Assembly (NCBI GenBank): GCA_028280345.1
Contig: JANQLY010000015.1
Coordinates: 62,001-126,000 of the forward strand
DNA length: 64,000 nt
Source of the DNA: Pseudomonadales bacterium
Lineage (GTDB): Bacteria; Pseudomonadota; Gammaproteobacteria; Pseudomonadales; UBA7239
Direction of reading: 5' to 3'
The notes under the pieces were generated by a model, which was not told the origin of the DNA, searched no databases, and saw nothing but the letters and a program-made list of their open reading frames with translations. A program made the translations under genes and the position numbers. Within the stretch, counting starts at the first letter, position 1. Each line of letters begins with the position of its first letter. Of this stretch, positions 1-64,000 are shown piece after piece.

Positions 1-875
1 GGGATGAGTTACACCCGGCGGGTCATGATCCGAAAGAGCGGTTAAAGGTACAGGATGAAGAGGGTGTGGCTGCCGAGCTGTTGTACCCGAGTCTCGGTAT
101 GGTGCTGTGTAATCACCCGGATGTCGATTTTAAAAAAGCCTGTTTTGAAGCGTACAACCGCTGGCTGGCGGAGTTTTGTGAAACCGATACAAAGCGTTTG
201 ATCGGTGTGGCAATGATTTCCATGCGTAGCCCGGAAGAGGCGCTTGCAGAGCTACGCAATGTTCACGCCCAGGGTTTTCGTGCGGTGATGTTGCCCGGTG
301 ATCCGGAAGTTGAGGATTACGATCATGCCTGCTATGACGACTTCTGGGCTGCGTGCGTCGATCTCAATATGCCGGTGGGTTTTCATATTCTGACCACCAA
401 AGATGGCATCATGGAACGTGTGCGCGGATCGAAGCTTGTACATCAGATTGTTACCGTGCGCGGTATTCAGAATATTATTTTGATGATGATTCTCGGTGGT
501 GTGTTTGACCGTCATCCAAAACTCAATGTGGTGTGCGTAGAATCAGATGCTGGTTGGGTGCCACATTTTAAATTTCGTATGGATCACGCTTACGAGCGTC
601 ATCGTTTTCATTTGCCGACAGAAAAACTGCAAAAAGAACCGAGTTCCTATTTTGATAGCAATATCTATGTAACGTTCCAGGATGACTACAGTGTCAAACA
701 TGTACAAACCGGTTTGAATATGGAGCGTGTTATGTGGGCAACAGATTTCCCCCACAGTGATGGTACTTATCCCCACTCACGGGATGTCATAGAAAATGTC
801 ACGGAAGGCATGACAGAGGAAGATAAACTCAAACTGGTTTATGGCAATGCAGCAAAGTTGTATGGATTGAGTTAG
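1..875 (+). CDS. Amidohydrolase family protein (COG2159 type), 5' end outside window
   Basis: The reading frame is open from the left edge (first full codon at 3), so the protein is truncated at its N terminus and about 290 residues are visible. The GTG at 66 is only an internal codon. The sequence matches metal-dependent amidohydrolases of the aminocarboxymuconate-semialdehyde decarboxylase/uracil-5-carboxylate type. It shows an AAELLYPS segment, a central FHI strand, a late conserved CVESDAGWVPHFKFRMD block and a C-terminal WATDFPHSDGTYP motif, whose Asp is a metal or catalytic residue in this family. In related bacteria such genes lie in aromatic or steroid catabolic clusters. The substrate cannot be read from sequence. 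Its stop lies 3 bp from the stop of the convergent next gene. Confidence 0.85.
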   Translation, partial: DELHPAGHDPKERLKVQDEEGVAAELLYPSLGMVLCNHPDVDFKKACFEAYNRWLAEFCETDTKRLIGVAMISMRSPEEALAELRNVHAQGFRAVMLPGDPEVEDYDHACYDDFWAACVDLNMPVGFHILTTKDGIMERVRGSKLVHQIVTVRGIQNIILMMILGGVFDRHPKLNVVCVESDAGWVPHFKFRMDHAYERHRFHLPTEKLQKEPSSYFDSNIYVTFQDDYSVKHVQTGLNMERVMWATDFPHSDGTYPHSRDVIENVTEGMTEEDKLKLVYGNAAKLYGLS

Positions 876-878
876 ATG

Positions 879-1916
879 TTACCCTTTCTTTTTCTTTGGA
901 GGAGTATTTAGGTTTAACTTTTTGCTTTTAGGTTCCAATATATATACTCCGTGCAATGTGTGTTTTACTATGTCTATACAAAGCATGACATCTTCAATAT
1001 CGGGGATATAGCCTCTATGCATTGAGGCATGGCCGGATTCGATTACTTCGGAAAGAGCATTTCTACTTTGCTTTGTTATGAATCCCGCTTCAGCGAAGGC
1101 ATCTAGGTTTTTCTTAAAGCTTCGCTGGTCTTCTATATTTTCAATCATTACATGTTCAATTAGTGCTCTGATACCTAGCACGGATAGAGTTACTAATTTG
1201 TTTTGTAAAGCTCTATCTATTTCTTGGATTATAGCTTTTGAGAAATCAGATAATTCATCAAACCAAGGGGGGTGGGTGGTGGATTCGTTAGTATTGAAAA
1301 ACTTATAGTCTGAGTCGTTAGATTTAAATATCTTTTCTGGTGTTATTTTCGTTGTGACTTTCCTAGGGTTTATATAATGCCAGCGGAAATAATCTAATGC
1401 TATGTCTATGAAAGAAGCTCTAACTAGTACATTTTCACTGACGCTGAAGGTTGATTTTTCTCCAAATGGAAAATCCAATGTTTTGGTGGTAAAAATACCG
1501 TGTAATTCCTTCATATAAAATAGAGCAGTTAGTATTTTCTTGTTGCTATTGGGAAAATCTTTAATTAAGTCTATAGTGTATGCAGTGTCTCCTAGGTTTT
1601 TTCGATAAAAACCTATGCACCAGTTATAGATATTATTCATTAATTCAATTAATTGATCTATTTCAGGAGATTCTATAAGTAAAAGTGCGTTACATGTAAG
1701 TATGTAATTGTCATTATTCTTATCATCGCGAATTAAATAGTCTATAGATTCCAGCCTGTTTAATGCATCAATCAAGTCGGGGTTATCAGCTCTAAATCGT
1801 TGTTTTTCAACTGATGGGGGTGTTCCAGAAAGATTGGAGTATAGCTTTTCTAGGGCTTTCAGCTTTTTAGGGCCAAGAATGTCTTTGGTGGTCGAAATTA
1901 TTTCCTTTTTGTTCAT
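879..1916 (-). CDS. Hypothetical protein, DUF4145/HEPN-like C-terminal region
   Basis: This 345-residue soluble protein has a lysine-rich C terminus. The region around residues 215-325 reads like the DUF4145 family: a helix containing LGIRALIEHVM, then a GFIT segment and a GHASMHRGYIPD motif. DUF4145 is usually grouped with HEPN-fold proteins, which often occur in defence or RNA-processing settings. The assignment is by pattern only. A Shine-Dalgarno-like AAGGA precedes the ATG at 1916. Its A+T-rich composition contrasts with the gene to its left, which suggests acquisition by transfer. No catalytic role can be named. Confidence 0.7.
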   Translation of the reverse strand: MNKKEIISTTKDILGPKKLKALEKLYSNLSGTPPSVEKQRFRADNPDLIDALNRLESIDYLIRDDKNNDNYILTCNALLLIESPEIDQLIELMNNIYNWCIGFYRKNLGDTAYTIDLIKDFPNSNKKILTALFYMKELHGIFTTKTLDFPFGEKSTFSVSENVLVRASFIDIALDYFRWHYINPRKVTTKITPEKIFKSNDSDYKFFNTNESTTHPPWFDELSDFSKAIIQEIDRALQNKLVTLSVLGIRALIEHVMIENIEDQRSFKKNLDAFAEAGFITKQSRNALSEVIESGHASMHRGYIPDIEDVMLCIDIVKHTLHGVYILEPKSKKLNLNTPPKKKKG

Positions 1917-1965
1917 GGGCTTCCTTGTTTCAGAATTGCAATTTAATGTAAATGGTTAGTAAGCT

Positions 1966-2388
1966 TTACATAACAACTGCAAAATTGAATTTTGCATTTT
2001 CCTGATTATTGTTCTGGATAAAAACCAGCGTTTCTTCGAGCTCGGACACAACGTCATTATGCTGATTGGATAGTAAGCCAAATTTCGTTTTTTCAGTTTT
2101 TATATGGTGTAGTAATTGCGAAATCATTTTTTCACCATCTTCAAGACTGATCCAGTTACCTTCTGCGGCCATCAGCTCGTTGGTGGATTCCATGCCATTC
2201 GGAAGCTCCTTATCTTCAAGGCAGAATTGCATGTCGGTGAAGTCCTGTGCATCGATAAAACCAGGTAGCGAAAGCTGTTTGCACAATTTGTCGAGTTGTT
2301 TGCTGTGTTTGTACAGGGCGTATTTATCGGTTTCGTCGCAGAGAACCTTATTGTTGATCAGAATATTGCTCCAAAGTACTGTGCTCAT
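1966..2388 (-). CDS. Hypothetical protein (140 aa)
   Basis: I do not recognise this gene. The product is a 140-residue, soluble, mildly acidic protein with no signal peptide or membrane segment. The N terminus looks strand-rich (VLWSNILINNKVLCDETDKYALY) and the C-terminal half is helical with charged heptad-like stretches (residues about 85-130). It may be co-transcribed with the downstream gene at 879-1916, which lies 49 bp further along the same strand, and shares its A+T-rich character. The start at 2388 has a weak AAAGGG ribosome-binding site upstream. Confidence 0.55.
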   Translation of the reverse strand: MSTVLWSNILINNKVLCDETDKYALYKHSKQLDKLCKQLSLPGFIDAQDFTDMQFCLEDKELPNGMESTNELMAAEGNWISLEDGEKMISQLLHHIKTEKTKFGLLSNQHNDVVSELEETLVFIQNNNQENAKFNFAVVM

Positions 2389-2594
2389 AAGAACCCTTTT
2401 GACCGACTATTGTTCACTGTTGCTCAATCGTTATTCCGGTGTATATGCTATTTAGTCGCAAGGCTATTTGGAGTATTGTGCCAGTCTGTTTCAGACAAGA
2501 AAAGCCTTCTGCAGATTAATACAGAGGAAGGGCTATATTTTGCTTATAAATTCCAGCAATAAAACCATCGCCATTACAGGTATTGGATAGCATT

Positions 2595-2840
2595 TTACCT
2601 GCTATCCGCTGTGCCAGCTGTTTCCCGGGTAGCGTTAATGGCTGCTACTGCCGAGTAGGTAGAAACACTGTAGGGAACTAAATAGGTTAACACTATTTGC
2701 CAGATATTCTGCTGTGTCATGTTGTTTTCCAGTAAAGCGGGCAGATGATTAATTAGCGCTAGTACAGTGCCGACCACCAGTGCCACTTTTATTGCGGTGG
2801 TAACAACATTTTTTGAACATGCAATTCTCAAGCTTTGCAT
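2595..2840 (-). CDS. nrtS: NrtS-like small nitrate/nitrite transporter
   Basis: An 81-residue membrane protein with two hydrophobic helices (residues about 13-31 and 48-68). The KVALVVGTVLALINH segment and the YLVPYSVSTYSAV segment match my memory of the NrtS family, short nitrate/nitrite transporters of marine bacteria. The length is typical. The ATG at 2840 follows a strong GGAGGGG ribosome-binding site. No nitrate reductase genes are in the window, so the substrate rests on family resemblance alone. Confidence 0.65.
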   Translation of the reverse strand: MQSLRIACSKNVVTTAIKVALVVGTVLALINHLPALLENNMTQQNIWQIVLTYLVPYSVSTYSAVAAINATRETAGTADSR

Positions 2841-3058
2841 TGGGCCCCTCCGATAAAGTCTCCTGTTGTACTAAAAACTGTATGTATAAACAGGTCTGTT
2901 TTCTCGTCTCATCGATTTTTCAGCACACCACGATAATGACCGGGTGTTGTGGAGATTATGCCGCACACAGACGGCATTTTGTATGCCGTTACGATTAACT
3001 AACTGATGCCGATATTGATAATGCTGGTTTTTCATATTGGCAGTTAAAGGAGGTCACT

Positions 3059-3304
3059 ATGTTGGCAATGTTTCTAGCGATAGTCGCCGCACTGGTTATG
3101 GCATTTCTGATGTTCAGTGTGCTGTTTAAATCCACCGAGGAACTCAAGGAGGCGATTTACTACTGGCTCAAACCCGATGCATGGAGCTGGTTCGATGGCG
3201 AGTATGAAGAGGATGCCTGGGCCGAGTTCAAGCTGGTGCTCTGGGTAGGTGGAAGCCTCGCCGTGGGGTATGGCGTGTACTCACTCTTCCAGGGCGCTGC
3301 ATAA
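3059..3304 (+). CDS. Small two-helix membrane protein, hypothetical
   Basis: An 81-residue protein with a hydrophobic N-terminal helix (residues 2-23) and a second helix near residues 58-77. Between them is an acidic, tryptophan-rich segment (residues about 36-55). An excellent AAAGGAGGT ribosome-binding site lies 6-7 bases before the ATG, which supports real translation. It is divergent from the NrtS-like gene. I do not recognise the family and no function is assigned. Confidence 0.6.
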   Translation: MLAMFLAIVAALVMAFLMFSVLFKSTEELKEAIYYWLKPDAWSWFDGEYEEDAWAEFKLVLWVGGSLAVGYGVYSLFQGAA

Positions 3305-3544
3305 GGGGCCCGGGTTAAAGAATCAGCTCTCACAATAAAGTGCCACGGAAGGCCCATAATAACCTTGTTTCTGGCAGCCGTTCTTTATTTACCCAATATA
3401 TCCTTGATATGTCAGTAATACCGGTTTTCTTTTTTTACTATTACTGATGAGAAAATTAACAGTCTGGTGGTTTATCTCGGCCCCGATCCTCAGTAGCATT
3501 AGCTTTCTACTAGTGATAAGTCTTTTTGATTAAAGGATACAATT

Positions 3545-4447
3545 ATGAATGTCGGATTTATTGGGCTGGGCAATATTGGTAACCCCTGCGCGCGGGTGCT
3601 GCTGGAAAATAATTTTTCAGTCAGCTTGTGGGATCTAAACAAACAGCAGGCAGAAAGCTTGCTGGAGAAAGGTGGGCAATGGGTTGGCTCAGCTGGTGAG
3701 CTTGCACAAGTCTGCGACGTTATTTTGCTGTCGCTACCCGGGCCAGCGGAAGTGGAAACGGTAGTACAGCAGTTGTTACCGGGTGCCTGCGAAGGCCTGG
3801 TGATTGTGGACTTGAGCACCAATGCGCTGTCTACGGTGCAACGTTTATTTAAATCCTGCGCTGAAAAAAATGTCGACTTTATGGATTGTCCGGTATCCGG
3901 TGGTTCCTGGCTTGCCGATAGTGGCGAGTTAACCTTGATGCCGAGTGGTAGGGAGGCGGCATTTGACAAAGCACAGCCAGTGCTCGATGCGATTGGCAAG
4001 GATGTTAAATTCCTCGGTGATAATGGCACCGGAACACTGGTGAAACTGATTAACAATCAGGTATTTATTTGTAGTGGTTTGATTTTCCAGGAGGGCTTGT
4101 TGATGGCGGCAAAAGCGGGCCTTGATCTGAAAACCTTTTACAAGATTCTCAAAAACAGCTCCGGTGGTTTTTATATGCCGCTCACAGACATTGTGATCCA
4201 GCGTTTATGGGAAAAAGAAAACTCCTCTTACGATTTGCGCCTGGCGGAGAAAGATGTCGGTCTTGCACTGGAGTCTGCGCGTGATTTAAAAATACCGGCT
4301 CCGGTCACTGCCGCAGCGCACCAGACCCTCGTGTCGGCAGTGGCGAATGACCTCGGCGAGAAGTTTTTCCTTGCGACAATGGAGGCGATGGAGAAACAGG
4401 CGAATTTCTCCTTTGAGAGTTTTGAACCGCCTCAGCCGGAAAGCTGA
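3545..4447 (+). CDS. NAD(P)-dependent beta-hydroxyacid dehydrogenase (HIBADH family)
   Basis: A 300-residue cytosolic dehydrogenase of the 3-hydroxyisobutyrate/tartronate semialdehyde reductase family. The N terminus carries the Rossmann motif GFIGLGNIG (residues 4-12). The family substrate motif appears as DCPVSGGSWLADSGELTLM (residues about 114-132), and the catalytic-lysine region as GTGTLVKLINNQ near residue 170, with K in the expected place. The length is normal. The ATG at 3545 follows AAAGGA. An MBL-fold hydrolase follows 29 bp downstream on the same strand and may be co-transcribed. The exact hydroxyacid substrate is unknown. Confidence 0.88.
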   Translation: MNVGFIGLGNIGNPCARVLLENNFSVSLWDLNKQQAESLLEKGGQWVGSAGELAQVCDVILLSLPGPAEVETVVQQLLPGACEGLVIVDLSTNALSTVQRLFKSCAEKNVDFMDCPVSGGSWLADSGELTLMPSGREAAFDKAQPVLDAIGKDVKFLGDNGTGTLVKLINNQVFICSGLIFQEGLLMAAKAGLDLKTFYKILKNSSGGFYMPLTDIVIQRLWEKENSSYDLRLAEKDVGLALESARDLKIPAPVTAAAHQTLVSAVANDLGEKFFLATMEAMEKQANFSFESFEPPQPES

Positions 4448-4476
4448 TTTGTTCTATACTTGAATTTTCTACCGCT

Positions 4477-5208
4477 ATGAAAATTCATCAGGTAAAAACC
4501 CGTCTTGTTAATACCTATGTTGTGGAATATCCACAGCGTCTGTTTGTCATGGATGTGGCGGTGCGCTGCCATGCCTATGTATTGGGTTTTATCGAGCAGG
4601 AGCTCGAGCGCAATATTCAGGATGTTGAGCTTGTTTTGTGCTCACACGATGATCCGGATCATATGGGAGGGGTACGCAAACTGGCTGCCTTGTGCAATGC
4701 AAGGATAGCAAAGCCCCATTATGCGCAAGCGCATCGCAAAAAAATATTCTATGATCCGGCGGGCATGCTGGTAAGGGCGGTGACAGCACTGCGTGAAGGT
4801 GCCCGCGGCCGGGCCTGGGATATGTATTTCAATCCAAAACGCGGACAGCGTGCGCGACAAGAACCTCGCTATCGGCATGTTTCTGATAATGCCAGATCAG
4901 GTTCAGCACAAATAACCGGAGAAATGCGCCTCAAACATCGGCAAACATTACCAGATTTTGATGACTGGCTCGTATTACATACCCCGGGGCATTCCTGGGA
5001 TAGCTGTTGCTATTACCACGCACAGAGTGGCAGTTTGTTAACGGGTGATACGTTATTAGGTAGTGCAAAGCAGGCACGGGTTGTGGTGCCTGCGGTTTAT
5101 TCCAATGCTACGCAAATGCAGGCTTCGCTAAAGTTGTTGCGTGAACTGGATATTCGAGCTGTCTACCCTGGACATGGCAGTGTGATTAATAAAGGCGTAA
5201 AATTTTAG
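4477..5208 (+). CDS. MBL-fold metallo-hydrolase
   Basis: A 243-residue metallo-beta-lactamase-fold protein. The metal motif appears as SHDDPDHMGG (residues about 55-64), the common HxDxDH variant of HxHxDH. Later ligand motifs are HTPGHSWDS (about 168-176), TGDTLL (about 190-195) and the final YPGHG (about 231-235), in the normal order. It is expected to be a cytosolic zinc-dependent hydrolase of a thioester, phosphodiester or ester. The stop codon overlaps the stop of the convergent lipase gene, so the two genes end on one another. Confidence 0.87.
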   Translation: MKIHQVKTRLVNTYVVEYPQRLFVMDVAVRCHAYVLGFIEQELERNIQDVELVLCSHDDPDHMGGVRKLAALCNARIAKPHYAQAHRKKIFYDPAGMLVRAVTALREGARGRAWDMYFNPKRGQRARQEPRYRHVSDNARSGSAQITGEMRLKHRQTLPDFDDWLVLHTPGHSWDSCCYYHAQSGSLLTGDTLLGSAKQARVVVPAVYSNATQMQASLKLLRELDIRAVYPGHGSVINKGVKF

Positions 5209-6719
5209 CTCGACGACTTTTCAATACGCCCTTTAGCGATAGTGCGCAGTTTTTTGCGATAAATTGCCATGCCGTGACTTTTTACCGGTGCGCCAAAGCT
5301 GAGCCGGATGCTTCGCCAGAACCATAACGTGACATCAATGCTGGATGGATTGCGCAGTAATCTAACTTTTTCAGAATTATCCGATGGTGTATCTGTCAGG
5401 TAACGCATGTCACCAAAGTGACGGTATTCTCCATATTTAATACAAACTTCTTCTATTTTTTTTATGGTTTCCCTCATCCATAGATAGGGGATAGATGTTT
5501 TTAGTAATCCCAGTAATTTGGCAAAGACAAAGATACCGGCACCGGGGGGAACTCTGGGTACAATATCACTCGAGTTTACTATTCTATAAACCGGGGTTTT
5601 GATTTTATCAAAATACGCATAGTTGCCGACTCTGGGAGCGCCATAAGAGTAACAGGCGCCAATACAATTGGGCATAATCTCTCTGGTAGCGATTGTCGCC
5701 AGTGCTCCGCCCAAGGAATGTCCAGTAAGAAATACAGGAAGGTTTTTTGTGCCTGGTTCGATGCCATGTTCATCATAAATTTTTTTGAGCCGGTCTTTGA
5801 TCTCCGCTTGCATTTTTTCAAAACTTTCATGAAAGCCTGTATGGACTTTGGCCTGTTTTTCAGAATTTGCTCCTGGGCCATCATCGGCTATAGGTTTGGG
5901 TGAGGCTTGAGCATTGGTAAGCCAGTCTTCAAATTTTGCTTCAGAGCCGCGAAATGAAATGACAACATATTCGGCTTTTCCTTCGCTATTGGTTTTTACA
6001 CAGGCAAAACCTTGCGCATCATAACCCTTGATATGTATATAGGGTTTAATAAGTGTGTAGTTAAAAGAGCTCAGAAGTTCTTCTAGTTGTTTCTCGTTAT
6101 TAATTTCTACACCCGTCTGCTCGGAACGTTTATTTTTTATATATGAATCACGAAGTTTTTTGATTTTCTCTTTATATTCTTCATCAGGCTTGGTTGTTTT
6201 GATTTCGTTGATAAACTCAAGAAAATCACTTTTATAGTTTTCTGCTTTTTTATAGTTCTCAATAAGCTGATCAATATTATCTTCATAGCTAGTGTTTTCG
6301 ATTATAGAGATATCACTCATTCGATCAAGAAATTCTACAAAGCTGTCCATATCTCTTTCTACTTGGTAATAAGCGAGGTCGGAGAACTCAGCGAGAATAT
6401 AGGCCATCCGGTCACTATAACCAAGTCTATCGAGCGGGGGGTTAAGAACTTCTGGAGGAGCTTTAAAAAAATCGCCGATAGGTTTTGTGCTGATGACTCT
6501 GCGTTTGTAAGAATAGAAGGCTGTGCTGCATAAAAAAGCAATAATTGCTCCTGCTACTGAAGGATTTTCTTTCAGCTGTGTTGTGAGGAAGGAAAATACT
6601 GCATCATGATGGATGCAAATGTATAGGAGGGCTCCAAGCAATATGCCCCAGTTAACTAAAACACCTTTTGTCCAGCTTCTGCTATCAATAAAATCGTCAA
6701 GTTTCTTCAGTAATTTCAT
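5205..6719 (-). CDS. Class 3 lipase family protein, membrane-anchored
   Basis: A 504-residue alpha/beta hydrolase of the fungal-lipase-like class 3 family. Two N-terminal hydrophobic segments (about residues 20-40 and 52-70) probably anchor it in the inner membrane. They are followed by a charged helical linker. The catalytic domain shows FRGSEAKFEDWLTN (about residue 254) and the nucleophile elbow GHSLGGALA (about residue 333). Further on are an NSSDIVPRVPP segment carrying the likely catalytic Asp and a YRHFGDMRYL segment carrying the likely His, so the triad appears intact. It is expected to act on acylglycerols or phospholipids, with the substrate undetermined. Confidence 0.85.
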   Translation of the reverse strand: MKLLKKLDDFIDSRSWTKGVLVNWGILLGALLYICIHHDAVFSFLTTQLKENPSVAGAIIAFLCSTAFYSYKRRVISTKPIGDFFKAPPEVLNPPLDRLGYSDRMAYILAEFSDLAYYQVERDMDSFVEFLDRMSDISIIENTSYEDNIDQLIENYKKAENYKSDFLEFINEIKTTKPDEEYKEKIKKLRDSYIKNKRSEQTGVEINNEKQLEELLSSFNYTLIKPYIHIKGYDAQGFACVKTNSEGKAEYVVISFRGSEAKFEDWLTNAQASPKPIADDGPGANSEKQAKVHTGFHESFEKMQAEIKDRLKKIYDEHGIEPGTKNLPVFLTGHSLGGALATIATREIMPNCIGACYSYGAPRVGNYAYFDKIKTPVYRIVNSSDIVPRVPPGAGIFVFAKLLGLLKTSIPYLWMRETIKKIEEVCIKYGEYRHFGDMRYLTDTPSDNSEKVRLLRNPSSIDVTLWFWRSIRLSFGAPVKSHGMAIYRKKLRTIAKGRIEKSSS

Positions 6720-6747
6720 AGTGGCTCTCCCTGTCTATGATTGATGG

Positions 6748-8010
6748 TCAGTTTTGTTGCTGCAAATACCGGCTATAAGTCCATTCGGCAAAGGTGTGTA
6801 AGGCATTAACCGTTGCTACACAGCGCGGTGAATAAAAAATCTCAAACCCGTGCTGCGCTGTTTCCAGTTCAGCGTACACACAAGGTTCAGTGTCATTATT
6901 TTGTAGTGCCTGGACAAAATGGTGGGCATCTTCGGCAAATGCGAGAGTGTCGAGCTCGCCGTGGCAAACCATAAACGGTGGGCGTGGAGGAGTGGGTTCC
7001 TGCTCGGCATAGGAAATAGGTGAGGCAATATCCCATAACTCGCGGTTGGCAGTAATACTTTCGGGCATGATGTATTTCTCGAGAAAGTCCACCGTAGGCA
7101 AATCCTCGCGCACGCCATGGCGGTCGCAAAAATCGTAAACACCATATATTGGCATGCAACCCTGAACGGATGTATCTGCATTTTCAAACCCGGGCTGTAG
7201 AAGCTCCGTGTGTTGATTGGCACTGATACCGAGAAAAGATGACAGATGCCCTCCGGCGGAACCACCGGTAACCATGACAAAGTCTGGATCGCCACCGTAG
7301 TTGGCAATATTTTCCTTGATCCAGTGCAGTGCCTGTTTGCTGTCAATGAGCTGGGCGGGGAAGCGCTGTTTTGGGGCGAGACGGTAGTTGATCGCCACAA
7401 AAATCCAGCCTGCTGCAACAAGCTTGTTGCGTAAGGGTAAAGCCTGGCGGTCGCCATAACCGATCATCCAGGCGCCGCCATGAATCTGTAGCATGACCGG
7501 ACGTGGCTGGTCAGATTCACCAACAGGTCGGTGTAAATCCAGTGTATTGCGATCATTTGGCCCATAGGTAATATCGCGCAGAGTTTCAATGCCTGGTCGG
7601 TTAAGGCTGAAGGGACGCTGCCAGCTATTATCAATTTGTGTGGGGTCTGTTAGTAGTTTACGTCGTGATTCGATAATTTCATCGCGGAAGTTTTCACCGA
7701 GGCCTGCTGCAAGGTTCTGGTTAAGCGTAGTGCCTGATTCCATGGCTTGTTGATGTAGTTGCCAGAGATGGTGGCCATTGTAGGCGCAGAGCAAGACACC
7801 GAGAAATGTCGAGAGGCTCCAGTCACCGAGATCCCCGATAGCCATTACAATTAACAGGCCATTAACAATGGCGTGAAAGAAAGCCAGTTCGACGACCAGC
7901 CAGCCCGCAACAAATTGCAGTACGAGGGAAAAACTGACACGCAGCCGGGTTTTGCCATACCAGGTGACGAGAAAGTAGAAAATAGCAAAACAGAAAATGG
8001 AGTCAGCCAT
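6748..8010 (-). CDS. Alpha/beta hydrolase, HSL-type esterase with N-terminal membrane domain
   Basis: A 420-residue protein. The first ~85 residues form about three hydrophobic helices. The remainder is an HSL/BD-FAE-like carboxylesterase domain with the oxyanion motif IHGGAWMIG (about residue 176) and the nucleophile GGSAGGH (about residue 253). A HGELDTLA segment supplies the likely Asp and AQHGFEIF the likely His. It sits 28 bp upstream of the lipase in transcription order, so esterase and lipase probably form one operon. The physiological substrate is unknown. Confidence 0.85.
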   Translation of the reverse strand: MADSIFCFAIFYFLVTWYGKTRLRVSFSLVLQFVAGWLVVELAFFHAIVNGLLIVMAIGDLGDWSLSTFLGVLLCAYNGHHLWQLHQQAMESGTTLNQNLAAGLGENFRDEIIESRRKLLTDPTQIDNSWQRPFSLNRPGIETLRDITYGPNDRNTLDLHRPVGESDQPRPVMLQIHGGAWMIGYGDRQALPLRNKLVAAGWIFVAINYRLAPKQRFPAQLIDSKQALHWIKENIANYGGDPDFVMVTGGSAGGHLSSFLGISANQHTELLQPGFENADTSVQGCMPIYGVYDFCDRHGVREDLPTVDFLEKYIMPESITANRELWDIASPISYAEQEPTPPRPPFMVCHGELDTLAFAEDAHHFVQALQNNDTEPCVYAELETAQHGFEIFYSPRCVATVNALHTFAEWTYSRYLQQQN

Positions 8011-8144
8011 GATGATACGTCCGCTCAGGTTTCCATGAGAGCAAGCAGATTAGAGGGTTTGCCGGTCAGGTGCAAGCCCTTGGTGGGTGTGATGAGCCCG
8101 AAACGGTTTTATACTATACCGCGTTTGGTCATGGAGCTTTTCTC

Positions 8145-8699
8145 GTGTTGGAGCGTTTGATACCCATAGGTTTTCTTCTTAGTTTCCCGGCACTGGTCTA
8201 TCAGGCCTGGCTTGACTGGAGAATGCCGGGAGTGGATGGTTTTTGGGAGGTCTGGCACACTCAGGGGTGGTTCTGGAAGGGATACTTTTTGCTCGCTTAT
8301 GGGTTTGCCGGGCTGTTCTTTGCATTTTTTGTATTCGCATTGCTGTTTTCCTATCTCCCCGATGTGCTGGGCCACCGGGGTGCTGGCCCGTTTCATTACA
8401 ATAGACCCGATGCGAAAACGATCCGAAACTTTTTGCAAAGGCCTGAATTTGATTTGAGCCTGGCTTTCAACAGCCCTTGTGAAGAGATTGAGAAAGTGAA
8501 TGAGGAGAAAAATAGTTTGATGTTAAAGGTTGCCTGCGATGGCGATGACAGCAATATTGATGAAGTGATAGCGCAATTTTTCCTTGAGCAACATGCCGTG
8601 CAGGTAAGAGTAAAGCCGGCAATATCCGGGCGTGGTCGCTGGAATCGCAGGATTGAAGTGGTGGCACCTGTTGCATCGAATGCATCGCAGGAGGCTTGA
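8145..8699 (+). CDS. Hypothetical membrane protein
   Basis: The frame is open further upstream (GTG at 8070). I prefer the GTG at 8145 because GGAG lies 8 bases before it and the protein then begins directly at a membrane helix. That gives about 184 residues. One hydrophobic stretch spans residues about 4-19 and another about 45-72. A soluble C-terminal domain follows, with an acidic middle and a basic GRGRWNRR stretch. I do not recognise the family. The 3' end abuts the glycosylase-like gene, whose ribosome-binding site lies inside this gene's last codons, so the two are probably translationally coupled. Confidence 0.6.
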   Translation: MLERLIPIGFLLSFPALVYQAWLDWRMPGVDGFWEVWHTQGWFWKGYFLLAYGFAGLFFAFFVFALLFSYLPDVLGHRGAGPFHYNRPDAKTIRNFLQRPEFDLSLAFNSPCEEIEKVNEEKNSLMLKVACDGDDSNIDEVIAQFFLEQHAVQVRVKPAISGRGRWNRRIEVVAPVASNASQEA

Positions 8700-8703
8700 A
8701 GCA

Positions 8704-9288
8704 GTGCAGCGAATTGACAGTGATCTGGTCAGGCAGTGTACGCTGTGTGAGGATTTACCGCTGGGGCCAAAGCCAATCTTTCAGTTTGATGTCCGGGCAA
8801 AAATTCTTATCGCCGGGCAGGCACCCGGGCGGCGTACTCACGAGCGAGGTATGCCATTTGATGATGCAAGCGGTGAGCGTCTGCGGGAGTGGCTCGGCAT
8901 TGAACGCGCGACGTTTTACGATGCGACGCAACTGGCGATTTTGCCGATGGGCTTTTGTTATCCGGGGAGTGGAAAAAGTGGTGACCTGCCACCGCGTCCG
9001 GAATGTGCCGTACAGTGGCGCAATGCATTACTCGAACAGTTACAAACGCTTGAACTTACGCTGGTGATCGGGTGTTATGCACTGGACTGGCATCTTGGCA
9101 AACAGCAGCGGGAGAATCTTACTGCTACTGTTAAAGCCTGGCAGAGCTATGCACCGACCCGGATTCCCTTACCCCATCCCAGTCCTCGCAATAATCGCTG
9201 GCTGAAACAAAATCCGTGGTTCGAGCAGGAAGTGGTGCCGTATGTGCAGCAACGCATTGCGGACATTCTTATGTCTGATCTGCATTAG
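8704..9288 (+). CDS. Uracil-DNA glycosylase family protein
   Basis: A 194-residue protein from the GTG at 8704, chosen because AGGAGG lies 9 bases upstream. An in-frame ATG at 8680 is the alternative. It shows the superfamily motif 1 as IAGQAPGRRTHERG (about residues 39-52) and the C-terminal motif LPHPSPRNN (about 158-166), as in family 4-like and short UDG-fold proteins. A full set of four iron-sulfur cysteines is not evident: only CTLC near the N terminus stands out. It probably excises damaged bases or is a divergent nucleic-acid-binding member. It sits next to the methyltransferase gene, so two repair-type genes are neighbours. Confidence 0.85.
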   Translation: MQRIDSDLVRQCTLCEDLPLGPKPIFQFDVRAKILIAGQAPGRRTHERGMPFDDASGERLREWLGIERATFYDATQLAILPMGFCYPGSGKSGDLPPRPECAVQWRNALLEQLQTLELTLVIGCYALDWHLGKQQRENLTATVKAWQSYAPTRIPLPHPSPRNNRWLKQNPWFEQEVVPYVQQRIADILMSDLH

Positions 9289-9362
9289 CGCAAGATTCGG
9301 GTCGCTTTGCTGTTTGGCTTTGTCATAATACCGCTAGTGATTAATAAGGTAGATAAACGGGC

Positions 9363-10217
9363 ATGTCGGCTTCTTTTCAAACACAACACCGGGATTATCA
9401 ACGTGTGGCGCAAGCGATTCGTTTTTTGTGTGAGCACTACCGGGAACAGCCGACGCTGGCAGTCTTGTCGGATCATCTTGATTTAAGTGAATATCATCTA
9501 CAGCGTTTATTCAGTCGCTGGGCCGGTGTTTCACCCAAGCAGTTTATGCAGCACCTGACCAGGGAAGATGCGCGGCGACGATTGCGCAACAGTTCAGTAC
9601 TGGATGCGGCACATGCAGTAGGTTTGAGCGGCGGCGGTCGTTTGCATGATCTGATGGTCCGGTGTGAGGGGGTGACACCAGGTGAATATAAGTACGGTGG
9701 CAAGGGGCTAACGATTGTTTATGGTAATCATATTACGCCGTTCGGTGACTGTTTGCTTGCCAGTACAGGAAAGGGGATTTGCAAGCTGGCATTTTACGAT
9801 ACACCGGAGCAGCGTGAGTTACTGGTTGAGGAACTCTATGAAGAATGGCCTGAAGCAAGCCTCAATGAAGGTAAAGCGCAGACAGCTACACTGGTTGAGC
9901 AGATATTTACCAGTGTAGATGAATCAGCGCAGCCGCTATCCCTGCTAATGAAGGGTAGCCCGTTTCAGTTGCAAGTGTGGCAGGCTTTGCTGCGCATTCC
10001 CTGTGGGGAGGTGCTTGCCTATGCCGATGTGGCAGAGTTGCTTGGCCGACCTGAAGCGAGCAGAGCAGTAGCGTCGGCAATTGCACGTAATCGCATTGGC
10101 TATCTGATTCCATGTCACCGCGTGATTCGCAGCAGTGGAGAGTTCAGCCAGTATCGCTGGGGTAGTGAGCGCAAGCAGGCCATGCTGGTACGGGAGGCTT
10201 CTTCTATAGAGCAGTAA
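9363..10217 (+). CDS. AraC-type HTH fused to O6-methylguanine-DNA methyltransferase (Ada-like, lacks N-terminal zinc domain)
   Basis: A 284-residue fusion. Residues about 8-105 form an AraC-type helix-turn-helix (LSEYHLQRLFSRWAGVSPKQF). Residues about 110-280 form the methyltransferase domain, with the acceptor motif IPCHRVIR near residue 255. E. coli Ada has an extra N-terminal zinc-binding domain that senses methylphosphotriesters through a Cys4 site. That domain is absent here and the HTH begins almost at the start codon. Repair of O6-methylguanine by irreversible transfer to the PCHR cysteine is well supported. The transcriptional role is less certain without the sensor domain. Confidence 0.9.
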   Translation: MSASFQTQHRDYQRVAQAIRFLCEHYREQPTLAVLSDHLDLSEYHLQRLFSRWAGVSPKQFMQHLTREDARRRLRNSSVLDAAHAVGLSGGGRLHDLMVRCEGVTPGEYKYGGKGLTIVYGNHITPFGDCLLASTGKGICKLAFYDTPEQRELLVEELYEEWPEASLNEGKAQTATLVEQIFTSVDESAQPLSLLMKGSPFQLQVWQALLRIPCGEVLAYADVAELLGRPEASRAVASAIARNRIGYLIPCHRVIRSSGEFSQYRWGSERKQAMLVREASSIEQ

Positions 10218-10247
10218 CAGGAATGTTCTGTTTACTTTTTGCAGGCG

Positions 10248-11894
10248 CTACTTACAGGCGCTACGTGCGGCGCGACGTCCGGAAAATACACAGTCAGCGA
10301 GTGATAGGCCGCTGACATAAAAGCGTGAGGCAATGCCGATAGCGGTGCGCCCTGCAGCATACAGCCCTTTTATATCATGGCCTTCCTCGTGTTTTACGGC
10401 ACCGGTTTGTTCATTTACTTTAAGACCGCCCAATGTAATCATCGGACACGGATAGAGTTTGCTGTCGATGGAAATATCCATGGCGTACCATGGTCCTTCA
10501 GATAGATCGGCCATAAACTCCGGGCTCTTGTTAAACACGTCTGCACTGTTGTTGCGTGCTGCCTGATTATAGGCACTGAGGCTTTCTGCTAGTTGTTCGG
10601 GATTTGCCTGAATTTTTTCGGCAAGTGCTGCAATGGTTTTTGCCTTTTTGGCATTGAGGAATAAGTTCATTAATGCCGGTGCAACCTGGAAGAACCAGAT
10701 ACCGCCAAACAGGGTTTCTTTCACCGCTTTCCAGAACAGCTTTTTATTGATGATGAGTATCGCCGTACCATTATTCTCCGCTACCATATGGTAACCGAGC
10801 TTGGCGCCGTAGACTTGCTCGTTGACGTAGCGTTCACCTTTTTGGTTGACAATAATGCCTTTTGCCCAGGATAGTGGTGGGTTGATAAAGCGCCAGGCGG
10901 ATACATGATGCATGTTGTCGATGGCACCGCCGACACTTTGCCCAAGGCGAATGCCGGAGCCGTCACATCCCGGTGTGCCAAGTGGCATGCCATCTTTATA
11001 AGGTGCAGCGTAGTGCTGTAACATCTGTTTATTAAAAATAAAGCCGCCGCTTGCAAGTACCACGCCTTTTGTTGCGCGGTAGCGCTGTTGCTGATCTTTT
11101 TGCTGTTCTGTGTGATCAATCTTTTTTAATAGCCCTTCAAGCAACGGCCCAAGTAAACGCAGTTTTTTGTAGCGCTCCACAAGTTTGTGGTGTTGTTTAA
11201 GGGCAGGGCTATCAGGTGCAAATTCACTGGTTTCGATACCGATCACATCTCCACGGGCGTTGGTTAGCAGCCGAGTGGCTTCGCTATTGAGTTTGATAAC
11301 AGCGCCTTTATTAATCGCTGATTGTTTTAATGCACCAAAAAATGCTTCACCCGAAAGCCCTTTCGAGTAGGAGCGGTGCCCCCGTGGTACAGGGTCAGCC
11401 TGTTGTGTATATTCATGCACAGCTTCGTTGCCGGAATAATAGAGAAAGTATTTATTGGTTGGATAGGAGGTTTTTACTGGACAGTAGGTGCTGTCAAAAG
11501 GTACCTGATTATCTTCAAGCCATTGCAGGTTGTCGAGGCTCTGCTCACAAAAGCAGCGCAGGGTATCATCACTGACAATGCCACGGGTTTCCATTTTCAG
11601 ATAGTTGAACATATTGTCGACACTGTCTGTAAATCCTGCTGCCTGCTGAAAGCGTGTGCCACTGCCTGCATAATAAATGCCGCCACTGATTTCAGTCGCG
11701 CCGCCACCGTGCAGTCGATCCACAATAAGCACTCGGGCGCCTTGCTCCAGCGCCTCAATGGCTGCACTGGCACCGGCACCGCCAAAGCCCACTACAATCA
11801 GATCGAACTCACCGTGCCAGTCTGCATTGCTGTCTGCAATGCAAACAGAGGATCTGGCGTTCGAATACCAGTGTTCGTGTTCAGGTGTCATCAT
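10248..11894 (-). CDS. FAD-dependent oxidoreductase, 3-ketosteroid-delta1-dehydrogenase/fumarate reductase-like
   Basis: A 548-residue flavoprotein. The N-terminal dinucleotide-binding motif is VVGFGGAGASAAIEALEQGA (about residues 34-53), followed by the FAD_binding_2 hallmark GGGATEISGG. A late GLYAAGRTAIGIASRFYVSG segment closes the FAD site. The overall pattern is that of 3-ketosteroid dehydrogenase or fumarate reductase flavoprotein subunits, and the C-terminal GLSLADCVFSGR motif is common in KstD-like proteins. It is divergent from a steroid-5-alpha-reductase-like gene, which strengthens a steroid or terpenoid redox role. The substrate is inferred, not shown. Confidence 0.85.
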   Translation of the reverse strand: MMTPEHEHWYSNARSSVCIADSNADWHGEFDLIVVGFGGAGASAAIEALEQGARVLIVDRLHGGGATEISGGIYYAGSGTRFQQAAGFTDSVDNMFNYLKMETRGIVSDDTLRCFCEQSLDNLQWLEDNQVPFDSTYCPVKTSYPTNKYFLYYSGNEAVHEYTQQADPVPRGHRSYSKGLSGEAFFGALKQSAINKGAVIKLNSEATRLLTNARGDVIGIETSEFAPDSPALKQHHKLVERYKKLRLLGPLLEGLLKKIDHTEQQKDQQQRYRATKGVVLASGGFIFNKQMLQHYAAPYKDGMPLGTPGCDGSGIRLGQSVGGAIDNMHHVSAWRFINPPLSWAKGIIVNQKGERYVNEQVYGAKLGYHMVAENNGTAILIINKKLFWKAVKETLFGGIWFFQVAPALMNLFLNAKKAKTIAALAEKIQANPEQLAESLSAYNQAARNNSADVFNKSPEFMADLSEGPWYAMDISIDSKLYPCPMITLGGLKVNEQTGAVKHEEGHDIKGLYAAGRTAIGIASRFYVSGLSLADCVFSGRRAARSACK

Positions 11895-12024
11895 TCGCGT
11901 ATCTCAGCCAAATTAACAATCGCTATTGCGCTTGATTTCTATTAGTGTCCGCATTGTAGTACGAATGGCAAGGCTTAACAGTAGTCTATTGCTCGCATAA
12001 CTAAACCTCTATGGTGGCCCTGAT

Positions 12025-12819
12025 ATGACATTCTTTACCGGCGATGAAACCTACGATTTGATGCTCAAAATAGCCTATGCCTATGTCGCGTTTGTGCTCG
12101 TGGGGGGCTTTTTTCGCCAGGCCTCCTATGGTCGTTTTTCCGAAGAGGAAAAAGGTATTAGCCTTTCGCCGCGGCTTGGCTGGTTTTTGATGGAGTTGCC
12201 CGCGACGCTGACTTTTGTTTATTTCTTTTTTCAGGGCGAGCATTGGCGTGAGGCTGTGCCGTTGTTTTTCCTTGGTATCTGGTTATTGCACTACGGTAAT
12301 CGTGGTTTTGTCTTTCCGTTTTTGATTCGCAGTGCGAAGGGTGCAAAAGGGACATTCAGTGTTGGTGTGATTGTTGCCGGCTGGCTTGCCACCGGCTTGC
12401 ACGGTTATCTCAATGCGGTATTGATTTCCGACTTAAGTGATCGCTATACCATAGAGTGGTTTACGACACCGCAGTTTATCATTGGACTTACAATTTATTT
12501 GTTTGGCTACGCAATGAATATTCATTCAGATGCTATTGTGCGCAATCTGCGCAGTAAGGAAGAAGTTGAACGTGGCGATAAGATTTACCGCATTCCGCGC
12601 GGTGGTTTATTTCGTTATGTGAGTAATCCGAGCTATTTAACCGAACTGATTGCCTGGACAGGCTTTGCGTTGATGATTTATTCGCCCGGAGCTGCATTTA
12701 TATTATTTATCAGTGCTGCGAATCTGATACCGCGTGCCGTGGAAACCCATAAATGGTACCAGCAAAAATTTGCGGATTATCCCCCTGAACGCAAGATCAT
12801 CTTTCCATATATCTGGTAG
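12025..12819 (+). CDS. Steroid 5-alpha-reductase-like membrane protein
   Basis: A 264-residue integral membrane protein with about six hydrophobic helices. It resembles the 3-oxo-5-alpha-steroid 4-dehydrogenase (SRD5A) family: LLHYGNRGFVFPF near residue 93, then the C-terminal NADPH-site signature LFRYVSNPSYLTELIAW (about residues 195-211) and a final KFADYPPERKIIFPYIW. The family reduces the delta4 double bond of 3-oxosteroids or enoyl lipids with NADPH in the membrane. It lies opposite the KstD-like gene and just upstream of a thioesterase. Confidence 0.87.
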   Translation: MTFFTGDETYDLMLKIAYAYVAFVLVGGFFRQASYGRFSEEEKGISLSPRLGWFLMELPATLTFVYFFFQGEHWREAVPLFFLGIWLLHYGNRGFVFPFLIRSAKGAKGTFSVGVIVAGWLATGLHGYLNAVLISDLSDRYTIEWFTTPQFIIGLTIYLFGYAMNIHSDAIVRNLRSKEEVERGDKIYRIPRGGLFRYVSNPSYLTELIAWTGFALMIYSPGAAFILFISAANLIPRAVETHKWYQQKFADYPPERKIIFPYIW

Positions 12820-12837
12820 CCGTTGGAGAACAAGTAG

Positions 12838-13287
12838 ATGAGTGATAAACAGGCGCTGATTGATTTTATGCAGCAGCATTTGCCGATAGCCAAAGACATC
12901 GGTTTTGAGGTTAAGTCATTTACTGGCACAGAACTGTGCCTCGCTGCGCCGCTGGCACCGAATATTAATGATAAGCTATCTGCGTTTGGCGGCAGTCTGT
13001 ATTGTGTTTGTGTGATGGCCTGCTGGGGTATGGTTTATCTACAGGCACTAAAGCGTGGTGTTGAGATGCCAAATATTGCTGTTGCCAAAGCCGATATCCG
13101 TTACAAGGGACCGGTGCTCGAAGACTTTGAGGCGGTGTGCCTTGTTGAAGATGAAACGGTGTTTGAGAGCTTTGTTGAGCAGTACCGACGTGAGGGTAAG
13201 GCACGTATTAATTTGCGCTCAGTAGTAACTAAAAAAGATAAGACGCTTGTAGAACTTAACGGCGAGTATGTGTTGTATCAACCCTGA
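12838..13287 (+). CDS. YiiD C-terminal-type thioesterase (hotdog fold)
   Basis: A 149-residue hotdog-fold protein. The LAAPLAPNINDKLSAFGGSL segment (about residues 31-50) and the following Cys/Trp-rich helix match the C-terminal thioesterase domain of YiiD-like proteins. Here it occurs as a stand-alone domain. A GGAGA ribosome-binding site lies in the 18-bp gap after the reductase, so the two are probably one operon. It is expected to hydrolyse an acyl-CoA or acyl-ACP, chain length unknown. The last 10 bases overlap the 3' end of the convergent FMN enzyme gene. Confidence 0.8.
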   Translation: MSDKQALIDFMQQHLPIAKDIGFEVKSFTGTELCLAAPLAPNINDKLSAFGGSLYCVCVMACWGMVYLQALKRGVEMPNIAVAKADIRYKGPVLEDFEAVCLVEDETVFESFVEQYRREGKARINLRSVVTKKDKTLVELNGEYVLYQP

Positions 13288-14414
13288 TTAGGCCCTGTGC
13301 GAATCGTTTGTGGAGAAATATCGTTAATTGCTGTAAGTCCAAGCAGCGTCATATCGCGCAGTAGTTCAGCCTTGAGTATGTCGATAGCTTTTGTTGCGCC
13401 GGCTTCACCTGCGGCAGCCAGACCATAGAGATAGGGGCGGCCTATCATGCAGGCTTTGGCACCGAGGGCGAGTGCCTTGATAACGTCGCTGCCGCGTCGG
13501 ATGCCTGAGTCGATAATAATGTCGACTTCGTTATTTGTTGCATCAACAAACTCGCGAATTAATGACACCGGTGCTGGAACCCCGTCCATCTGACGGCCGC
13601 CGTGGTTGGAGATAATAATGCCATCGACGCCAATTTGTCTGGCGGTGATAGCGTCTTCGGGATTTAACAGGCCTTTTAGTGCAAACGGGCCTTGCCAGTG
13701 ATCGCGAATTTTTTTTACCAGTTCCCAATTTAACTGCGTGGCGTGTTTCCATTGAAACTTGTCAGCCTCCAGTGGGCTGATGCCGAGATTGGCCAGTTGC
13801 AGCGAACCACCTGTGACCAGACCGTAGATCCAGCGCGGATGGGCAAGAATACTTAACAAGCTTTTGGGAGTCACACCGCCAAATGCGATGCCAGTTTTAT
13901 AATCCCGTTCCTTGTTCGGTGAAGCAGTTGTATCAACAGTAAGGCACAATGCCTGATAGCCGCTGATTTTGGCGCGATCAATTAACTCAAAACTGCGTTC
14001 AATGCCTGGGTTAATAAAGAGCTGAAAGATTTTGTTGCCAGGATTGGTCTCGGCCACTTGCTCAATTGAATAGGAACTATAAGTAGAAAGACTATAAACC
14101 GTACCCGTCTTTAGCGCAGCACGGGCTGCACCGATTTCTCCACTGCCGTGGTACATACGATTCATGCCGGTTGGTGATAGCATCACCGGCCATTCCAGAT
14201 CCATTCCCATCACACTCGTGGTTAAATCAATATTGCTGACATCAACACAGGCACGTGGCATTAGTTCGTAGTGCTCAAACGCTCTGCGATTATTAGTCAG
14301 GCACCATTCATCATCGGCGCCGCCGTAGAGAAATTCCCACATGCCCCAGGGCAGGCGTTTACGAGCCAGTGCTTCAATATCCTTTTGCGTGTAGCAGTGT
14401 TTTAAACGTGGCAT
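13278..14414 (-). CDS. FMN-dependent alpha-hydroxy-acid oxidizing protein (lactate dehydrogenase/glycolate oxidase family)
   Basis: A 378-residue TIM-barrel flavoprotein of full family length. The N terminus carries ARKRLPWGMWEFLYGGADDE. The active-site motif appears as IISNHGGRQMDGVPAP (about residues 266-281), containing the catalytic His and substrate-binding Arg. The FMN phosphate site appears as IIDSGIRRGSDVIKALALGA (about 300-319). It oxidises an L-2-hydroxy acid to the 2-oxo acid, passing electrons to quinone or oxygen. The actual acid is not evident. Its 5' end is only 3 bp from the stop of the upstream VWA gene, so an operon with that gene is likely. Confidence 0.88.
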   Translation of the reverse strand: MPRLKHCYTQKDIEALARKRLPWGMWEFLYGGADDEWCLTNNRRAFEHYELMPRACVDVSNIDLTTSVMGMDLEWPVMLSPTGMNRMYHGSGEIGAARAALKTGTVYSLSTYSSYSIEQVAETNPGNKIFQLFINPGIERSFELIDRAKISGYQALCLTVDTTASPNKERDYKTGIAFGGVTPKSLLSILAHPRWIYGLVTGGSLQLANLGISPLEADKFQWKHATQLNWELVKKIRDHWQGPFALKGLLNPEDAITARQIGVDGIIISNHGGRQMDGVPAPVSLIREFVDATNNEVDIIIDSGIRRGSDVIKALALGAKACMIGRPYLYGLAAAGEAGATKAIDILKAELLRDMTLLGLTAINDISPQTIRTGPNQG

Positions 14415-14417
14415 GGA

Positions 14418-16364
14418 TTACTCGGACGCTTTAACAACGATCGTTTGTGTTTCGCCGGCTTTAAGGTTCACATCTGCGCTACCGCTAATTTTGTCATTAC
14501 TTGCTTTGAGACGAATTTTACCGGCGGGCACAAGAAACTGTGGCGTGTGGCTGTAGGTATAAGTGATACGATTACCGGTGCTGTCATCATCATTAATAGC
14601 GTAGACACCCCAACTGGTGGTGCCGCTATTCATAGTCGTGTCACTACTGTCTGTGAAGCTGGCATTAATATAACCGGCGTTGAGTACCAGACTGGTACTA
14701 GTGGTCTCGCCAGCATTAACGTTTGCATCACCAAAGGCGCTGGCAGCACCACTGCTGACGGCCAGACGAATGTTGCCTTCAGGTACCAGAAAATTAACCG
14801 TGGCGGCGTAAGTGTAAGTGAGGCGTTGGCCGGGGCTGCCATCGTCGTTCAGCACATAGGCTTCCCAACTGTGGGTGCCCTGGATAGGTTCGCCACCTTC
14901 AACAAGTAATAGATTGCTCTGCAGGTAACCGCCATTGAGCACAATCGTGTGGTTGGTATCCTCACCGGCGGTTACCTCAACGATATCAGAACGGACGATA
15001 GTATCCGCGGTCACATCCAGACGGTAACTGCCCGCAGTTAACACAAAAGTGCCAGTGGCACCGTAAGCATAGGAAGCACGTTTGCCGACGGTCTGTGTAG
15101 TGGCATCGTAGTGATAGACTTCCCAGCTGGCGGTGCTGTTGAGTAAATCACCGTTTTCCGTAAAGCTGGCGTTATATAGTAAGTGGCCAGCGCGTAAGTC
15201 GAGGGTTGCTTCAAGTGTATCACCGGCTGTAATAGTCTGACGCTGCGAAGCGGATGCAGCACCGAGAGAAACATGGACGTCGTAGGTGCCTGACGGCAAA
15301 TAAAACAACGGGCTTGTATCGTAGGCAAAGGTAATGTGTTGGCTGGAAGCCTGACCACTGTCATCCACCGGGTAAACCGTCCAGCTCAGGGTTCCCTCGT
15401 TTGCCACGGTACCTTCATCAAGAATGGCGTTGAGTTTGATGGTGCCACCATCAAGAACGACAGTGTGCTCAGTTTTTTCCGTCGCGGAAACACTGAATGG
15501 GTAATAGCGATGAATGCTGCCCAGGGCGATACTGGCGACATAGTTACCGGCTTCGAGCGTAGGGCGGCCGACATGACTGTATTCATAGCTGGCGCGGTTC
15601 TCGCTCGCACTGCCATCGGCGTTGGCCACGTAGTATTCAAAGCTGACAGTAACGCCCTTGAGTATTTCACTGTCATCCGACAGTTTTAGCCACAATGTAT
15701 CGGCATCGGCTTGTTGTTGAACCTGTTGTACCGCTGCACCAAGCGCATTGGTAAGCGTTGTGGCATCGGCTGCGGTAAGAAACTGGCCGCCAGTGGATTC
15801 GGCAAGACACTGGATGGCACTGGTATCCTGACCTTCCAGATCAAAACCTACCACATGGCTGGTAAAGTCCACGCCACTTTCTGCGAGGGTTTTGCCGAGT
15901 GCGCAAGGATCCATATCGCAGGTTTCCAAGCCATCGGTCACAAGGATGACCGTGGCGGGTTGTTCCGTATAGCGCAGGGATTCAGCGGCCTGTTGCACAG
16001 CGGCAGAGAGTGGCGTTTTGCCTTTGGGGTTCAGGCTGTTAACAACATCACTCAGTTGTGCTGCGCTGTCTGCGGCTACCGGCAGCAGTGCCTCAATATC
16101 GTTACAGTCCCCCTCGCTGCGATGGCCGTAAGCTACGAGCCCGACATGAATGCCGGGATCCCAGTTATCCATCATAGCGGCGATGACTTCCCGGGCAATG
16201 ACGATCTTGTTTTTGCCGTCGATTTGTCCCCACATACTGCCCGAGGCGTCCAGAACAATCACTGTGCGCGCTTTGGCGGTATTGGTATTGTCAGAAAAAG
16301 CGATAGAGCTGGTGGATAACAGTATCAGCACCAGCAGGCTGTTTTGCAGGGCTTGTTTGAGCAT
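14418..16364 (-). CDS. Secreted von Willebrand factor A domain protein with five tandem C-terminal repeats
   Basis: The frame runs upstream to 16454, but the ATG at 16364 gives a clean signal peptide (MLKQALQNSLLVLILLSTSS) and has GAGG 8 bases upstream, so about 648 residues are taken. The VWA domain (about residues 30-225) has an intact MIDAS: VLDASGSMWG plus KTPLS and VTDGLET. The rest is about five beta-rich repeats of ~85 residues. Each ends in a segment like AGETxxxxLxLNAGYL and contains SWxxYxxND and TYTYxxTxxFxVPAG. It is expected in the periplasm or outside the cell, binding a metal and a ligand. The ligand is unknown. Confidence 0.85.
   Translation of the reverse strand: MLKQALQNSLLVLILLSTSSIAFSDNTNTAKARTVIVLDASGSMWGQIDGKNKIVIAREVIAAMMDNWDPGIHVGLVAYGHRSEGDCNDIEALLPVAADSAAQLSDVVNSLNPKGKTPLSAAVQQAAESLRYTEQPATVILVTDGLETCDMDPCALGKTLAESGVDFTSHVVGFDLEGQDTSAIQCLAESTGGQFLTAADATTLTNALGAAVQQVQQQADADTLWLKLSDDSEILKGVTVSFEYYVANADGSASENRASYEYSHVGRPTLEAGNYVASIALGSIHRYYPFSVSATEKTEHTVVLDGGTIKLNAILDEGTVANEGTLSWTVYPVDDSGQASSQHITFAYDTSPLFYLPSGTYDVHVSLGAASASQRQTITAGDTLEATLDLRAGHLLYNASFTENGDLLNSTASWEVYHYDATTQTVGKRASYAYGATGTFVLTAGSYRLDVTADTIVRSDIVEVTAGEDTNHTIVLNGGYLQSNLLLVEGGEPIQGTHSWEAYVLNDDGSPGQRLTYTYAATVNFLVPEGNIRLAVSSGAASAFGDANVNAGETTSTSLVLNAGYINASFTDSSDTTMNSGTTSWGVYAINDDDSTGNRITYTYSHTPQFLVPAGKIRLKASNDKISGSADVNLKAGETQTIVVKASE
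14430..15690 (-). repeat. Five tandem ~85-residue beta-rich repeats in the VWA protein
   Basis: Reading the translated minus strand, the core pattern SWxVYxxNDDG - RxTYTY - FxVPAGxxRL - AGET - LNAGYx recurs five times. The last two copies are the most similar. The repeats diverge at the DNA level, so this is an old protein-level duplication. Confidence 0.75.
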
Positions 16365-16574
16365 GGCAGTGTCCTCGCGGCAAGGGCTATCAATGGCAGC
16401 GGCTCCAATCTCGAAGCCAGGCAAATACTTTACTGGCATTGCACGAAATAGCAATAAAGGATGGGGTTGTTTGATGGATGGCTGGAAGGGGGATGAAATC
16501 AGGTATCTGGCTTTTGCTGTCTGAATCCGTTAACCTGGACAAGGATTGTGTTGACTGAAAATCAGGAGGACAGC

Positions 16575-16988
16575 ATGTTTGGCATGAATATCAAGCGTCT
16601 CTCATTAAGTATTATCGTTCTGTTTATTTTTGTTTTTGTCTATGAATGGATTTTCCATGGCATGGTCATGGGAGCGCTCTACCAGGAAACGGCGAGCCTG
16701 TGGCGCAGCGAAGCAGAAATGCAACAGCGCTTTGGCTGGATGGTGTTTGGGCAGCTGTTTTTTGCCGGTGCTTTTTGTAAGTTTTATGCTCGTTTCTATA
16801 CTCAGGAAGGTGGTTGGCTCAAGGGCGCCGAGTTTGGATTCTGGGTATCGATGTTTATGGTGGCGAGCAATTTTATTATGTATGCGGTAGCACCCTATAC
16901 CCTGGAATTGCTGGCCTACTGGGCGGTGGGAGGTATTCTCGAAGGAGTACTGGCTGGCGCGATTGTGGGCAGTTTATATCGTCCTTGA
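16575..16988 (+). CDS. Four-helix membrane protein, hypothetical
   Basis: The ATG at 16575 is chosen because AGGAGGA lies just upstream. A GTG at 16548 would add nine residues with no ribosome-binding site. The 137-residue product has about four membrane helices (about residues 8-27, 54-75, 86-106, 112-132) and short loops. It resembles small DUF-type inner-membrane proteins, but I cannot name the family. It is followed by the long regulatory gap before the giant gene at 17213. Confidence 0.6.
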   Translation: MFGMNIKRLSLSIIVLFIFVFVYEWIFHGMVMGALYQETASLWRSEAEMQQRFGWMVFGQLFFAGAFCKFYARFYTQEGGWLKGAEFGFWVSMFMVASNFIMYAVAPYTLELLAYWAVGGILEGVLAGAIVGSLYRP

Positions 16989-17066
16989 AGGATGGCCAAT
17001 TTAGTCACTATCAGGCCTACTCCCGCAATATTAAGGCTGTATAAAAAATAACCAAAAAACCTAAAA

Positions 17067-17088
17067 AGTGTGATGAGTATCACATTTT
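17067..17088 (+). promoter_or_regulatory. CRP/Vfr-type binding site
   Basis: TGTGA-TGAGTA-TCACA (17069-17084) is an exact match to the CRP half-sites with the correct 6-base spacer. The flanking AAG and TTT also match the extended 22-bp consensus. It lies about 130 bp before the start of the giant gene. A possible -10 (TAATAT, 17146-17151) without a good -35 lies downstream, as expected for an activator-dependent promoter. On that reading the site centre is about 80 bp upstream of transcription start. The promoter itself is inferred. Confidence 0.6.
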
Positions 17089-17103
17089 CCTTTGGGCCTA
17101 TAA

Positions 17104-17127
17104 GCCACTACCAATGTTGGTAGTGGC
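17104..17127. other. Perfect 24-bp palindrome
   Basis: GCCACTACCAA-TG-TTGGTAGTGGC is a perfect 11-bp inverted repeat with a 2-bp centre, between the CRP-type site and the giant gene. No T tract follows, so it is not a typical terminator. It could be an operator for another regulator or an RNA hairpin in the leader. Confidence 0.6.
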
Positions 17128-17212
17128 GCTGGTATATCAGGCTGCTAATATGACTACCTTATAAAGGTGTACAAATTTTGTCCCCAAAAACAAGAAAGGG
17201 AGAATAAAGGAT

Positions 17213-20200
17213 ATGGCGACGTTTCACCGAGGTGTCAAACGGGGTTTATTACTTTTTATAGGGCTTTTGGCGGTAGCTGCACAGGCTGCTGATCTGGATA
17301 AAGATACTTTACCTGATGACTGGGAAGTGGCGAATGGCCGCGACGCGAGTGTGCCTGACTATATTGTGGAACCAGGCTGGAATTCGACCTGTATCAAGCA
17401 CGATGCTGGTGTGACCTGTGTCGGTGAACTCGGGTATGCGGTGCCTGATCTGGTTAACCCGGCGCAATTGGCGGTAGGTGCAAGTCACGCCTGTGCGCTG
17501 GATCAGGGTGAAGTAATTTGCTGGGGGCCAGCGGCCCAGACTCAGGTGCCAGGTATGAATGCACCGCGGGAAATTAGCACCTTTGCCAATCACACGTGTG
17601 CGATTTACGACAACGGCTATGGCGGCGGTGTGAAGTGCTGGGGCGATTACAGCTACGGCAAGGCAACACCTCCGGCGCTCACTAATCCGCGCAATCTTAG
17701 CGTCGGCCGAGATCACAGTTGCGTTATCGACGATACGGGGCTGGTGTGTTGGGGTAGCAATGTAGAAGGGCAGTTGAGCTTGTCAGTGATTGATCCTGTG
17801 GTGGTTGAAGCAGGAGACAAACACACCTGTGCGATTTATAACGCGGATGAGGATGGCGGTCTTATTGCCTGTGCCGGGCTGAATGGTTGGTCACAAGCCT
17901 CGCCACCACCGATTAATGATGCTATTGCTCTAAGCGCCGGTATTAACCGTACCTGTGCGATGCGTAGTAATGGCGCGCTATCCTGCTGGGGTTCCAGAGG
18001 TAATGGCCAGGGTAGCCAGCCTGGCTTGTCCAGTGAGGTGACGGTGGGTTCCGGTTACCAGCACCACTGTGCACTTGATAATAGAGGTGCACAGTGCTGG
18101 GGACGCAGTTCCGAAGGTCAGTTGAACTTTGTTGGCGTAGTATTCGATGCTGATGGTGACGGTATTGAGAATGTGCTTGATAACTGTCGCTTGACCGCCA
18201 ATCCGGATCAGGTTGATGACGATTGGGATGGGGTTGGTAACAGCTGCGATACTGACAATGATAACGATGGCCTGGACGACAGTGTCGAGCAACTTGTTTA
18301 TGGCACTGACCCGTTTAATGCAGATACCGACAGTGATGGCTGGACCGATTATGATGAAGCGATAGTTTATGGCACCAACCCTCTCGTGCCGGATAGTGAT
18401 GCTGATCTTGATGGGCTGCCCGATGAATTTGATGCTGATGATGATAATGATGGCCTGAGCGATGTGGAAGAAGCCGGTCTCGGCACCAATCCACTATCAG
18501 GTGATACCGATGGTGACGGTTTTGGTGATTACGCTGAAGTAAATACCTGGGGCACTGACCCAACTGTTGCCGATAATGATAACGATGGAGATGGGCAGCC
18601 GGATGCTTTTGATACCGATGACGATAATGATGGTTTATCAGATGCTGATGAGTTGTTAAACGGATCGGATCCGTTTAATCCCGATACCGATGGTGATGGT
18701 TTTGGTGATAACGAAGAGGTTGTTACGTTTGGTACGGATCCGGCTGTTGCCGATGGTGACAACGACCTCGATGGTGAACCCGATGCCTACGATAGCGATG
18801 ATGACAATGACGGCGTATCGGATGTTGATGAAGCGGGTTATGGTAGCGATCCGTTCAGCGCGGATTCCGACGCCGATGGTATGGACGACTTGTATGAGGT
18901 AATTCACGGTCTGGACATTATTACGGTTGATGCAGGCAGTGATGCGGACGGCGATGGCATCACTAATCTTGAAGAATACACGTTAGGTTTGAGTGCTTCT
19001 GATTCTACAGATGCCCTTGGGGATATTGATGAAGATGGTTTGAGTAATGTAATGGAGTTGCGCTTGCTTGGTACAGATCCGACCGTTATGGACGGTGCTG
19101 CAGCTGGGGAGGTGATTGAGATTGCAGTTGTGGACACCGGCTGGTATGAACAGCAACCGGGAGATATTTATCATCATATAACAACCAATGAAAATATCCT
19201 GACCGGTTTCCATGGCAACAATATCCATCGCAGTTTCTTCTATTTCGAATTGCCAGCGTCTCCCGGGGCAGCGGTTGTTAATGCTGTGTTGCGGGTTGAT
19301 CGTGCCGGTAATATGAGCTCACCTGATGGTACTGAGACGTTACAGCTTCATGATGTAACAACGCCAGCTAGCGTAATAGTCGCTGGCGAGGGTGGTGCCG
19401 AAATGTTTGAGGATCTTGCCAGTGGTGTTCTCTATGCCGAGCAAGACTTCTCCTCGCACGGGGACATTGTTGATATCCCTCTCAATGCCAATGCGGTCAA
19501 TGCGATTGTAGCTGCATTCGGTTCAGAGTTTGTGATTGGTGCACATATCAGCACACTTAGCGAAGATTATCCTCAGCATGTATTTGGTGGTTCAAATGCA
19601 CTGGATTCCCTTTTAATTCTGACATTAGGAAATAACGATCAGGACGGGGATGGTATGCATACTGCCTTTGAAGCAGTGTTCGGTCTTGACGATCTGGATC
19701 CTTCCGATGCTGCCCTCGACAACGACTTTGATGGCTTAAGCAATCTGGAAGAATTCCAGAATAGCTCCAATCCGCTGTTGGCAGATTCTGATGGCGGAGG
19801 CCTTGATGATGCCATTGAGCAGTTTACTGGCACCAGCCCACTTTATGCAGGTGATGACGATACTACAGACTCCGATGCCGATGGCATGATCGATATTTGG
19901 GAGCTGTATAACTTTGCTGGCCTGGAACATGGGGCAGATGATGACTTCGATGCAGATGGTTTAAGCAATATCGATGAAATGCTGTCGCGCACTGATCCCA
20001 CGGTCGGTGATACCGATGGCGATAGCGTACTTGATGGCGATGATGTCTTCCCGATTGATCCTGCAGAAACCACAGACGCGGATATGGATGGTATCGGTGA
20101 TAACGGCGATGACGACGACGATAACGATACCGTACTTGATGGTAACGATAACTGTCAGTACACGGCTAACCCGGATCAGGCAGATACCGATGGTGATGGT

Positions 20201-23200
20201 CTTGGTGATAGCTGTGATGCAACGATTTATGGCGACGTAGATTACGACGGCGTTGATGATCTCGCCGATAACTGCCCGGGTATCAGTAACAGTGATCAGG
20301 TTGATACCGATGGTGACGGTTGGGGTGATGCCTGTGATGTGGACCAGGGTGGTGTGGAATTGCTGATGCAGCCAGGTGCAAAAGTCTCTGCCAATGGTGG
20401 TGAGGTAATCGTTAGAGTAATGGATGCCGAAGCAGGTTTTACCAGTGAGTTGTGGTTAAGTTCTCCCGAGGAGCGCTTTATTGCGACTAACCGTGATATT
20501 GGTACTGTCGTTAACCTGGGGGTTTATGAAGCAGGCACGGAACTGATTTTCCACATCTATGTACGAAATACAGAGTACACCTATTTTACGGGCCCAGCTG
20601 ATCGCAACCCGGACAATGAGCTTCATGCTGCGGTGCATGTATCGCAGTTTGGTGCTGCAACTGTTGGTTTTGAAGACCAATTTGGCGGTGGTGACCAGGA
20701 TTACAATGACAATATGTTCCGTTTTCTTGGCTTGTCTGCGTTTGAAGATAACGACAGCGATGGTATCAGCGACTTCTATGATGATGACGATGACAACGAC
20801 GGTACGCCGGATGTGAGCGATGCCTTCCCGTTTGATGCATCAGAAGATACGGATACCGATGGTGATGGCGTTGGTGATAACGCCGATGTGTTCCCGAACG
20901 ATCCGACCGAAACAGCCGACGTTGACCTTGATGGCATTGGTAACAATGCGGACTACGATGACGACAACGATAATATTCCCGATGCACAGGATCCGAACCC
21001 GCTGGTGGCCTCCGGTGATGCAGATCGTGATGCGTTACCTGATGATTGGGAGATTGCGGTAGGTCGCAACCCAGCCATCCCGGATTACCTTGTTGAAGCG
21101 GGTTATACCAATACTTGTGCAAAAGACGATAACGGCATTGTCTGTTGGGGTCTCAATGAACATGGTGAGAATCTGGTTCCAGCGATCGATTACGTGCGTG
21201 AACTGGCTATTGGTGATGATCATGTTTGTGCGCTGCACGGTGAAAACCCTGAAACTACAGAAGTCACCTGCTGGGGGCTTGCCACGGAACAAACGGCGCC
21301 TGTGGCCAGCGTGATTTCCTCGATTGATAGCTATGCAGATACAGAGCACACGTGTGCGCTGCACAGTGATGGTGTGGATAGCACAGCGGTGACCTGTTGG
21401 GGTGATGTCAGTCTGGATATTAATAACAAGCTTGCGGTACCTGCGTTAGTTGGCCCGTCCAGCATTACTGCTGGCGCTGAGCACAGCTGTGCGATTGATA
21501 GCGAAGGTGTGAAATGCTGGGGCAGCAATTCAGATGGTCAGCTCAACGTACCGTTCCTGGTTGATCCGGTTAAGGTAGAGGCCGGTGCATTCAATACTTG
21601 TGCACTACACGATGTGGATGCCGATGGTGGTCGAGTGAGCTGCTGGGGTCAAAATGCTCTCGGTCAGTCGTTGCCACCTTCTGCTTACACGAATGTTGTG
21701 GATATCAGTGCAGGCCGCAACGTGGGCTGTCTGTTACGAGATAATGGTTCGGTTTATTGCTGGGGTAGCACAGGTAATAGTCAGCGTAATGTGCCGAGCA
21801 TGAATAAGGCGGTACAAATCAGCTCCGGCTTCCAGCACCACTGTGCGCTGGATCGCAATGGTGTGAAATGCTGGGGTCGTAATACAGAAGGTCAGCTGAA
21901 TGCGCCGGCGTTCAGTATGGATCCGGATGGTGATGGTATTCAGAACTATCAGGACGGTTGTCCGCTGGTGGCGGTTGATCAGGATTACGATAACGATTGT
22001 GTACTCGATATCTATGACCCGGATGATGATAACGATGGTTTGACGGATGCCAATGAAATATTGGCAGGTACAGATCCGCTCAATCAGGATACTGATGGCG
22101 ATGGCTTTAGTGATGGCGCTGAAGTGAATACCTTCTTAACTGATCCGCTAACCATTGATGGTGATAACGACAGTGATGGTGAGCCGGATGCTTATGACAC
22201 GGATGATGATAATGACGGCTTGTCCGACACTGATGAAGCACTTTATGGATCTGATCCGTTTAATCCGGATACCGATGGTGACGGCTTTGGTGATAATGTT
22301 GAAGTTGTCACGTTTGGTACCGATCCAACTGTTGCTGATGGCGACAACGATAATGACGGTCTGCCGGATGCCTACGATCCTGATGATGATAACGATGGCC
22401 TGTCTGATGTTGACGAAGAGGCAAATGGTTCTGATCCATTTGTTGTGGATACAGACGGGGATGGCTTCAGTGATAATGCAGAAGTCGTGACCTTTGGTAC
22501 CGATCCTACTGTTGCCGACGGTGATAACGATAGTGACGGCCAACCGGATGGCTACGATACCGATGATGATAACGATGGTTTATCCGACATGGATGAGGCG
22601 GCTAACGGAACGGATCCATTTAATGTTGATACCGACGGTGATGGCTTTAGTGATTATGCTGAAGTGATAACGTTTGGTACTGATCCTTTGGTAGCTGATG
22701 GTGACAACGACGCTGATGGTCAACCGGATGCTTACGATACGGATGATGATAACGATGGCTTGTCAGATACTGATGAGGCTCTACATGGTACTGATCCGTT
22801 TAGTTCGGATACCGATGCGGATACCATGGATGATGCGTTTGAGGTCACCTATGGGCTTAATCCACTGCTCGATGACACAGAAGAAGATCTTGATCAGGAT
22901 GCGCTGACCAATATTGAGGAATTTACTCTGGGCCTTAATCCGGCGGATGCGAGTGATGCAGTTGGTGATCTGGATACTGACGGTTTGAGTAATGTAATGG
23001 AGTTGCGTTTGCTTGGCACAGATCCTCTGGTGGCTAACGGAACCCCTGCGTCCGGTGTACGTAATGTGAATATGCTCAAGCTCAGTGGCTACGTGGATAT
23101 TGCCAGGGAGCAGCAGAACCTGCAGCTTGCACTGGAATTTAATGGCCACACAGTCACAACGTTTGACGCGATTGATGGGGCCTCCCTGTCAGCGATGTTG

Positions 23201-25189
23201 GCGGATACCTCGAATGTGCTGGTTATTCCTGAACTCGAGCGCGGTAACCTTTACTCCGGACTCAGTGCGGCAGCACGTGCGGCTATTGTTGACTATGTCG
23301 AGCGTGGTGGCATGTTGCTACTGGCCGGCGATGGCTCCAATAACGATGTTGCATTACTTAATGGCCTGTTTGGCTACAATATTGCAACGGGTTATCAGAA
23401 AGTGGCCTCTTCGCTGAATAGTACACTTGCTGCAGGAACGGTATTTCAGGGCGGGCCAACCAGCCTGGGTAATACCAATGCGGTTCTTTCCAAAGCGACA
23501 AGTTCGTTACCTGCCGGTGCCCTGGGTTACTATGTGGGAGGTGGTGGCCGAACCACTGTGTTCTTTGTGCCGGAAGGCGCAGGCTATGTCGGCTTCCTCG
23601 CCTACGACTGGTATAACGCGAGTCATACCGCAGATTGGCGTGAAGTGTGGCACCGGGCGCTGAGCTACAATGCGGTGTCGGCTGACGCAGATGGTGATGG
23701 TATCCATACAGCCTATGAAACTTTCTTTGGGCTTGATGACACCAATGCAGCGGATGCAGCAGCAGATCCGGATGGTGATGGTCTGACCAACCTCGAAGAG
23801 TTCCAGAACAATACCAATCCGATTCTTGCGGACACCGATGGCGGTGGTACCAGCGACCTGTCCGAGCTGGGTATGGCAACCAATCCACTGATTGGCAGTG
23901 ATGATATCTTTGATCCGGATAGCGATGGTGATGGTGTGCCGGACAGTCTTGATGCGTTCCCGCTTGATGGCACAGAAACCAGTGATGCAGATGGTGATGG
24001 TGTTGGAGACAACGCCGATACCGATGATGACAACGATGGTATGCCGGATAGCTGGGAATCTGATAATGGCTTTAATGCATTGGATGATAGCGACGCAAGT
24101 CAGGATGCGGACGGTGATGGCTTTAGTAATCTGCAGGAATTCCTGCGCGGCAGCGATCCCCATGTAGTGAACCGCGCCAGCTATGGTCTCGACTTTGACC
24201 GGGATGGCGATGGTGACCTTGTATTCCATGAAGCGGGTAGCGGCTCGGTCTCTATCTGGACACTGGAAAATGCGCTGAAAGCTTCTGCAAGCTGGATCGC
24301 CAACTTCACTGATGTGGAACTGGCGGCACTGGCCGATGTGGATGGCGACTACGATAGCGATATTCTGTTCAATAACACAGGCAGTGGTGCGGTAACGATC
24401 TGGTATATGGAAAACGGTGCCCGCATTGATGTGAAGACAGTAGGCTATCAGGTGGGTTACACACTGCTTGCCGCCGGTGACCTCGATGCCGATGGTGACG
24501 AGGATCTTGTGTTCGGTGATGCGAGTGGCAATGTGGTGACCTGGTTGATGGAAAACGGCTTTAAGCAAACCAGCCAGTGGCTCGGTGTCTGGGGTGGTCA
24601 GAGTGTGCAAGGTCTTGCCGATGTGGATAACGATGGCGACAAGGATATTGTGACCCAGGATAGCTTCGGTAATGTCAATGTGATTGAAATTGAGAATGGC
24701 GACAAAGTTGCTGCGCGCTGGCTCGGTGTCTGGGCGGGCCGCAGCGTTGTTGGCAGCGGTGATGCCGATGGCGATGGTGACGATGATATCTTCCTCGAGA
24801 ACAGCGGTGATGTGATGGTGGTTGAAGTAGAGAATGGCCAGAAAGTCACGGGTCGCTGGCTCGGTGCCTGGGCAGGTACGCGGGTAGCTGCAGTGGGCGA
24901 TATTGATGCCGATGGTGATGCCGATCTGATTCAGGATAATCTGGATACCGGTTCTACCCAGGTGGTGCAAATGGAATCAGGCAACAAGATCCTCGCACGC
25001 TGGATTGGTATTTTCAGTGGTTACGCCGTGAAGGGAGTAGTGGATGCCGATGCCGATGGCGATATCGATATTCTGTTACAAAATGACCTTGGCAGTGTTG
25101 CCCTGGTTGAGCTTGAGAATGGCGGTAAAGTTGGCGGCGGTAAGTGGCTCGGCAACAACAGCGGTGATCTCAAGCTGTTTGATAAATAA
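17213..25189 (+). CDS. Giant secreted protein: RCC1 propellers, thrombospondin type 3 rods, DUF4114 and FG-GAP/VCBS propeller
   Basis: 2658 residues with a signal peptide (cleavage after AQA, about residue 25). In order: an RCC1-like block of seven Cys-paired repeats (~55-310), then TSP3-like Asp-rich repeats (~315-625). A beta-rich domain similar to DNRLRE follows (~630-805), then more TSP3 (~810-1040). A DUF4114-like domain (~1045-1170, [15 protein letters not shown]), short TSP3 and a second seven-repeat RCC1 block (~1285-1565) come next. TSP3 in 60-residue units (~1570-1930) precedes a class-I amidotransferase/ThuA-like domain (~1947-2155) and TSP3 (~2160-2320). The protein ends in seven FG-GAP/VCBS-like repeats (~2323-2658). 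It is an internal duplication of one scaffold. It is probably an extracellular, calcium-stabilised adhesin or structural protein. No LPXTG or PEP-CTERM sorting motif is seen. Confidence 0.88.
18392..18931 (+). repeat. Tandem 180-bp (60-aa) TSP3 repeats, first block
   Basis: Three consecutive 60-residue units follow the pattern D-x-D-N-D-x-DG-x-PDA-[YF]-[10 protein letters not shown], DxDGDGFxD, and a GTDP ending. Each unit carries several DxDxDG-type calcium loops. The third unit degenerates at its end. Confidence 0.8.
22157..22876 (+). repeat. Tandem 180-bp (60-aa) TSP3 repeats, second block
   Basis: Four 60-residue units start at residue 1649. Each begins DGDND and contains [16 protein letters not shown] and TFGTDP. 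Neighbouring units are very alike in protein and DNA, more so than those of the first block, which suggests recent expansion or conversion. The last unit degenerates. Confidence 0.85.
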
Positions 25190-25209
25190 CATTTCATCGC
25201 ACAAACCGG

Positions 25210-25239
25210 AAGCCGGCCATACCTATGTATGGCCGGCTT
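25210..25239 (+). terminator. Terminator after the giant gene
   Basis: A perfect 13-bp stem, AAGCCGGCCATAC / GTATGGCCGGCTT, with a CTAT loop lies 21 bp after the stop codon. The following T run is short (TTTGT), so termination may be partly Rho-assisted. The strength of the stem makes it the best 3' end for this gene. Confidence 0.7.
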
Positions 25240-25325
25240 TGTATCTTATTGGTGCAGTCATAATCGGTAATTGGAAACGCAGGGTTTCTAGTAAGCTTCC
25301 ACAGCCTTTCCTGAGGCTGGCTTGT

Positions 25326-25334
25326 GGTATGATT
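25326..25334 (+). promoter_or_regulatory. Possible extended -10 promoter of nadA
   Basis: TGGTATGAT (25326-25334) reads as a TGn extended -10 with TATGAT, about 30 bp before the nadA start. No convincing -35 is seen. Transcription would start near 25341 and give a very short leader. Confidence 0.35.
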
Positions 25335-25363
25335 CCCGCCAGTATTCTTCGATTTATCTTCAC

Positions 25364-26416
25364 ATGCCACTGGCCAGCACACTGCATAGCGAACGACAAT
25401 TTGTTCAGGACTTTATTGAACACCCGCGTACTGCCGAGCTAACGGAGCAGGAACGCGAGTATTATATTGACCGGATCAAGCAATTGTTGGCGGAGAAAAA
25501 TGCGGTCATTGTGGCGCATTATTACACTGACCCTGTGGTGCAGGCGCTTGCCGAGGAAACCGGCGGTTGTGTTTCCGATTCGCTTGAGATGGCCCGTTTT
25601 GGTCGCGATCACCCTGCGTCAACACTCGTTGTGGCCGGCGTGAAATTCATGGGTGAGACTGCGAAAATCCTGACACCGGAAAAAACCGTCATTATGCCGA
25701 CACTTGAGGCGACTTGTTCGCTGGACATCGGTTGTCCAATAGATGAATTCAGTGCGTTCTGTGATGAGCATCCGGACCGCACCGTCGTGGTTTATGCCAA
25801 TACCTCGGCAGCAGTGAAGGCTCGCGCCGACTGGGTGGTGACTTCAAGTTGTGCGGTGGACATCGTCGAACACCTCAGGGATAACGGTGAAAAAATTATC
25901 TGGGCGCCGGACAAGCACCTCGGTGCGTATATCGAAAAACAGAGTGGTGCCGATATGCTGCTGTGGAATGGTAGCTGTATTGTGCATGAGGAATTCAAAG
26001 CCAAGGGCCTGTCTGATCTCAAGGCTCTGTATCCTGAAGCCAAAGTACTTGTGCATCCGGAGTCGCCTGCAGCAGTAGTGGAACTTGCAGATATGGTGGG
26101 TTCTACTTCGCAGCTCATTCAGGCTACCAGAGATATTGATGCGCAGCAGTTTATCGTGGCAACCGATCAGGGTATTTTTTACAAGATGCAGCAGGCCGCG
26201 CAGGATAAGGAATTAATTATTGCGCCGACTGCCGGTGAAGGAGCAACCTGTCGCAGCTGTGCGAATTGTCCATGGATGGCGATGAATGCGCTGCAAAAAA
26301 TGGCTGAAACGCTGGAACACGTCGGCGATAACGAGGTGTTTGTCGATGCAGAGCTGGCGCGCCGCTCAATGATTCCGTTACAGCGCATGCTCGACTTTAC
26401 TGCAAGTAGAAAATAA
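25364..26416 (+). CDS. nadA: Quinolinate synthase
   Basis: 350 residues from the ATG at 25364. The frame is open to 25322, but the upstream part would overlap the promoter. NadA condenses iminoaspartate with dihydroxyacetone phosphate to quinolinate in NAD synthesis, using a [4Fe-4S] cluster. The family landmarks are present: [10 protein letters not shown] (about residue 53), MGETAKIL and [10 protein letters not shown], with [11 protein letters not shown] and [13 protein letters not shown] supplying the expected cluster cysteines. Length is normal. It is convergent with bepA. Confidence 0.95.
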
Positions 26417-26480
26417 TCAAAAAGTCATAAACAAGAGCAGGCTGATGTCTGGATATTTATCGACCTGGATTCTGGCGGGT

Positions 26481-27998
26481 CTAGATTCTGATAGAAAGAT
26501 TTTCCAGCTTTTCGATATCGCGGAGTTTCTGTTCAATCCTTGCGTTTTCCATGAAGTTATCCGGCTCAATCAACTGGGCGGCGTAGTTTAACTGATAGCG
26601 TGCCTTGTCGTAGATGCCATTGAGTAGAAAATACTCGGCGCGCGCCATGTGTACGCCATAGATATTGCCGGCAAGGCCGCGTACTTCCGCAAGTTCATAC
26701 CACACCAGTGTGTCGTGGGGGCGGTTGTAGGAGAGGCGGGTTAACACTCGATCGGCCTCGCTGTATTTTTGTTGTTCGTAGAGTAACCTGACCTGAAAGA
26801 TGCGCGCTGGCAGTGAGCGCGGGTGGTTTGTTAGTAGTTCTTCAGACATCGCTGTGGCGTTATCGAAGTTGCCTGATAGCAGTTCCAGTTCGGCAGAGGC
26901 GAGTAGAAACATCAATTCTTTAGGATATTGTTTCAGCAGAGGCTCAAGGGTTTTACGGGCATCAGCAAGGCGCAGTGCCTCAATTTGCGCAAGCGCCAGG
27001 CCATAATAACTTGCAGTGATATTCAGGGTCTTACCATTGATTTCACCATTAAAACGCTTAATGGCAATGCTCGGGTTTTCTGCATGATGTAACTGGATAC
27101 GTGCGCGGATCAGATGATATTGCAAGCTGTCAGGATAAATGCGGTTGGGCATATTGGAGGCGCGCAGACGGCTGTCAGCGATCCGCTTTTCGGTCACAGG
27201 GTGAGTGAGTAAAAACTCCGGTGGCCGCTGACCCGCAAAACGGGTAGCCATTAACATGCGTTCGAACATGTCAGCCATGGCATCCGGGTTATAGTTGGCG
27301 GCCTGCATGGTTTTCATGCCGATACGGTCTGCTTCCTGCTCGTTCTGGCGGCTAAAGCGCAGTGAGGACTCAAGGCTTGCCGCCTGGGTGGCGGTCAGAG
27401 CTGCCATGCCGGCATCGCCACCGGTGGTAGATAGCAATACCAGACTGGCCAGCATTGCGGCCATCATCGGCAGTGCATTCTGTTGGGATTTTTCCACGCT
27501 GCGTACCCAGTGGCGCTGACTCAAGTGAGCCAATTCGTGGGCGAGTACCCCTACGAGTTCATGCTCGTTTTCGGCGCTGAGAATCAGACCGGTGTGAACC
27601 CCGACAATACCGCCGGGGGCGGCGAATGCGTTAATGGTTGGGTTGTTTACAGAGATAACTGACAATCGCTTGTCTTTTAGCTCGCTGTATTGCACAAGAT
27701 CTTCGAGTAATTCCTCAAGGTATTCGGTGACAAATGGGTCATCGTAGGAGGGTACCCGGCTGCGAAACAGGCGCAACCAGGCCTGGCCTAACTCGTATTC
27801 CTGCTGGCGTGAAACAACCGAGGAGGTGCCGTCACCGAGTTCCGGAAGATTCAGGTCTGCACTGTAGCTGCCTGTGGATACGAGCACACCGAAGATCAGG
27901 CAGTAGTGCGGCAGCAGCCTGAGAAAATGGAATAATTTGCGCACGCCCTGATTTTTCCTCCAGACCCTGGCTGTTGTACTTCGATGTATTTTCAACAC
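26481..27998 (-). CDS. bepA: BepA-like M48 metalloprotease with TPR domain
   Basis: Up to 505 residues. A signal-type helix lies at about residues 25-46. Translation may really start at an in-frame GTG near 27944, which would put the signal peptide at the N terminus. The zinc motif is HELAHLSQRH (about residue 153) with the downstream glutamate in EQEADRIG. The C-terminal half is helical TPR-like (about residues 300-490). The family (BepA/YfgC) acts in the periplasm, promoting assembly or degradation of stalled outer-membrane proteins such as LptD. It is divergent from the tusA-like gene. Confidence 0.9.
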   Translation of the reverse strand: MLKIHRSTTARVWRKNQGVRKLFHFLRLLPHYCLIFGVLVSTGSYSADLNLPELGDGTSSVVSRQQEYELGQAWLRLFRSRVPSYDDPFVTEYLEELLEDLVQYSELKDKRLSVISVNNPTINAFAAPGGIVGVHTGLILSAENEHELVGVLAHELAHLSQRHWVRSVEKSQQNALPMMAAMLASLVLLSTTGGDAGMAALTATQAASLESSLRFSRQNEQEADRIGMKTMQAANYNPDAMADMFERMLMATRFAGQRPPEFLLTHPVTEKRIADSRLRASNMPNRIYPDSLQYHLIRARIQLHHAENPSIAIKRFNGEINGKTLNITASYYGLALAQIEALRLADARKTLEPLLKQYPKELMFLLASAELELLSGNFDNATAMSEELLTNHPRSLPARIFQVRLLYEQQKYSEADRVLTRLSYNRPHDTLVWYELAEVRGLAGNIYGVHMARAEYFLLNGIYDKARYQLNYAAQLIEPDNFMENARIEQKLRDIEKLENLSIRI

Positions 27999-28124
27999 AA
28001 TGGTTCCTCAACAGACCGGCTAACGCGTGTTGGAGCCGGATAGGATATACTAACGGCCATTTCATTCACAGCGCCTTTTGCGACTGGCAAAAGGTGGTTC
28101 GGATCGTTGGAGTGATGCAGTACC

Positions 28125-28403
28125 ATGGCGTCTGATAGCGAAAATAAGGTCAATACCAGAGCGGTTAATGGTGAGGTTGACAGCGAGGTTGATGCGAGAG
28201 GCCTGTCCTGCCCATTGCCGTTGCTACAGGCAAAACGCGCACTTAATGGGCTGGCACCCGGAGCGCGCCTGAAAGTGCTCGCAACAGACCCAGGCTCGGT
28301 GCGGGACTTCCATAGCTGGATGGAGCTCAGCGGTCATCGAATGATATCGTTTACTGAAGAATCACAATACTATTGTTATATCGTGCAGAAGAAATCCACA
28401 TGA
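28125..28403 (+). CDS. TusA-family sulfurtransferase
   Basis: 92 residues with the family motif VDARGLSCPLPLLQAKRAL (about residues 23-41), whose CPxP cysteine carries persulfide sulfur. It ends in the usual GH-E-Y-I fold strands. A ~20-residue charged N-terminal extension precedes the fold. TusA-type proteins relay sulfur for tRNA thiolation or sulfur metabolism. The stop overlaps the start of the transporter gene (ATGA), so the pair is translationally coupled. Confidence 0.88.
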   Translation: MASDSENKVNTRAVNGEVDSEVDARGLSCPLPLLQAKRALNGLAPGARLKVLATDPGSVRDFHSWMELSGHRMISFTEESQYYCYIVQKKST

Positions 28404-29485
28404 ATACACCGCAACAATCACCTACATTAGTCAGTATCCTCTATAAATGGATCAACAAGCATTTTGCTGACGAAGAGGCCGTGTTGCTGCTGGCCATTAT
28501 AGTTGGTGGACTGTTGGCAATACTCACTTTCGGTGCGGTACTCGCACCGCTTATTGCGAGTTTGTTGTTCGCCTATATGCTGCAGGGGCTTGTGATCAAA
28601 CTGAATAGCCGCGGTATGAATAACCTTGTGTCTGTGATGCTGGTGTACCTGTTGTTTGTCAGTGCGTTTGCTGCAGTGTTGTTGATATTGCTGCCACTGA
28701 TCTGGAAGCAGTTTGGTAATCTCGCCAGTGAAGTGCCGCGTATGCTTGAGAGTTCCCACTCCGCGTTAATGCTCTTGCCGGAAAAATACCCAAATCTGAT
28801 TTCCACCGAACAGCTGGTTACAATTAATACTCAGCTGACAGCCGAATTTGCCAACCTCGGGCAGCGCTTCGTGTCTACGTCAGTGGCCTCCTTGCCCAAT
28901 GCGTTTTCCATTCTGGTCTATGTCATCATTGTGCCAATCCTTGTGTTCTTTTTGCTCAAGGACAATGCGCGTATGAGATCTCATGTCGATGGGTTTGTCT
29001 CTGCAGACAGGCCAATTCTGCGTCAGGTCTGGAACGAAATGAATGATCAGCTTGCCAACTATATTCGTGGCAAGGCGGTTGAGATATTAATTGTGGGCTC
29101 TGCGGCAATGATTTCGTTTCAGTGGTTGGGGTTAAAATATGCCGTTCTGCTGGGCGTACTGGTAGGTTTGTCCGTCATCATTCCCTACATTGGTGCTGTT
29201 GCCGTGACAGTACCGGTATTACTTGTGGGTTTTTTTCAGTGGGGGCTCAGTAGTGAATTCTGGATACTGTTTGCTGTCTATAGTGTTATCCAAATACTTG
29301 ATGGCAACGTGCTGGTACCTTTGTTGTTTTCCGAAGCTGTTAACCTGCATCCGGTGGCGATCATTATGGCTGTGCTGATCTTCGGGAGTCTGTGGGGGTT
29401 CTGGGGGGTGTTCTTTGCGATTCCTCTTGCGACTCTGATCAAGGCAGTATTGCGCGCCTGGCCAACCTTTGATAGTGCGGAATAA
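28400..29485 (+). CDS. AI-2E family transporter (PerM-like)
   Basis: 361 residues from the ATG at 28400, which overlaps the tusA-like stop. The frame is open upstream to 28373, but the coupled start is preferred. About eight membrane helices are visible in the usual 2+1+5 arrangement. The signatures are LVYVIIVPILVFFLLKDN (about residue 175) and the pore-region GLKYAVLLGVLVGLSVIIPY (about residue 245). The gene next to TusA is PerM in many gammaproteobacteria. The family includes sodium/proton antiporters and the AI-2 exporter. The substrate here is unknown. Confidence 0.88.
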   Translation: MNTPQQSPTLVSILYKWINKHFADEEAVLLLAIIVGGLLAILTFGAVLAPLIASLLFAYMLQGLVIKLNSRGMNNLVSVMLVYLLFVSAFAAVLLILLPLIWKQFGNLASEVPRMLESSHSALMLLPEKYPNLISTEQLVTINTQLTAEFANLGQRFVSTSVASLPNAFSILVYVIIVPILVFFLLKDNARMRSHVDGFVSADRPILRQVWNEMNDQLANYIRGKAVEILIVGSAAMISFQWLGLKYAVLLGVLVGLSVIIPYIGAVAVTVPVLLVGFFQWGLSSEFWILFAVYSVIQILDGNVLVPLLFSEAVNLHPVAIIMAVLIFGSLWGFWGVFFAIPLATLIKAVLRAWPTFDSAE

Positions 29486-29526
29486 AACAGCAGGGTTAGT
29501 GACATTAACAAACCAAGAGAATACAT

Positions 29527-32430
29527 GTGATTAACACAAAAGATTACCAGCGTCTGGCAAGTTATTGGATAACAGGTGTTTGCCTGCTGTTCATGCTGTC
29601 AGGACAGTCACTGTATGCGACGGAAACCATCAGGGTAACCCAGAGCCAGAATGATGAGCGCGAATACCGTTATCTGCGTCTCGACAATGAGTTGCAGGTA
29701 TTGCTGATATCCGACCCCGAAACTGATAAGGCCGCAGCGTCGCTTGATGTCAATGTTGGTAGTGGTGATGATCCGGATGAGTGGCCGGGGCTGGCACATT
29801 TTCTTGAGCATATGTTGTTTCTCGGTACTGAAAAATACCCGGAAGCCGGTGATTATCAGGCATTTATAAATGCTCACGGCGGCAACCATAATGCCTACAC
29901 AAGTCTGGAACATACCAATTACTTCTTTGATGTTGATGCTGGTTATCTCGAGCCGACATTAGATCGCTTTTCACAATTCTTTGTGGCGCCTGTACTCGAT
30001 GCAGAGTATGTTGACCGCGAGCGCAATGCTGTGCATTCCGAATATAAGGCGCGCTATAAAAATGAATTTCGTCGCAGCTGGGATGTTTATCGCGAAATTA
30101 CTAATCCCGCAAATAAATCAGTGCGTTTCGGTGTCGGCAGTCTTGAAACACTGGCAGACAAGGAAGAACAAACGGTGCGTGAGGCCCTACTGGATTTTTA
30201 TGTGGCGAACTATTCTGCCAATATCATGGCGTTGACCGTACTTGGCAAGGAAGATCTCGATACGCTGGAAAAAATGGTGCGTACACGTTTTGAGGCGGTC
30301 AAGAACAACAAGGTGGTATTGTCCCGCGAAGAGGTTCCCCTGTTTGTTGAGGGGGCGTTGCCAAAGAAAGTTTATATTCGTTCACTCAAGGAACAGCGTC
30401 GTCTGTCCCTGATTTTTCCTATTCCGGTTTACGAGCAGTATTACCGCGAAAAACCATTGCGTTATATCGGCTTTATGCTGGGTCACGAAGGGCGCAACAG
30501 TTTGTACTATGCGCTGCGTGACAAAGGTTGGATTGAATCGCTAAGTGCAGGCCCCGGTATTTCCAATCGCCAGAGTGCGAGTTTTCATATTTCCATTGAG
30601 TTGACACGGCAAGGCTATCAACATCGCGATGAAATTATCGCCATGAGCTATCAGGCAATTGAGCGCCTTAAAAAGGATGGTATTGAGCGTTGGCGCTACA
30701 ACGAACAGAGTGTAATTGGCAGCCTGGGTTTTCGCTACCAGGAAAAAGGCGATGCAATCAATTATGTCAGTTCGCTTTCAAACAATATGCACTATTATGA
30801 ATCGACCGATATTGTCAGTGGTGGCTATCTGATGGAGAAGTTTGATGAAAAGCTGATCCGCTACTATCTCGATTACTTGAGACCTGACAATATGTTGTTG
30901 GATATACGCTCCCGGGATGTGCCCACCAATAGGGTGGCCACTTATTACGAAACAGAGTATTCCGTTGCTGAAGTGACCGGGGCCGAGCTTACAAGTTGGC
31001 AGAAGGAAAAGCTCAACGACAGTATTCTCTCGCCTAACCCGAATGAGTTTGTTGCCAAGCAGTTCAAAGTCAAGCGGGTTGAAAAGTCGCATAAGGAAAT
31101 TCCGGAATTAATTCGTTCATCGAAAAATCTGAGCCTGTGGCATCAACAGGATAAAGAGTTTTCAGTGCCCAAAGGTGGGATTTATATCTATGCGCGCAGT
31201 GTCGACAGTGTGAAAAGTGCGAAAGGGGCTGCCTTGACCCAGCTATTTGTTAATCTGTTGAATCATGATCTTAATGAATACTCCTATCCGGCAAGTCTGG
31301 CTGGGCTTGATCTCAATCTGACCGCGCGCGCGCGTGGTATAGGCATAGAAATTAATGGCTATAATGATAAACAGGGTTTGCTGTTGAAGCGGGTGATTGA
31401 TGCAATGATCTCGCCAGCATTTCGTCAGAAAGATTTCGAAAATATTAAACAGGAAATGCTCAAGGATTTGGCAAATGAAAGCAAGCGGATGCCGTTTCGC
31501 CAGTTGTTTGCCGAGATGCCGGCGGTGATGGTGAGAGATAATCAGGATCGTGAGACATACAGGAAAGTTGTCGAAAATATCGAATTGAAACAGGTTCAGG
31601 AGTTTGCCTTGAGCTGGTTGCGTGGTGTGACCGTTGAAATGTTGATTCATGGCAACTTCTCGCGTTCAGATGCGCTCAAGTTATCTTCTATTGTTGATAA
31701 CAAGTTCAAGTTGTCAGGCCGCCTGCGTCACGATCCGCAATCCCAGGTGTTGATTGTTCCGGCGCAGCGTAATCCCTGGGCTTATATTGTTGAGACAGAC
31801 CACCAGGATAATGCGCTGCTTAAGTATATTCAGGCTAATGATGATTCGCTGCGCTCCCAGGCCTTAATGCGATTGCTGGTTCAGGTCAGTAACTCCGAGT
31901 TTTATACCCAACTGCGTACGCAACAACAATTGGGCTATGTAGTCTATGCAGGGTACCGCCCGGTAGTGCGTACACCTGGTATCGGTTTTGTAGTTCAGTC
32001 ACCGGTCTACAGCACTACGGATATTGATAGCAGCATGCTGAGCTTTGTTTTAGAGTTTGAAAAAATACTCATAGAAATGCCTGACGAGGCGTTTGCGAAA
32101 CATAAATCAGCGCTAATTAACCGCTTGTCGGAAAAGCCGAAAAGCCTCGGTGAAAAAGGTGGACGTTTCTGGGGGGAAATTAATCTGGGTTATACAGACT
32201 TTACCCGTCGAGAACTGCTAATAGCAATTATAGAAAAACTGGATAAACAGGCTTTGGTGAATTTTTATCTCAATACCATGTATGCGCCGACTAAACGGGA
32301 GATGAACTTTATTGCGGTGCCGCATGATCGTGAGCCGGTTAAGGATGAGAAATTATTGTCCACACCTTACAGTACGATCAAAAATTTGCCAGTGTTCAAA
32401 CAGCAGCAGAAATATCATCTGCTGAAATAG
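29527..32430 (+). CDS. Pitrilysin-type M16 metalloprotease (insulinase family)
   Basis: 967 residues from a GTG start. An N-terminal signal peptide (about residues 1-32, ending LYATE) places it in the periplasm. The inverted zinc motif HFLEHMLFLGTEKYP (about residue 92) contains HxxEH, with the distal ligand Glu in ERNAVHSEY about 75 residues later. The long four-domain architecture matches protease III (PtrA). It degrades medium-sized peptides in a closed chamber. The C-terminal half lacks a second zinc motif, as usual. Length is normal. Confidence 0.93.
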   Translation: MINTKDYQRLASYWITGVCLLFMLSGQSLYATETIRVTQSQNDEREYRYLRLDNELQVLLISDPETDKAAASLDVNVGSGDDPDEWPGLAHFLEHMLFLGTEKYPEAGDYQAFINAHGGNHNAYTSLEHTNYFFDVDAGYLEPTLDRFSQFFVAPVLDAEYVDRERNAVHSEYKARYKNEFRRSWDVYREITNPANKSVRFGVGSLETLADKEEQTVREALLDFYVANYSANIMALTVLGKEDLDTLEKMVRTRFEAVKNNKVVLSREEVPLFVEGALPKKVYIRSLKEQRRLSLIFPIPVYEQYYREKPLRYIGFMLGHEGRNSLYYALRDKGWIESLSAGPGISNRQSASFHISIELTRQGYQHRDEIIAMSYQAIERLKKDGIERWRYNEQSVIGSLGFRYQEKGDAINYVSSLSNNMHYYESTDIVSGGYLMEKFDEKLIRYYLDYLRPDNMLLDIRSRDVPTNRVATYYETEYSVAEVTGAELTSWQKEKLNDSILSPNPNEFVAKQFKVKRVEKSHKEIPELIRSSKNLSLWHQQDKEFSVPKGGIYIYARSVDSVKSAKGAALTQLFVNLLNHDLNEYSYPASLAGLDLNLTARARGIGIEINGYNDKQGLLLKRVIDAMISPAFRQKDFENIKQEMLKDLANESKRMPFRQLFAEMPAVMVRDNQDRETYRKVVENIELKQVQEFALSWLRGVTVEMLIHGNFSRSDALKLSSIVDNKFKLSGRLRHDPQSQVLIVPAQRNPWAYIVETDHQDNALLKYIQANDDSLRSQALMRLLVQVSNSEFYTQLRTQQQLGYVVYAGYRPVVRTPGIGFVVQSPVYSTTDIDSSMLSFVLEFEKILIEMPDEAFAKHKSALINRLSEKPKSLGEKGGRFWGEINLGYTDFTRRELLIAIIEKLDKQALVNFYLNTMYAPTKREMNFIAVPHDREPVKDEKLLSTPYSTIKNLPVFKQQQKYHLLK

Positions 32431-32477
32431 CAGGTCGGTGTAAGAATATTTCAGGCAGACATTAAAAGCTCGAATAT

Positions 32478-32942
32478 ATGTTTGATATCGCTCTCTATGA
32501 ACCGCAGATAGCTCCAAATACAGGCAATATTATCAGGCTCTGTGCCAACAATGGCTGCTCCCTGCATTTGATAGAGCCTCTAGGTTTTGATCTGGAAGAA
32601 AAAAAGCTGCGCCGCGCCGGACTCGACTATGGTGACATGGCGCGGGTTGCACGTTATCCGGATTACGCGACTTTTTTACAGGCTATGGAAGGTAAGCGCA
32701 TTTTTGCCTGTACTACCAAAGGCAGCTCCCACTTCCATCAGGTTAACTATCAAAAGGGCGATGTGCTGCTGTTTGGCTCCGAAACTTCCGGCTTGCCGGA
32801 TGCGGTCAGAGAGTCATTTCCCGCGCAAAGAAAAATCCGTATTCCCATGTTTCCTTCAAATCGTAGTTTAAATCTCTCCAACGCCGTGGCAATTATTACC
32901 TATGAGGCCTGGCGGCAGATTGGCTTTGATGGCGGGAGTTAA
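32478..32942 (+). CDS. trmL: tRNA (cytidine(34)-2'-O)-methyltransferase
   Basis: 154 residues of the SPOUT (trefoil knot) superfamily. It shows [20 protein letters not shown] (about residues 7-26), FGSETSGLP (about 100-108), and the knot-forming [20 protein letters not shown] segment at the C terminus. TrmL methylates the wobble ribose of tRNA-Leu. The length is that of the minimal, fully active family form. Confidence 0.94.
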
Positions 32943-32985
32943 TGCGCTATATTCAGCGGCTAGCTATTAATAGCAAGCCTCTCGC

Positions 32986-34194
32986 ATGATAGACGCTACG
33001 GAAAAAACATCAAAAGCTGGCAGTCCGCTTGAAGTGCTGCGCGTCTTTTTGAAGCTCGGCTTGACATCGTTTGGTGGGCCGATTGCCCATTTGGGTTATT
33101 TCAGAACCGAACTGGTCGAGCGTCGCCGCTGGGTGAGCGATGATCAGTTCGCCCAACTGCTTGCCATCTGCCAGTTCTTGCCGGGCCCTGCCAGCAGTCA
33201 GCTGGGGTTTTGTCTTGGTTTATTGCGCGCGGGTTGGTTTGGTGCGCTCGCGGCGTTTTTTGCTTTCACCTTTCCTTCTGCGTTGTTGCTGATTGCGTTT
33301 GCAGCAGCGTTACCGCTGCTATCGGGTCCGGTTGGTCTCGCTTCGGTTCACGGCTTGAAATTGGTAGCTTGCGCTGTAGTCGCCGATGCAGTTTTGGGTA
33401 TGGCGAAGAAACTGTGCCCTGATACGCAACGGCGCAGCATTGCAATTCTGGCGGCAGCGGCTTTGCTTGTTGTATCTTCGGCGGCAGCTCAACTACTCGT
33501 TGTTATATTGGCTGCTATCGTTGGTGCGTTGTTGCTGCGCAATGTCACGGGTATCAACGACACCGATAGCATGCATATTCCGTTTGGCCCACGTGTTGGT
33601 GCTATTCTGCTGCTTGTGTTTGCAGCTCTGCTAATGGGGTTACCACTGTTTTCCAGCGCAAGCCCGGATCTGCTTACGGTGGCGGACGTGTTCTATCGGG
33701 CCGGTGCACTGGTGTTTGGCGGCGGGCATGTTGTGCTGCCGTTGTTGCAGGATTCTGTGGTTACTACTGGCTGGGTGGCCCCTGATCAGTTTCTTGCAGG
33801 TTATGGTGCGTCCCAGGCGATCCCCGGTCCAATGTTTTCGTTTTCGGCCTATCTGGGCGTGCTACTATCTCCGGAACATCCCTGGCTAATGGCGCTGACA
33901 GCGTTGTTATTTATGTTTCTTCCCGGATTTTTATTAGTTGCCGGAGTTTTGCCTTTCTGGCGTGCTGTGTCTAATAATTCGGTAGCCAGTCGGGCGATTG
34001 CAGGCGTTAATGCAGCGGTTGTCGGTTTATTGGGGGCTGCACTTTACGATCCGATTTTTACTTCGGGGATAACTACACCTGTAGATATCGCTATCGCACT
34101 GGTCGCTTTCGGGCTGTTGGTTGCGTGGCGGGTTTCACCGTTAATTGTGGTGCTCTGGTGTGTAGCTGCCAGTGTGACAGCGGTATTGATATAA
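32986..34194 (+). CDS. chrA: Chromate efflux transporter ChrA, two-domain form
   Basis: 402 residues with two homologous halves of about six helices each, the usual long ChrA form. The first half has LGLTSFGGPIAHLGYFR (about residue 28) and QFLPGPASSQLGF (about residue 64). The second has FGGGHVVLPLL (about residue 245) and GASQAIPGPMFSFSAYLG (about residue 272). The family exports chromate or related oxyanions across the inner membrane. No chrB-type regulator is adjacent. Confidence 0.92.
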   Translation: MIDATEKTSKAGSPLEVLRVFLKLGLTSFGGPIAHLGYFRTELVERRRWVSDDQFAQLLAICQFLPGPASSQLGFCLGLLRAGWFGALAAFFAFTFPSALLLIAFAAALPLLSGPVGLASVHGLKLVACAVVADAVLGMAKKLCPDTQRRSIAILAAAALLVVSSAAAQLLVVILAAIVGALLLRNVTGINDTDSMHIPFGPRVGAILLLVFAALLMGLPLFSSASPDLLTVADVFYRAGALVFGGGHVVLPLLQDSVVTTGWVAPDQFLAGYGASQAIPGPMFSFSAYLGVLLSPEHPWLMALTALLFMFLPGFLLVAGVLPFWRAVSNNSVASRAIAGVNAAVVGLLGAALYDPIFTSGITTPVDIAIALVAFGLLVAWRVSPLIVVLWCVAASVTAVLI

Positions 34195-34209
34195 CTTCGG
34201 TTTTATAAA

Positions 34210-34527
34210 ATGGAACGGGATTCGAATCAGTCTGCACTCAATTTAATCTATGATTGGGCTTTAACCGTTAGCCCATGGTTTGCCAGTGTGGGATTTGCGT
34301 TGGATATTAAAGACCCTGTCAGCGGAAGTATGCAAATCACGCTTGAATCTAAAACCCGCTTTATAGATATATGCGCGAGCAACAATGCCTATGGCCTGGA
34401 TATTCAGGTCTTTGCTGGGAAGTGCCAGCAACCTGTTTATTTAGTAACGGGAGCCTGTGAAAATCCTGCTGTGTTTATGGAAAGGCTCAATGATTTAATA
34501 CAGTGGGTAAAGACTAATAAAGGTTAG
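34210..34527 (+). CDS. Hypothetical protein (105 aa)
   Basis: I do not recognise this gene. The product is soluble, with an amphipathic first 30 residues (LIYDWALTVSPWF), a strand-rich middle and a helical C terminus (FMERLNDLIQWVKT). It has no signal peptide or metal motif. It starts 16 bp after chrA, so it may be co-transcribed with it. No ribosome-binding site is obvious. Confidence 0.5.
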   Translation: MERDSNQSALNLIYDWALTVSPWFASVGFALDIKDPVSGSMQITLESKTRFIDICASNNAYGLDIQVFAGKCQQPVYLVTGACENPAVFMERLNDLIQWVKTNKG

Positions 34528-34617
34528 TGGTGGCTGTAAAGCTTGGCCGGAATTACATAGTATTGATTGTCAGGTAGAGTATTTGGTTTGAGGCTCTTTA
34601 TTTCGGAGCGGTAGCTT

Positions 34618-35187
34618 ATGAGCAGTATTGTCAAAACATGGACGAGTGCAGTGTATAACTGTGTTGAAGAGAACTATGGCAATGTTCTTAATCAATGGGT
34701 TGAAAGCGGTTCTCTGGAGCCGGATAGCTGGGAAGAAACGCTGTGCTGGGCGGGTATATTAAGGTGGAATTCCATGGTTTCCGGTTTGCCCGCTACGTTA
34801 TCAACAAGCTTTCCAAATACGCCACATTATGCAGATATTATTCAGCGCTTGCGCAGTGAGAATATGTATACCCTGGCTAACAGTCTGGATGAGATATTAA
34901 AGACACTTTCTCGTTACCCTGACGTTGTATCTGATATTCAGCAAGCGGAACTTGAACGTTTGCACTTCCCAATGCGCGAAGGATGGCAGCAAGGTTTTGT
35001 ACTTAACTCCATCATAGTAAGCGATATCGCACCCGAACAAATGCCACTTTATCATTATTACCGGGGGCTTGGCGGTACCGGTGCGATATTTGAGATATAC
35101 CGATTTCTTGATGACTTGCAAAGTGTTGATCCAGCACTTGATATCAATACAGATCTGTCCAGCTTTAGGGGCAGTGTGCTTGAGTGA
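34618..35187 (+). CDS. Hypothetical protein (189 aa)
   Basis: I do not recognise this gene. It is a soluble, helical, Trp-rich protein without signal or membrane segments. The SWEETLCWAGILRWNSM segment (about residues 37-53) stands out. It starts at an ATG behind a GGAGCGG sequence. It may form a small cluster with the 105-residue gene upstream. Confidence 0.5.
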   Translation: MSSIVKTWTSAVYNCVEENYGNVLNQWVESGSLEPDSWEETLCWAGILRWNSMVSGLPATLSTSFPNTPHYADIIQRLRSENMYTLANSLDEILKTLSRYPDVVSDIQQAELERLHFPMREGWQQGFVLNSIIVSDIAPEQMPLYHYYRGLGGTGAIFEIYRFLDDLQSVDPALDINTDLSSFRGSVLE

Positions 35188-35332
35188 CCCGGCTATTCAG
35201 TCAGTTTTTTTGGTTGATTCTGTTAATTCAGCGATATTTTCTACGCAGAATGCCTGGTGCTAAGCGGGTATTGTTGAGGCTATGATGATATTCGTTTTAT
35301 CAAAATACGCTGCATAATCCGGAGTGATTCAA

Positions 35333-36205
35333 GTGAGCACAGAAAATAATACAGGGCAAACACGTCTGGAGTTTACCGTCGGCAAAGATCGCCATTTAAC
35401 TCTGGTGGCAGATGCCTGGGGTAACGCTTCTGATCCGGCAGTATTGCTGGCGCACGGCGGAGGGCAAACCCGTCATGCCTGGGGTGAAACCGCAAGACTG
35501 CTTGCTGAGCAGGGCAAATACGCGGTGGCACTGGATTTGCGTGGTCACGGAGAAAGTGACTGGGATCCACATGAAGACTATGCGTTTCCCGACTATGCTG
35601 CCGATATCAAAACGGTGGTCGATGAGCTTGGTGAGCATGTTTCGGCGGTGGGCGCGTCGCTCGGTGGTATCTCATCGCTAATTTCCCATCACACTCACGA
35701 TCATCAATTGTTTAACGAAATCGTGCTCGTGGATATTACGCCGCGTATCGAACTTGATGGTCTTGGACGGATACGGGACTTTATGCTTGAGCATGCTGAA
35801 GCTGGCTTTGCGACTCTGGAGGACGCAGCGGATTTTGTCGCGTCGTACACGCCGAACCGCAAGCGCAGTACCAATACAGACGGACTGAAAAAGAATTTAC
35901 GCCTCTGTGATGATGGCCGCTATCGCTGGCATTGGGATCCGAAATTTTTTGCCGCGCGTCCGGACCAGAAACGCGAAGGCCATGCGCGTTTTGAATTGAT
36001 GGAAAATGCTGCGCGCGCCTTGCAAATACCCACCTTGCTCGTGCGTGGCAAGATTAGTGACCTCGTGAGCCCGGAAGGCGCTCAGGAATTTCTTGATCTG
36101 TGCCCCCATGCAGACTTTATCGATATCGAGGAAGCTGGGCATATGGTGGCCGGCGATAAAAATGATATATTTTCCTCTGCCGTCATCGAGTTTCTGTGTA
36201 AATAA
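35333..36205 (+). CDS. Alpha/beta hydrolase
   Basis: 290 residues from the GTG at 35333, which has GGAG 8 bases upstream (a GTG at 35324 is also possible). The oxyanion motif is LLAHGGGQTRHAW (about residue 36). A DLRGHGESDW segment (about residue 66) precedes the elbow VGASLGGISS (about residue 106), which is GxSxGG. The C-terminal VSPEGAQEFLDL and EAGHMVAGD segments carry the likely Asp and His. The family covers epoxide hydrolases, haloperoxidase-like enzymes and esterases. The substrate cannot be chosen. Confidence 0.87.
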   Translation: MSTENNTGQTRLEFTVGKDRHLTLVADAWGNASDPAVLLAHGGGQTRHAWGETARLLAEQGKYAVALDLRGHGESDWDPHEDYAFPDYAADIKTVVDELGEHVSAVGASLGGISSLISHHTHDHQLFNEIVLVDITPRIELDGLGRIRDFMLEHAEAGFATLEDAADFVASYTPNRKRSTNTDGLKKNLRLCDDGRYRWHWDPKFFAARPDQKREGHARFELMENAARALQIPTLLVRGKISDLVSPEGAQEFLDLCPHADFIDIEEAGHMVAGDKNDIFSSAVIEFLCK

Positions 36206-36826
36206 TTGAGCACCAATAAACGAACTGATATAGACATTAAAAAGCACCTGACCGTAGCCATCCTGGCTGGCGGTCAGAGTCGGCGTATGGGAAAGCATAA
36301 AGCGCTGCTGACCTATCGGGATCAATCCCTGCTTGATCATCTTGTGACTCGCTGCGCACCCGAAGTGGCACAGGTGCTGGTAGCCGGGTGTCCGGAACCG
36401 GGCTTATATGAAAGCTACAACAATCTCGACTGTGAGGTGATTGAAGATATCCATGCCGACTGTGGCCCGCTTGGGGGGATTTTGGCAGCGCTGCAAGCCT
36501 GTAACACACCCTGGCTTGCTACCTTGCCCTGCGATGGCATAACCTTGCCGAATAGTTATTTTGCCCGTATGGTGAAATCGCTTTGTGCAAAACAAACAGA
36601 AATTGTTTACGCTCGGGACAGTGAACGCGAGCAACATTTATACGCGTTGTTTTCAACCTCGTTACAAAATTCTTTGGCAGAATATCTTGCCAGTGGCGAA
36701 CGAAAGGTGATTGCCTGGTTGCAGCAACAGTCCTATGCTGTGGTAGATTTTGCAGAGAATGATTTTGTCTTTGCTAATCTCAATACCCCGGAAGACTGGG
36801 AGAACTTTATTCAACATGAAAACTGA
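36206..36826 (+). CDS. mobA: Molybdenum cofactor guanylyltransferase
   Basis: 206 residues starting at a TTG directly after the upstream stop. No better start is seen before the glycine-rich signature. The nucleotidyltransferase signature LAGGQSRRMGKHKALL (about residues 19-34) and the LPCDGITLP motif (about residue 108) are present. The usual LPCD-x-P here reads LPCDGITLP. MobA adds GMP to molybdopterin to form MGD for DMSO-reductase-family enzymes. The 3' end overlaps the M23 gene by 11 bp. Confidence 0.88.
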   Translation: MSTNKRTDIDIKKHLTVAILAGGQSRRMGKHKALLTYRDQSLLDHLVTRCAPEVAQVLVAGCPEPGLYESYNNLDCEVIEDIHADCGPLGGILAALQACNTPWLATLPCDGITLPNSYFARMVKSLCAKQTEIVYARDSEREQHLYALFSTSLQNSLAEYLASGERKVIAWLQQQSYAVVDFAENDFVFANLNTPEDWENFIQHEN

Positions 36827-37655
36827 TAGACAACTGGTTGCTATTTTATCTGTTGTGCTGGCTTTTGCTGTGCCGGCTACACAGGCTGTATGGGCAGAAA
36901 CGCCTGCGGACTTATCTATACAAGGCGAGTGGATTCAGGGTGGTTTGCTGCATGGTGAAGTTACTGCCGGTTCGTCAGTGGAATTTCTCGGTCACGATGT
37001 TTATGTCGATAGTGATGGAAAGTTTATTGTCGGTCTCGGTCGCGATGCGCCGGGGCAGGTCAGTTTGCAGGTTGCCGACAAAGATGGCCAGCAACAGCAA
37101 TACGATTTTGCGGTGGAACAGCGTGAGTATCGCATTCAAAGAATCGAAGGAGTGGAACAAAAATATGTTGAGCCGAGTGAAGAAAGCCTTGCCCGTATTC
37201 GTGCCGATGGTGTCAGGGTGCGAGAAGCGCGCAGTATGCGCGAGTCACGCGAGGATTTCAGAACCGACTTTATCTGGCCTGCCTATGGGCCAATCAGTGG
37301 GGTGTATGGCAGCCAGCGTGTGTTTAACGGTGTGCCAAAGCGGCCGCATTATGGTGTAGACGTGGCTGCGCCTACAGGTACGGTGGTGGTGGCACCGGCC
37401 TCCGGTGTGGTGACTTTGGCCTACGATCTTTACTATTCCGGCTGGACACTGATCATTGATCACGGTCAGGGTCTGTCATCGTCATTTCTACATTTAAATA
37501 GAATTTACGTGGAAGTCGGCGACCGGGTGGAGCAGGGTGATGAAGTGGCAGAAATCGGTGCGACAGGCCGTGTCACAGGGCCCCACCTCGACTGGCGGAT
37601 GAACTGGCTCGACCAGCGTATTGACCCGCAATTACTGGTACCTCCAATGGAGTAA
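36816..37655 (+). CDS. Secreted M23 family peptidase (LytM domain)
   Basis: 279 residues from the ATG at 36816, inside the end of mobA and without a ribosome-binding site, so translation is probably coupled. A signal peptide covers residues 1-27. A beta-rich N-terminal domain (about residues 35-110) and a charged linker follow. The LytM domain (about residues 165-270) carries HYGVDVAAPTGTVV (H and D ligands) and GPHLDWRMNW, where the second histidine of the usual HxH motif is Asp. That HLD variant is common in this subgroup. It is probably a murein endopeptidase in the periplasm. Confidence 0.88.
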   Translation: MKTDRQLVAILSVVLAFAVPATQAVWAETPADLSIQGEWIQGGLLHGEVTAGSSVEFLGHDVYVDSDGKFIVGLGRDAPGQVSLQVADKDGQQQQYDFAVEQREYRIQRIEGVEQKYVEPSEESLARIRADGVRVREARSMRESREDFRTDFIWPAYGPISGVYGSQRVFNGVPKRPHYGVDVAAPTGTVVVAPASGVVTLAYDLYYSGWTLIIDHGQGLSSSFLHLNRIYVEVGDRVEQGDEVAEIGATGRVTGPHLDWRMNWLDQRIDPQLLVPPME

Positions 37656-37764
37656 ACCGTTCCGCCACATCCCCTCTATTCCTTATCTTTCAGCCATTTC
37701 CGTGTACAATAGCCAACCCGAATAACGCCTGATCCATCAGGTACAAGGTAGCAGGTTAAAGACT

Positions 37765-37950
37765 ATGCTCGATGAAAAATTACTGAGTATTCTGGTTTGC
37801 CCGGTGAGCAAGGCACCGCTCGATTACGATGCAGAAAAGCAGGAGCTGCTGTGCAAGGCCAGTGGCCTCGCCTATCCGGTGCGCGATGGTATTCCGGTAA
37901 TGCTTGAGGAAGAAGCACGCCAGCTCACCGACGAAGAGAAAAACGCCTGA
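37765..37950 (+). CDS. Trm112 family protein (YcaR-like)
   Basis: 61 residues with [14 protein letters not shown] (about residues 6-19) and the second-half motif [19 protein letters not shown]. Only two cysteines remain (C12, C30), as in the zinc-poor bacterial forms. Bacterial Trm112-like proteins are small partners or activators. In many genomes this gene sits beside kdsB or lpxK, but here it sits before hinT. Confidence 0.85.
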
Positions 37951-37984
37951 TCGGCGAGAGACAGCGAGATAAGGAGAGAACACC

Positions 37985-38338
37985 ATGGCTGAAGAAACCA
38001 TCTTTACCAAAATTATCAACGGTGAAATCCCTGCCGACAAAATCTATGAAGACGACCTGTGCATTGCCATTAATGATATTGCTCCACGCGCACCGGTGCA
38101 TGTGCTCGTGATTCCGAAAAAACCGATTCCGCGCCTGGTCGATGCAAGTGAAGAAGATCAGGCCATTCTCGGCCATCTGATGTTGGCCGCCGGTGAAGTG
38201 GCACGTCAGCAGGGTGTCGGTGATGCGTTTCGTCTTGTCGTCAACAACGGTGCCGATGCGGGGCAAACCGTGTTCCATTTACACCTGCATATTATCGGCG
38301 GTACCAGCTTCAGCGAAGCAAGCCTTGCCGGTGAGTAG
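37985..38338 (+). CDS. hinT: Histidine triad nucleotide-binding protein (HinT)
   Basis: 117 residues with the histidine triad as FHLHLHIIGG (about residues 97-106) and an N-terminal TIFTKIINGEIPADKIYEDD block. HinT hydrolyses purine nucleoside phosphoramidates and adenylated lysyl-tRNA-synthetase-type products. The length is the normal bacterial size. It has GGAG before the ATG and lies 27 bp before alaS, so the two may be co-transcribed. Confidence 0.93.
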   Translation: MAEETIFTKIINGEIPADKIYEDDLCIAINDIAPRAPVHVLVIPKKPIPRLVDASEEDQAILGHLMLAAGEVARQQGVGDAFRLVVNNGADAGQTVFHLHLHIIGGTSFSEASLAGE

Positions 38339-38365
38339 TACATTCTTTCTATTTAAACAGTACCT

Positions 38366-41110
38366 ATGAAAAGTTCCGAGATTCGCAGCGCCTTCCTTAA
38401 TTACTTTGCCAGCCAGAGCCATGAAATTGTGCCGAGCAGTTCACTGGTACCGGGCAATGACCCGACCCTGCTGTTTACCAATGCGGGCATGGTGCAATTC
38501 AAGGATGTGTTTCTCGGTGATGATAAGCGTCCGTATAACCGCGCGACAAGTTCGCAGCGCTGCGTACGTGCTGGCGGCAAGCATAATGATCTGGAGAACG
38601 TCGGTTATACCGCGCGCCACCATACCTTTTTTGAAATGTTGGGCAATTTCAGTTTTGGCGACTACTTCAAACGCGACGCGATAAAGTTTGCCTGGGAGTT
38701 TCTCACCGTTACCCTGCAACTGCCGCCGGAAAAGCTCTGGGTTACGGTGCATATTTCCGATGACGAAGCGGAAAAAATTTGGAAGGAGGAAATGGGTATC
38801 GATCCGAGCCGTTTCTCCAAACTCGATGAAGACAATTTCTGGCAGATGGGTGATACAGGCCCCTGTGGTCCGAGTTCGGAAATTTTTTACGACCACGGTG
38901 AAGATGTACCCGGTGGTCCACCCGGTAGTGAGAATGACGACCTCGATCGTTATATCGAAATCTGGAACCTCGTGTTTATGCAGTACGAGCGCTCCGCCGA
39001 TGGCAAGTTAACGCCGTTACCAAAACCCTCCGTAGATACCGGTATGGGGCTGGAGCGTATTGCTGCGGTGATGCAGGGTGTCCACAACAACTACGATATT
39101 GACCTGTTTCAAAATTTGTTGCAAGCCGTAGGTGAGGTAACGGGTAACACCGATGCAGAGAATATGTCGCGCCGCGTGATTGCAGACCATATTCGTTCCT
39201 GCGCGTTTTTGGTTGTAGACGGTGTATTGCCTTCCAATGAAGGGCGCGGTTATGTGCTGCGCCGTATTATTCGCCGCGCGATTCGTCACGGTCATAAACT
39301 CGGTGTCAAGGATGCGTTCTTTTATAAGCTGGTCGCCGCGTTAACAGCGGAGATGGGAGATGCCTACCCCGAGTTGCAAAAGCACCAGACGCAGGTGGAA
39401 AAAGTTCTGCTTGCCGAAGAGGAACAGTTTGCGCGCACACTCGACAATGGCATGTCGGTGCTGGAAGAAAACCTGACTGACTTGTCCGGCAATACAATTC
39501 CCGGTGAGCTGATTTTCAAACTCTACGATACCTATGGTTTCCCGACCGATCTGACCAATGATATTGCGCGGGAGCGAAATCTCGAGCTTGATATGGATGG
39601 CTATGAGCGTTGCATGAAACAGCAGCAGGACACAGCGCGGGCGGCGGGTAAGTTTGCGGTTGATTACACCGATAAAATACAACTCGACGGTGAAACGGTG
39701 TTTACCGGTTATGAAACCCTGCAAGATACTGCCAATGTGATTGCACTGTTTAAAGAAGGACAGCAGGTTGAACAGTTAGCGGCAAATGATGAAGGTGTTG
39801 TGGTTACCGATCAAACCCCGTTCTATGCCGAGTCCGGTGGGCAGGTGGGTGACTCCGGTCAGCTGGCGATGGATGGTGTGGTGTTTAATGTTAACGATAC
39901 ACAAAAAGCCGGTGCCTGTTTTGTACATAGCGGTGCGCTAACAGAAGGATCGCTCAAGGTAGGAGATCAGTTAAACGCACAGGTTGATCAACAACAGCGT
40001 GAGCGTACCGCGAGCAATCATTCCGCGACGCATCTGTTACACGCCGCATTACGCGAAGTACTTGGCGATCATGTGCAGCAAAAAGGTTCACTCGTTGATG
40101 CGGATAAGTTGCGTTTTGATTTTTCTCACTTCGAGGCATTAACTGCCGAAGAGCGCGACAAAATTGAGCAACGTGTTAACGAGCAAGTGCAGGTAAATAC
40201 GCCGGTGGAAACCAAAGTCACCGATATGGAAAGTGCGAAGGCCATGGGTGCAATGGCGCTGTTCGGCGAGAAATACGGCGACACCGTGCGTGTATTGGCG
40301 ATGGGTGAAGATAATTTCTCCGTCGAACTGTGTGGTGGTACCCATGTGGGTCACACCGGCGATATCGGCCTGTTCCGTTTGCAAAGCGAAGGCGGTATTG
40401 CCTCCGGCGTACGTCGTATTGAAGCGTGCACGGGTGAAGCGGCGCATTATTCGTTGGTTGCAGAGATGGGTAGCCTGCAACAGGCGAACCAGAGCCTCGC
40501 TGCTGAAAATCAGCAACTGCTTAGCCGTATTCAGGAAGCAGAAGCCAACTATGATGCTGCAAATCTGGTGGACGTTGATCTGACATCACCCACGGCGCCA
40601 GCTCTCAACCATCAGGGTGTCAATGCGGTGGAAGCCATTGCGAGTGCGAACCAGACGCTGTCCAGTTTGAAAGCAGCTCAGGCACAGTTGCAAGCCAATA
40701 AAAAAGTACTCGAAAAAGAACTGCAACGGCAGAAGTCTGCGCAGGCGGCTTCCTCCGGTGCAGAGCTGGTTAACCAGGCGAAAGAGTTTAATGGTGTGAA
40801 ATACCTTGTCGCGCGTCTCGATGCGGAAGGTGGAGCACTGCGCGATACGATGGATCAGCTTAAAAACAAGCTCGGTAGCGCAGCGATCTTGCTTGCGGCC
40901 GTGGATGGTGAAAAAGTTGCTCTTGTAGCCGGTGTCACCAAAGACCTTACCGACCGCGTCAAGGCCGGGGACCTGATGAAAGCCGTGGCCCCGCTCGTGG
41001 GTGGCAAAGGCGGTGGGCGCCCGGATATGGCTCAGGGCGGTGGTACTGATCCCTCCGGTGTTGAAGCAGCGCTGAGTCACGCCAGCCAATGGCTCGAAGA
41101 TAATCTGTAA
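38366..41110 (+). CDS. alaS: Alanyl-tRNA synthetase
   Basis: 914 residues, somewhat longer than E. coli AlaRS (876). The N-terminal class II catalytic core has motif 2-like [19 protein letters not shown] (about residue 75). The editing domain carries [19 protein letters not shown] (about residue 552) with the HxxxH zinc ligands and then [15 protein letters not shown] (about residue 657). A coiled-coil segment precedes the C-terminal C-Ala domain with its glycine-rich end (about 870-895). It charges tRNA-Ala and clears mischarged Ser/Gly. The window shows alaS-lysC-csrA-tRNA-Ser without recA/recX upstream. Confidence 0.97.
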
Positions 41111-41219
41111 AACCCGAAGGCACGCCGTAAATCCCTTAACTTTTCCCTGCGGATAGTGTTTAATGCCGCCCTCGTTAGGCACCCCTTAATCGGGCATTTT
41201 TACCTGTAAATTCAGTGAT

Positions 41220-42452
41220 ATGAGTCTTTTTGTACAAAAATTTGGTGGTACTTCGGTTGGCTCCGTCGAGCGCATAGAAGCCGTGGCAGAAAAAGTCGCC
41301 GGCTTTGTGGAAAATGGCCACGATATCGTCGTGGTAGTCTCTGCCATGAGTGGCGAAACCAACCGTCTTATTGGTATGGCCAACGAAATCCTCGAACACC
41401 CGACCCCGCGGGAAATGGATGTACTTGTTTCTACTGGCGAGCAGGTCACGATTGCGCTGCTCTGCATGGCTCTGCACAAGCGCAAAATCGATGCGAAATC
41501 CTATACCGGCGGTCAGGTGAAAATCCTCACTGACGATGCCCACACCAAGGCGCGCATCCAGCAAATCGACAGCGAATCCATTCACAGCGATCTGAAAAAC
41601 AATCACGTCGTGGTGGTGGCCGGCTTCCAGGGCGTGGATGAGAACGGCAATATCACTACCCTTGGCCGCGGTGGCTCCGATACCACCGCCGTAGCGCTCG
41701 CAGCAGCGCTTGAGGCCGACGAATGCCAGATCTATACCGATGTGGACGGGGTCTACACCACCGACCCGAGAGTCTGCGAAAAAGCCCACCGTATGGAGCG
41801 TATTACCTTCGAGGAAATGCTCGAAATGGCGAGCCTCGGCTCCAAGGTACTGCAAATTCGCTCCGTGGAATTTGCGGGCAAATACAGCGTCCCCCTGCGG
41901 GTGCTTTCCAGCTTTAAGGAAGGCCCCGGAACCCTGATCAGTCTTGAAGAGAGTAGCGATATGGAACAACCCGTCATTTCCGGCATTGCTTTTACCCGCG
42001 ACGAAGCCAAATTAACGATACGAGGAGTACCGGATATCCCCGGTGTTGCCTCCAAAGTGCTCGGTCCGATCAGCGATGCAAATATCGAGGTAGATGTGAT
42101 CGTGCAGAACATTGCCGCGGACGGTACTACGGATATTACCTTTACCGTTCAGCGTGGCGAGATGGCAAAAGCATCTCAAATACTGGATAATACTGCGCAG
42201 GAACTGGGTGCGCGGGAAGTTCTTAGCGACGACAAGATAGCGAAAGTATCTATCGTTGGCGTGGGAATGCGCTCACACGCTGGCGTTGCCAGCACGATGT
42301 TTCAGGCTTTGGCAGCTGATAATATCAATATACAGCTGATTACCACCTCCGAAATCAAGGTTTCTGTGGTGATTGATGAGAAGTATATGGAATTGGCTGT
42401 CAGGTCGCTTCACAGCGCTTTTGGTCTGGATCAGGAACAAGATCAGGAATAA
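41220..42452 (+). CDS. lysC: Aspartate kinase
   Basis: 410 residues, the monofunctional aspartokinase. The signature VQKFGGTSVGSVERIEAVA opens the kinase domain, followed by STGEQVTIALL (about residue 72) and TLGRGGSDTTAVALAA (about residue 150). Two ACT domains (about residues 265-400), with GVPDIPGVASKVL and GVGMRSHAGVASTMFQAL, give feedback control by lysine and/or threonine. It phosphorylates Asp at the head of the Lys/Thr/Met/DAP pathway. An internal start for a beta subunit is possible but not evident. Confidence 0.96.
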   Translation: MSLFVQKFGGTSVGSVERIEAVAEKVAGFVENGHDIVVVVSAMSGETNRLIGMANEILEHPTPREMDVLVSTGEQVTIALLCMALHKRKIDAKSYTGGQVKILTDDAHTKARIQQIDSESIHSDLKNNHVVVVAGFQGVDENGNITTLGRGGSDTTAVALAAALEADECQIYTDVDGVYTTDPRVCEKAHRMERITFEEMLEMASLGSKVLQIRSVEFAGKYSVPLRVLSSFKEGPGTLISLEESSDMEQPVISGIAFTRDEAKLTIRGVPDIPGVASKVLGPISDANIEVDVIVQNIAADGTTDITFTVQRGEMAKASQILDNTAQELGAREVLSDDKIAKVSIVGVGMRSHAGVASTMFQALAADNINIQLITTSEIKVSVVIDEKYMELAVRSLHSAFGLDQEQDQE

Positions 42453-42654
42453 AAGTGCCGCGAGGCAAACAAGTAAATCAATAGGGTCCATCTGTAAATT
42501 TGGATTACATGGGAACATAGTAAGGTTCTTGCGGTCACAGTAGAGTGCGTGTACCTGCGTTTACTATGGCGTTGATATTGTATGAAGTAGATATCTGGCC
42601 AGCATTGGCAGATAAATATAAGTGTCAGCAATAGGTAGCATAATTAAAGATAAA

Positions 42655-42729
42655 TGGGAGCTGGAGAGCTTAACTTTCTGGAGCTGGGAAGGCACCATTT
42701 TAGAGGTAATATGAGGAGAAATAGGAATG
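42655..42729 (+). promoter_or_regulatory. GGA-rich csrA leader, probable CsrA autoregulatory binding sites
   Basis: Six GGA motifs lie between 42657 and 42726, the last two in or next to the ribosome-binding site (GAGGAGAA, then AGGAATG). One sits in the loop of a small hairpin, AGCT-GGAG-AGCT (42660-42671), the classic presentation of a CsrA site. Autorepression of csrA through such leader sites is known in E. coli. Here it is inferred from motif density. Confidence 0.6.
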
Positions 42730-42921
42730 TTGATTTTGACCCGCCGTGTAGGTGAAACCTTAATGGTTGGAGATGACGTAACCGTCACCGTGCTGGGTGT
42801 GAAAGGCAATCAGGTGCGCATTGGTGTCAATGCCCCGAAAGAAGTTGCCGTTCACCGCGAAGAGATTTATCAGCGCATTCAACAGGAAAAAATGCAGGAC
42901 GAAGTCAACGGTAACTACTAG
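42727..42921 (+). CDS. csrA: Carbon storage regulator CsrA (RsmA)
   Basis: 64 residues, typical of the family, beginning [20 protein letters not shown]. The conserved [20 protein letters not shown] block (about residues 26-45) includes the RNA-contacting region near VHRE (R44). CsrA binds GGA motifs in mRNA leaders to repress or stabilise transcripts. The ATG at 42727 follows a GGAG ribosome-binding site. Position between lysC and tRNA-Ser is a conserved pseudomonad-like arrangement. Confidence 0.97.
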
Positions 42922-43245
42922 ACTTTACCTGCATGGAAGCGCCCACCCACAGCCCTGAATTCAGCACTCGGGGCTTTGAATCCCCTTGAGATATGGTATT
43001 ATGCCGCGCTCTCGACAGCGGCAGTTTGGCTGCTATTGGTAGAAAAAATAGTTTTATGTAGAGATGGCCGTTTGGGTGAGGAGCACAATGCTCCGAACGC
43101 GCGAACAGGCGAGGGCTACGAAGCGCAGCGTCCCGAGCCGAACAGAGAGCGCCGGACGAAGGCGCAGGTAAAGAGACCGAGGCTGCGAGGCAAGTAGGTC
43201 CAGGAAAGGAAAGCGATAAAAGGAAGTGATAGAGACAGTTTTAAT
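42922..43245. other. csrA-tRNA-Ser intergenic region
   Basis: No convincing gene lies in these ~320 bases. An imperfect hairpin at 42951-42976 (AGCCC ... GGGCT) may end csrA. A tRNA promoter follows at 42976-43002. An 11-bp match to the tRNA 5' end (AGAGATGGCCG, about 43061-43071) precedes the real tRNA and may be a decayed duplicate. The open frame at 42976-43197 is low-complexity and not credible. Confidence 0.5.
42976..43002 (+). promoter_or_regulatory. Probable tRNA-Ser promoter
   Basis: A TTGAAT -35-like box (42976) and a TGG-TATTAT extended -10 (42994-43002) are followed by a G+C-rich discriminator (GCCGCGCTC), typical of stable-RNA promoters. The 15-bp spacer is short, so the extended -10 probably matters more. 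Confidence 0.5.
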
Positions 43246-43333
43246 GGAGAGATGGCCGAGTGGCCGAAGGCGCTCCCCTGCTAAGGGAGTATATCGAAAG
43301 GTATCGAGGGTTCGAATCCCTCTCTCTCCGCCA
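43246..43333 (+). tRNA. tRNA-Ser (anticodon GCU)
   Basis: An 88-nt gene including an encoded CCA. The acceptor stem is GGAGAGA / TCTCTCC with G73. The anticodon arm reads CCC-CTGCTAA-GGG, giving GCT. A long variable arm (TATCGAAAGGTA) and the T-arm GGTTCGAATCC confirm a class II tRNA-Ser. The downstream terminator and inverted 3'-end copy are described separately. Confidence 0.97.
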
Positions 43334-43387
43334 TACACAAGCCCGCTTACGCGGGCTTTTTTGTGTATGGCGGAGAGAGAGGGATTC
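43314..43387. repeat. Inverted copy of the tRNA-Ser 3' end around the terminator
   Basis: The left arm is 43314-43346 (tRNA T-arm to GCCCGC). The right arm is 43351-43387. They are perfectly complementary except for four extra T residues in the right arm, with a TTAC loop. The inner part is the terminator hairpin and the outer part is the tRNA 3' sequence. Confidence 0.9.
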
Positions 43388-43767
43388 ATTTAAGTCCCTC
43401 GGTTCGACTAAGTGCGCAAGCACTTTGGACGTCGGCTTTGCCGACGGGGCGAAGCCCCGAGTATGGTCCTGAGGCCAGACGAGTCCATCCCTCTCAATGA
43501 ACCATGGGCTTTGGTCAAACGAAACTCCCACGCGGGCTTTTTTGTGTCAAAACGAGTCAATCCCTCTCTCATACCCCAAAACGAAACTCCAGGTACCTAT
43601 CGAGGCAACTCAAATTACTTACCAAAACTACCCCTTCGGGTAGTATTTTTTCCAGGCAGCATATAGATAATGAATGCAATTTAAATATTAGGGCTTTAAT
43701 AGGTTTTCAAACGACCCAAAGCGGACATTACTGCTGTGTATCCAGCCGTGAGTTTTCAAGGAGAGTC
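43334..43767. other. Gene-free junction with nested small repeats
   Basis: No credible gene lies here. From left to right there is the tRNA terminator and inverted tRNA end, then three small stem-loops near 43409-43461 (AGTGC-GCAA-GCACT, GTCGG-CTTT-CCGAC class, GGGGC-GAA-GCCCC). A second copy of CGCGGGCTTTTTTGTGT sits at 43531-43547. Decayed direct repeats of GAGTC-ATCCCTCTC (43481, 43554) and AAACGAAACTCC (43518, 43579) follow. The region looks like a rearranged edge of the accessory block. Confidence 0.6.
43339..43362 (+). terminator. Rho-independent terminator of tRNA-Ser
   Basis: AAGCCCGC-TTAC-GCGGGCTT followed by TTTT, six bases after the CCA end. This is a strong, short hairpin with a T run. 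It also forms the core of the larger inverted repeat. Confidence 0.88.
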
Positions 43768-44307
43768 ATGAATCAAATTAAGAAGCTTTTTTCATTTCTA
43801 ACAACACTTTGGGGAGCTTTAGCTGTTACCGCAATCGCTTTTCCCGGAGCGACTGCTTTATTAGAAATTCCCATAGCAGCAGAAAACTCCAAAATATCTG
43901 CGCTTTACCCTGTTATAGGTACAATATGTTCAGCATTTTGTTTGCTGATACTACTTTCATACCAAGAGGAACTTAGGGTTCATTCTTTTGCCAGAAAGCT
44001 AGCATTACGCGCAGGTATACTAGGGTTTCTGTTATTTATGAGCTTTGTAATGATAAGAGTCGTATACCTCGACATAAATGTTTCTCAGAGAGGCGAACCT
44101 CCGCAAACGGGAGAGTTTATCTACCGACATCATGGATTAGGACTAATGCTAATTGAGCGATACCAAGATGGGCAGTTAGTCCAAAGGGAAGAGCGTGGCG
44201 ACCCTCTAGATGTTCTCGCTCTAGCATTATTTGCGGTTACTTTCGCAAGTTTTACTGTAGGTTTTTCAGCGCTCGGAATTCATACATTTAAAACTAATGG
44301 AAATTAA
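43768..44307 (+). CDS. Hypothetical membrane protein (179 aa)
   Basis: The ATG at 43768 follows AAGGAGAG, which decides the start even though the frame opens at 43504. About four membrane helices lie near residues 10-30, 45-65, 78-100 and 148-170. A periplasmic or cytosolic loop carrying GEFIYRHHGLGLMLIERYQDG sits before the last one. I do not recognise the family. It is the first gene of the AT-rich accessory block. Confidence 0.6.
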   Translation: MNQIKKLFSFLTTLWGALAVTAIAFPGATALLEIPIAAENSKISALYPVIGTICSAFCLLILLSYQEELRVHSFARKLALRAGILGFLLFMSFVMIRVVYLDINVSQRGEPPQTGEFIYRHHGLGLMLIERYQDGQLVQREERGDPLDVLALALFAVTFASFTVGFSALGIHTFKTNGN

Positions 44308-44354
44308 AGAGTAAAGCTACGGGTGCGCTAACGCGTGCTTTTATTTGGGTGTTT

Positions 44355-44373
44355 ATGTCCGCTAATGGCACAA
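44355..44373 (+). repeat. Interspersed short repeat, copy 1
   Basis: ATGTCCGCTAATGGCACAA lies in the gap between two accessory genes. Near-identical copies occur at 45116-45131 and 46048-46067, and an inverted half-copy (AGCGGACAT) at 43720-43728. Confidence 0.6.
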
Positions 44374-44410
44374 CATTTATAATTTCTATATATTCGATTT
44401 AGGAGATTAA

Positions 44411-45070
44411 ATGGATTTGGATTACTTTCTCAAAAAGCGACTAGAGTATAGTAGATTTTTTTTCACTACTGCGTCGAAGCCGTTTGAAGATATTATTTTA
44501 TCCATAGAGAAAGAAGAACCTCCATTTATTCCTGTTTATGACGAGACTGGTGAGCCTCAATTTGTAAAAGAGTGGATTGATGCACATACAGGTTTGGAGT
44601 CTGTGGGGATAGCAATACTTTCAATGCTAGCCTCTGCATTACAGTTATTTTTGAATGAATGGGTTCGCAGGATTGAAAGCCCTGATCAAAAGTACTCTCG
44701 GAAACATAAACGCGGTTGGCTTCACGCATATTTGGAAATTATAAAAGAGGTAGGCTTGAATCTTGAAGATTGTCCATCAGATTTAGAGTTAATTGAGCAA
44801 GTTGTATTAGCTAGGAATAGAGGTCAGCATCCAGATTGCTTGACGATATTAAGCACTACTCATTCAAAAAGGGACTTAGCAAAGCATCCGTCTCCATATT
44901 TTGTATCTGAAACAGATCGTAGAATTATCGATTTTGATGGTGGTGATCAATCTTGGTGGCTAACTCCGAATGTATATATAGATCATAACAAATTTAAACA
45001 TGTTACTAATGAAATTGAAAAAATGTGTATCTGGCTAGAAGAACAGTACAGAAATACATTGAACGCATAG
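44411..45070 (+). CDS. Hypothetical protein with HEPN-like Rx4H motif
   Basis: 219 residues, soluble, mostly helical. It contains RNRGQH (R135-H140), the Rx4H pattern of HEPN nucleases, after a helix that ends VVLARN and before a helix-rich C terminus. I do not recognise a named family. HEPN proteins often serve in toxin-antitoxin or defence systems, but no clear partner is adjacent. The gene is AT-rich like its neighbours, with AGGAG before the ATG. Confidence 0.55.
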   Translation: MDLDYFLKKRLEYSRFFFTTASKPFEDIILSIEKEEPPFIPVYDETGEPQFVKEWIDAHTGLESVGIAILSMLASALQLFLNEWVRRIESPDQKYSRKHKRGWLHAYLEIIKEVGLNLEDCPSDLELIEQVVLARNRGQHPDCLTILSTTHSKRDLAKHPSPYFVSETDRRIIDFDGGDQSWWLTPNVYIDHNKFKHVTNEIEKMCIWLEEQYRNTLNA

Positions 45071-45115
45071 CAAGATAATGTTTGAATATTTTATTAGTTC
45101 TGTCATCACTTCAAG

Positions 45116-45131
45116 ATGTTCGCTTATGGCA
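45116..45131 (+). repeat. Interspersed short repeat, copy 2
   Basis: ATGTTCGCTTATGGCA matches the copies at 44355 and 46048 with one or two changes. It lies in the gap before the next gene. Confidence 0.5.
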
Positions 45132-45229
45132 TTTTCCAGTCAGATGGCCTATTTATATAGTGTTTTTTTTAATTTTAATCCACAGGATTGACACCATTTT
45201 CTTACTCTATTCTAGGAAAAGGAGGTTCA

Positions 45230-46012
45230 ATGAGCGATCCGAATTTTGGTGAAGATGGAAAAGTGCCAAAGAATGGGCCTGGTTCTCTAGAGAAAAAGCT
45301 TTGCCGATCATGTAAGCATGAGATGCCAGTTGATGCAAATAAGTGCATAGAATGCTCAAGTTTGCAAAACTGGAAAAGATACCTAAGTTTCAGTACTGCT
45401 ATTTTAAGCCTTATTTTGGCATTGGTTAGTGTGCTTGCTTTAGCAATACCGATATGGGATGAAGTATTAGCAGAAAAGGTTGCATCTCCTGTTACATCCT
45501 TAGTTGATGTGAATGATACTGGATTGGCAACTTTTGTTGTGACCAATAAAGGAAATGCTCCAGCAGTACTTGAGCATATCTTGGTAGGAACAAATGAAGC
45601 TGTCATAAGAATGTCGCTAGATACAACTACTAAGGATGAAAGGATTATTAAACCCAATGATATTAGCGTTATTAAGCTAAGGGCTGATTTGGATGATAAT
45701 GTAGATGATCTTTGGGAGTTGGTTAAGCTGTATCGTGATAGCGCAGGTTGTCAGATTCAAGTGGGTGTAATTACTCCTGATGGTAAGCGCGAATCTGTAC
45801 TGGTTGATGTAAGTACAGCGGGATATGAAGAGCCTGCTAATGGGAGTGCATGCCCTTTGAAAGTGGCTAAGCTGATTACTCAAACCTTACAGTTTTTGTC
45901 TAATAATGATGACTATAAAAAGAGCCTGTGTCAGGTTGTCCAAAAGCATCCTCGTGATCCTGCTAATCCTATGCTTGGTCCAGAATGCACTAAGATTCTT
46001 GCAGAATTTTAA
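45230..46012 (+). CDS. Hypothetical protein: zinc ribbon plus single membrane helix
   Basis: 260 residues from the ATG at 45230, which has AAAAGGAGG just upstream. The upstream extension to 45188 lacks a ribosome-binding site. Residues about 25-43 form a CxxC...CxxC zinc-ribbon (CRSCKHEMPVDANKCIEC). A membrane helix follows (about 52-76) and then a ~180-residue, strand-rich domain containing LATFVVTNKGNAPAVLEHILVG. The topology suggests a cytosolic zinc ribbon with the C-terminal domain outside the inner membrane. Function is unknown. Confidence 0.6.
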   Translation: MSDPNFGEDGKVPKNGPGSLEKKLCRSCKHEMPVDANKCIECSSLQNWKRYLSFSTAILSLILALVSVLALAIPIWDEVLAEKVASPVTSLVDVNDTGLATFVVTNKGNAPAVLEHILVGTNEAVIRMSLDTTTKDERIIKPNDISVIKLRADLDDNVDDLWELVKLYRDSAGCQIQVGVITPDGKRESVLVDVSTAGYEEPANGSACPLKVAKLITQTLQFLSNNDDYKKSLCQVVQKHPRDPANPMLGPECTKILAEF

Positions 46013-46047
46013 GAGCTGTTCTGATCAGGCATTTAGAATGAAAGTGA

Positions 46048-46067
46048 GCGTCCGCTTATGGCACAAA
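46048..46067 (+). repeat. Interspersed short repeat, copy 3 (contains a false start codon)
   Basis: GCGTCCGCTTATGGCACAAA repeats the element at 44355 and 45116. It contains the ATG at 46058 that opens the Rhs frame. Because the ATG belongs to the repeat, the true Rhs start is more likely the ATG at 46085. Confidence 0.6.
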
Positions 46068-46084
46068 ACAAACCTAAAAATCGA

Positions 46085-47509
46085 ATGAACCCACTCAACC
46101 CCCTCCCAACTCTCCTAACCCTGCTCCTCCTCGCAGCCCTAACTTCCTGCAAACTCGAAATCGACGCGAGTGGTTCCGGCTCCGGTAATATCCAGACAGC
46201 CAGCGGCACCATAGACTGCGACTATGATGGCAGCAGTACCAGCAACGACTGTGTGCAGGAATATGTCACAGATATCACAGAATGTGATAATTACGAATCA
46301 ACATTGAATCCGGAAGACTCGGACGAATGGAGCGAGCTACCTGAATGTACCCATGTCGACCCGACATGGAGCGAAACCTTTGTTGCCACTGCAGATGAAT
46401 CCAGTACCTTCGGCGGCTGGCACGAGAACTGCGCCGGTGGCAGCAGCTGTAGTTACGAAGTCGATGAAGACGATGTGGATAATGAAAGCACCTATACGGT
46501 TGAAGCTCGCTTTGAACCGGAGTCGGAACCCGAAGCAGTCAGTTACACGTACAACCATTTGGGGCAAAGAAAAAGCAAAACCACCGGTACGGCACCCAAC
46601 CAGATCACCACTTACTATATCTACGATCCTGCGGGCCGTTTGATTATGGAGCAGACCAATGAGACTTCGCCGCTGATCAAACACTACTATTATATGGAGG
46701 GTGAACTGATTGCCATCCATGAAAAGCGCGATCTGGCCGATCCGCTAACGGACCCGGAGGCTATTCACTATGTGGTGAACAACCACCTCGGTCAGCCGAT
46801 GTATATGGTTTCCCGAAGTAATTCACTGCACTATGAACGCTACCAGACACCGTTTGGCCAAACCTGTAGTGAATATCAGGTCAATACGATTAGTGAGCAC
46901 AATACCCGGTTTCCGGGACAGACCTATGAGGCTGAAACTGGTTATCATCAGAACTGGCACCGGGATTATGATCCGAGTATAGGCAGGTATATGCAGGCGG
47001 ATAGGTTGGATAATTTGAGTAGGACGCATGAACCTGAGCTATTATTGGCAGCGAGTATGGGTGCTATTGAGTTACCAGAGTATATGAGTAATAACCATTT
47101 ATATGGGTATGTCTATCAGAATCCGGTGATGTGGATAGATCCCCTGGGTCTTCAAGGTCATAGAGGGAGATCTGCAGGTGCTCCTGGTGAACGATGGGAA
47201 GACATGAGTTGTGAAAAGAGAGAGCAGAGAATAGAAATGCAAAGGGATTTGGCTATGGAATTTGCTATGGCTGGTGCCGGTGTTTGGAATTTTGCTAAAT
47301 GGAAAAGAGGTTTTGAGTATGTAGATAGATATGGAAACAGGTGGGCTCCTTGGGGAAACCGCACAGGTCACCCAACAGGTAGATGGCCACATTATCATAG
47401 AAGAAAAACTGACCCTAATACTGGACAAACTGTCCCAGGAGGTTCTCGAAAAAGGCACCGGCCTTGGGATAAAAAAGCTACTGATCAATCATGGTGGGAT
47501 AGGTGGTAA
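46085..47509 (+). CDS. Lipoprotein-headed mini-Rhs protein with C-terminal toxin-like tip
   Basis: 474 residues from the ATG at 46085. A lipoprotein signal peptide ends in LTSC (Cys22). Residues about 25-145 resemble a divergent InlB B-repeat (TFGGWHENCAGGSSC). Residues about 150-356 are only the last part of an Rhs repeat region: YTYNHLGQRKSK, YDPAGRLIMEQ, and the core end RYDPLGL-like signature, here YVYQNPVMWIDPLGL. The final ~118 residues are a variable tip with PHYHRRKTDPNTGQTVPGGS and RHRPWDKK, resembling polymorphic toxin tips. It is much shorter than full Rhs proteins. Deployment is uncertain; delivery by a secretion system or release from the surface are options. Confidence 0.75.
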   Translation: MNPLNPLPTLLTLLLLAALTSCKLEIDASGSGSGNIQTASGTIDCDYDGSSTSNDCVQEYVTDITECDNYESTLNPEDSDEWSELPECTHVDPTWSETFVATADESSTFGGWHENCAGGSSCSYEVDEDDVDNESTYTVEARFEPESEPEAVSYTYNHLGQRKSKTTGTAPNQITTYYIYDPAGRLIMEQTNETSPLIKHYYYMEGELIAIHEKRDLADPLTDPEAIHYVVNNHLGQPMYMVSRSNSLHYERYQTPFGQTCSEYQVNTISEHNTRFPGQTYEAETGYHQNWHRDYDPSIGRYMQADRLDNLSRTHEPELLLAASMGAIELPEYMSNNHLYGYVYQNPVMWIDPLGLQGHRGRSAGAPGERWEDMSCEKREQRIEMQRDLAMEFAMAGAGVWNFAKWKRGFEYVDRYGNRWAPWGNRTGHPTGRWPHYHRRKTDPNTGQTVPGGSRKRHRPWDKKATDQSWWDRW

Positions 47510-47512
47510 CAT

Positions 47513-47839
47513 ATGAAGATGCCAATATTTGTTTTTGATGATGGTGATATGGATATATTCGAATCTATTGACTCTTTGTCGAAATACATTGAGCCATATG
47601 ATATTGATGACAATATCGTTTTTGATGCTGATGGATTAAAGTTAACACTGAAACTCGTTGAACGAGGGCGAGAATTGGTTGCCGTCGAAGAACTAAATAA
47701 TGTGGAGTTGGCCCCTGAAGTTCTTTTTTCATTAATAAAAAACTTTTTATTGCGGACAAAATTTCGAGAAGAAATTCAAGAAGAAGCTGATTTGGCGGCT
47801 TTAATCAGAATGAGTATTGAAAAAATAGGTTATAGTTAA
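47513..47839 (+). CDS. Probable immunity protein for the mini-Rhs toxin
   Basis: 108 residues, acidic, starting 4 bp after the toxin stop. The sequence pattern, beginning IFVFDDGDMDIFESIDSLSK and containing a [11 protein letters not shown] stretch, is like small immunity proteins found after Rhs/CdiA tips. Adjacency, size and charge support the call. I cannot name the exact immunity family. Confidence 0.65.
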   Translation: MKMPIFVFDDGDMDIFESIDSLSKYIEPYDIDDNIVFDADGLKLTLKLVERGRELVAVEELNNVELAPEVLFSLIKNFLLRTKFREEIQEEADLAALIRMSIEKIGYS

Positions 47840-48133
47840 CTTAAAAATGGTTTTCCCATCGGGTTGGAGCGCTATGCGACACCATTTCCAAAAAGATTTA
47901 CCACGCCGGGTAGCTCCCCGGCAACATCGCCTGTATCTCAATTAGCCAGTGATACATTTGGCAATCGGAAGTTACCAAGGAGAATGTGGGCTCCAACAAC
48001 GAAAAACCCCGGGGCAAGGACGGCGTCAGTAGCAAGATTTACTGGCCGGTGGGTCCCTATCCTTGGTTGGGTGTTAATGGGTGGATCTACAGCAGCTTTT
48101 TATGACTGTGTGCAAGAGTGTGATGAATGTTAG
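47840..48133 (+). pseudogene. Displaced Rhs C-terminal tip fragment
   Basis: Directly after the immunity stop, an open frame reads an ERYATPFPKRF segment and then SPATSPVSQLAS. It ends GRWVPILGWVLMGGS and a Cys-rich YDCVQECDEC. This is the style of Rhs/CdiA tip ends. It has only a TTG codon and no ribosome-binding site, and no Rhs core precedes it. It looks like an old tip left behind when the current tip and immunity gene were inserted. It could recombine back into use. Confidence 0.6.
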
Positions 48134-48151
48134 AGATAAAAGATAAAAAAT

Positions 48152-48478
48152 ATGGAAAAGAGTGAAACGGTAAATAACGTTAAAGACTTTCTTTGTGTGG
48201 AGTTGACTCTTCAGAAGAGTGATATCGATATGGAAGCATCAATTAATCTGGATTTAGGAGTTGATGGCGATGATGCTAGAGAGCTTTTGCATAAATATGA
48301 ATCAATGTTTAATGTTGATTTGTCAGACTTTGTGTTTGAAGAGTATTTTGGCCCTGAAGCAAGCTTCAATCCGTTTTCGTGGCTCTTAAATCTTTTGCCA
48401 GGTAAAGTAAAACAGAATAAGTTTAAAAAATTATTGGTAAAAGATTTTGTTGAAGGTGCTATACGTGGAAAATTGTAA
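48152..48478 (+). CDS. DUF1493-like protein, probable orphan immunity
   Basis: 108 residues with the family look DLGVDGDDARELLHKYESMF (about residues 31-50) and DLSDFVFEEYFGPEA. DUF1493 proteins are acyl-carrier-like small proteins often found beside polymorphic toxin tips. It follows the displaced Rhs tip by 18 bp, so it is probably that tip's immunity partner. Confidence 0.7.
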   Translation: MEKSETVNNVKDFLCVELTLQKSDIDMEASINLDLGVDGDDARELLHKYESMFNVDLSDFVFEEYFGPEASFNPFSWLLNLLPGKVKQNKFKKLLVKDFVEGAIRGKL

Positions 48479-48521
48479 ATAAGCAATATTCTGATAAAAG
48501 AACATTAAATCGGAGTTGTTA

Positions 48522-48653
48522 TTGAAAACGCTAATTTTAGTGATTCCGGTATATACAATAGTTAGTACTATGCTGGCACTGGCTTTTAAGGTATGGCTTA
48601 CACATACTGCACTCTGTTATGTTCTGGAGGAGGTTAATGAACAAAAGCGATAA
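48522..48653 (+). CDS. Small hydrophobic peptide (43 aa)
   Basis: A TTG start with GGAG nine bases upstream opens a 43-residue frame with a hydrophobic helix (MKTLILVIPVYTIVSTMLAL) and a charged end. It overlaps the start of the next small membrane gene by 17 bp, as coupled genes often do. It is too short for certainty. Confidence 0.35.
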   Translation: MKTLILVIPVYTIVSTMLALAFKVWLTHTALCYVLEEVNEQKR

Positions 48654-48840
48654 CAAACTATTCAGGGCTTTGGCTTTTATCCTTGGAATAGCTTTTATTA
48701 TCTTTGGTTTGTTTTTGGGTTTCCAGGGTGGTGTGGGAGATTTTAAAAGAATTTTGCACATTGTAGTTTTTCTTGGTGTGGGGATTTACTTCATAAACTT
48801 TAGCTTTACCGGTAGAAGTACGATTGGTAGATACAAATGA
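48637..48840 (+). CDS. Small two-helix membrane protein A
   Basis: 67 residues from the ATG at 48637 with GGAGGAGG upstream. There are two membrane helices (about residues 10-30 and 38-56), then SFTGRSTIGRYK. The next gene is a paralogue. Small tandem membrane proteins next to Rhs tips are often immunity proteins, but that is inference here. Confidence 0.55.
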   Translation: MNKSDNKLFRALAFILGIAFIIFGLFLGFQGGVGDFKRILHIVVFLGVGIYFINFSFTGRSTIGRYK

Positions 48841-48858
48841 ATAGTATAGGTGTGCACT

Positions 48859-49047
48859 ATGAAGCATAAAATAATGCGCATACTGGCTGGTTTGTTAGGT
48901 GCCTTTTTAATTATCACGATTGTTTCATTGGCTTCCAGTAGCATGCCAAAAGATTTTATGGGTTTTTCTGCTTATTTTGGTGGTTTTTTATTGGGGATAG
49001 TATTTCTGGTATATGCTGTTAAGGGGAGAAGTATAGTAAATCGATAA
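48859..49047 (+). CDS. Small two-helix membrane protein B (paralogue of A)
   Basis: 62 residues from the ATG at 48859. It has the same length, helix spacing and C-terminal motif as the previous gene (KGRSIVNR against TGRSTIGR), with R-ILAGLLG matching R-ALAFILG near the start. The two genes are a tandem duplication. Ribosome-binding site is weak (AGG). Confidence 0.5.
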   Translation: MKHKIMRILAGLLGAFLIITIVSLASSSMPKDFMGFSAYFGGFLLGIVFLVYAVKGRSIVNR

Positions 49048-49206
49048 TGAGCTTAAGCTTGGCCTGTCACAGATTCAATGGTTATCTACTTATGCAGCTG
49101 GCTTTCCCTTTTCAAATAGCTAAAAAAATTATTCATCACAGGCCACTGAATAAGTCTGTATAATTCTTTAGTGTTTTTATATATCAATATTTTCCACTCT
49201 TGATTT

Positions 49207-49845
49207 ATGAAGAAGATACTAATTATTGATGACCATACGATTTTTGTTGAAAGCCTGTCGGCGCAACTGAATCGACATGCGAATTGGGAATGTCTGTCTG
49301 CAACCTCAATTAATAGAGCATTTGAGATTCTTGAGGATGATCAAACTATTGATTTAATTCTACTTGATCTTCATTTCCCTGGTATTGATGGTATTTCTTT
49401 TTTGAATAATTATTCTTCGCAGTGCCCGGTGGTGATATTGTCGTCATCTGACGATATAGCGAAAATCAGGCAGGCGGTTGATGCTGGTGCCTGTGGCTAC
49501 TTGTCAAAGTCGGTCACAGTGGATGATTTAATCAGTGCTATTTTTGAGGTGGATAAAAACAAGCAGTATTTCCCTGTTGATATTAAAAGAGCGCTGGAGA
49601 GGGCAGATTCAGCGGATGAGACGGCTGAGTTGGATAATAAACTTGAACAGTTGGGGTTGACGAGAAGGCAGTATAACGTGCTCTGTTTGATCGCTCAGGG
49701 CTTAACTAATAGAGCGATTTCGGAGCGCCTCAATATCAATATAGAAACCGTGCGCACCCATGCAAAAATCATTTATTCATGTTTGCAGGTGAATAATCGA
49801 GTGAGTGCTGTCAATGAGGCGAAACGCCTGGGCCTGCTGGAATAG
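49207..49845 (+). CDS. LuxR/NarL-type response regulator
   Basis: 212 residues. The receiver domain (1-120) has the acidic pair D8-D9, phosphoacceptor D54 (ILLDLHFPG), SS-S near residue 77 and K in YLSKSV. The LuxR HTH (about residues 148-205) has LTRRQYNVLCLIAQGLTNRAI and INIETVRTHAK. It binds DNA after phosphorylation. No histidine kinase precedes it. The nearest kinase is the hybrid kinase at 55451, beyond a giant gene, and is the natural partner candidate. Confidence 0.92.
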   Translation: MKKILIIDDHTIFVESLSAQLNRHANWECLSATSINRAFEILEDDQTIDLILLDLHFPGIDGISFLNNYSSQCPVVILSSSDDIAKIRQAVDAGACGYLSKSVTVDDLISAIFEVDKNKQYFPVDIKRALERADSADETAELDNKLEQLGLTRRQYNVLCLIAQGLTNRAISERLNINIETVRTHAKIIYSCLQVNNRVSAVNEAKRLGLLE

Positions 49846-49888
49846 GTTGATATTTTTTCTAATTATTAAAGCGTAAATCCTTCGGAGA

Positions 49889-49910
49889 AATCACCCGAAA
49901 GGGTGGTTTT
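49889..49910 (+). terminator. Terminator after the response regulator
   Basis: AATCACCC-GAAA-GGGTGG followed by TTTTTA, 44 bp after the stop codon. A short, stable hairpin with a GNRA-type loop and T run. Confidence 0.75.
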
Positions 49911-49951
49911 TAGCCTTTGTGTGTTTTCTTTCGTGAGGTTTTACAAAAAAT

Positions 49952-49967
49952 TCACCCGCCAGGGTGA
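49952..49967 (+). other. Second TCACCC hairpin
   Basis: TCACCC-GCCA-GGGTGA repeats the stem of the terminator at 49889 with a different loop. It lies just before the giant gene and lacks a T run. It may be a leader hairpin or a decayed terminator copy. Confidence 0.5.
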
Positions 49968-50029
49968 TTCTTCCCAATCGGGATATGGATATCATTGTGC
50001 GCAATATTAAAACTATTGCGGTGCTGTAT

Positions 50030-53000
50030 ATGAAACTGCGTTATTGCTGCTCCTTGTTTCTGGTGTTGTTTACTCTAAATCCCTTATCAGCCTCTGCGGC
50101 GACCGGTTATTGTACGGTGCTCATTGATCAGGATACGTTTGTTAATAACGAAGTTGCAAATGTCGATACTAATTTTGCTAATGCGACGGAACTGCAAGTC
50201 AAAAGTCACTCGACGGGCCAAGGTGGAATATCCCGTAGTTTTGTCAAAGTATCTGATCTGCTGGCTGCAACCTGTTCTGAAACAGCACATCAGGAAACGT
50301 TAGGTAGCCTTGTTAATGGTTCTGCGGATATCGTATCGGCGCGGCTGCGTTTATTCGGCAACAATACACCAGGTGTGTATCCCGGTCTTAATCAAACCGA
50401 TGCTCACACCGTGCAGCGGGTAGTGGCAGCATGGGATGAAGGTACCGTCACCTGGAATGCTTCCCCGGCTGTTGATGCGACGGAAAACAGCAATGCGGGT
50501 GATCGTATCGGCTTATGGCCCGGTACCAATTACCGATCCTGGGATGTCACGAACGACGTTAAGTTGTTTGTCGATACTCCCGCCTCCAATCACGGCTGGC
50601 GTGTTAAGGCCGATGAATCTGGCACAACGGAAGACGGCGTTATTTACCTGAGTCAAACCGGTCTTGACGACAACGGCTATCAGCAGGGTAAACCCAAACT
50701 GATTATTGAATTCAATTTGCCGCAGTCATGGGTGAACAGCTGCTCGGGTACCTGGGAGCAAACACTGGCATGCCGTCAGCCGTTACAAGTGACGGATTTT
50801 GTTATTGATAACTGGACATACTGCGGCGGGGCAGAATTCAGTGACGGTGAAGTGACCGCATTACAGTTACGTTACGGTCAAAAAACCGTGATTATTCCGA
50901 AGGACTGGATGTCGTTGAATGGGGTGCGCTCTGTTGAGCATAGCCAGAAAGGGCATTTGGCGCCAAACCTGAAAGGTGTATCTGATCAGTTACTGATAAT
51001 GGAGCACACTGAAGGAGTATTGCAGGATCTGTTTTCTAACTGGTGGCGTTCTTTTCCAAACCGCCACAATATAAAGTTTTGTGGCGCGAAGGGTGGCATA
51101 GGTCTGTTTATGAATGTCGGGTTGCCTAATTCGATAGGCACGCAGGATCGCATCTGGACCTGGGTGCATGAAGTAGAGCACCAGTGGGATGGTCGATCAG
51201 GTGGTGCTTTGGCGAATGCTGATCCTGCTCACAGTTGGACGTTTGCCATCGACGATATTGTACGCCTGGAGCTGGGTAATACCGGTTATGGTACCTACCT
51301 TGATAAGGATATCTATGGTTTCCACAACTACAATCGGGCCTGGGATGCCTATATGGATCGGGACGGTGATGGTGTTAATGATCCGCACGACCTGGCCAGT
51401 GATTATACGGCTACACCGACAAACCCGAATACCCGGGACTGGTATGACTACTGGTCTGATGCAGCCCGTGCAAACTATGTTTCCGGCTCAATGAACAGTG
51501 TTGAGATTGAAGAAGAGATTCGAACGATTGGTGGCCCGTTGCGCTGGATCTATGCGGTCCACGGCAGAGATGCGTTAAAAGCGTTTTTTACCACCTTTGA
51601 TGTTTATGCTCAGGATAACAGTACCTATACACCGCCTGCCGGTGGATTTGCTAATGCCGGTGAAGAAATAAACGATCGTTATGTGCGTTTTATTGCTGAT
51701 GCGTTGCAGGTAGATGCGGCAACCTATTTTGACTATTGGAAATGGCCGGTGCATCCGGACACAAGAGCTTATACGAGCCAGTACACCGATATTGCACTGG
51801 TGAGCAACAGTACCGGCGGTGCGGCCCATCTCGATGATGATGGCGATGGCTTTAGTGAATTAGAGGGTGACTTTAACGACTCCGATGCATCGATATATCC
51901 GTATGCGCCGGAGTTGGCGGATGGCAAGGATAATAATTTCGATGGCTTGACCGATGAGCTGGCTATTTATGAGCTGAGTCGTCCAGGGTTACCAGCTGAT
52001 AAAACTTACAGTTATACCGACCTTGACTCGATGGGGCTGGGTACGATCGATTTATCAGCTGTTGGCGGGATCACCATTAAGGGCAGAGCTGATGCGTTGA
52101 CAGATAAAGAGACACTGACGTTCACGCTGTCAGAAGATGCCTCTGTATTTATGCATCTTCAGCGTTTGCAGGATCCGAATAATGAAACGAAAAAATTCAA
52201 TGGCTTTATGACAGTTGATGGGCCAACTCTTCCTTTGCCTTATATCAACAGGATGGGCTCGGGTCGTATTATGCTTCCGGCAGGTACCTATACGGTCACG
52301 ATAGAGCCGCGGGACCACTATCAGGCAAGAAATGCCGGTGACTATGTTGCTCAGTTATTTATATCCAATATTGGTTTATTGCCGCTGGACAGCACGGATT
52401 CAGTTGCTGATTTTTACTATCCGGCGTTTTATGCCTGGGGTCCTCCGTCAGCAAGGCCACAACCGGGTAACCACGGTTATACCTGTGAGGCCGGTTTTGG
52501 TGTCACGGTTGCGCAGTGTCAGTTGCTCGTTGATTTTTATGATCAGTATGGGCCGTTTGATATCTTGAATAATGGTATCCGGGAGGATTCCGGCTGGCTG
52601 GTACCGGGCTCCAGTCCCTGTGATTGGAACAGAATCATCTGTAGCCCGTCAGGGGTTATTGGTTACATAGGCGTATACCCGGAGGGGAACGATTTTATTG
52701 ATACCGATGGTGATGGTACAGCCAATTATCTTGATAATTGCCCACTGGATAACGGCAATACCTGTGATCCGGGCGCCACTGATGATGATGGCGATGGTTA
52801 CCCAAATGATTTTGAAATACTCAATGGCACTGACACACTGGATTTTTACAGTGTGCCGGCAGATTACGATGGAGATTTGATTCTTGACCCTAATGATCCG
52901 GATGATGATAACGATGGCGTTGTTGATGAACTGGATAATTGTCCTAAAGGCACGATAGGTACCGGGGCTGCACCACTGAATGCAGATGCTGACTATGACG

Positions 53001-55333
53001 GCTGTGACGATGTGACAGAAGATGTATTTGTGCAGATTATTATTGATACTGACAATGACAGATACAGCGACAGTGATGAGGTTGCCTGTGGCTATGATCC
53101 GGCTAGCAGTGGCAGCATCCCGGAAGATTTTGATTTGGATTATGTTCCAGACTGTATTGATGATGACGATGACAACGATGGTATGACGGATATCTGCGAA
53201 GTCGCAAATGGCCTGAATGCAAAATACAGTTTGGATGCGGATGTTGATATTGATGGCGACGGATTTTATAACTATGTTGAATGCCTGTCGGGTACCAACC
53301 CGAATGACATGGCTTCAAAACCAGTAGATACCTATGCCTATGTACTGGTGTTTGAAGATCCGCTAACCAATCTTTACGGTGTAAACCTGGATACCGGTGA
53401 AAAGTGGCTGATTGGCGATACGGGTATTCTTAATGAGGAATTAAAGGATTTAACCAGGAATAGCAACGGAACCCTTTATACGATCGGTGCATCGACAAAG
53501 AACATTTATACGATTGATACTCAAACCGGTCAGGCAGCCTATGTGACAACTGCGTTGACGAATAGCTTGATTGTGCGTGGATTTGAAATCGATGCTAATG
53601 ATCAGGCATGGATTTTAACTCAGAATGGAGTTTTTATTCATCAGCTCGACCTTCAAACGGGAGTAACCAATAAGTTGGCGGCGGCTCAGGTTCAGCATCC
53701 GAATTCATTAACCAGTCGATCCGGTGATAACTGGCTTTATTACCTGGGCTATGGGCTGGATAACTTTTCCCGTATGGATAAGACAACCGGTGAGGTTGAG
53801 GTGCTTAGTCAGAATCTTCCCGTTGTATTTACGCAAACCTTAACAGTGAATAGCCAGAATGTTATCTGGTATCTGGATGACTCATCCCGTGTCAGAACGC
53901 TCAATCATAGAACAGGATTGAGCAATCAAAGTGGCAACTTGGGCTTCGGTTTCAATATGCTCAGAGGCATAACGGCGGTTCTGGATAACGACGGCGATGG
54001 TAATCCTGATCAGTGTTTTGGCAGCTGTTTTGGAGGCCTTGTTGAAGATGCGGATGATGACAATGATGGTTACTCGGATGCTGATGAAATCACGAATAGC
54101 ACAGATCCGTTCAATGCGCTGGATACACCGCCGGATAATGACGGTGATTTTGACCCGGATTCCAGTGACCCGGATGATGATAACGATGGGATGCCGGATA
54201 GCTGGGAACTCACCTATAGCCCGGCATTGGACCCGTTTGTCGATGATGCGGCGCTGGATGCAGATATGGATGGTTATAACAATCTTGGTGAGTACCTGAA
54301 CAATACGGATCCGACCTTATTTAATTTTGAACCTTTGGATTTGAATGCGGATGGCGATGGCGATTTAGTATTCCAGGATAATGGTTCGGGCTCTGTTGTG
54401 GTTTGGCAGCTGGAAAATGCAGCACTGTTGAACTCTGCATATATTGCCGATATTGCGATGGGTGTTGTGGCGATCACCGATGTCGATGCTGACGCTGATG
54501 TCGATATTGTATTTCAGGATGCTGTTACTGGTGATGTCGTACTCTGGATCATGGAAAACGGCTTGCGCCAGTCGGCCACCTGGCTGGGTGTATTGAGTGA
54601 CTATCAACTGGCTGCTACCGGCGATGTGGACGGTGATGGCGATGGTGACCTGGTCTTTGACGATGGCTTGGGCAATGTACTGGTATGGGTTATGGAAGAT
54701 GGTACTAAAGAATCGTCCAACTGGTTGGGCCTATGGGCTGGCCAGTCGGTGATGGCGCTGGCTGATATTGATAGTGATGCCGATGATGACATCATTACGC
54801 AGGACGCCAGTGGTAGTGTCAATGTCATCGAAATGGAAAATGCTAACAAGGTGGAGGCGCGCTGGCTCGGAATCTGGTCCGGGCGGGTGGTTGTTGCAGC
54901 CGGTGATACAGATGCTGACGGCGATGACGATATTCTGATGGAAACGACTAGCCCGGCGGGTGATGTGATGGTTATCGAAGTAGAGAGCGGCAATAAGGTA
55001 CTGGGTCGTTGGCTGGGTATATGGACCGGCACGCAAGTGCAGGGAGTTGGTGATATTGATAACGACGGCGATGTTGATCTGGTGCAGCAGAATGCGGGCA
55101 CGGGTTCGGTACAGGTGGTAGAGCTACAGAACAACCAGAAGGTTATTGGACGCTGGCTTGGCAATTTTGCCTATGATCTTAAAGGAGTCGTCGATGCCGA
55201 TGCGGATAATGATATTGATGTTGTCTTGCAGGACGGGAGTGGCAATGTTGCGTTGATCGTTATTGAGAATGGGGCGAAGCAGGGCGGCGCGAAATGGCTT
55301 GGTGTTAGCGGTGGAGATTTGAAACTATTCTGA
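50030..55333 (+). CDS. Giant secreted protein: DNRLRE, buried HExxH region, TSP3 rods, FG-GAP/VCBS propeller
   Basis: 1767 residues from the ATG at 50030, which gives a clean signal peptide (residues 1-23, ending SASA). Upstream starts at 49964 and 49985 would bury it. In order: a DNRLRE-like domain (~25-230), then an unfamiliar region with HEVEHQWDG (H380) like a zinc peptidase. A MopE-like metal motif (~601-643) follows, in which the usual Cys are replaced by Phe (GDFNDSDAS, DNNFDG). Next come a beta domain, an LRR-cap-like segment (SPCDWNRIICS, ~820-886), and TSP3 repeats (~890-1096). A six-or-so-strand propeller-like region (~1100-1316), short TSP3 (~1318-1435) and seven FG-GAP/VCBS-like repeats (~1437-1767) complete it. 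The last module is close to that of the protein at 17213 and ends KWLGVSGGDLKLF. Confidence 0.85.
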   Translation: MKLRYCCSLFLVLFTLNPLSASAATGYCTVLIDQDTFVNNEVANVDTNFANATELQVKSHSTGQGGISRSFVKVSDLLAATCSETAHQETLGSLVNGSADIVSARLRLFGNNTPGVYPGLNQTDAHTVQRVVAAWDEGTVTWNASPAVDATENSNAGDRIGLWPGTNYRSWDVTNDVKLFVDTPASNHGWRVKADESGTTEDGVIYLSQTGLDDNGYQQGKPKLIIEFNLPQSWVNSCSGTWEQTLACRQPLQVTDFVIDNWTYCGGAEFSDGEVTALQLRYGQKTVIIPKDWMSLNGVRSVEHSQKGHLAPNLKGVSDQLLIMEHTEGVLQDLFSNWWRSFPNRHNIKFCGAKGGIGLFMNVGLPNSIGTQDRIWTWVHEVEHQWDGRSGGALANADPAHSWTFAIDDIVRLELGNTGYGTYLDKDIYGFHNYNRAWDAYMDRDGDGVNDPHDLASDYTATPTNPNTRDWYDYWSDAARANYVSGSMNSVEIEEEIRTIGGPLRWIYAVHGRDALKAFFTTFDVYAQDNSTYTPPAGGFANAGEEINDRYVRFIADALQVDAATYFDYWKWPVHPDTRAYTSQYTDIALVSNSTGGAAHLDDDGDGFSELEGDFNDSDASIYPYAPELADGKDNNFDGLTDELAIYELSRPGLPADKTYSYTDLDSMGLGTIDLSAVGGITIKGRADALTDKETLTFTLSEDASVFMHLQRLQDPNNETKKFNGFMTVDGPTLPLPYINRMGSGRIMLPAGTYTVTIEPRDHYQARNAGDYVAQLFISNIGLLPLDSTDSVADFYYPAFYAWGPPSARPQPGNHGYTCEAGFGVTVAQCQLLVDFYDQYGPFDILNNGIREDSGWLVPGSSPCDWNRIICSPSGVIGYIGVYPEGNDFIDTDGDGTANYLDNCPLDNGNTCDPGATDDDGDGYPNDFEILNGTDTLDFYSVPADYDGDLILDPNDPDDDNDGVVDELDNCPKGTIGTGAAPLNADADYDGCDDVTEDVFVQIIIDTDNDRYSDSDEVACGYDPASSGSIPEDFDLDYVPDCIDDDDDNDGMTDICEVANGLNAKYSLDADVDIDGDGFYNYVECLSGTNPNDMASKPVDTYAYVLVFEDPLTNLYGVNLDTGEKWLIGDTGILNEELKDLTRNSNGTLYTIGASTKNIYTIDTQTGQAAYVTTALTNSLIVRGFEIDANDQAWILTQNGVFIHQLDLQTGVTNKLAAAQVQHPNSLTSRSGDNWLYYLGYGLDNFSRMDKTTGEVEVLSQNLPVVFTQTLTVNSQNVIWYLDDSSRVRTLNHRTGLSNQSGNLGFGFNMLRGITAVLDNDGDGNPDQCFGSCFGGLVEDADDDNDGYSDADEITNSTDPFNALDTPPDNDGDFDPDSSDPDDDNDGMPDSWELTYSPALDPFVDDAALDADMDGYNNLGEYLNNTDPTLFNFEPLDLNADGDGDLVFQDNGSGSVVVWQLENAALLNSAYIADIAMGVVAITDVDADADVDIVFQDAVTGDVVLWIMENGLRQSATWLGVLSDYQLAATGDVDGDGDGDLVFDDGLGNVLVWVMEDGTKESSNWLGLWAGQSVMALADIDSDADDDIITQDASGSVNVIEMENANKVEARWLGIWSGRVVVAAGDTDADGDDDILMETTSPAGDVMVIEVESGNKVLGRWLGIWTGTQVQGVGDIDNDGDVDLVQQNAGTGSVQVVELQNNQKVIGRWLGNFAYDLKGVVDADADNDIDVVLQDGSGNVALIVIENGAKQGGAKWLGVSGGDLKLF

Positions 55334-55450
55334 TAATCACTGCTGTGAAACATAAAACAAACTGCAAATAGACTGGATTTACTTTACACTGACAGCGTGT
55401 TTTGCATGCAGGAATTGTCTCTGCGAAAGTTTTGGGTCTATAGATAGCTA

Positions 55451-57196
55451 ATGAAAGATACGCTAAAAAAGTGGTTGATAGCCATGTCAACCGCTGGCAT
55501 GGATGTAACTAACGATAGTTTTCATTATCGCTCAAAGGTTATTGTTTATAATCACCTGGTAATATCTTCACTGTTTTTATACTTTATTTACCTGTTACTG
55601 TACGCTTTTAATATTGTCACGTATTCGATTTACACTCCGTTGGTATCAACGACTCAGGAGTTGGCCTATATTCGAGCGCTTACTATCAATACCGGGTTTT
55701 TTGTTCTGTTTTTCTTTGCTTTCGGGTTGGTATTTTTTTACAAGTATAAAAATTTGGAGGTCAGTAGTTATATTACTGACGTGGCGTCTTTTATTTTTTA
55801 TATTGTGCCATGTTACGTCGTGCCAGGGCCGACATTGTCGTTGTGCGCATCGATTATATGGCCTTTTGTTGTGATCATTATTCATGGCTATAAAACAGGC
55901 GCAATAATATCGTTGGTTTTTGTTGTTGCTGCTTATGGCGGGCTGTCTTTGAATAGTCCGGGCCAAACAGTTTTCACTTTTTATTTTTTGTTTATGATAT
56001 TTTTTATAGGTGTTGTTTGTGTTATCGAGCAAATGTTTACCAAGTCCCATGATTTACTTCAGGAAGCCAGGGATAAAGAAAGGCATAGTGCTAATAAAAC
56101 TATCGAATTAAAGTCTTCGTTGTTGGCTGCAGCAAGTCATGATCTGCGCCAGCCTTTGCATACAATGGCTTATTTAATTGAAGAATTAAAAGAATATAAA
56201 GATAGTATTTCAAATCCGCGTATTATTGAAGATATAGAGAAAAGTAATAACTATCTATCCAGGCTGCTTGATTCAATTTTGAATATTGCAAAAATTGAAG
56301 AAGATATGATTGATGTTAATAAAAAGAATATTTCAATAGAGCTTTTGTTTTCGGATTTATATAGAGAATACAGCGCTGTGGCAGATGCCAAAAATATTTC
56401 ACTTTCAACTTTCCCGATAGATGAATGGGTTTACACGGATTATCAGCATATTTATAGAATGCTCAGTAATATTATTGCAAATGCTATTAAATATACTGAA
56501 AAAGGCACAGTTGTTCTATCTTGTCGAAAAGGAAGGTCGCAACAGGTAGAAATTGAAATAAAAGATACTGGAGTGGGTATTTCGGATGAGGAGATGCCAT
56601 TTATTTTCAACCTTTTCACGAGAGCTGGTGCTGATGAGAAGAGCGCCGATGGACTTGGTTTGGGTTTGTATATTGTGAAAAAGCTTGCAGAGCTATTGAG
56701 TGTGGATATATCTGTTACCTCAGTAGCTAACGAAGGTACGGTCTTTCGTCTAACCTTGCCTCTGGGTGTTCCGCTACCTGATACTGAAATAGCAGAGAGG
56801 GTGGAGCAGGAGTTTGAAATGCCCGGTGGAATGCTGGTACTTATTATCGATGATGATCCAGATATTTTGTTTTCTTTAGAGCAAACTCTGAACCGTTGGG
56901 GGTGTGCAGTTATTACAGCACAGACGATAAAAGAGGCACTTATGAAAGCTTATGATGAAGAGGTGCATGTGATTTTATCTGATTTGGTGTTATCGCAAAA
57001 AGAAAATGGAGTGGACGCTATCAATAAAGTTTGTGGGCTTTTAGGCCGGGATATCCCGGCAATGATTATCACAGCAGAAACAGATACAAATCATTTACAA
57101 GCTGTTCATGACAAAGGTTATAAAATTTTACATAAACCGTTATTGCCGAAGACTCTTAAAGATGAGTTGATGAAAATTAACTTCAGTATGCTATAA
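55451..57196 (+). CDS. Hybrid sensor histidine kinase with C-terminal receiver domain
   Basis: 581 residues. Five or six membrane helices span about residues 30-195 with little periplasmic sequence. The HisKA domain has ASHDLRQPLHTMAYL, with H230 as phosphoacceptor. The HATPase domain shows NIIANAIKYTEKG, DTGVGISDEE and GLGLGLYIVKKLAEL. The receiver domain (about 455-575) has acidic IIDDDPD, D511 in ILSDLVL and a final K in LHKPLL. The DLRQPLH style occurs in kinases that pair with separate LuxR-type regulators, which fits the regulator at 49207. It is AT-rich compared with the giant gene before it. Confidence 0.92.
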   Translation: MKDTLKKWLIAMSTAGMDVTNDSFHYRSKVIVYNHLVISSLFLYFIYLLLYAFNIVTYSIYTPLVSTTQELAYIRALTINTGFFVLFFFAFGLVFFYKYKNLEVSSYITDVASFIFYIVPCYVVPGPTLSLCASIIWPFVVIIIHGYKTGAIISLVFVVAAYGGLSLNSPGQTVFTFYFLFMIFFIGVVCVIEQMFTKSHDLLQEARDKERHSANKTIELKSSLLAAASHDLRQPLHTMAYLIEELKEYKDSISNPRIIEDIEKSNNYLSRLLDSILNIAKIEEDMIDVNKKNISIELLFSDLYREYSAVADAKNISLSTFPIDEWVYTDYQHIYRMLSNIIANAIKYTEKGTVVLSCRKGRSQQVEIEIKDTGVGISDEEMPFIFNLFTRAGADEKSADGLGLGLYIVKKLAELLSVDISVTSVANEGTVFRLTLPLGVPLPDTEIAERVEQEFEMPGGMLVLIIDDDPDILFSLEQTLNRWGCAVITAQTIKEALMKAYDEEVHVILSDLVLSQKENGVDAINKVCGLLGRDIPAMIITAETDTNHLQAVHDKGYKILHKPLLPKTLKDELMKINFSML

Positions 57197-57300
57197 GGCT
57201 GAATCAATGGTTTCTAATTTTTCAGTATCAGACATAAGCTGCGTATATTGCTGGGTTCATGCTATAGTTTCTGACACATTTATCGCTTGCAAGGCTTTCT

Positions 57301-57903
57301 ATGATAAAAACCACTCTGTCGGGTTTAATCGCTGTAACGCTCTTTTTCTGTAGCCTGTCACAGGCTGAGTTGCTGTCTACGGGTACAACAACAGTGCTTA
57401 GCCAGAACAATATAGAAATCACCGTGCAGGCTGATGTCAATCTGATTAGTGATACGGTGACATTAACCCTTTCAGGGCCTGCCTCAAGGTGGTGGGGAGT
57501 TGGCTTTGACGCCAATAGAATGCTCAACGCCTATACGATTGTCGCGTTGAGAAATGGCGGCAATATTGAAGAGCGCATATTGGGTTGTTCATGCAGTTCT
57601 AATCAGCAGGGAGTTTTACTAAACTCCAGTCTGACGGTGATGAGTGATACGACCCAGGGAGATCAACGCACGGTTGTGGTTGAGCGCCCCCGCATTCATC
57701 CGGGCAGTGGTTATGACTTTCCCGATACGGCTACAACGATATCGATCATAGGAGGCTATGGGCCATTTAACTCGGATTTCTATACGGCAACCTTTATGGG
57801 TGGCAACGATATATCCGAGTTGTCTTATAGCGCCGGGCAGTTGCTGTTTGAACTGGATGCAGATTATCGCGGCAGTGTTTTAAGCACGGATTCTGATCAG
57901 TAG
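57301..57903 (+). CDS. Secreted DOMON-like domain protein
   Basis: 200 residues with a signal peptide (residues 1-22, ending SQA). A beta-sandwich-like core includes the DOMON-type pattern RWWGVGFDANRMLNAYTIVA (about residues 62-81). Two close cysteines (GCSCSS) and a late RPRIHPGSGYDFPDT segment follow. DOMON domains bind haem or sugars outside the cell. Haem ligands are not certain here. It sits between the hybrid kinase and the third giant gene and has no obvious ribosome-binding site. Confidence 0.6.
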   Translation: MIKTTLSGLIAVTLFFCSLSQAELLSTGTTTVLSQNNIEITVQADVNLISDTVTLTLSGPASRWWGVGFDANRMLNAYTIVALRNGGNIEERILGCSCSSNQQGVLLNSSLTVMSDTTQGDQRTVVVERPRIHPGSGYDFPDTATTISIIGGYGPFNSDFYTATFMGGNDISELSYSAGQLLFELDADYRGSVLSTDSDQ

Positions 57904-57976
57904 CCGGTGGTTTGTAGACGCTTGCAGCATCTGAATTGTATTTAATTTACTGAAAAATAAGCACTTTTTATACACG

Positions 57977-58000
57977 CATTAAGTTTTTTTAAACTTAATG
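57977..58000. other. Perfect 24-bp inverted repeat before the third giant gene
   Basis: CATTAAGTTT-TTTT-AAACTTAATG has a perfect 10-bp stem. It may end the DOMON-like gene on either strand or serve as an operator. A possible -10 (TATACT, 58021-58026) follows, but no -35 is evident. Confidence 0.5.
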
Positions 58001-58131
58001 CCTCTGTTTGATTTAGCCTTTATACTATTTGCCCAAATCCATGCTCAGGAAGTTGATCTGTGCCCTTTGAAGTGGGGCCCGCTGTGATCAGAGAAAAGGT
58101 ATAAATATTATATTCAGGAGGTGCCCGGCCC

Positions 58132-61100
58132 ATGCGCAGCACAACTTTCACGGCTTTCTTGCTTCTGCTTTTATCCTGCTTTTTTATCGGTCCGGCCTTT
58201 GCCATAGACACCGATGGTGACGGGCTGGATGACAGTGTCGAAACCAATACCGGTGTTTATATAAGTCCGACCGATACTGGTACCGATCCGAATGATCCGG
58301 ATACGGACAATGACACGCTGCCGGACGGCTGGGAAGTGACCAATAGTGATCCCCATAACCCTCTGTATTTTCTCGGGGTGGGTAATTCTGCCAATCATAG
58401 CTGTGCGAAAGGGGATTCGGGTGTCGTATGCTGGGGTAATAATATTTCTGGTGCCACGACGGTGCCGGCGCTGGTAAACCCGGTGTCAGTTGAGACCGGG
58501 GGTACATTCTCGGCACATAGCTGTGCGCTTGATGATACCGGCGTGGTTTGCTGGGGGGGCAATGGTTACGGTCAAACGAATGTTCCAGCCTTGACCTCTC
58601 CGACGGTGATGTCGGTTGGCTTTCGTCATACCTGTGCCCAGGACGGGAATGACGCTGTGTGCTGGGGGCAGAATGTAGCGGGCGAGGGGCAAACCTATAA
58701 TCTGAAAAGTGGCATTCAGCTCAGTGCCGGTGGCAATCATAACTGTGGCCTGCGTGCATCGGGTGGCGGTATTGTGGAATGTTGGGGCAGCGATGCCAAC
58801 GGAGAGTCGACAGTGCCTTCACTCACAACACCCACCCAGGTCAGTGCTGGTAACGTTCACAGTTGTGCGCTAGATGCAAATGGCGTCTCCTGCTGGGGGA
58901 GTAATACCTTTGGTCAAACCAGTGTGCCTTCGTTAACCAATCCGGTTCAGGTAAGTGCCGGTAGCCTGCATACCTGCGCACTTGATGACACCGGTGTAGT
59001 TTGTTGGGGTAATAATAGTAATGGCCAGTCCACGCCGCCGACACTGGTTAACCCGGTGGTGGTAAATGCCGGTGCTTCTCATTCCTGTGCGCTTGATGAT
59101 ACCGGTGTGGTGTGTTGGGGTAGTGATTCCTCGGGTCAGTCTACGGTGCCGTTTACAGTGGATCCCGATGGCGATGGTATGCCGTCAAACTTCGAAGTAG
59201 CTAATGGCCTTGATCGACTGGTTGATGACAGTGCCAGTGATCTTGATAGTGATGGTTTGACTAACCTGCAGGAGTATACCCTCGGTACCGACCCGACGAT
59301 GGATGCTGACCTTGATGCCGATGGGCTCAGTGATGCAGATGAGGTCAACATTCACGGCTCTGATCCGAATGACACGGACTCTGACGATGATGGTCTGAAC
59401 GATTTTGATGAGGTAACAGTACATTTCACTGATCCGACCCTGACGGATACCGACAGCGACACAATGCCGGATTTCTATGAAGTGCAGAATGGTTTAAACC
59501 CGATTGTGGATGATGGTGGTAGTGACCTTGATAGCGACGGTTTGACCAACTTGCAGGAGTATCAGAACAATACTGATCCGGCAGTGGATGATGACAAGGA
59601 CAGTGACGGTTTATCCGATGCGGATGAAATTCTCACCTATGGCTCCGACCCGGATGATACCGATACGGATGATGATGGTTTGACAGATTATGATGAAGCG
59701 ATTACCTATCTGACTGACCCGACCTTGACGGATACCGACAGCGATACGATGCCGGATTTTTATGAAGTACAAAACGGTTTGAATCCACTGGCTGATGACA
59801 GCGGCAGCGATCTTGATTCTGATGGCCTCACCAACTTGCAGGAATACCAGTATGGTACTGACCCGGCGGTGGATGCGGATGCAGATAGTGATGGCCTAAA
59901 CGATGCCGATGAGATCAATGTGCATAATACGGATCCGTTTGATGCGGATACTGATAACGACGGGCTCAGTGATAGTGGCGAGGTTGCGGTGGGCCGTGAT
60001 CCCAATACCCCGGATTACGATGTTGGCGCGGGTTATTTCTATAGCTGTGCCCTTGATGACAATATTGGTAGTGCGCATTGCTGGGGCGATAACACCTATG
60101 GGCAAACTTCCGTACCGGCGTTAAGCAACCCGGTCCAGATCAGTACGGGTCAGTACAATGCCTGTGCGATTGATGATACCGGCGTAGTTTGCTGGGGAGA
60201 TGACTCGGTAGGGCAGCTATCGGGTATTCCGGCAATGACCAATCCGACTTCTGTTGTTGTTGGCGGCGGACATATTTGTGCCATTGATAACGGTGCGTTA
60301 AATTGTTGGGGACTCAACACCTCCGGGCAGGCAACTGTACCTGGTGGTGTGATTAACGTTACCCAGGTTTCAGTGGGCTCCGACCATACCTGCGCACTGT
60401 ACAACGGTGGTAATACCCTGTGCTGGGGTTCAAGTGGTGCCGGCAAGACCACCATTCCGTCAGTCAATGGTGTGTCATTAACAGCAACGGGCTGGAACCA
60501 TACCTGCTTTATTGATCTGACGGGTGTGGTTTGTTGGGGTAGCAATAGTTATGGTCAAATCACGGTTCCGAGTCTGACTAATCCGGTTGATCTTGCACTT
60601 GGTGCTGGTCATAGCTGTGCGATTGACGACACAGGTGTGGTTTGTTGGGGGGATAACGTGTCAGGCCAACTGAATGTACCGGCGATGGGTACACCGTTAA
60701 AAATCACCGCCTACTATGATCATACCTGTGCATTGCATAGCGACGGTATCACCTGTTGGGGCCGGGACACTTATGGTGAAAGCAGTGGCGGTAATATCGT
60801 GATCGACTCTGATCTTGATGGTATGCAAAATGCCTACGAGCTGCTTTACGGACTGAATCCATTTGATAACACTGATGCAGCGCCGGATTCTGACAGCGAT
60901 GGATTAACCAATCTCCAGGAATCTACCTATAACACCAATCCGTTCTCTGCGGATACTGACAGTGATGGTGTTGATGATATCGATGAAATTAATACCCATA
61001 GTACAGACCCGCTTGATGCTGATACCGATGGCGACACGATCACCGATGGTTTTGAAATCGACAATGGCCGAGACCCGCTGGTACAGGATTATCAAATCGG

Positions 61101-62412
61101 TTCAGGTACTGCCCATAACTGTGCACTGACCGATGCCCCGGGAGGTGTCGAGTGCTGGGGTGATGATACGTATGGTCAGTCCACGCCACCGGCACTGAGT
61201 AACCCGGTACAGCTTTCTACCGGTGGCTACCACAACTGTGTAGTCGATGATACCGGTGTGGTGTGCTGGGGCGATAATACCCATGGTCAGCTAAACGTGC
61301 CGGCGCTGGTTAATCCGGTAGCCGCTTATGCCGGTGGCTTTAACAGTTGCGCACTGCATGACAGTGGACTCGCCTGCTGGGGTGAAAATTCCTATGGCCA
61401 GAACTCGGTGCCAGGCCTGACGAATGTTCGGGAAGTTTCTGTGGGTGCTTACCATATCTGTGCGATTGATGATAATGGAGTTAGCTGCTGGGGAAATAAT
61501 ACCTGGGGACAAACCAGCGTACCTGGCGGCTTGACCAATCCGCGTTCCCTAAGTGCATCACAATACAATACCTGTGTAATTGACGGTGTTGCTGGTGAAA
61601 TATGCTGGGGCAATAACACCTACGGCCAGACTCTTGGTGCAGGCACTGCCGATGCCGCACTGGTACGTTCGGGTACCAACTTTACCTGTTCATTGGAAAA
61701 TGAAGTGATAACCTGTGTTGGGCTGGATAACTATGGACAGCTAATGGTACCCACGATTACTTCACCGTGGACGATGGATAGTGGCAGTGACCATAGCTGT
61801 GCGATTGATAATACCGGTCAGGCGATCTGCTGGGGGCGTGATCTGTACGGTGCTGATGTCGATGTGATTTTGACTCTTGATCCGGATGGTGATGGGTTAA
61901 TTACCCATACCGAAATAGGCTTGGGGACAAGCCCCGTTGATGCCGATAGTGATGATGATGGCCTTGACGATTACGATGAGGTTAATGTTCACAATACTAA
62001 CCCGCTTAATGCCGATAGTGATGGTGACAGTATTAATGACAGTGCCGAAATTGCAGCAACAACCAACCCGCTATTGCAGGATACCGATGGTGATGGTTTA
62101 ACTGACGGTATTGAAATCAATACCTTCGGTTCTGATCCGTTAAGTGCAACCAATGCAGTGCTGGATAGTGATGGTGATGGTATCAGTGATGTAAAAGAAA
62201 TCGCGATTGGAACCAATCCGAACAGCGCGGATAGTGACGGCGATGGTTTAACGGATGATGTGGAGCTGCTTACCTACTGTATTGATCCAAACAACCAGGA
62301 TACCGATGGCGATGGCACACTGGATAATCTTGATCCGGAACCGGCTCCGGAAGCCTGTACGATGCCGCTTAACGGTCAGTATAAAGGCATTGATTTTGGT
62401 GCCGGTCAATAA
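58132..62412 (+). CDS. Giant secreted protein: three seven-repeat RCC1 propellers joined by TSP3 rods
   Basis: 1426 residues. A strong AGGAGGT site and ATG at 58132 begin a signal peptide (residues 1-24, ending AFA). Three cycles each start with a conserved leader (LPDGWE, LSDSGE or ITDGFE, then PDY-like). Each then has seven Cys-paired RCC1-like repeats (~83-341, ~633-886, ~990-1243), with TSP3 Asp-rich repeats between and after. The RCC1 repeats read like SCALDDTGVVCWGNN. It has no catalytic domain and no FG-GAP module. The end (about 1400-1426) has a short tail. It is probably a secreted or surface-bound calcium-stabilised scaffold or binding protein. Confidence 0.88.
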   Translation: MRSTTFTAFLLLLLSCFFIGPAFAIDTDGDGLDDSVETNTGVYISPTDTGTDPNDPDTDNDTLPDGWEVTNSDPHNPLYFLGVGNSANHSCAKGDSGVVCWGNNISGATTVPALVNPVSVETGGTFSAHSCALDDTGVVCWGGNGYGQTNVPALTSPTVMSVGFRHTCAQDGNDAVCWGQNVAGEGQTYNLKSGIQLSAGGNHNCGLRASGGGIVECWGSDANGESTVPSLTTPTQVSAGNVHSCALDANGVSCWGSNTFGQTSVPSLTNPVQVSAGSLHTCALDDTGVVCWGNNSNGQSTPPTLVNPVVVNAGASHSCALDDTGVVCWGSDSSGQSTVPFTVDPDGDGMPSNFEVANGLDRLVDDSASDLDSDGLTNLQEYTLGTDPTMDADLDADGLSDADEVNIHGSDPNDTDSDDDGLNDFDEVTVHFTDPTLTDTDSDTMPDFYEVQNGLNPIVDDGGSDLDSDGLTNLQEYQNNTDPAVDDDKDSDGLSDADEILTYGSDPDDTDTDDDGLTDYDEAITYLTDPTLTDTDSDTMPDFYEVQNGLNPLADDSGSDLDSDGLTNLQEYQYGTDPAVDADADSDGLNDADEINVHNTDPFDADTDNDGLSDSGEVAVGRDPNTPDYDVGAGYFYSCALDDNIGSAHCWGDNTYGQTSVPALSNPVQISTGQYNACAIDDTGVVCWGDDSVGQLSGIPAMTNPTSVVVGGGHICAIDNGALNCWGLNTSGQATVPGGVINVTQVSVGSDHTCALYNGGNTLCWGSSGAGKTTIPSVNGVSLTATGWNHTCFIDLTGVVCWGSNSYGQITVPSLTNPVDLALGAGHSCAIDDTGVVCWGDNVSGQLNVPAMGTPLKITAYYDHTCALHSDGITCWGRDTYGESSGGNIVIDSDLDGMQNAYELLYGLNPFDNTDAAPDSDSDGLTNLQESTYNTNPFSADTDSDGVDDIDEINTHSTDPLDADTDGDTITDGFEIDNGRDPLVQDYQIGSGTAHNCALTDAPGGVECWGDDTYGQSTPPALSNPVQLSTGGYHNCVVDDTGVVCWGDNTHGQLNVPALVNPVAAYAGGFNSCALHDSGLACWGENSYGQNSVPGLTNVREVSVGAYHICAIDDNGVSCWGNNTWGQTSVPGGLTNPRSLSASQYNTCVIDGVAGEICWGNNTYGQTLGAGTADAALVRSGTNFTCSLENEVITCVGLDNYGQLMVPTITSPWTMDSGSDHSCAIDNTGQAICWGRDLYGADVDVILTLDPDGDGLITHTEIGLGTSPVDADSDDDGLDDYDEVNVHNTNPLNADSDGDSINDSAEIAATTNPLLQDTDGDGLTDGIEINTFGSDPLSATNAVLDSDGDGISDVKEIAIGTNPNSADSDGDGLTDDVELLTYCIDPNNQDTDGDGTLDNLDPEPAPEACTMPLNGQYKGIDFGAGQ
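59302..59990 (+). repeat. Tandem ~285-bp (95-aa) TSP3 repeats
   Basis: Copies start at 59302, 59587 and 59872. The first two are full and very similar, including the exact TDTDSDTMPDFYEVQNGLNP segment. The third is cut short where the next RCC1 leader begins. Confidence 0.8.
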
Positions 62413-62447
62413 GTAACAAATGTTGTTTAATTAACAACTAAAGATAG

Positions 62448-62480
62448 AAGCCCTTGTTTTTTAGCAGGGGCTTTTTCTTT
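62448..62480 (+). terminator. Terminator after the third giant gene
   Basis: AGCCCTTG and CAGGGGCT pair over 8 bp (one G-U), with a T-rich 8-base loop, then TTTTTCTTTTT. It lies 36 bp after the stop and may also serve the convergent TetR gene. Confidence 0.8.
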
Positions 62481-62485
62481 TTGGG

Positions 62486-63088
62486 TTACGCTTTATACTG
62501 CGCCAGAAATAACTCAATAAAAGCCTTTTTCAGCTTTTTCTCGCGCTTTTCCTCTACCGGGCCTTCAAGCACCGGGGGCCAGAAAAAGGTGCCGGCAAAC
62601 AGTGACCAAAAGGCTTCTGCGGCAAGCTTCGGGTTTTTGACTTTGAGGCGACCATCCTTGTCCGCAGCTTTTAACCAGATGGCGAGACTATCTTCATGTG
62701 AATCTGAAAACTGAATCGCTCTTTCAGCCATATGGGGGTGGGTGATAAACACGCCGAGGGTGACACGCATCAGCCCGAGCCGTTTTGGATCCCGGGTTAG
62801 CATCATCTTTGACTCGGCAAACTCGCCGAGCTGTTTTTCAATGCTTGTTTCAGGATCATATTCGATGTTTTTGGCTTCATAGGCTTCTTCGAGAAAGCGG
62901 TTAAAGGCTTTTTCAATCAGGGCCTCTTTGCTCGGGAAGTGGTTGTAAACGGTTCTTTTCGAGGAGTTTGCTGCCGTGGCAATCAGGTCCATACTCGCGC
63001 GCTCATAGCCGTTTTCGATAAAAACATCGATGGCGGCATCGAGAATGGCATTGCGCTTTTGGCTGGTATCCCGGGGCTTTCTGGCCAT
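62486..63088 (-). CDS. TetR/AcrR family transcriptional repressor
   Basis: 200 residues. The N-terminal HTH (about residues 12-58) shows ILDAAIDVFIENGYERASM and SKRTVYNHFPSKEAL. The C-terminal domain has the helical ligand-binding form with LMRVTLGVFITHPHMAE and FFWPPVLEG, as in AefR-like regulators. The gene is divergent from a short-chain dehydrogenase. Two perfect palindromes fill the 169-bp gap, so it very likely represses both itself and the dehydrogenase until an unknown ligand binds. Confidence 0.92.
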   Translation of the reverse strand: MARKPRDTSQKRNAILDAAIDVFIENGYERASMDLIATAANSSKRTVYNHFPSKEALIEKAFNRFLEEAYEAKNIEYDPETSIEKQLGEFAESKMMLTRDPKRLGLMRVTLGVFITHPHMAERAIQFSDSHEDSLAIWLKAADKDGRLKVKNPKLAAEAFWSLFAGTFFWPPVLEGPVEEKREKKLKKAFIELFLAQYKA

Positions 63089-63134
63089 AACTGTATCTAT
63101 ACCTTTACCTGTATCTATTACTTTAGATTGAAAA

Positions 63135-63163
63135 ATTATATTAAATTACACTAACGAGTGTAA
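63135..63163 (-). promoter_or_regulatory. tetR promoter overlapped by operator 1
   Basis: On the minus strand TTACAC (63163-63158) and TATAAT (63140-63135) are 17 bp apart. The -10 is consensus. Operator 1 covers the spacer and most of the -35, so binding would block RNA polymerase. Confidence 0.65.
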
Positions 63164-63168
63164 TTTAA
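63141..63168. promoter_or_regulatory. TetR-family operator 1
   Basis: TTAAATTACACT-AACG-AGTGTAATTTAA is a perfect 12-bp inverted repeat with a 4-bp centre. Operator 2 shares its right half exactly and its left half with one change. Centres are 46 bp apart. Confidence 0.85.
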
Positions 63169-63169
63169 C

Positions 63170-63198
63170 TTGAAATCGGCTTTTGGTTAAACTACACT
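63170..63198 (+). promoter_or_regulatory. Short-chain dehydrogenase promoter overlapped by operator 2
   Basis: TTGAAA (63170-63175) and TACACT (63193-63198) with an ideal 17-bp spacer. The -10 lies inside the left half of operator 2. Confidence 0.65.
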
Positions 63199-63214
63199 CA
63201 CTAGTGTAATTTAA
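63187..63214. promoter_or_regulatory. TetR-family operator 2
   Basis: TTAAACTACACT-CACT-AGTGTAATTTAA is an inverted repeat with one mismatch (C for T in the left half) and a 4-bp centre. Confidence 0.85.
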
Positions 63215-63257
63215 CTCTGCCTGACTAACAAGGCTTCAACAGCCCCTGGAGGAAAAA

Positions 63258-64000
63258 ATGAATTTTGATCCGGATTCAATCGAGCGTCGAGAAGGTGAGG
63301 TGGCCATTGTCACGGGTGCAAATAGTGGCGTGGGTTTTGAGGTGGCTGTGGGGCTTGCCCGCATCGGCTGCACGGTTGTGATGGCATGCCGCAATATGGA
63401 AAAGGCACGGCTTGCAAAAGCAGAGATTCTGGCGAGAGAGCCCGAAGCCAAACTGGATATTTTGCAACTGGACTTGTCGGACTATGCTTCGATAAAAGCT
63501 TTTGCAGAGGATTTCCGCTCACAATATGTTCAGCTCGATCTGCTTATCAATAATGCCGGGCTGCTGGATTATTCGTTGCAGATAAACAACAACGGTATCG
63601 AAAGGCAGTTTGCTACCAACCACCTGGGCCACTTTCTGCTAACGGCGTTGTTGATTGATCTGATGCCGAACTCTTCGTCTTCCAGAGTTGTGTCTCTGAG
63701 CAGCCTTGCGCATAAAAAAGCGGAAATCTTTTTCGATGACCTCAATTGTGAGCAGCAGACAAAATGGGATGCAGCTTATTGCCAGTCGAAACTGGCCTGC
63801 CTGATGTTTGCTGATGAGCTGCAAAGGCGTTTGCAACAGTCTGGTAGTAAAGTGCTATCGGTGTGTGCGCATCCGGGTGGTACGGATTCCGGACTGTTCG
63901 AGAATATGCCGAAGCTGCTCTATTACGCGATGAAAATCTTTGTTGGCCCTTTTATTCTCCACTCCAATGAGAGTGCGGCACGATCGATATTGATTGCAGC
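63258..64000 (+). CDS. Short-chain dehydrogenase/reductase, 3' end outside window
   Basis: The ATG at 63258 follows a GGAGGA site, and the frame stays open to the right edge, so at least 247 residues are visible. The cofactor motif VTGANSGVGFEVA (TGxxxGxG, about residues 20-27) and LLINNAGLLD (NNAG, about 97) are present. VVSLSSLAH carries the catalytic Ser, and AAYCQSKLA (about residue 173) carries YxxxK. It resembles retinol dehydrogenase/WW-domain-oxidoreductase-like SDRs and acts in the cytosol with NAD(P)H. It is the target of the divergent TetR repressor. The substrate is unknown. Confidence 0.93.
   Translation, partial: MNFDPDSIERREGEVAIVTGANSGVGFEVAVGLARIGCTVVMACRNMEKARLAKAEILAREPEAKLDILQLDLSDYASIKAFAEDFRSQYVQLDLLINNAGLLDYSLQINNNGIERQFATNHLGHFLLTALLIDLMPNSSSSRVVSLSSLAHKKAEIFFDDLNCEQQTKWDAAYCQSKLACLMFADELQRRLQQSGSKVLSVCAHPGGTDSGLFENMPKLLYYAMKIFVGPFILHSNESAARSILIA

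What the first reader, a model, noticed from the sequence alone, without database searches (positions are those of the whole stretch)
17213..25189. Internal duplication with exchange of the inserted globular domain
The two halves share leader, RCC1 block, 60-aa TSP3 units and the phrase [13 protein letters not shown], then rejoin at HTA-E--FGLDD and NLEEFQN-NP. Between these matched flanks the first half (about 630-805) holds a DNRLRE-like beta domain and the second (about 1947-2155) an amidotransferase/ThuA-like domain. This looks like cassette exchange on a duplicated scaffold.
Basis: seen in the sequence. Interest (0 to 1): 0.8.

Follow-up and report, generated by a model that had tools for sequence, protein, structure and literature searches.

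The report
Swapped domains in duplicated surface protein
A giant, probably secreted bacterial protein consists of two copies of the same repeat scaffold, and at the same joint in each copy a completely different globular domain is plugged in; a sister protein in the same genome carries three such joints with still other domains, so the joint behaves like a socket whose contents are replaced during evolution.

Summary
Observation confirmed. The 2,658-aa ORF at 17213-25189 contains two diverged copies of one scaffold. Flanks match (RCC1 46%, TSP3 array 62%, left joint 74%, right joint 67%) while the two inserts match no better than shuffled sequence (z = 0). The two RCC1 blocks are sisters among 27 in the genome (96/89), so the duplication is real, but old: synonymous sites are saturated. 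Insert B folds like a class I glutamine-amidotransferase/ThuA domain but has no cysteine. Insert A is a different exported domain; the DNRLRE label is only a sub-threshold hint.

The same joint occurs three times in a 6,030-aa protein of the same genome, holding a PPC-like domain, a B-type domain and an RCC1 propeller. The five joints form one clade (100/98), yet the two B-bearing joints are not sisters (AU p = 0.014 and 0.007). The fewest cargo changes are three, economically read as B ancestral and replaced three times. Other bacteria plug PPC, ThuA-like, RCC1, LamG and other domains into the same type of joint. "Cassette exchange" is supported as an evolutionary history. No recombination mechanism is shown. 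Function (surface/adhesion scaffold) is inferred.

The parts
17213..17287 (+). Sec-type signal peptide by eye ([25 protein letters not shown]), residues 1-25; not duplicated
   Evidence: sequence
17348..18145 (+). RCC1 block 1 (residues 46-311)
   Evidence: PF13540 E 4e-23; sister of RCC1 block 2, 96/89
18146..18967 (+). TSP3 repeat array 1, 180-nt / 60-aa period (residues 312-585)
   Evidence: repeat families D1, D2; PF18884 on whole protein
18968..19081 (+). left joint 1, ends ..[18 protein letters not shown] (residues 586-623)
   Evidence: 74% identical to left joint 2
19082..19636 (+). cargo A (residues 624-808), exported domain, fold unresolved, weak DNRLRE hint
   Evidence: no homology to cargo B; relatives in L005, L006, L145; NF033679 E 0.0065
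19637..19816 (+). right joint 1, [19 protein letters not shown]...[11 protein letters not shown] (residues 809-868)
   Evidence: 67% identical to right joint 2
20345..20737 (+). DUF4114 region (about residues 1045-1175), present in half 1 only
   Evidence: PF13448 E 2e-7
21068..21916 (+). RCC1 block 2 (residues 1286-1568)
   Evidence: PF13540 E 4.3e-38
21917..22912 (+). TSP3 repeat array 2 (residues 1569-1900)
22913..23026 (+). left joint 2, ends ..[18 protein letters not shown] (residues 1901-1938)
23027..23683 (+). cargo B (residues 1939-2157), class I GATase/ThuA-like fold, no cysteine
   Evidence: AF2 pLDDT 70, Foldseek PDB 1i1q_B E 7e-6, 1t0b ThuA-like E 3e-4; Cys count 0; 34% identical to the domain in the 6030-aa paralogue
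23684..23863 (+). right joint 2, [19 protein letters not shown]...[11 protein letters not shown] (residues 2158-2217)
24164..25186 (+). C-terminal FG-GAP/VCBS-type block (residues 2318-2658), half 2 only
   Evidence: PF13517 E 7e-17; 60% identical to C-terminus of the 6030-aa paralogue

Best explanation
The gene encodes a giant, probably secreted calcium-binding repeat protein that arose in part by an old internal duplication of a scaffold [leader unit - RCC1 propeller - TSP3 array - left joint | cargo | right joint]. The joint between two TSP3-type units is a structurally tolerant socket: a compact domain of about 150-270 aa can sit between '..GTDP' and 'D.DGDG...E..GLD' without disturbing the stalk. 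After duplication the cargo at one copy was replaced, leaving an amidotransferase-fold non-enzymatic domain (B) in one copy and an unrelated exported domain (A) in the other. Most likely B was the older cargo and A replaced it. Likely function, inferred: the TSP3 arrays form Ca2+-stiffened stalks that display propellers and cargo as binding or assembly modules at the cell surface or outside, and changing cargo changes what the protein binds. Shown: duplication, shared joints, unrelated cargo, recurrence of the joint with other cargo, flank/cargo discordance. Inferred: direction of replacement, homologous recombination in the repeats as the means, secretion, calcium binding, adhesion.
For: Segment similarities and zero similarity of inserts. 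RCC1 blocks sister at 96/89 among 27 blocks of the genome. Same joint three times in a 6030-aa protein of the same genome with a PPC-like domain (PF04151 E 0.0064, below its cut-off, but aligned at 33-38% identity with clear PPC domains at the same joint in L040/L064), a B-type domain and an RCC1 propeller. Five joints one clade, 100/98, with no empty joint inside it. B-bearing joints P_s2 and G_s2 held together as one clade are rejected: AU p 0.0145 with 23 rows, 0.0071 with long branches removed. Fewest cargo changes three. B-type cargo at a TSP3 joint also in a same-family genome (L004) and in a planctomycete (L041, PF06283 E 2e-4; A2 profile E 2.5e-7). Other cargo at the same type of joint: PPC, RCC1, Laminin_G_3, DUF4394-type propeller.
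Against: Flank trees rest on about 120 columns of low-complexity, D/G-rich repeats. Sisterhood of P_s1 and P_s2 is starred in two trees (98/83, 96/85) but falls to 85/87 in the trimmed set. Old homogenisation of flanks within one gene could mimic the discordance. Synonymous sites are saturated (4-fold identity 0.31-0.42 against 0.32 expected), so event order cannot be dated. The codon-identity spike at the left joint is the best window but scan p is 0.09-0.31, so there is no recombination scar. No orthologue with alternative cargo was available.
Confidence: 0.66

Rival explanations
1. Independent insertion: the joints were empty when the scaffold duplicated, and A and B (and PPC, B, RCC1 in the paralogue) were inserted separately into the same tolerant linker.
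For: Empty joints of this type are common in TSP3 arrays elsewhere (26 empty of 52 in the tree; 13 own and 53 external matches with gap 0-8).
Against: No empty joint lies inside the clade of five. It needs five insertions, two of them of B, against one insertion plus three replacements.
Confidence: 0.2
2. Patchwork assembly plus concerted evolution: TSP3 units recombine freely within and between genes, so the similar flanks result from homogenisation and the two halves are not one duplication event.
For: More than 130 similar TSP3 units in about 40 ORFs of the genome. The longest exact repeat in the gene (26 nt) abuts the left joint.
Against: RCC1 blocks, which are not TSP3, are also sisters. 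Synonymous saturation argues against recent conversion. The tract at the joint is not significant.
Confidence: 0.12
3. A and B are strongly diverged copies of one ancestral insert.
For: Same position and similar length.
Against: Alignment no better than shuffle; profile comparison probability 0.1%; B is alpha/beta, while A's own relatives (L005, L145) match A only.
Confidence: 0.02

Closest known systems
Bacterial TSP3-repeat proteins (Pfam PF18884 TSP3_bac, PF02412 TSP_3), including M. xanthus MtsC/CglD-type proteins by NCBIfam
   Same: DxDxDG calcium-loop arrays in long exported proteins; partial matches to MtsC and CglD models
   Different: Scores far below the equivalog cut-offs (82 against 350, 66 against 400 bits); RCC1 propellers and a recurrent cargo joint are added
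Saccharophagus degradans megaproteins (PMC2386152)
   Same: Very long, acidic, calcium-motif, secreted multidomain proteins suggested to bind surfaces
   Different: No duplicated scaffold with swapped cargo was reported in the passages read
Fibrillar adhesins: stalk domains plus interchangeable adhesive domains (PMC8286594)
   Same: Repeated stalk with different presented domains; that paper asks whether adhesive domains work on any stalk
   Different: TSP3 and RCC1 are not mentioned in that text; here cargo is inserted inside the stalk at one fixed joint
Domain exchange in CdiA/TpsA effectors (PMC5371414, PMC3848433; titles and abstracts only)
   Same: Constant scaffold with a polymorphic domain exchanged between matched flanks
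   Different: There the exchanged part is a receptor-binding or 3'-end region; here it is internal, between copies in one gene, with no sign of toxin activity
ThuA / class I glutamine amidotransferase fold (PF06283, PDB 1t0b, 1i1q)
   Same: Cargo B fold
   Different: No cysteine, so no amidotransferase nucleophile; no Pfam family hit

Membership tests
Class I glutamine amidotransferase / ThuA-like (cargo B) | flavodoxin-like alpha/beta fold of the superfamily | tested here: met
   Foldseek against PDB: 40 matches at E <= 0.001 including TrpG and ThuA-like proteins; model pLDDT only 70
Class I glutamine amidotransferase / ThuA-like (cargo B) | catalytic cysteine nucleophile (amidotransferases) | tested here: not met
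   no Cys in cargo B or in its paralogue in the 6030-aa protein
Class I glutamine amidotransferase / ThuA-like (cargo B) | Pfam ThuA / GATase profile match | tested here: not met
   no such family for cargo B nor in NCBIfam; the planctomycete relative L041 reaches PF06283 E 2e-4, 22 bits, below its 33.4 cut-off
DNRLRE domain (cargo A) | NCBIfam NF033679 score above cut-off | tested here: not met
   16.5 bits against 34; no match to a putative DNRLRE region of L132 recognised by eye
DNRLRE domain (cargo A) | beta-sandwich fold | tested here: inconclusive
   AF2 model failed, pLDDT 30
Bacterial TSP3-repeat protein | multiple TSP3_bac repeats | tested here: met
   PF18884 E 4.4e-55, 17 stretches
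Bacterial TSP3-repeat protein | calcium binding | not testable with these tools
   sequence loops only
Internal duplication | the two copies are each other's closest relatives | tested here: met
   RCC1 blocks 96/89; joints 98/83 and 96/85, but 85/87 in the trimmed set
Fibrillar adhesin | adhesive activity / surface exposure | not testable with these tools
   signal peptide by eye only

The most novel reading that the evidence does not exclude
The TSP3 '..GTDP | D.DGDG..' joint is a general evolutionary socket in prokaryotes: a fixed insertion point at which whole domains (PPC, ThuA-like, RCC1, LamG, DUF4394-type propellers and unnamed ones) are repeatedly replaced, possibly by homologous recombination anchored in the flanking repeats, giving bacteria a repertoire-swapping system for giant surface proteins.
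Probability: 0.3. Interest if true: 0.7.

Novelty: new variant of a known kind. Interest (0 to 1): 0.5.

Why it matters
Domain shuffling is usually inferred from whole architectures. Here one gene plus one paralogue gives five homologous joints with four unrelated contents, so flank history and cargo history can be compared directly. If general, the joint predicts where uncharacterised binding domains sit in large bacterial surface proteins and offers a natural graft site for testing cargo function.

Tried and rejected
Structure of cargo A: AF2 failed with two sequences (pLDDT 30), so no fold search was made. Recent gene conversion at the left joint: the 26-nt exact and 42/45-nt near-exact tract (from 19034 against 22979) is the best in the gene, but the scan test gives p 0.09-0.31: rejected as evidence. 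Foreign origin of inserts by composition: cargo A GC 0.476, cargo B 0.546, both within the range of the gene's other segments (0.474-0.553). Orthologue comparison: only three other genomes in the family, none with the full gene among the matches. Class-wide searches: few relatives of B (3 of 369 genomes besides own) and A (1 of 369). Literature: no paper on TSP3 joints as cargo sockets in six open-access searches; weak evidence of absence. Assembly chimera: not testable without reads, but the copies are too diverged at DNA level (56-73%) to be collapsed or mis-joined easily.

Full report
What was checked. The ORF at 17213-25189 (+) encodes 2658 aa. Pfam finds TSP3_bac (E 4.4e-55), RCC1_2 (1.6e-50), TSP_3, a DUF4114 and a C-terminal FG-GAP block. 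Tandem units are spaced by 180 nt. The two halves align over 1052 columns at 42%. By segment, RCC1 46%, TSP3 array 62%, left joint 74%, right joint 67%, all 28-79 standard deviations above shuffles, while the inserts (624-808 and 1939-2157) sit exactly at the shuffle mean. Profile-profile comparison of the inserts finds nothing.

Is it a duplication? In a tree of 27 RCC1 blocks of the same genome the two blocks of this gene are sisters, 96/89. The two joints are sisters in joint trees at 98/83 and 96/85, and at 85/87 when long branches are dropped. Synonymous sites are saturated, so the duplication is old and no recent homogenisation is visible.

What are the inserts? B is an alpha/beta domain with the class I amidotransferase/ThuA fold (model pLDDT 70; Foldseek against PDB TrpG E 7e-6, ThuA-like E 3e-4, GH42-type glycosidase chains and the IFT52 N-terminal domain also listed). 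It has no cysteine, so an amidotransferase activity is very unlikely; it resembles non-catalytic uses of this fold. A has no Pfam family, a sub-threshold DNRLRE hint, no match to a putative DNRLRE region of the genome and no usable model. Its relatives look like exported proteins, one fused to TSP3 repeats (L005) and one ending in a PEP-CTERM-like tail by eye (L006).

Is there exchange? The same genome encodes a 6030-aa paralogue (contig C2, L007/L008) with three joints of the same type. Between the matched flanks lie a PPC-like domain, a B-type domain (34% identical to B) and an RCC1 propeller. All five joints form one clade, 100/98, without any empty joint inside. The cargo does not follow the flanks: the two B-bearing joints are not sisters, and forcing them together is rejected (AU p 0.0145; 0.0071 with long branches removed). 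The fewest changes of cargo on the tree are three. With B in the outermost joint, the simplest reading is B as ancestral cargo, replaced by PPC, RCC1 and A. Changes counted on a tree cannot by themselves tell gain from loss, so the direction is inferred.

How general is it? A census of 80 loci from other genomes plus the own genome shows the same '..G[TS][DN]P | cargo | D.DGDGMPD.WE..GLDP' joint filled with PPC (L040, L064), RCC1 (L065), Laminin_G_3 (L084), a DUF4394-type propeller (L040 second joint), unnamed 145-160-aa domains with a shared FE...VWID pattern by eye (L043, L083, L106) and a ThuA-like domain in a planctomycete (L041). A same-family genome has B at such a joint at the start of a TSP3 protein (L004). 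Empty joints are also common. PPC-bearing joints do not form one clade across genomes either (AU p 0.0007), which partly reflects lineage.

Mechanism. Best reading: TSP3 units fold independently around calcium and the short linker between two units tolerates a domain whose ends can be accommodated there; recombination among the many similar repeats (136 matches in about 40 ORFs of the genome) would let flanks serve as homology while cargo changes. The structural and recombination parts are inference. The one possible scar, a near-identical 45-nt stretch abutting the cargo on the left, is not statistically significant.

Verdict. It is a clear variant of known modular surface-protein evolution rather than a new kind of system.

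Noticed in passing
window 49964-55333 and 58132-62412: Two further TSP3-repeat giants (1789 and 1426 aa); the second has three RCC1 blocks. The genome has over 130 related TSP3 units in about 40 ORFs, including frames of 17132, 6030, 4025 and 3594 aa.
   Followed up: partly
window 24164-25186: C-terminal FG-GAP/VCBS-type block with 'MENG.K...RWLGVWAG' repeats is 60% identical to the end of the 6030-aa paralogue, and similar wording recurs in other giants of this genome (L119, L126, L130): a shared C-terminal module.
   Followed up: partly
L041 3682 onward, 757-aa ORF (Planctomycetota): ThuA-like domain at the same TSP3 joint, with a second weak ThuA-like match near residues 82-216.
   Followed up: partly
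L043, 1815-aa ORF (Ketobacter sp. MAG): Three successive joints carry similar-looking 149-151 aa cargo with no Pfam family above cut-off: same socket, apparently duplicated together with its cargo, the opposite of the window gene.
   Followed up: no
L124, 4025-aa ORF of the same genome: Combines RHS/YD-like text (by eye), TSP3 units and an RCC1 block in one protein.
   Followed up: no
window 20345-20737: DUF4114 domain between the two halves, present once only.
   Followed up: no
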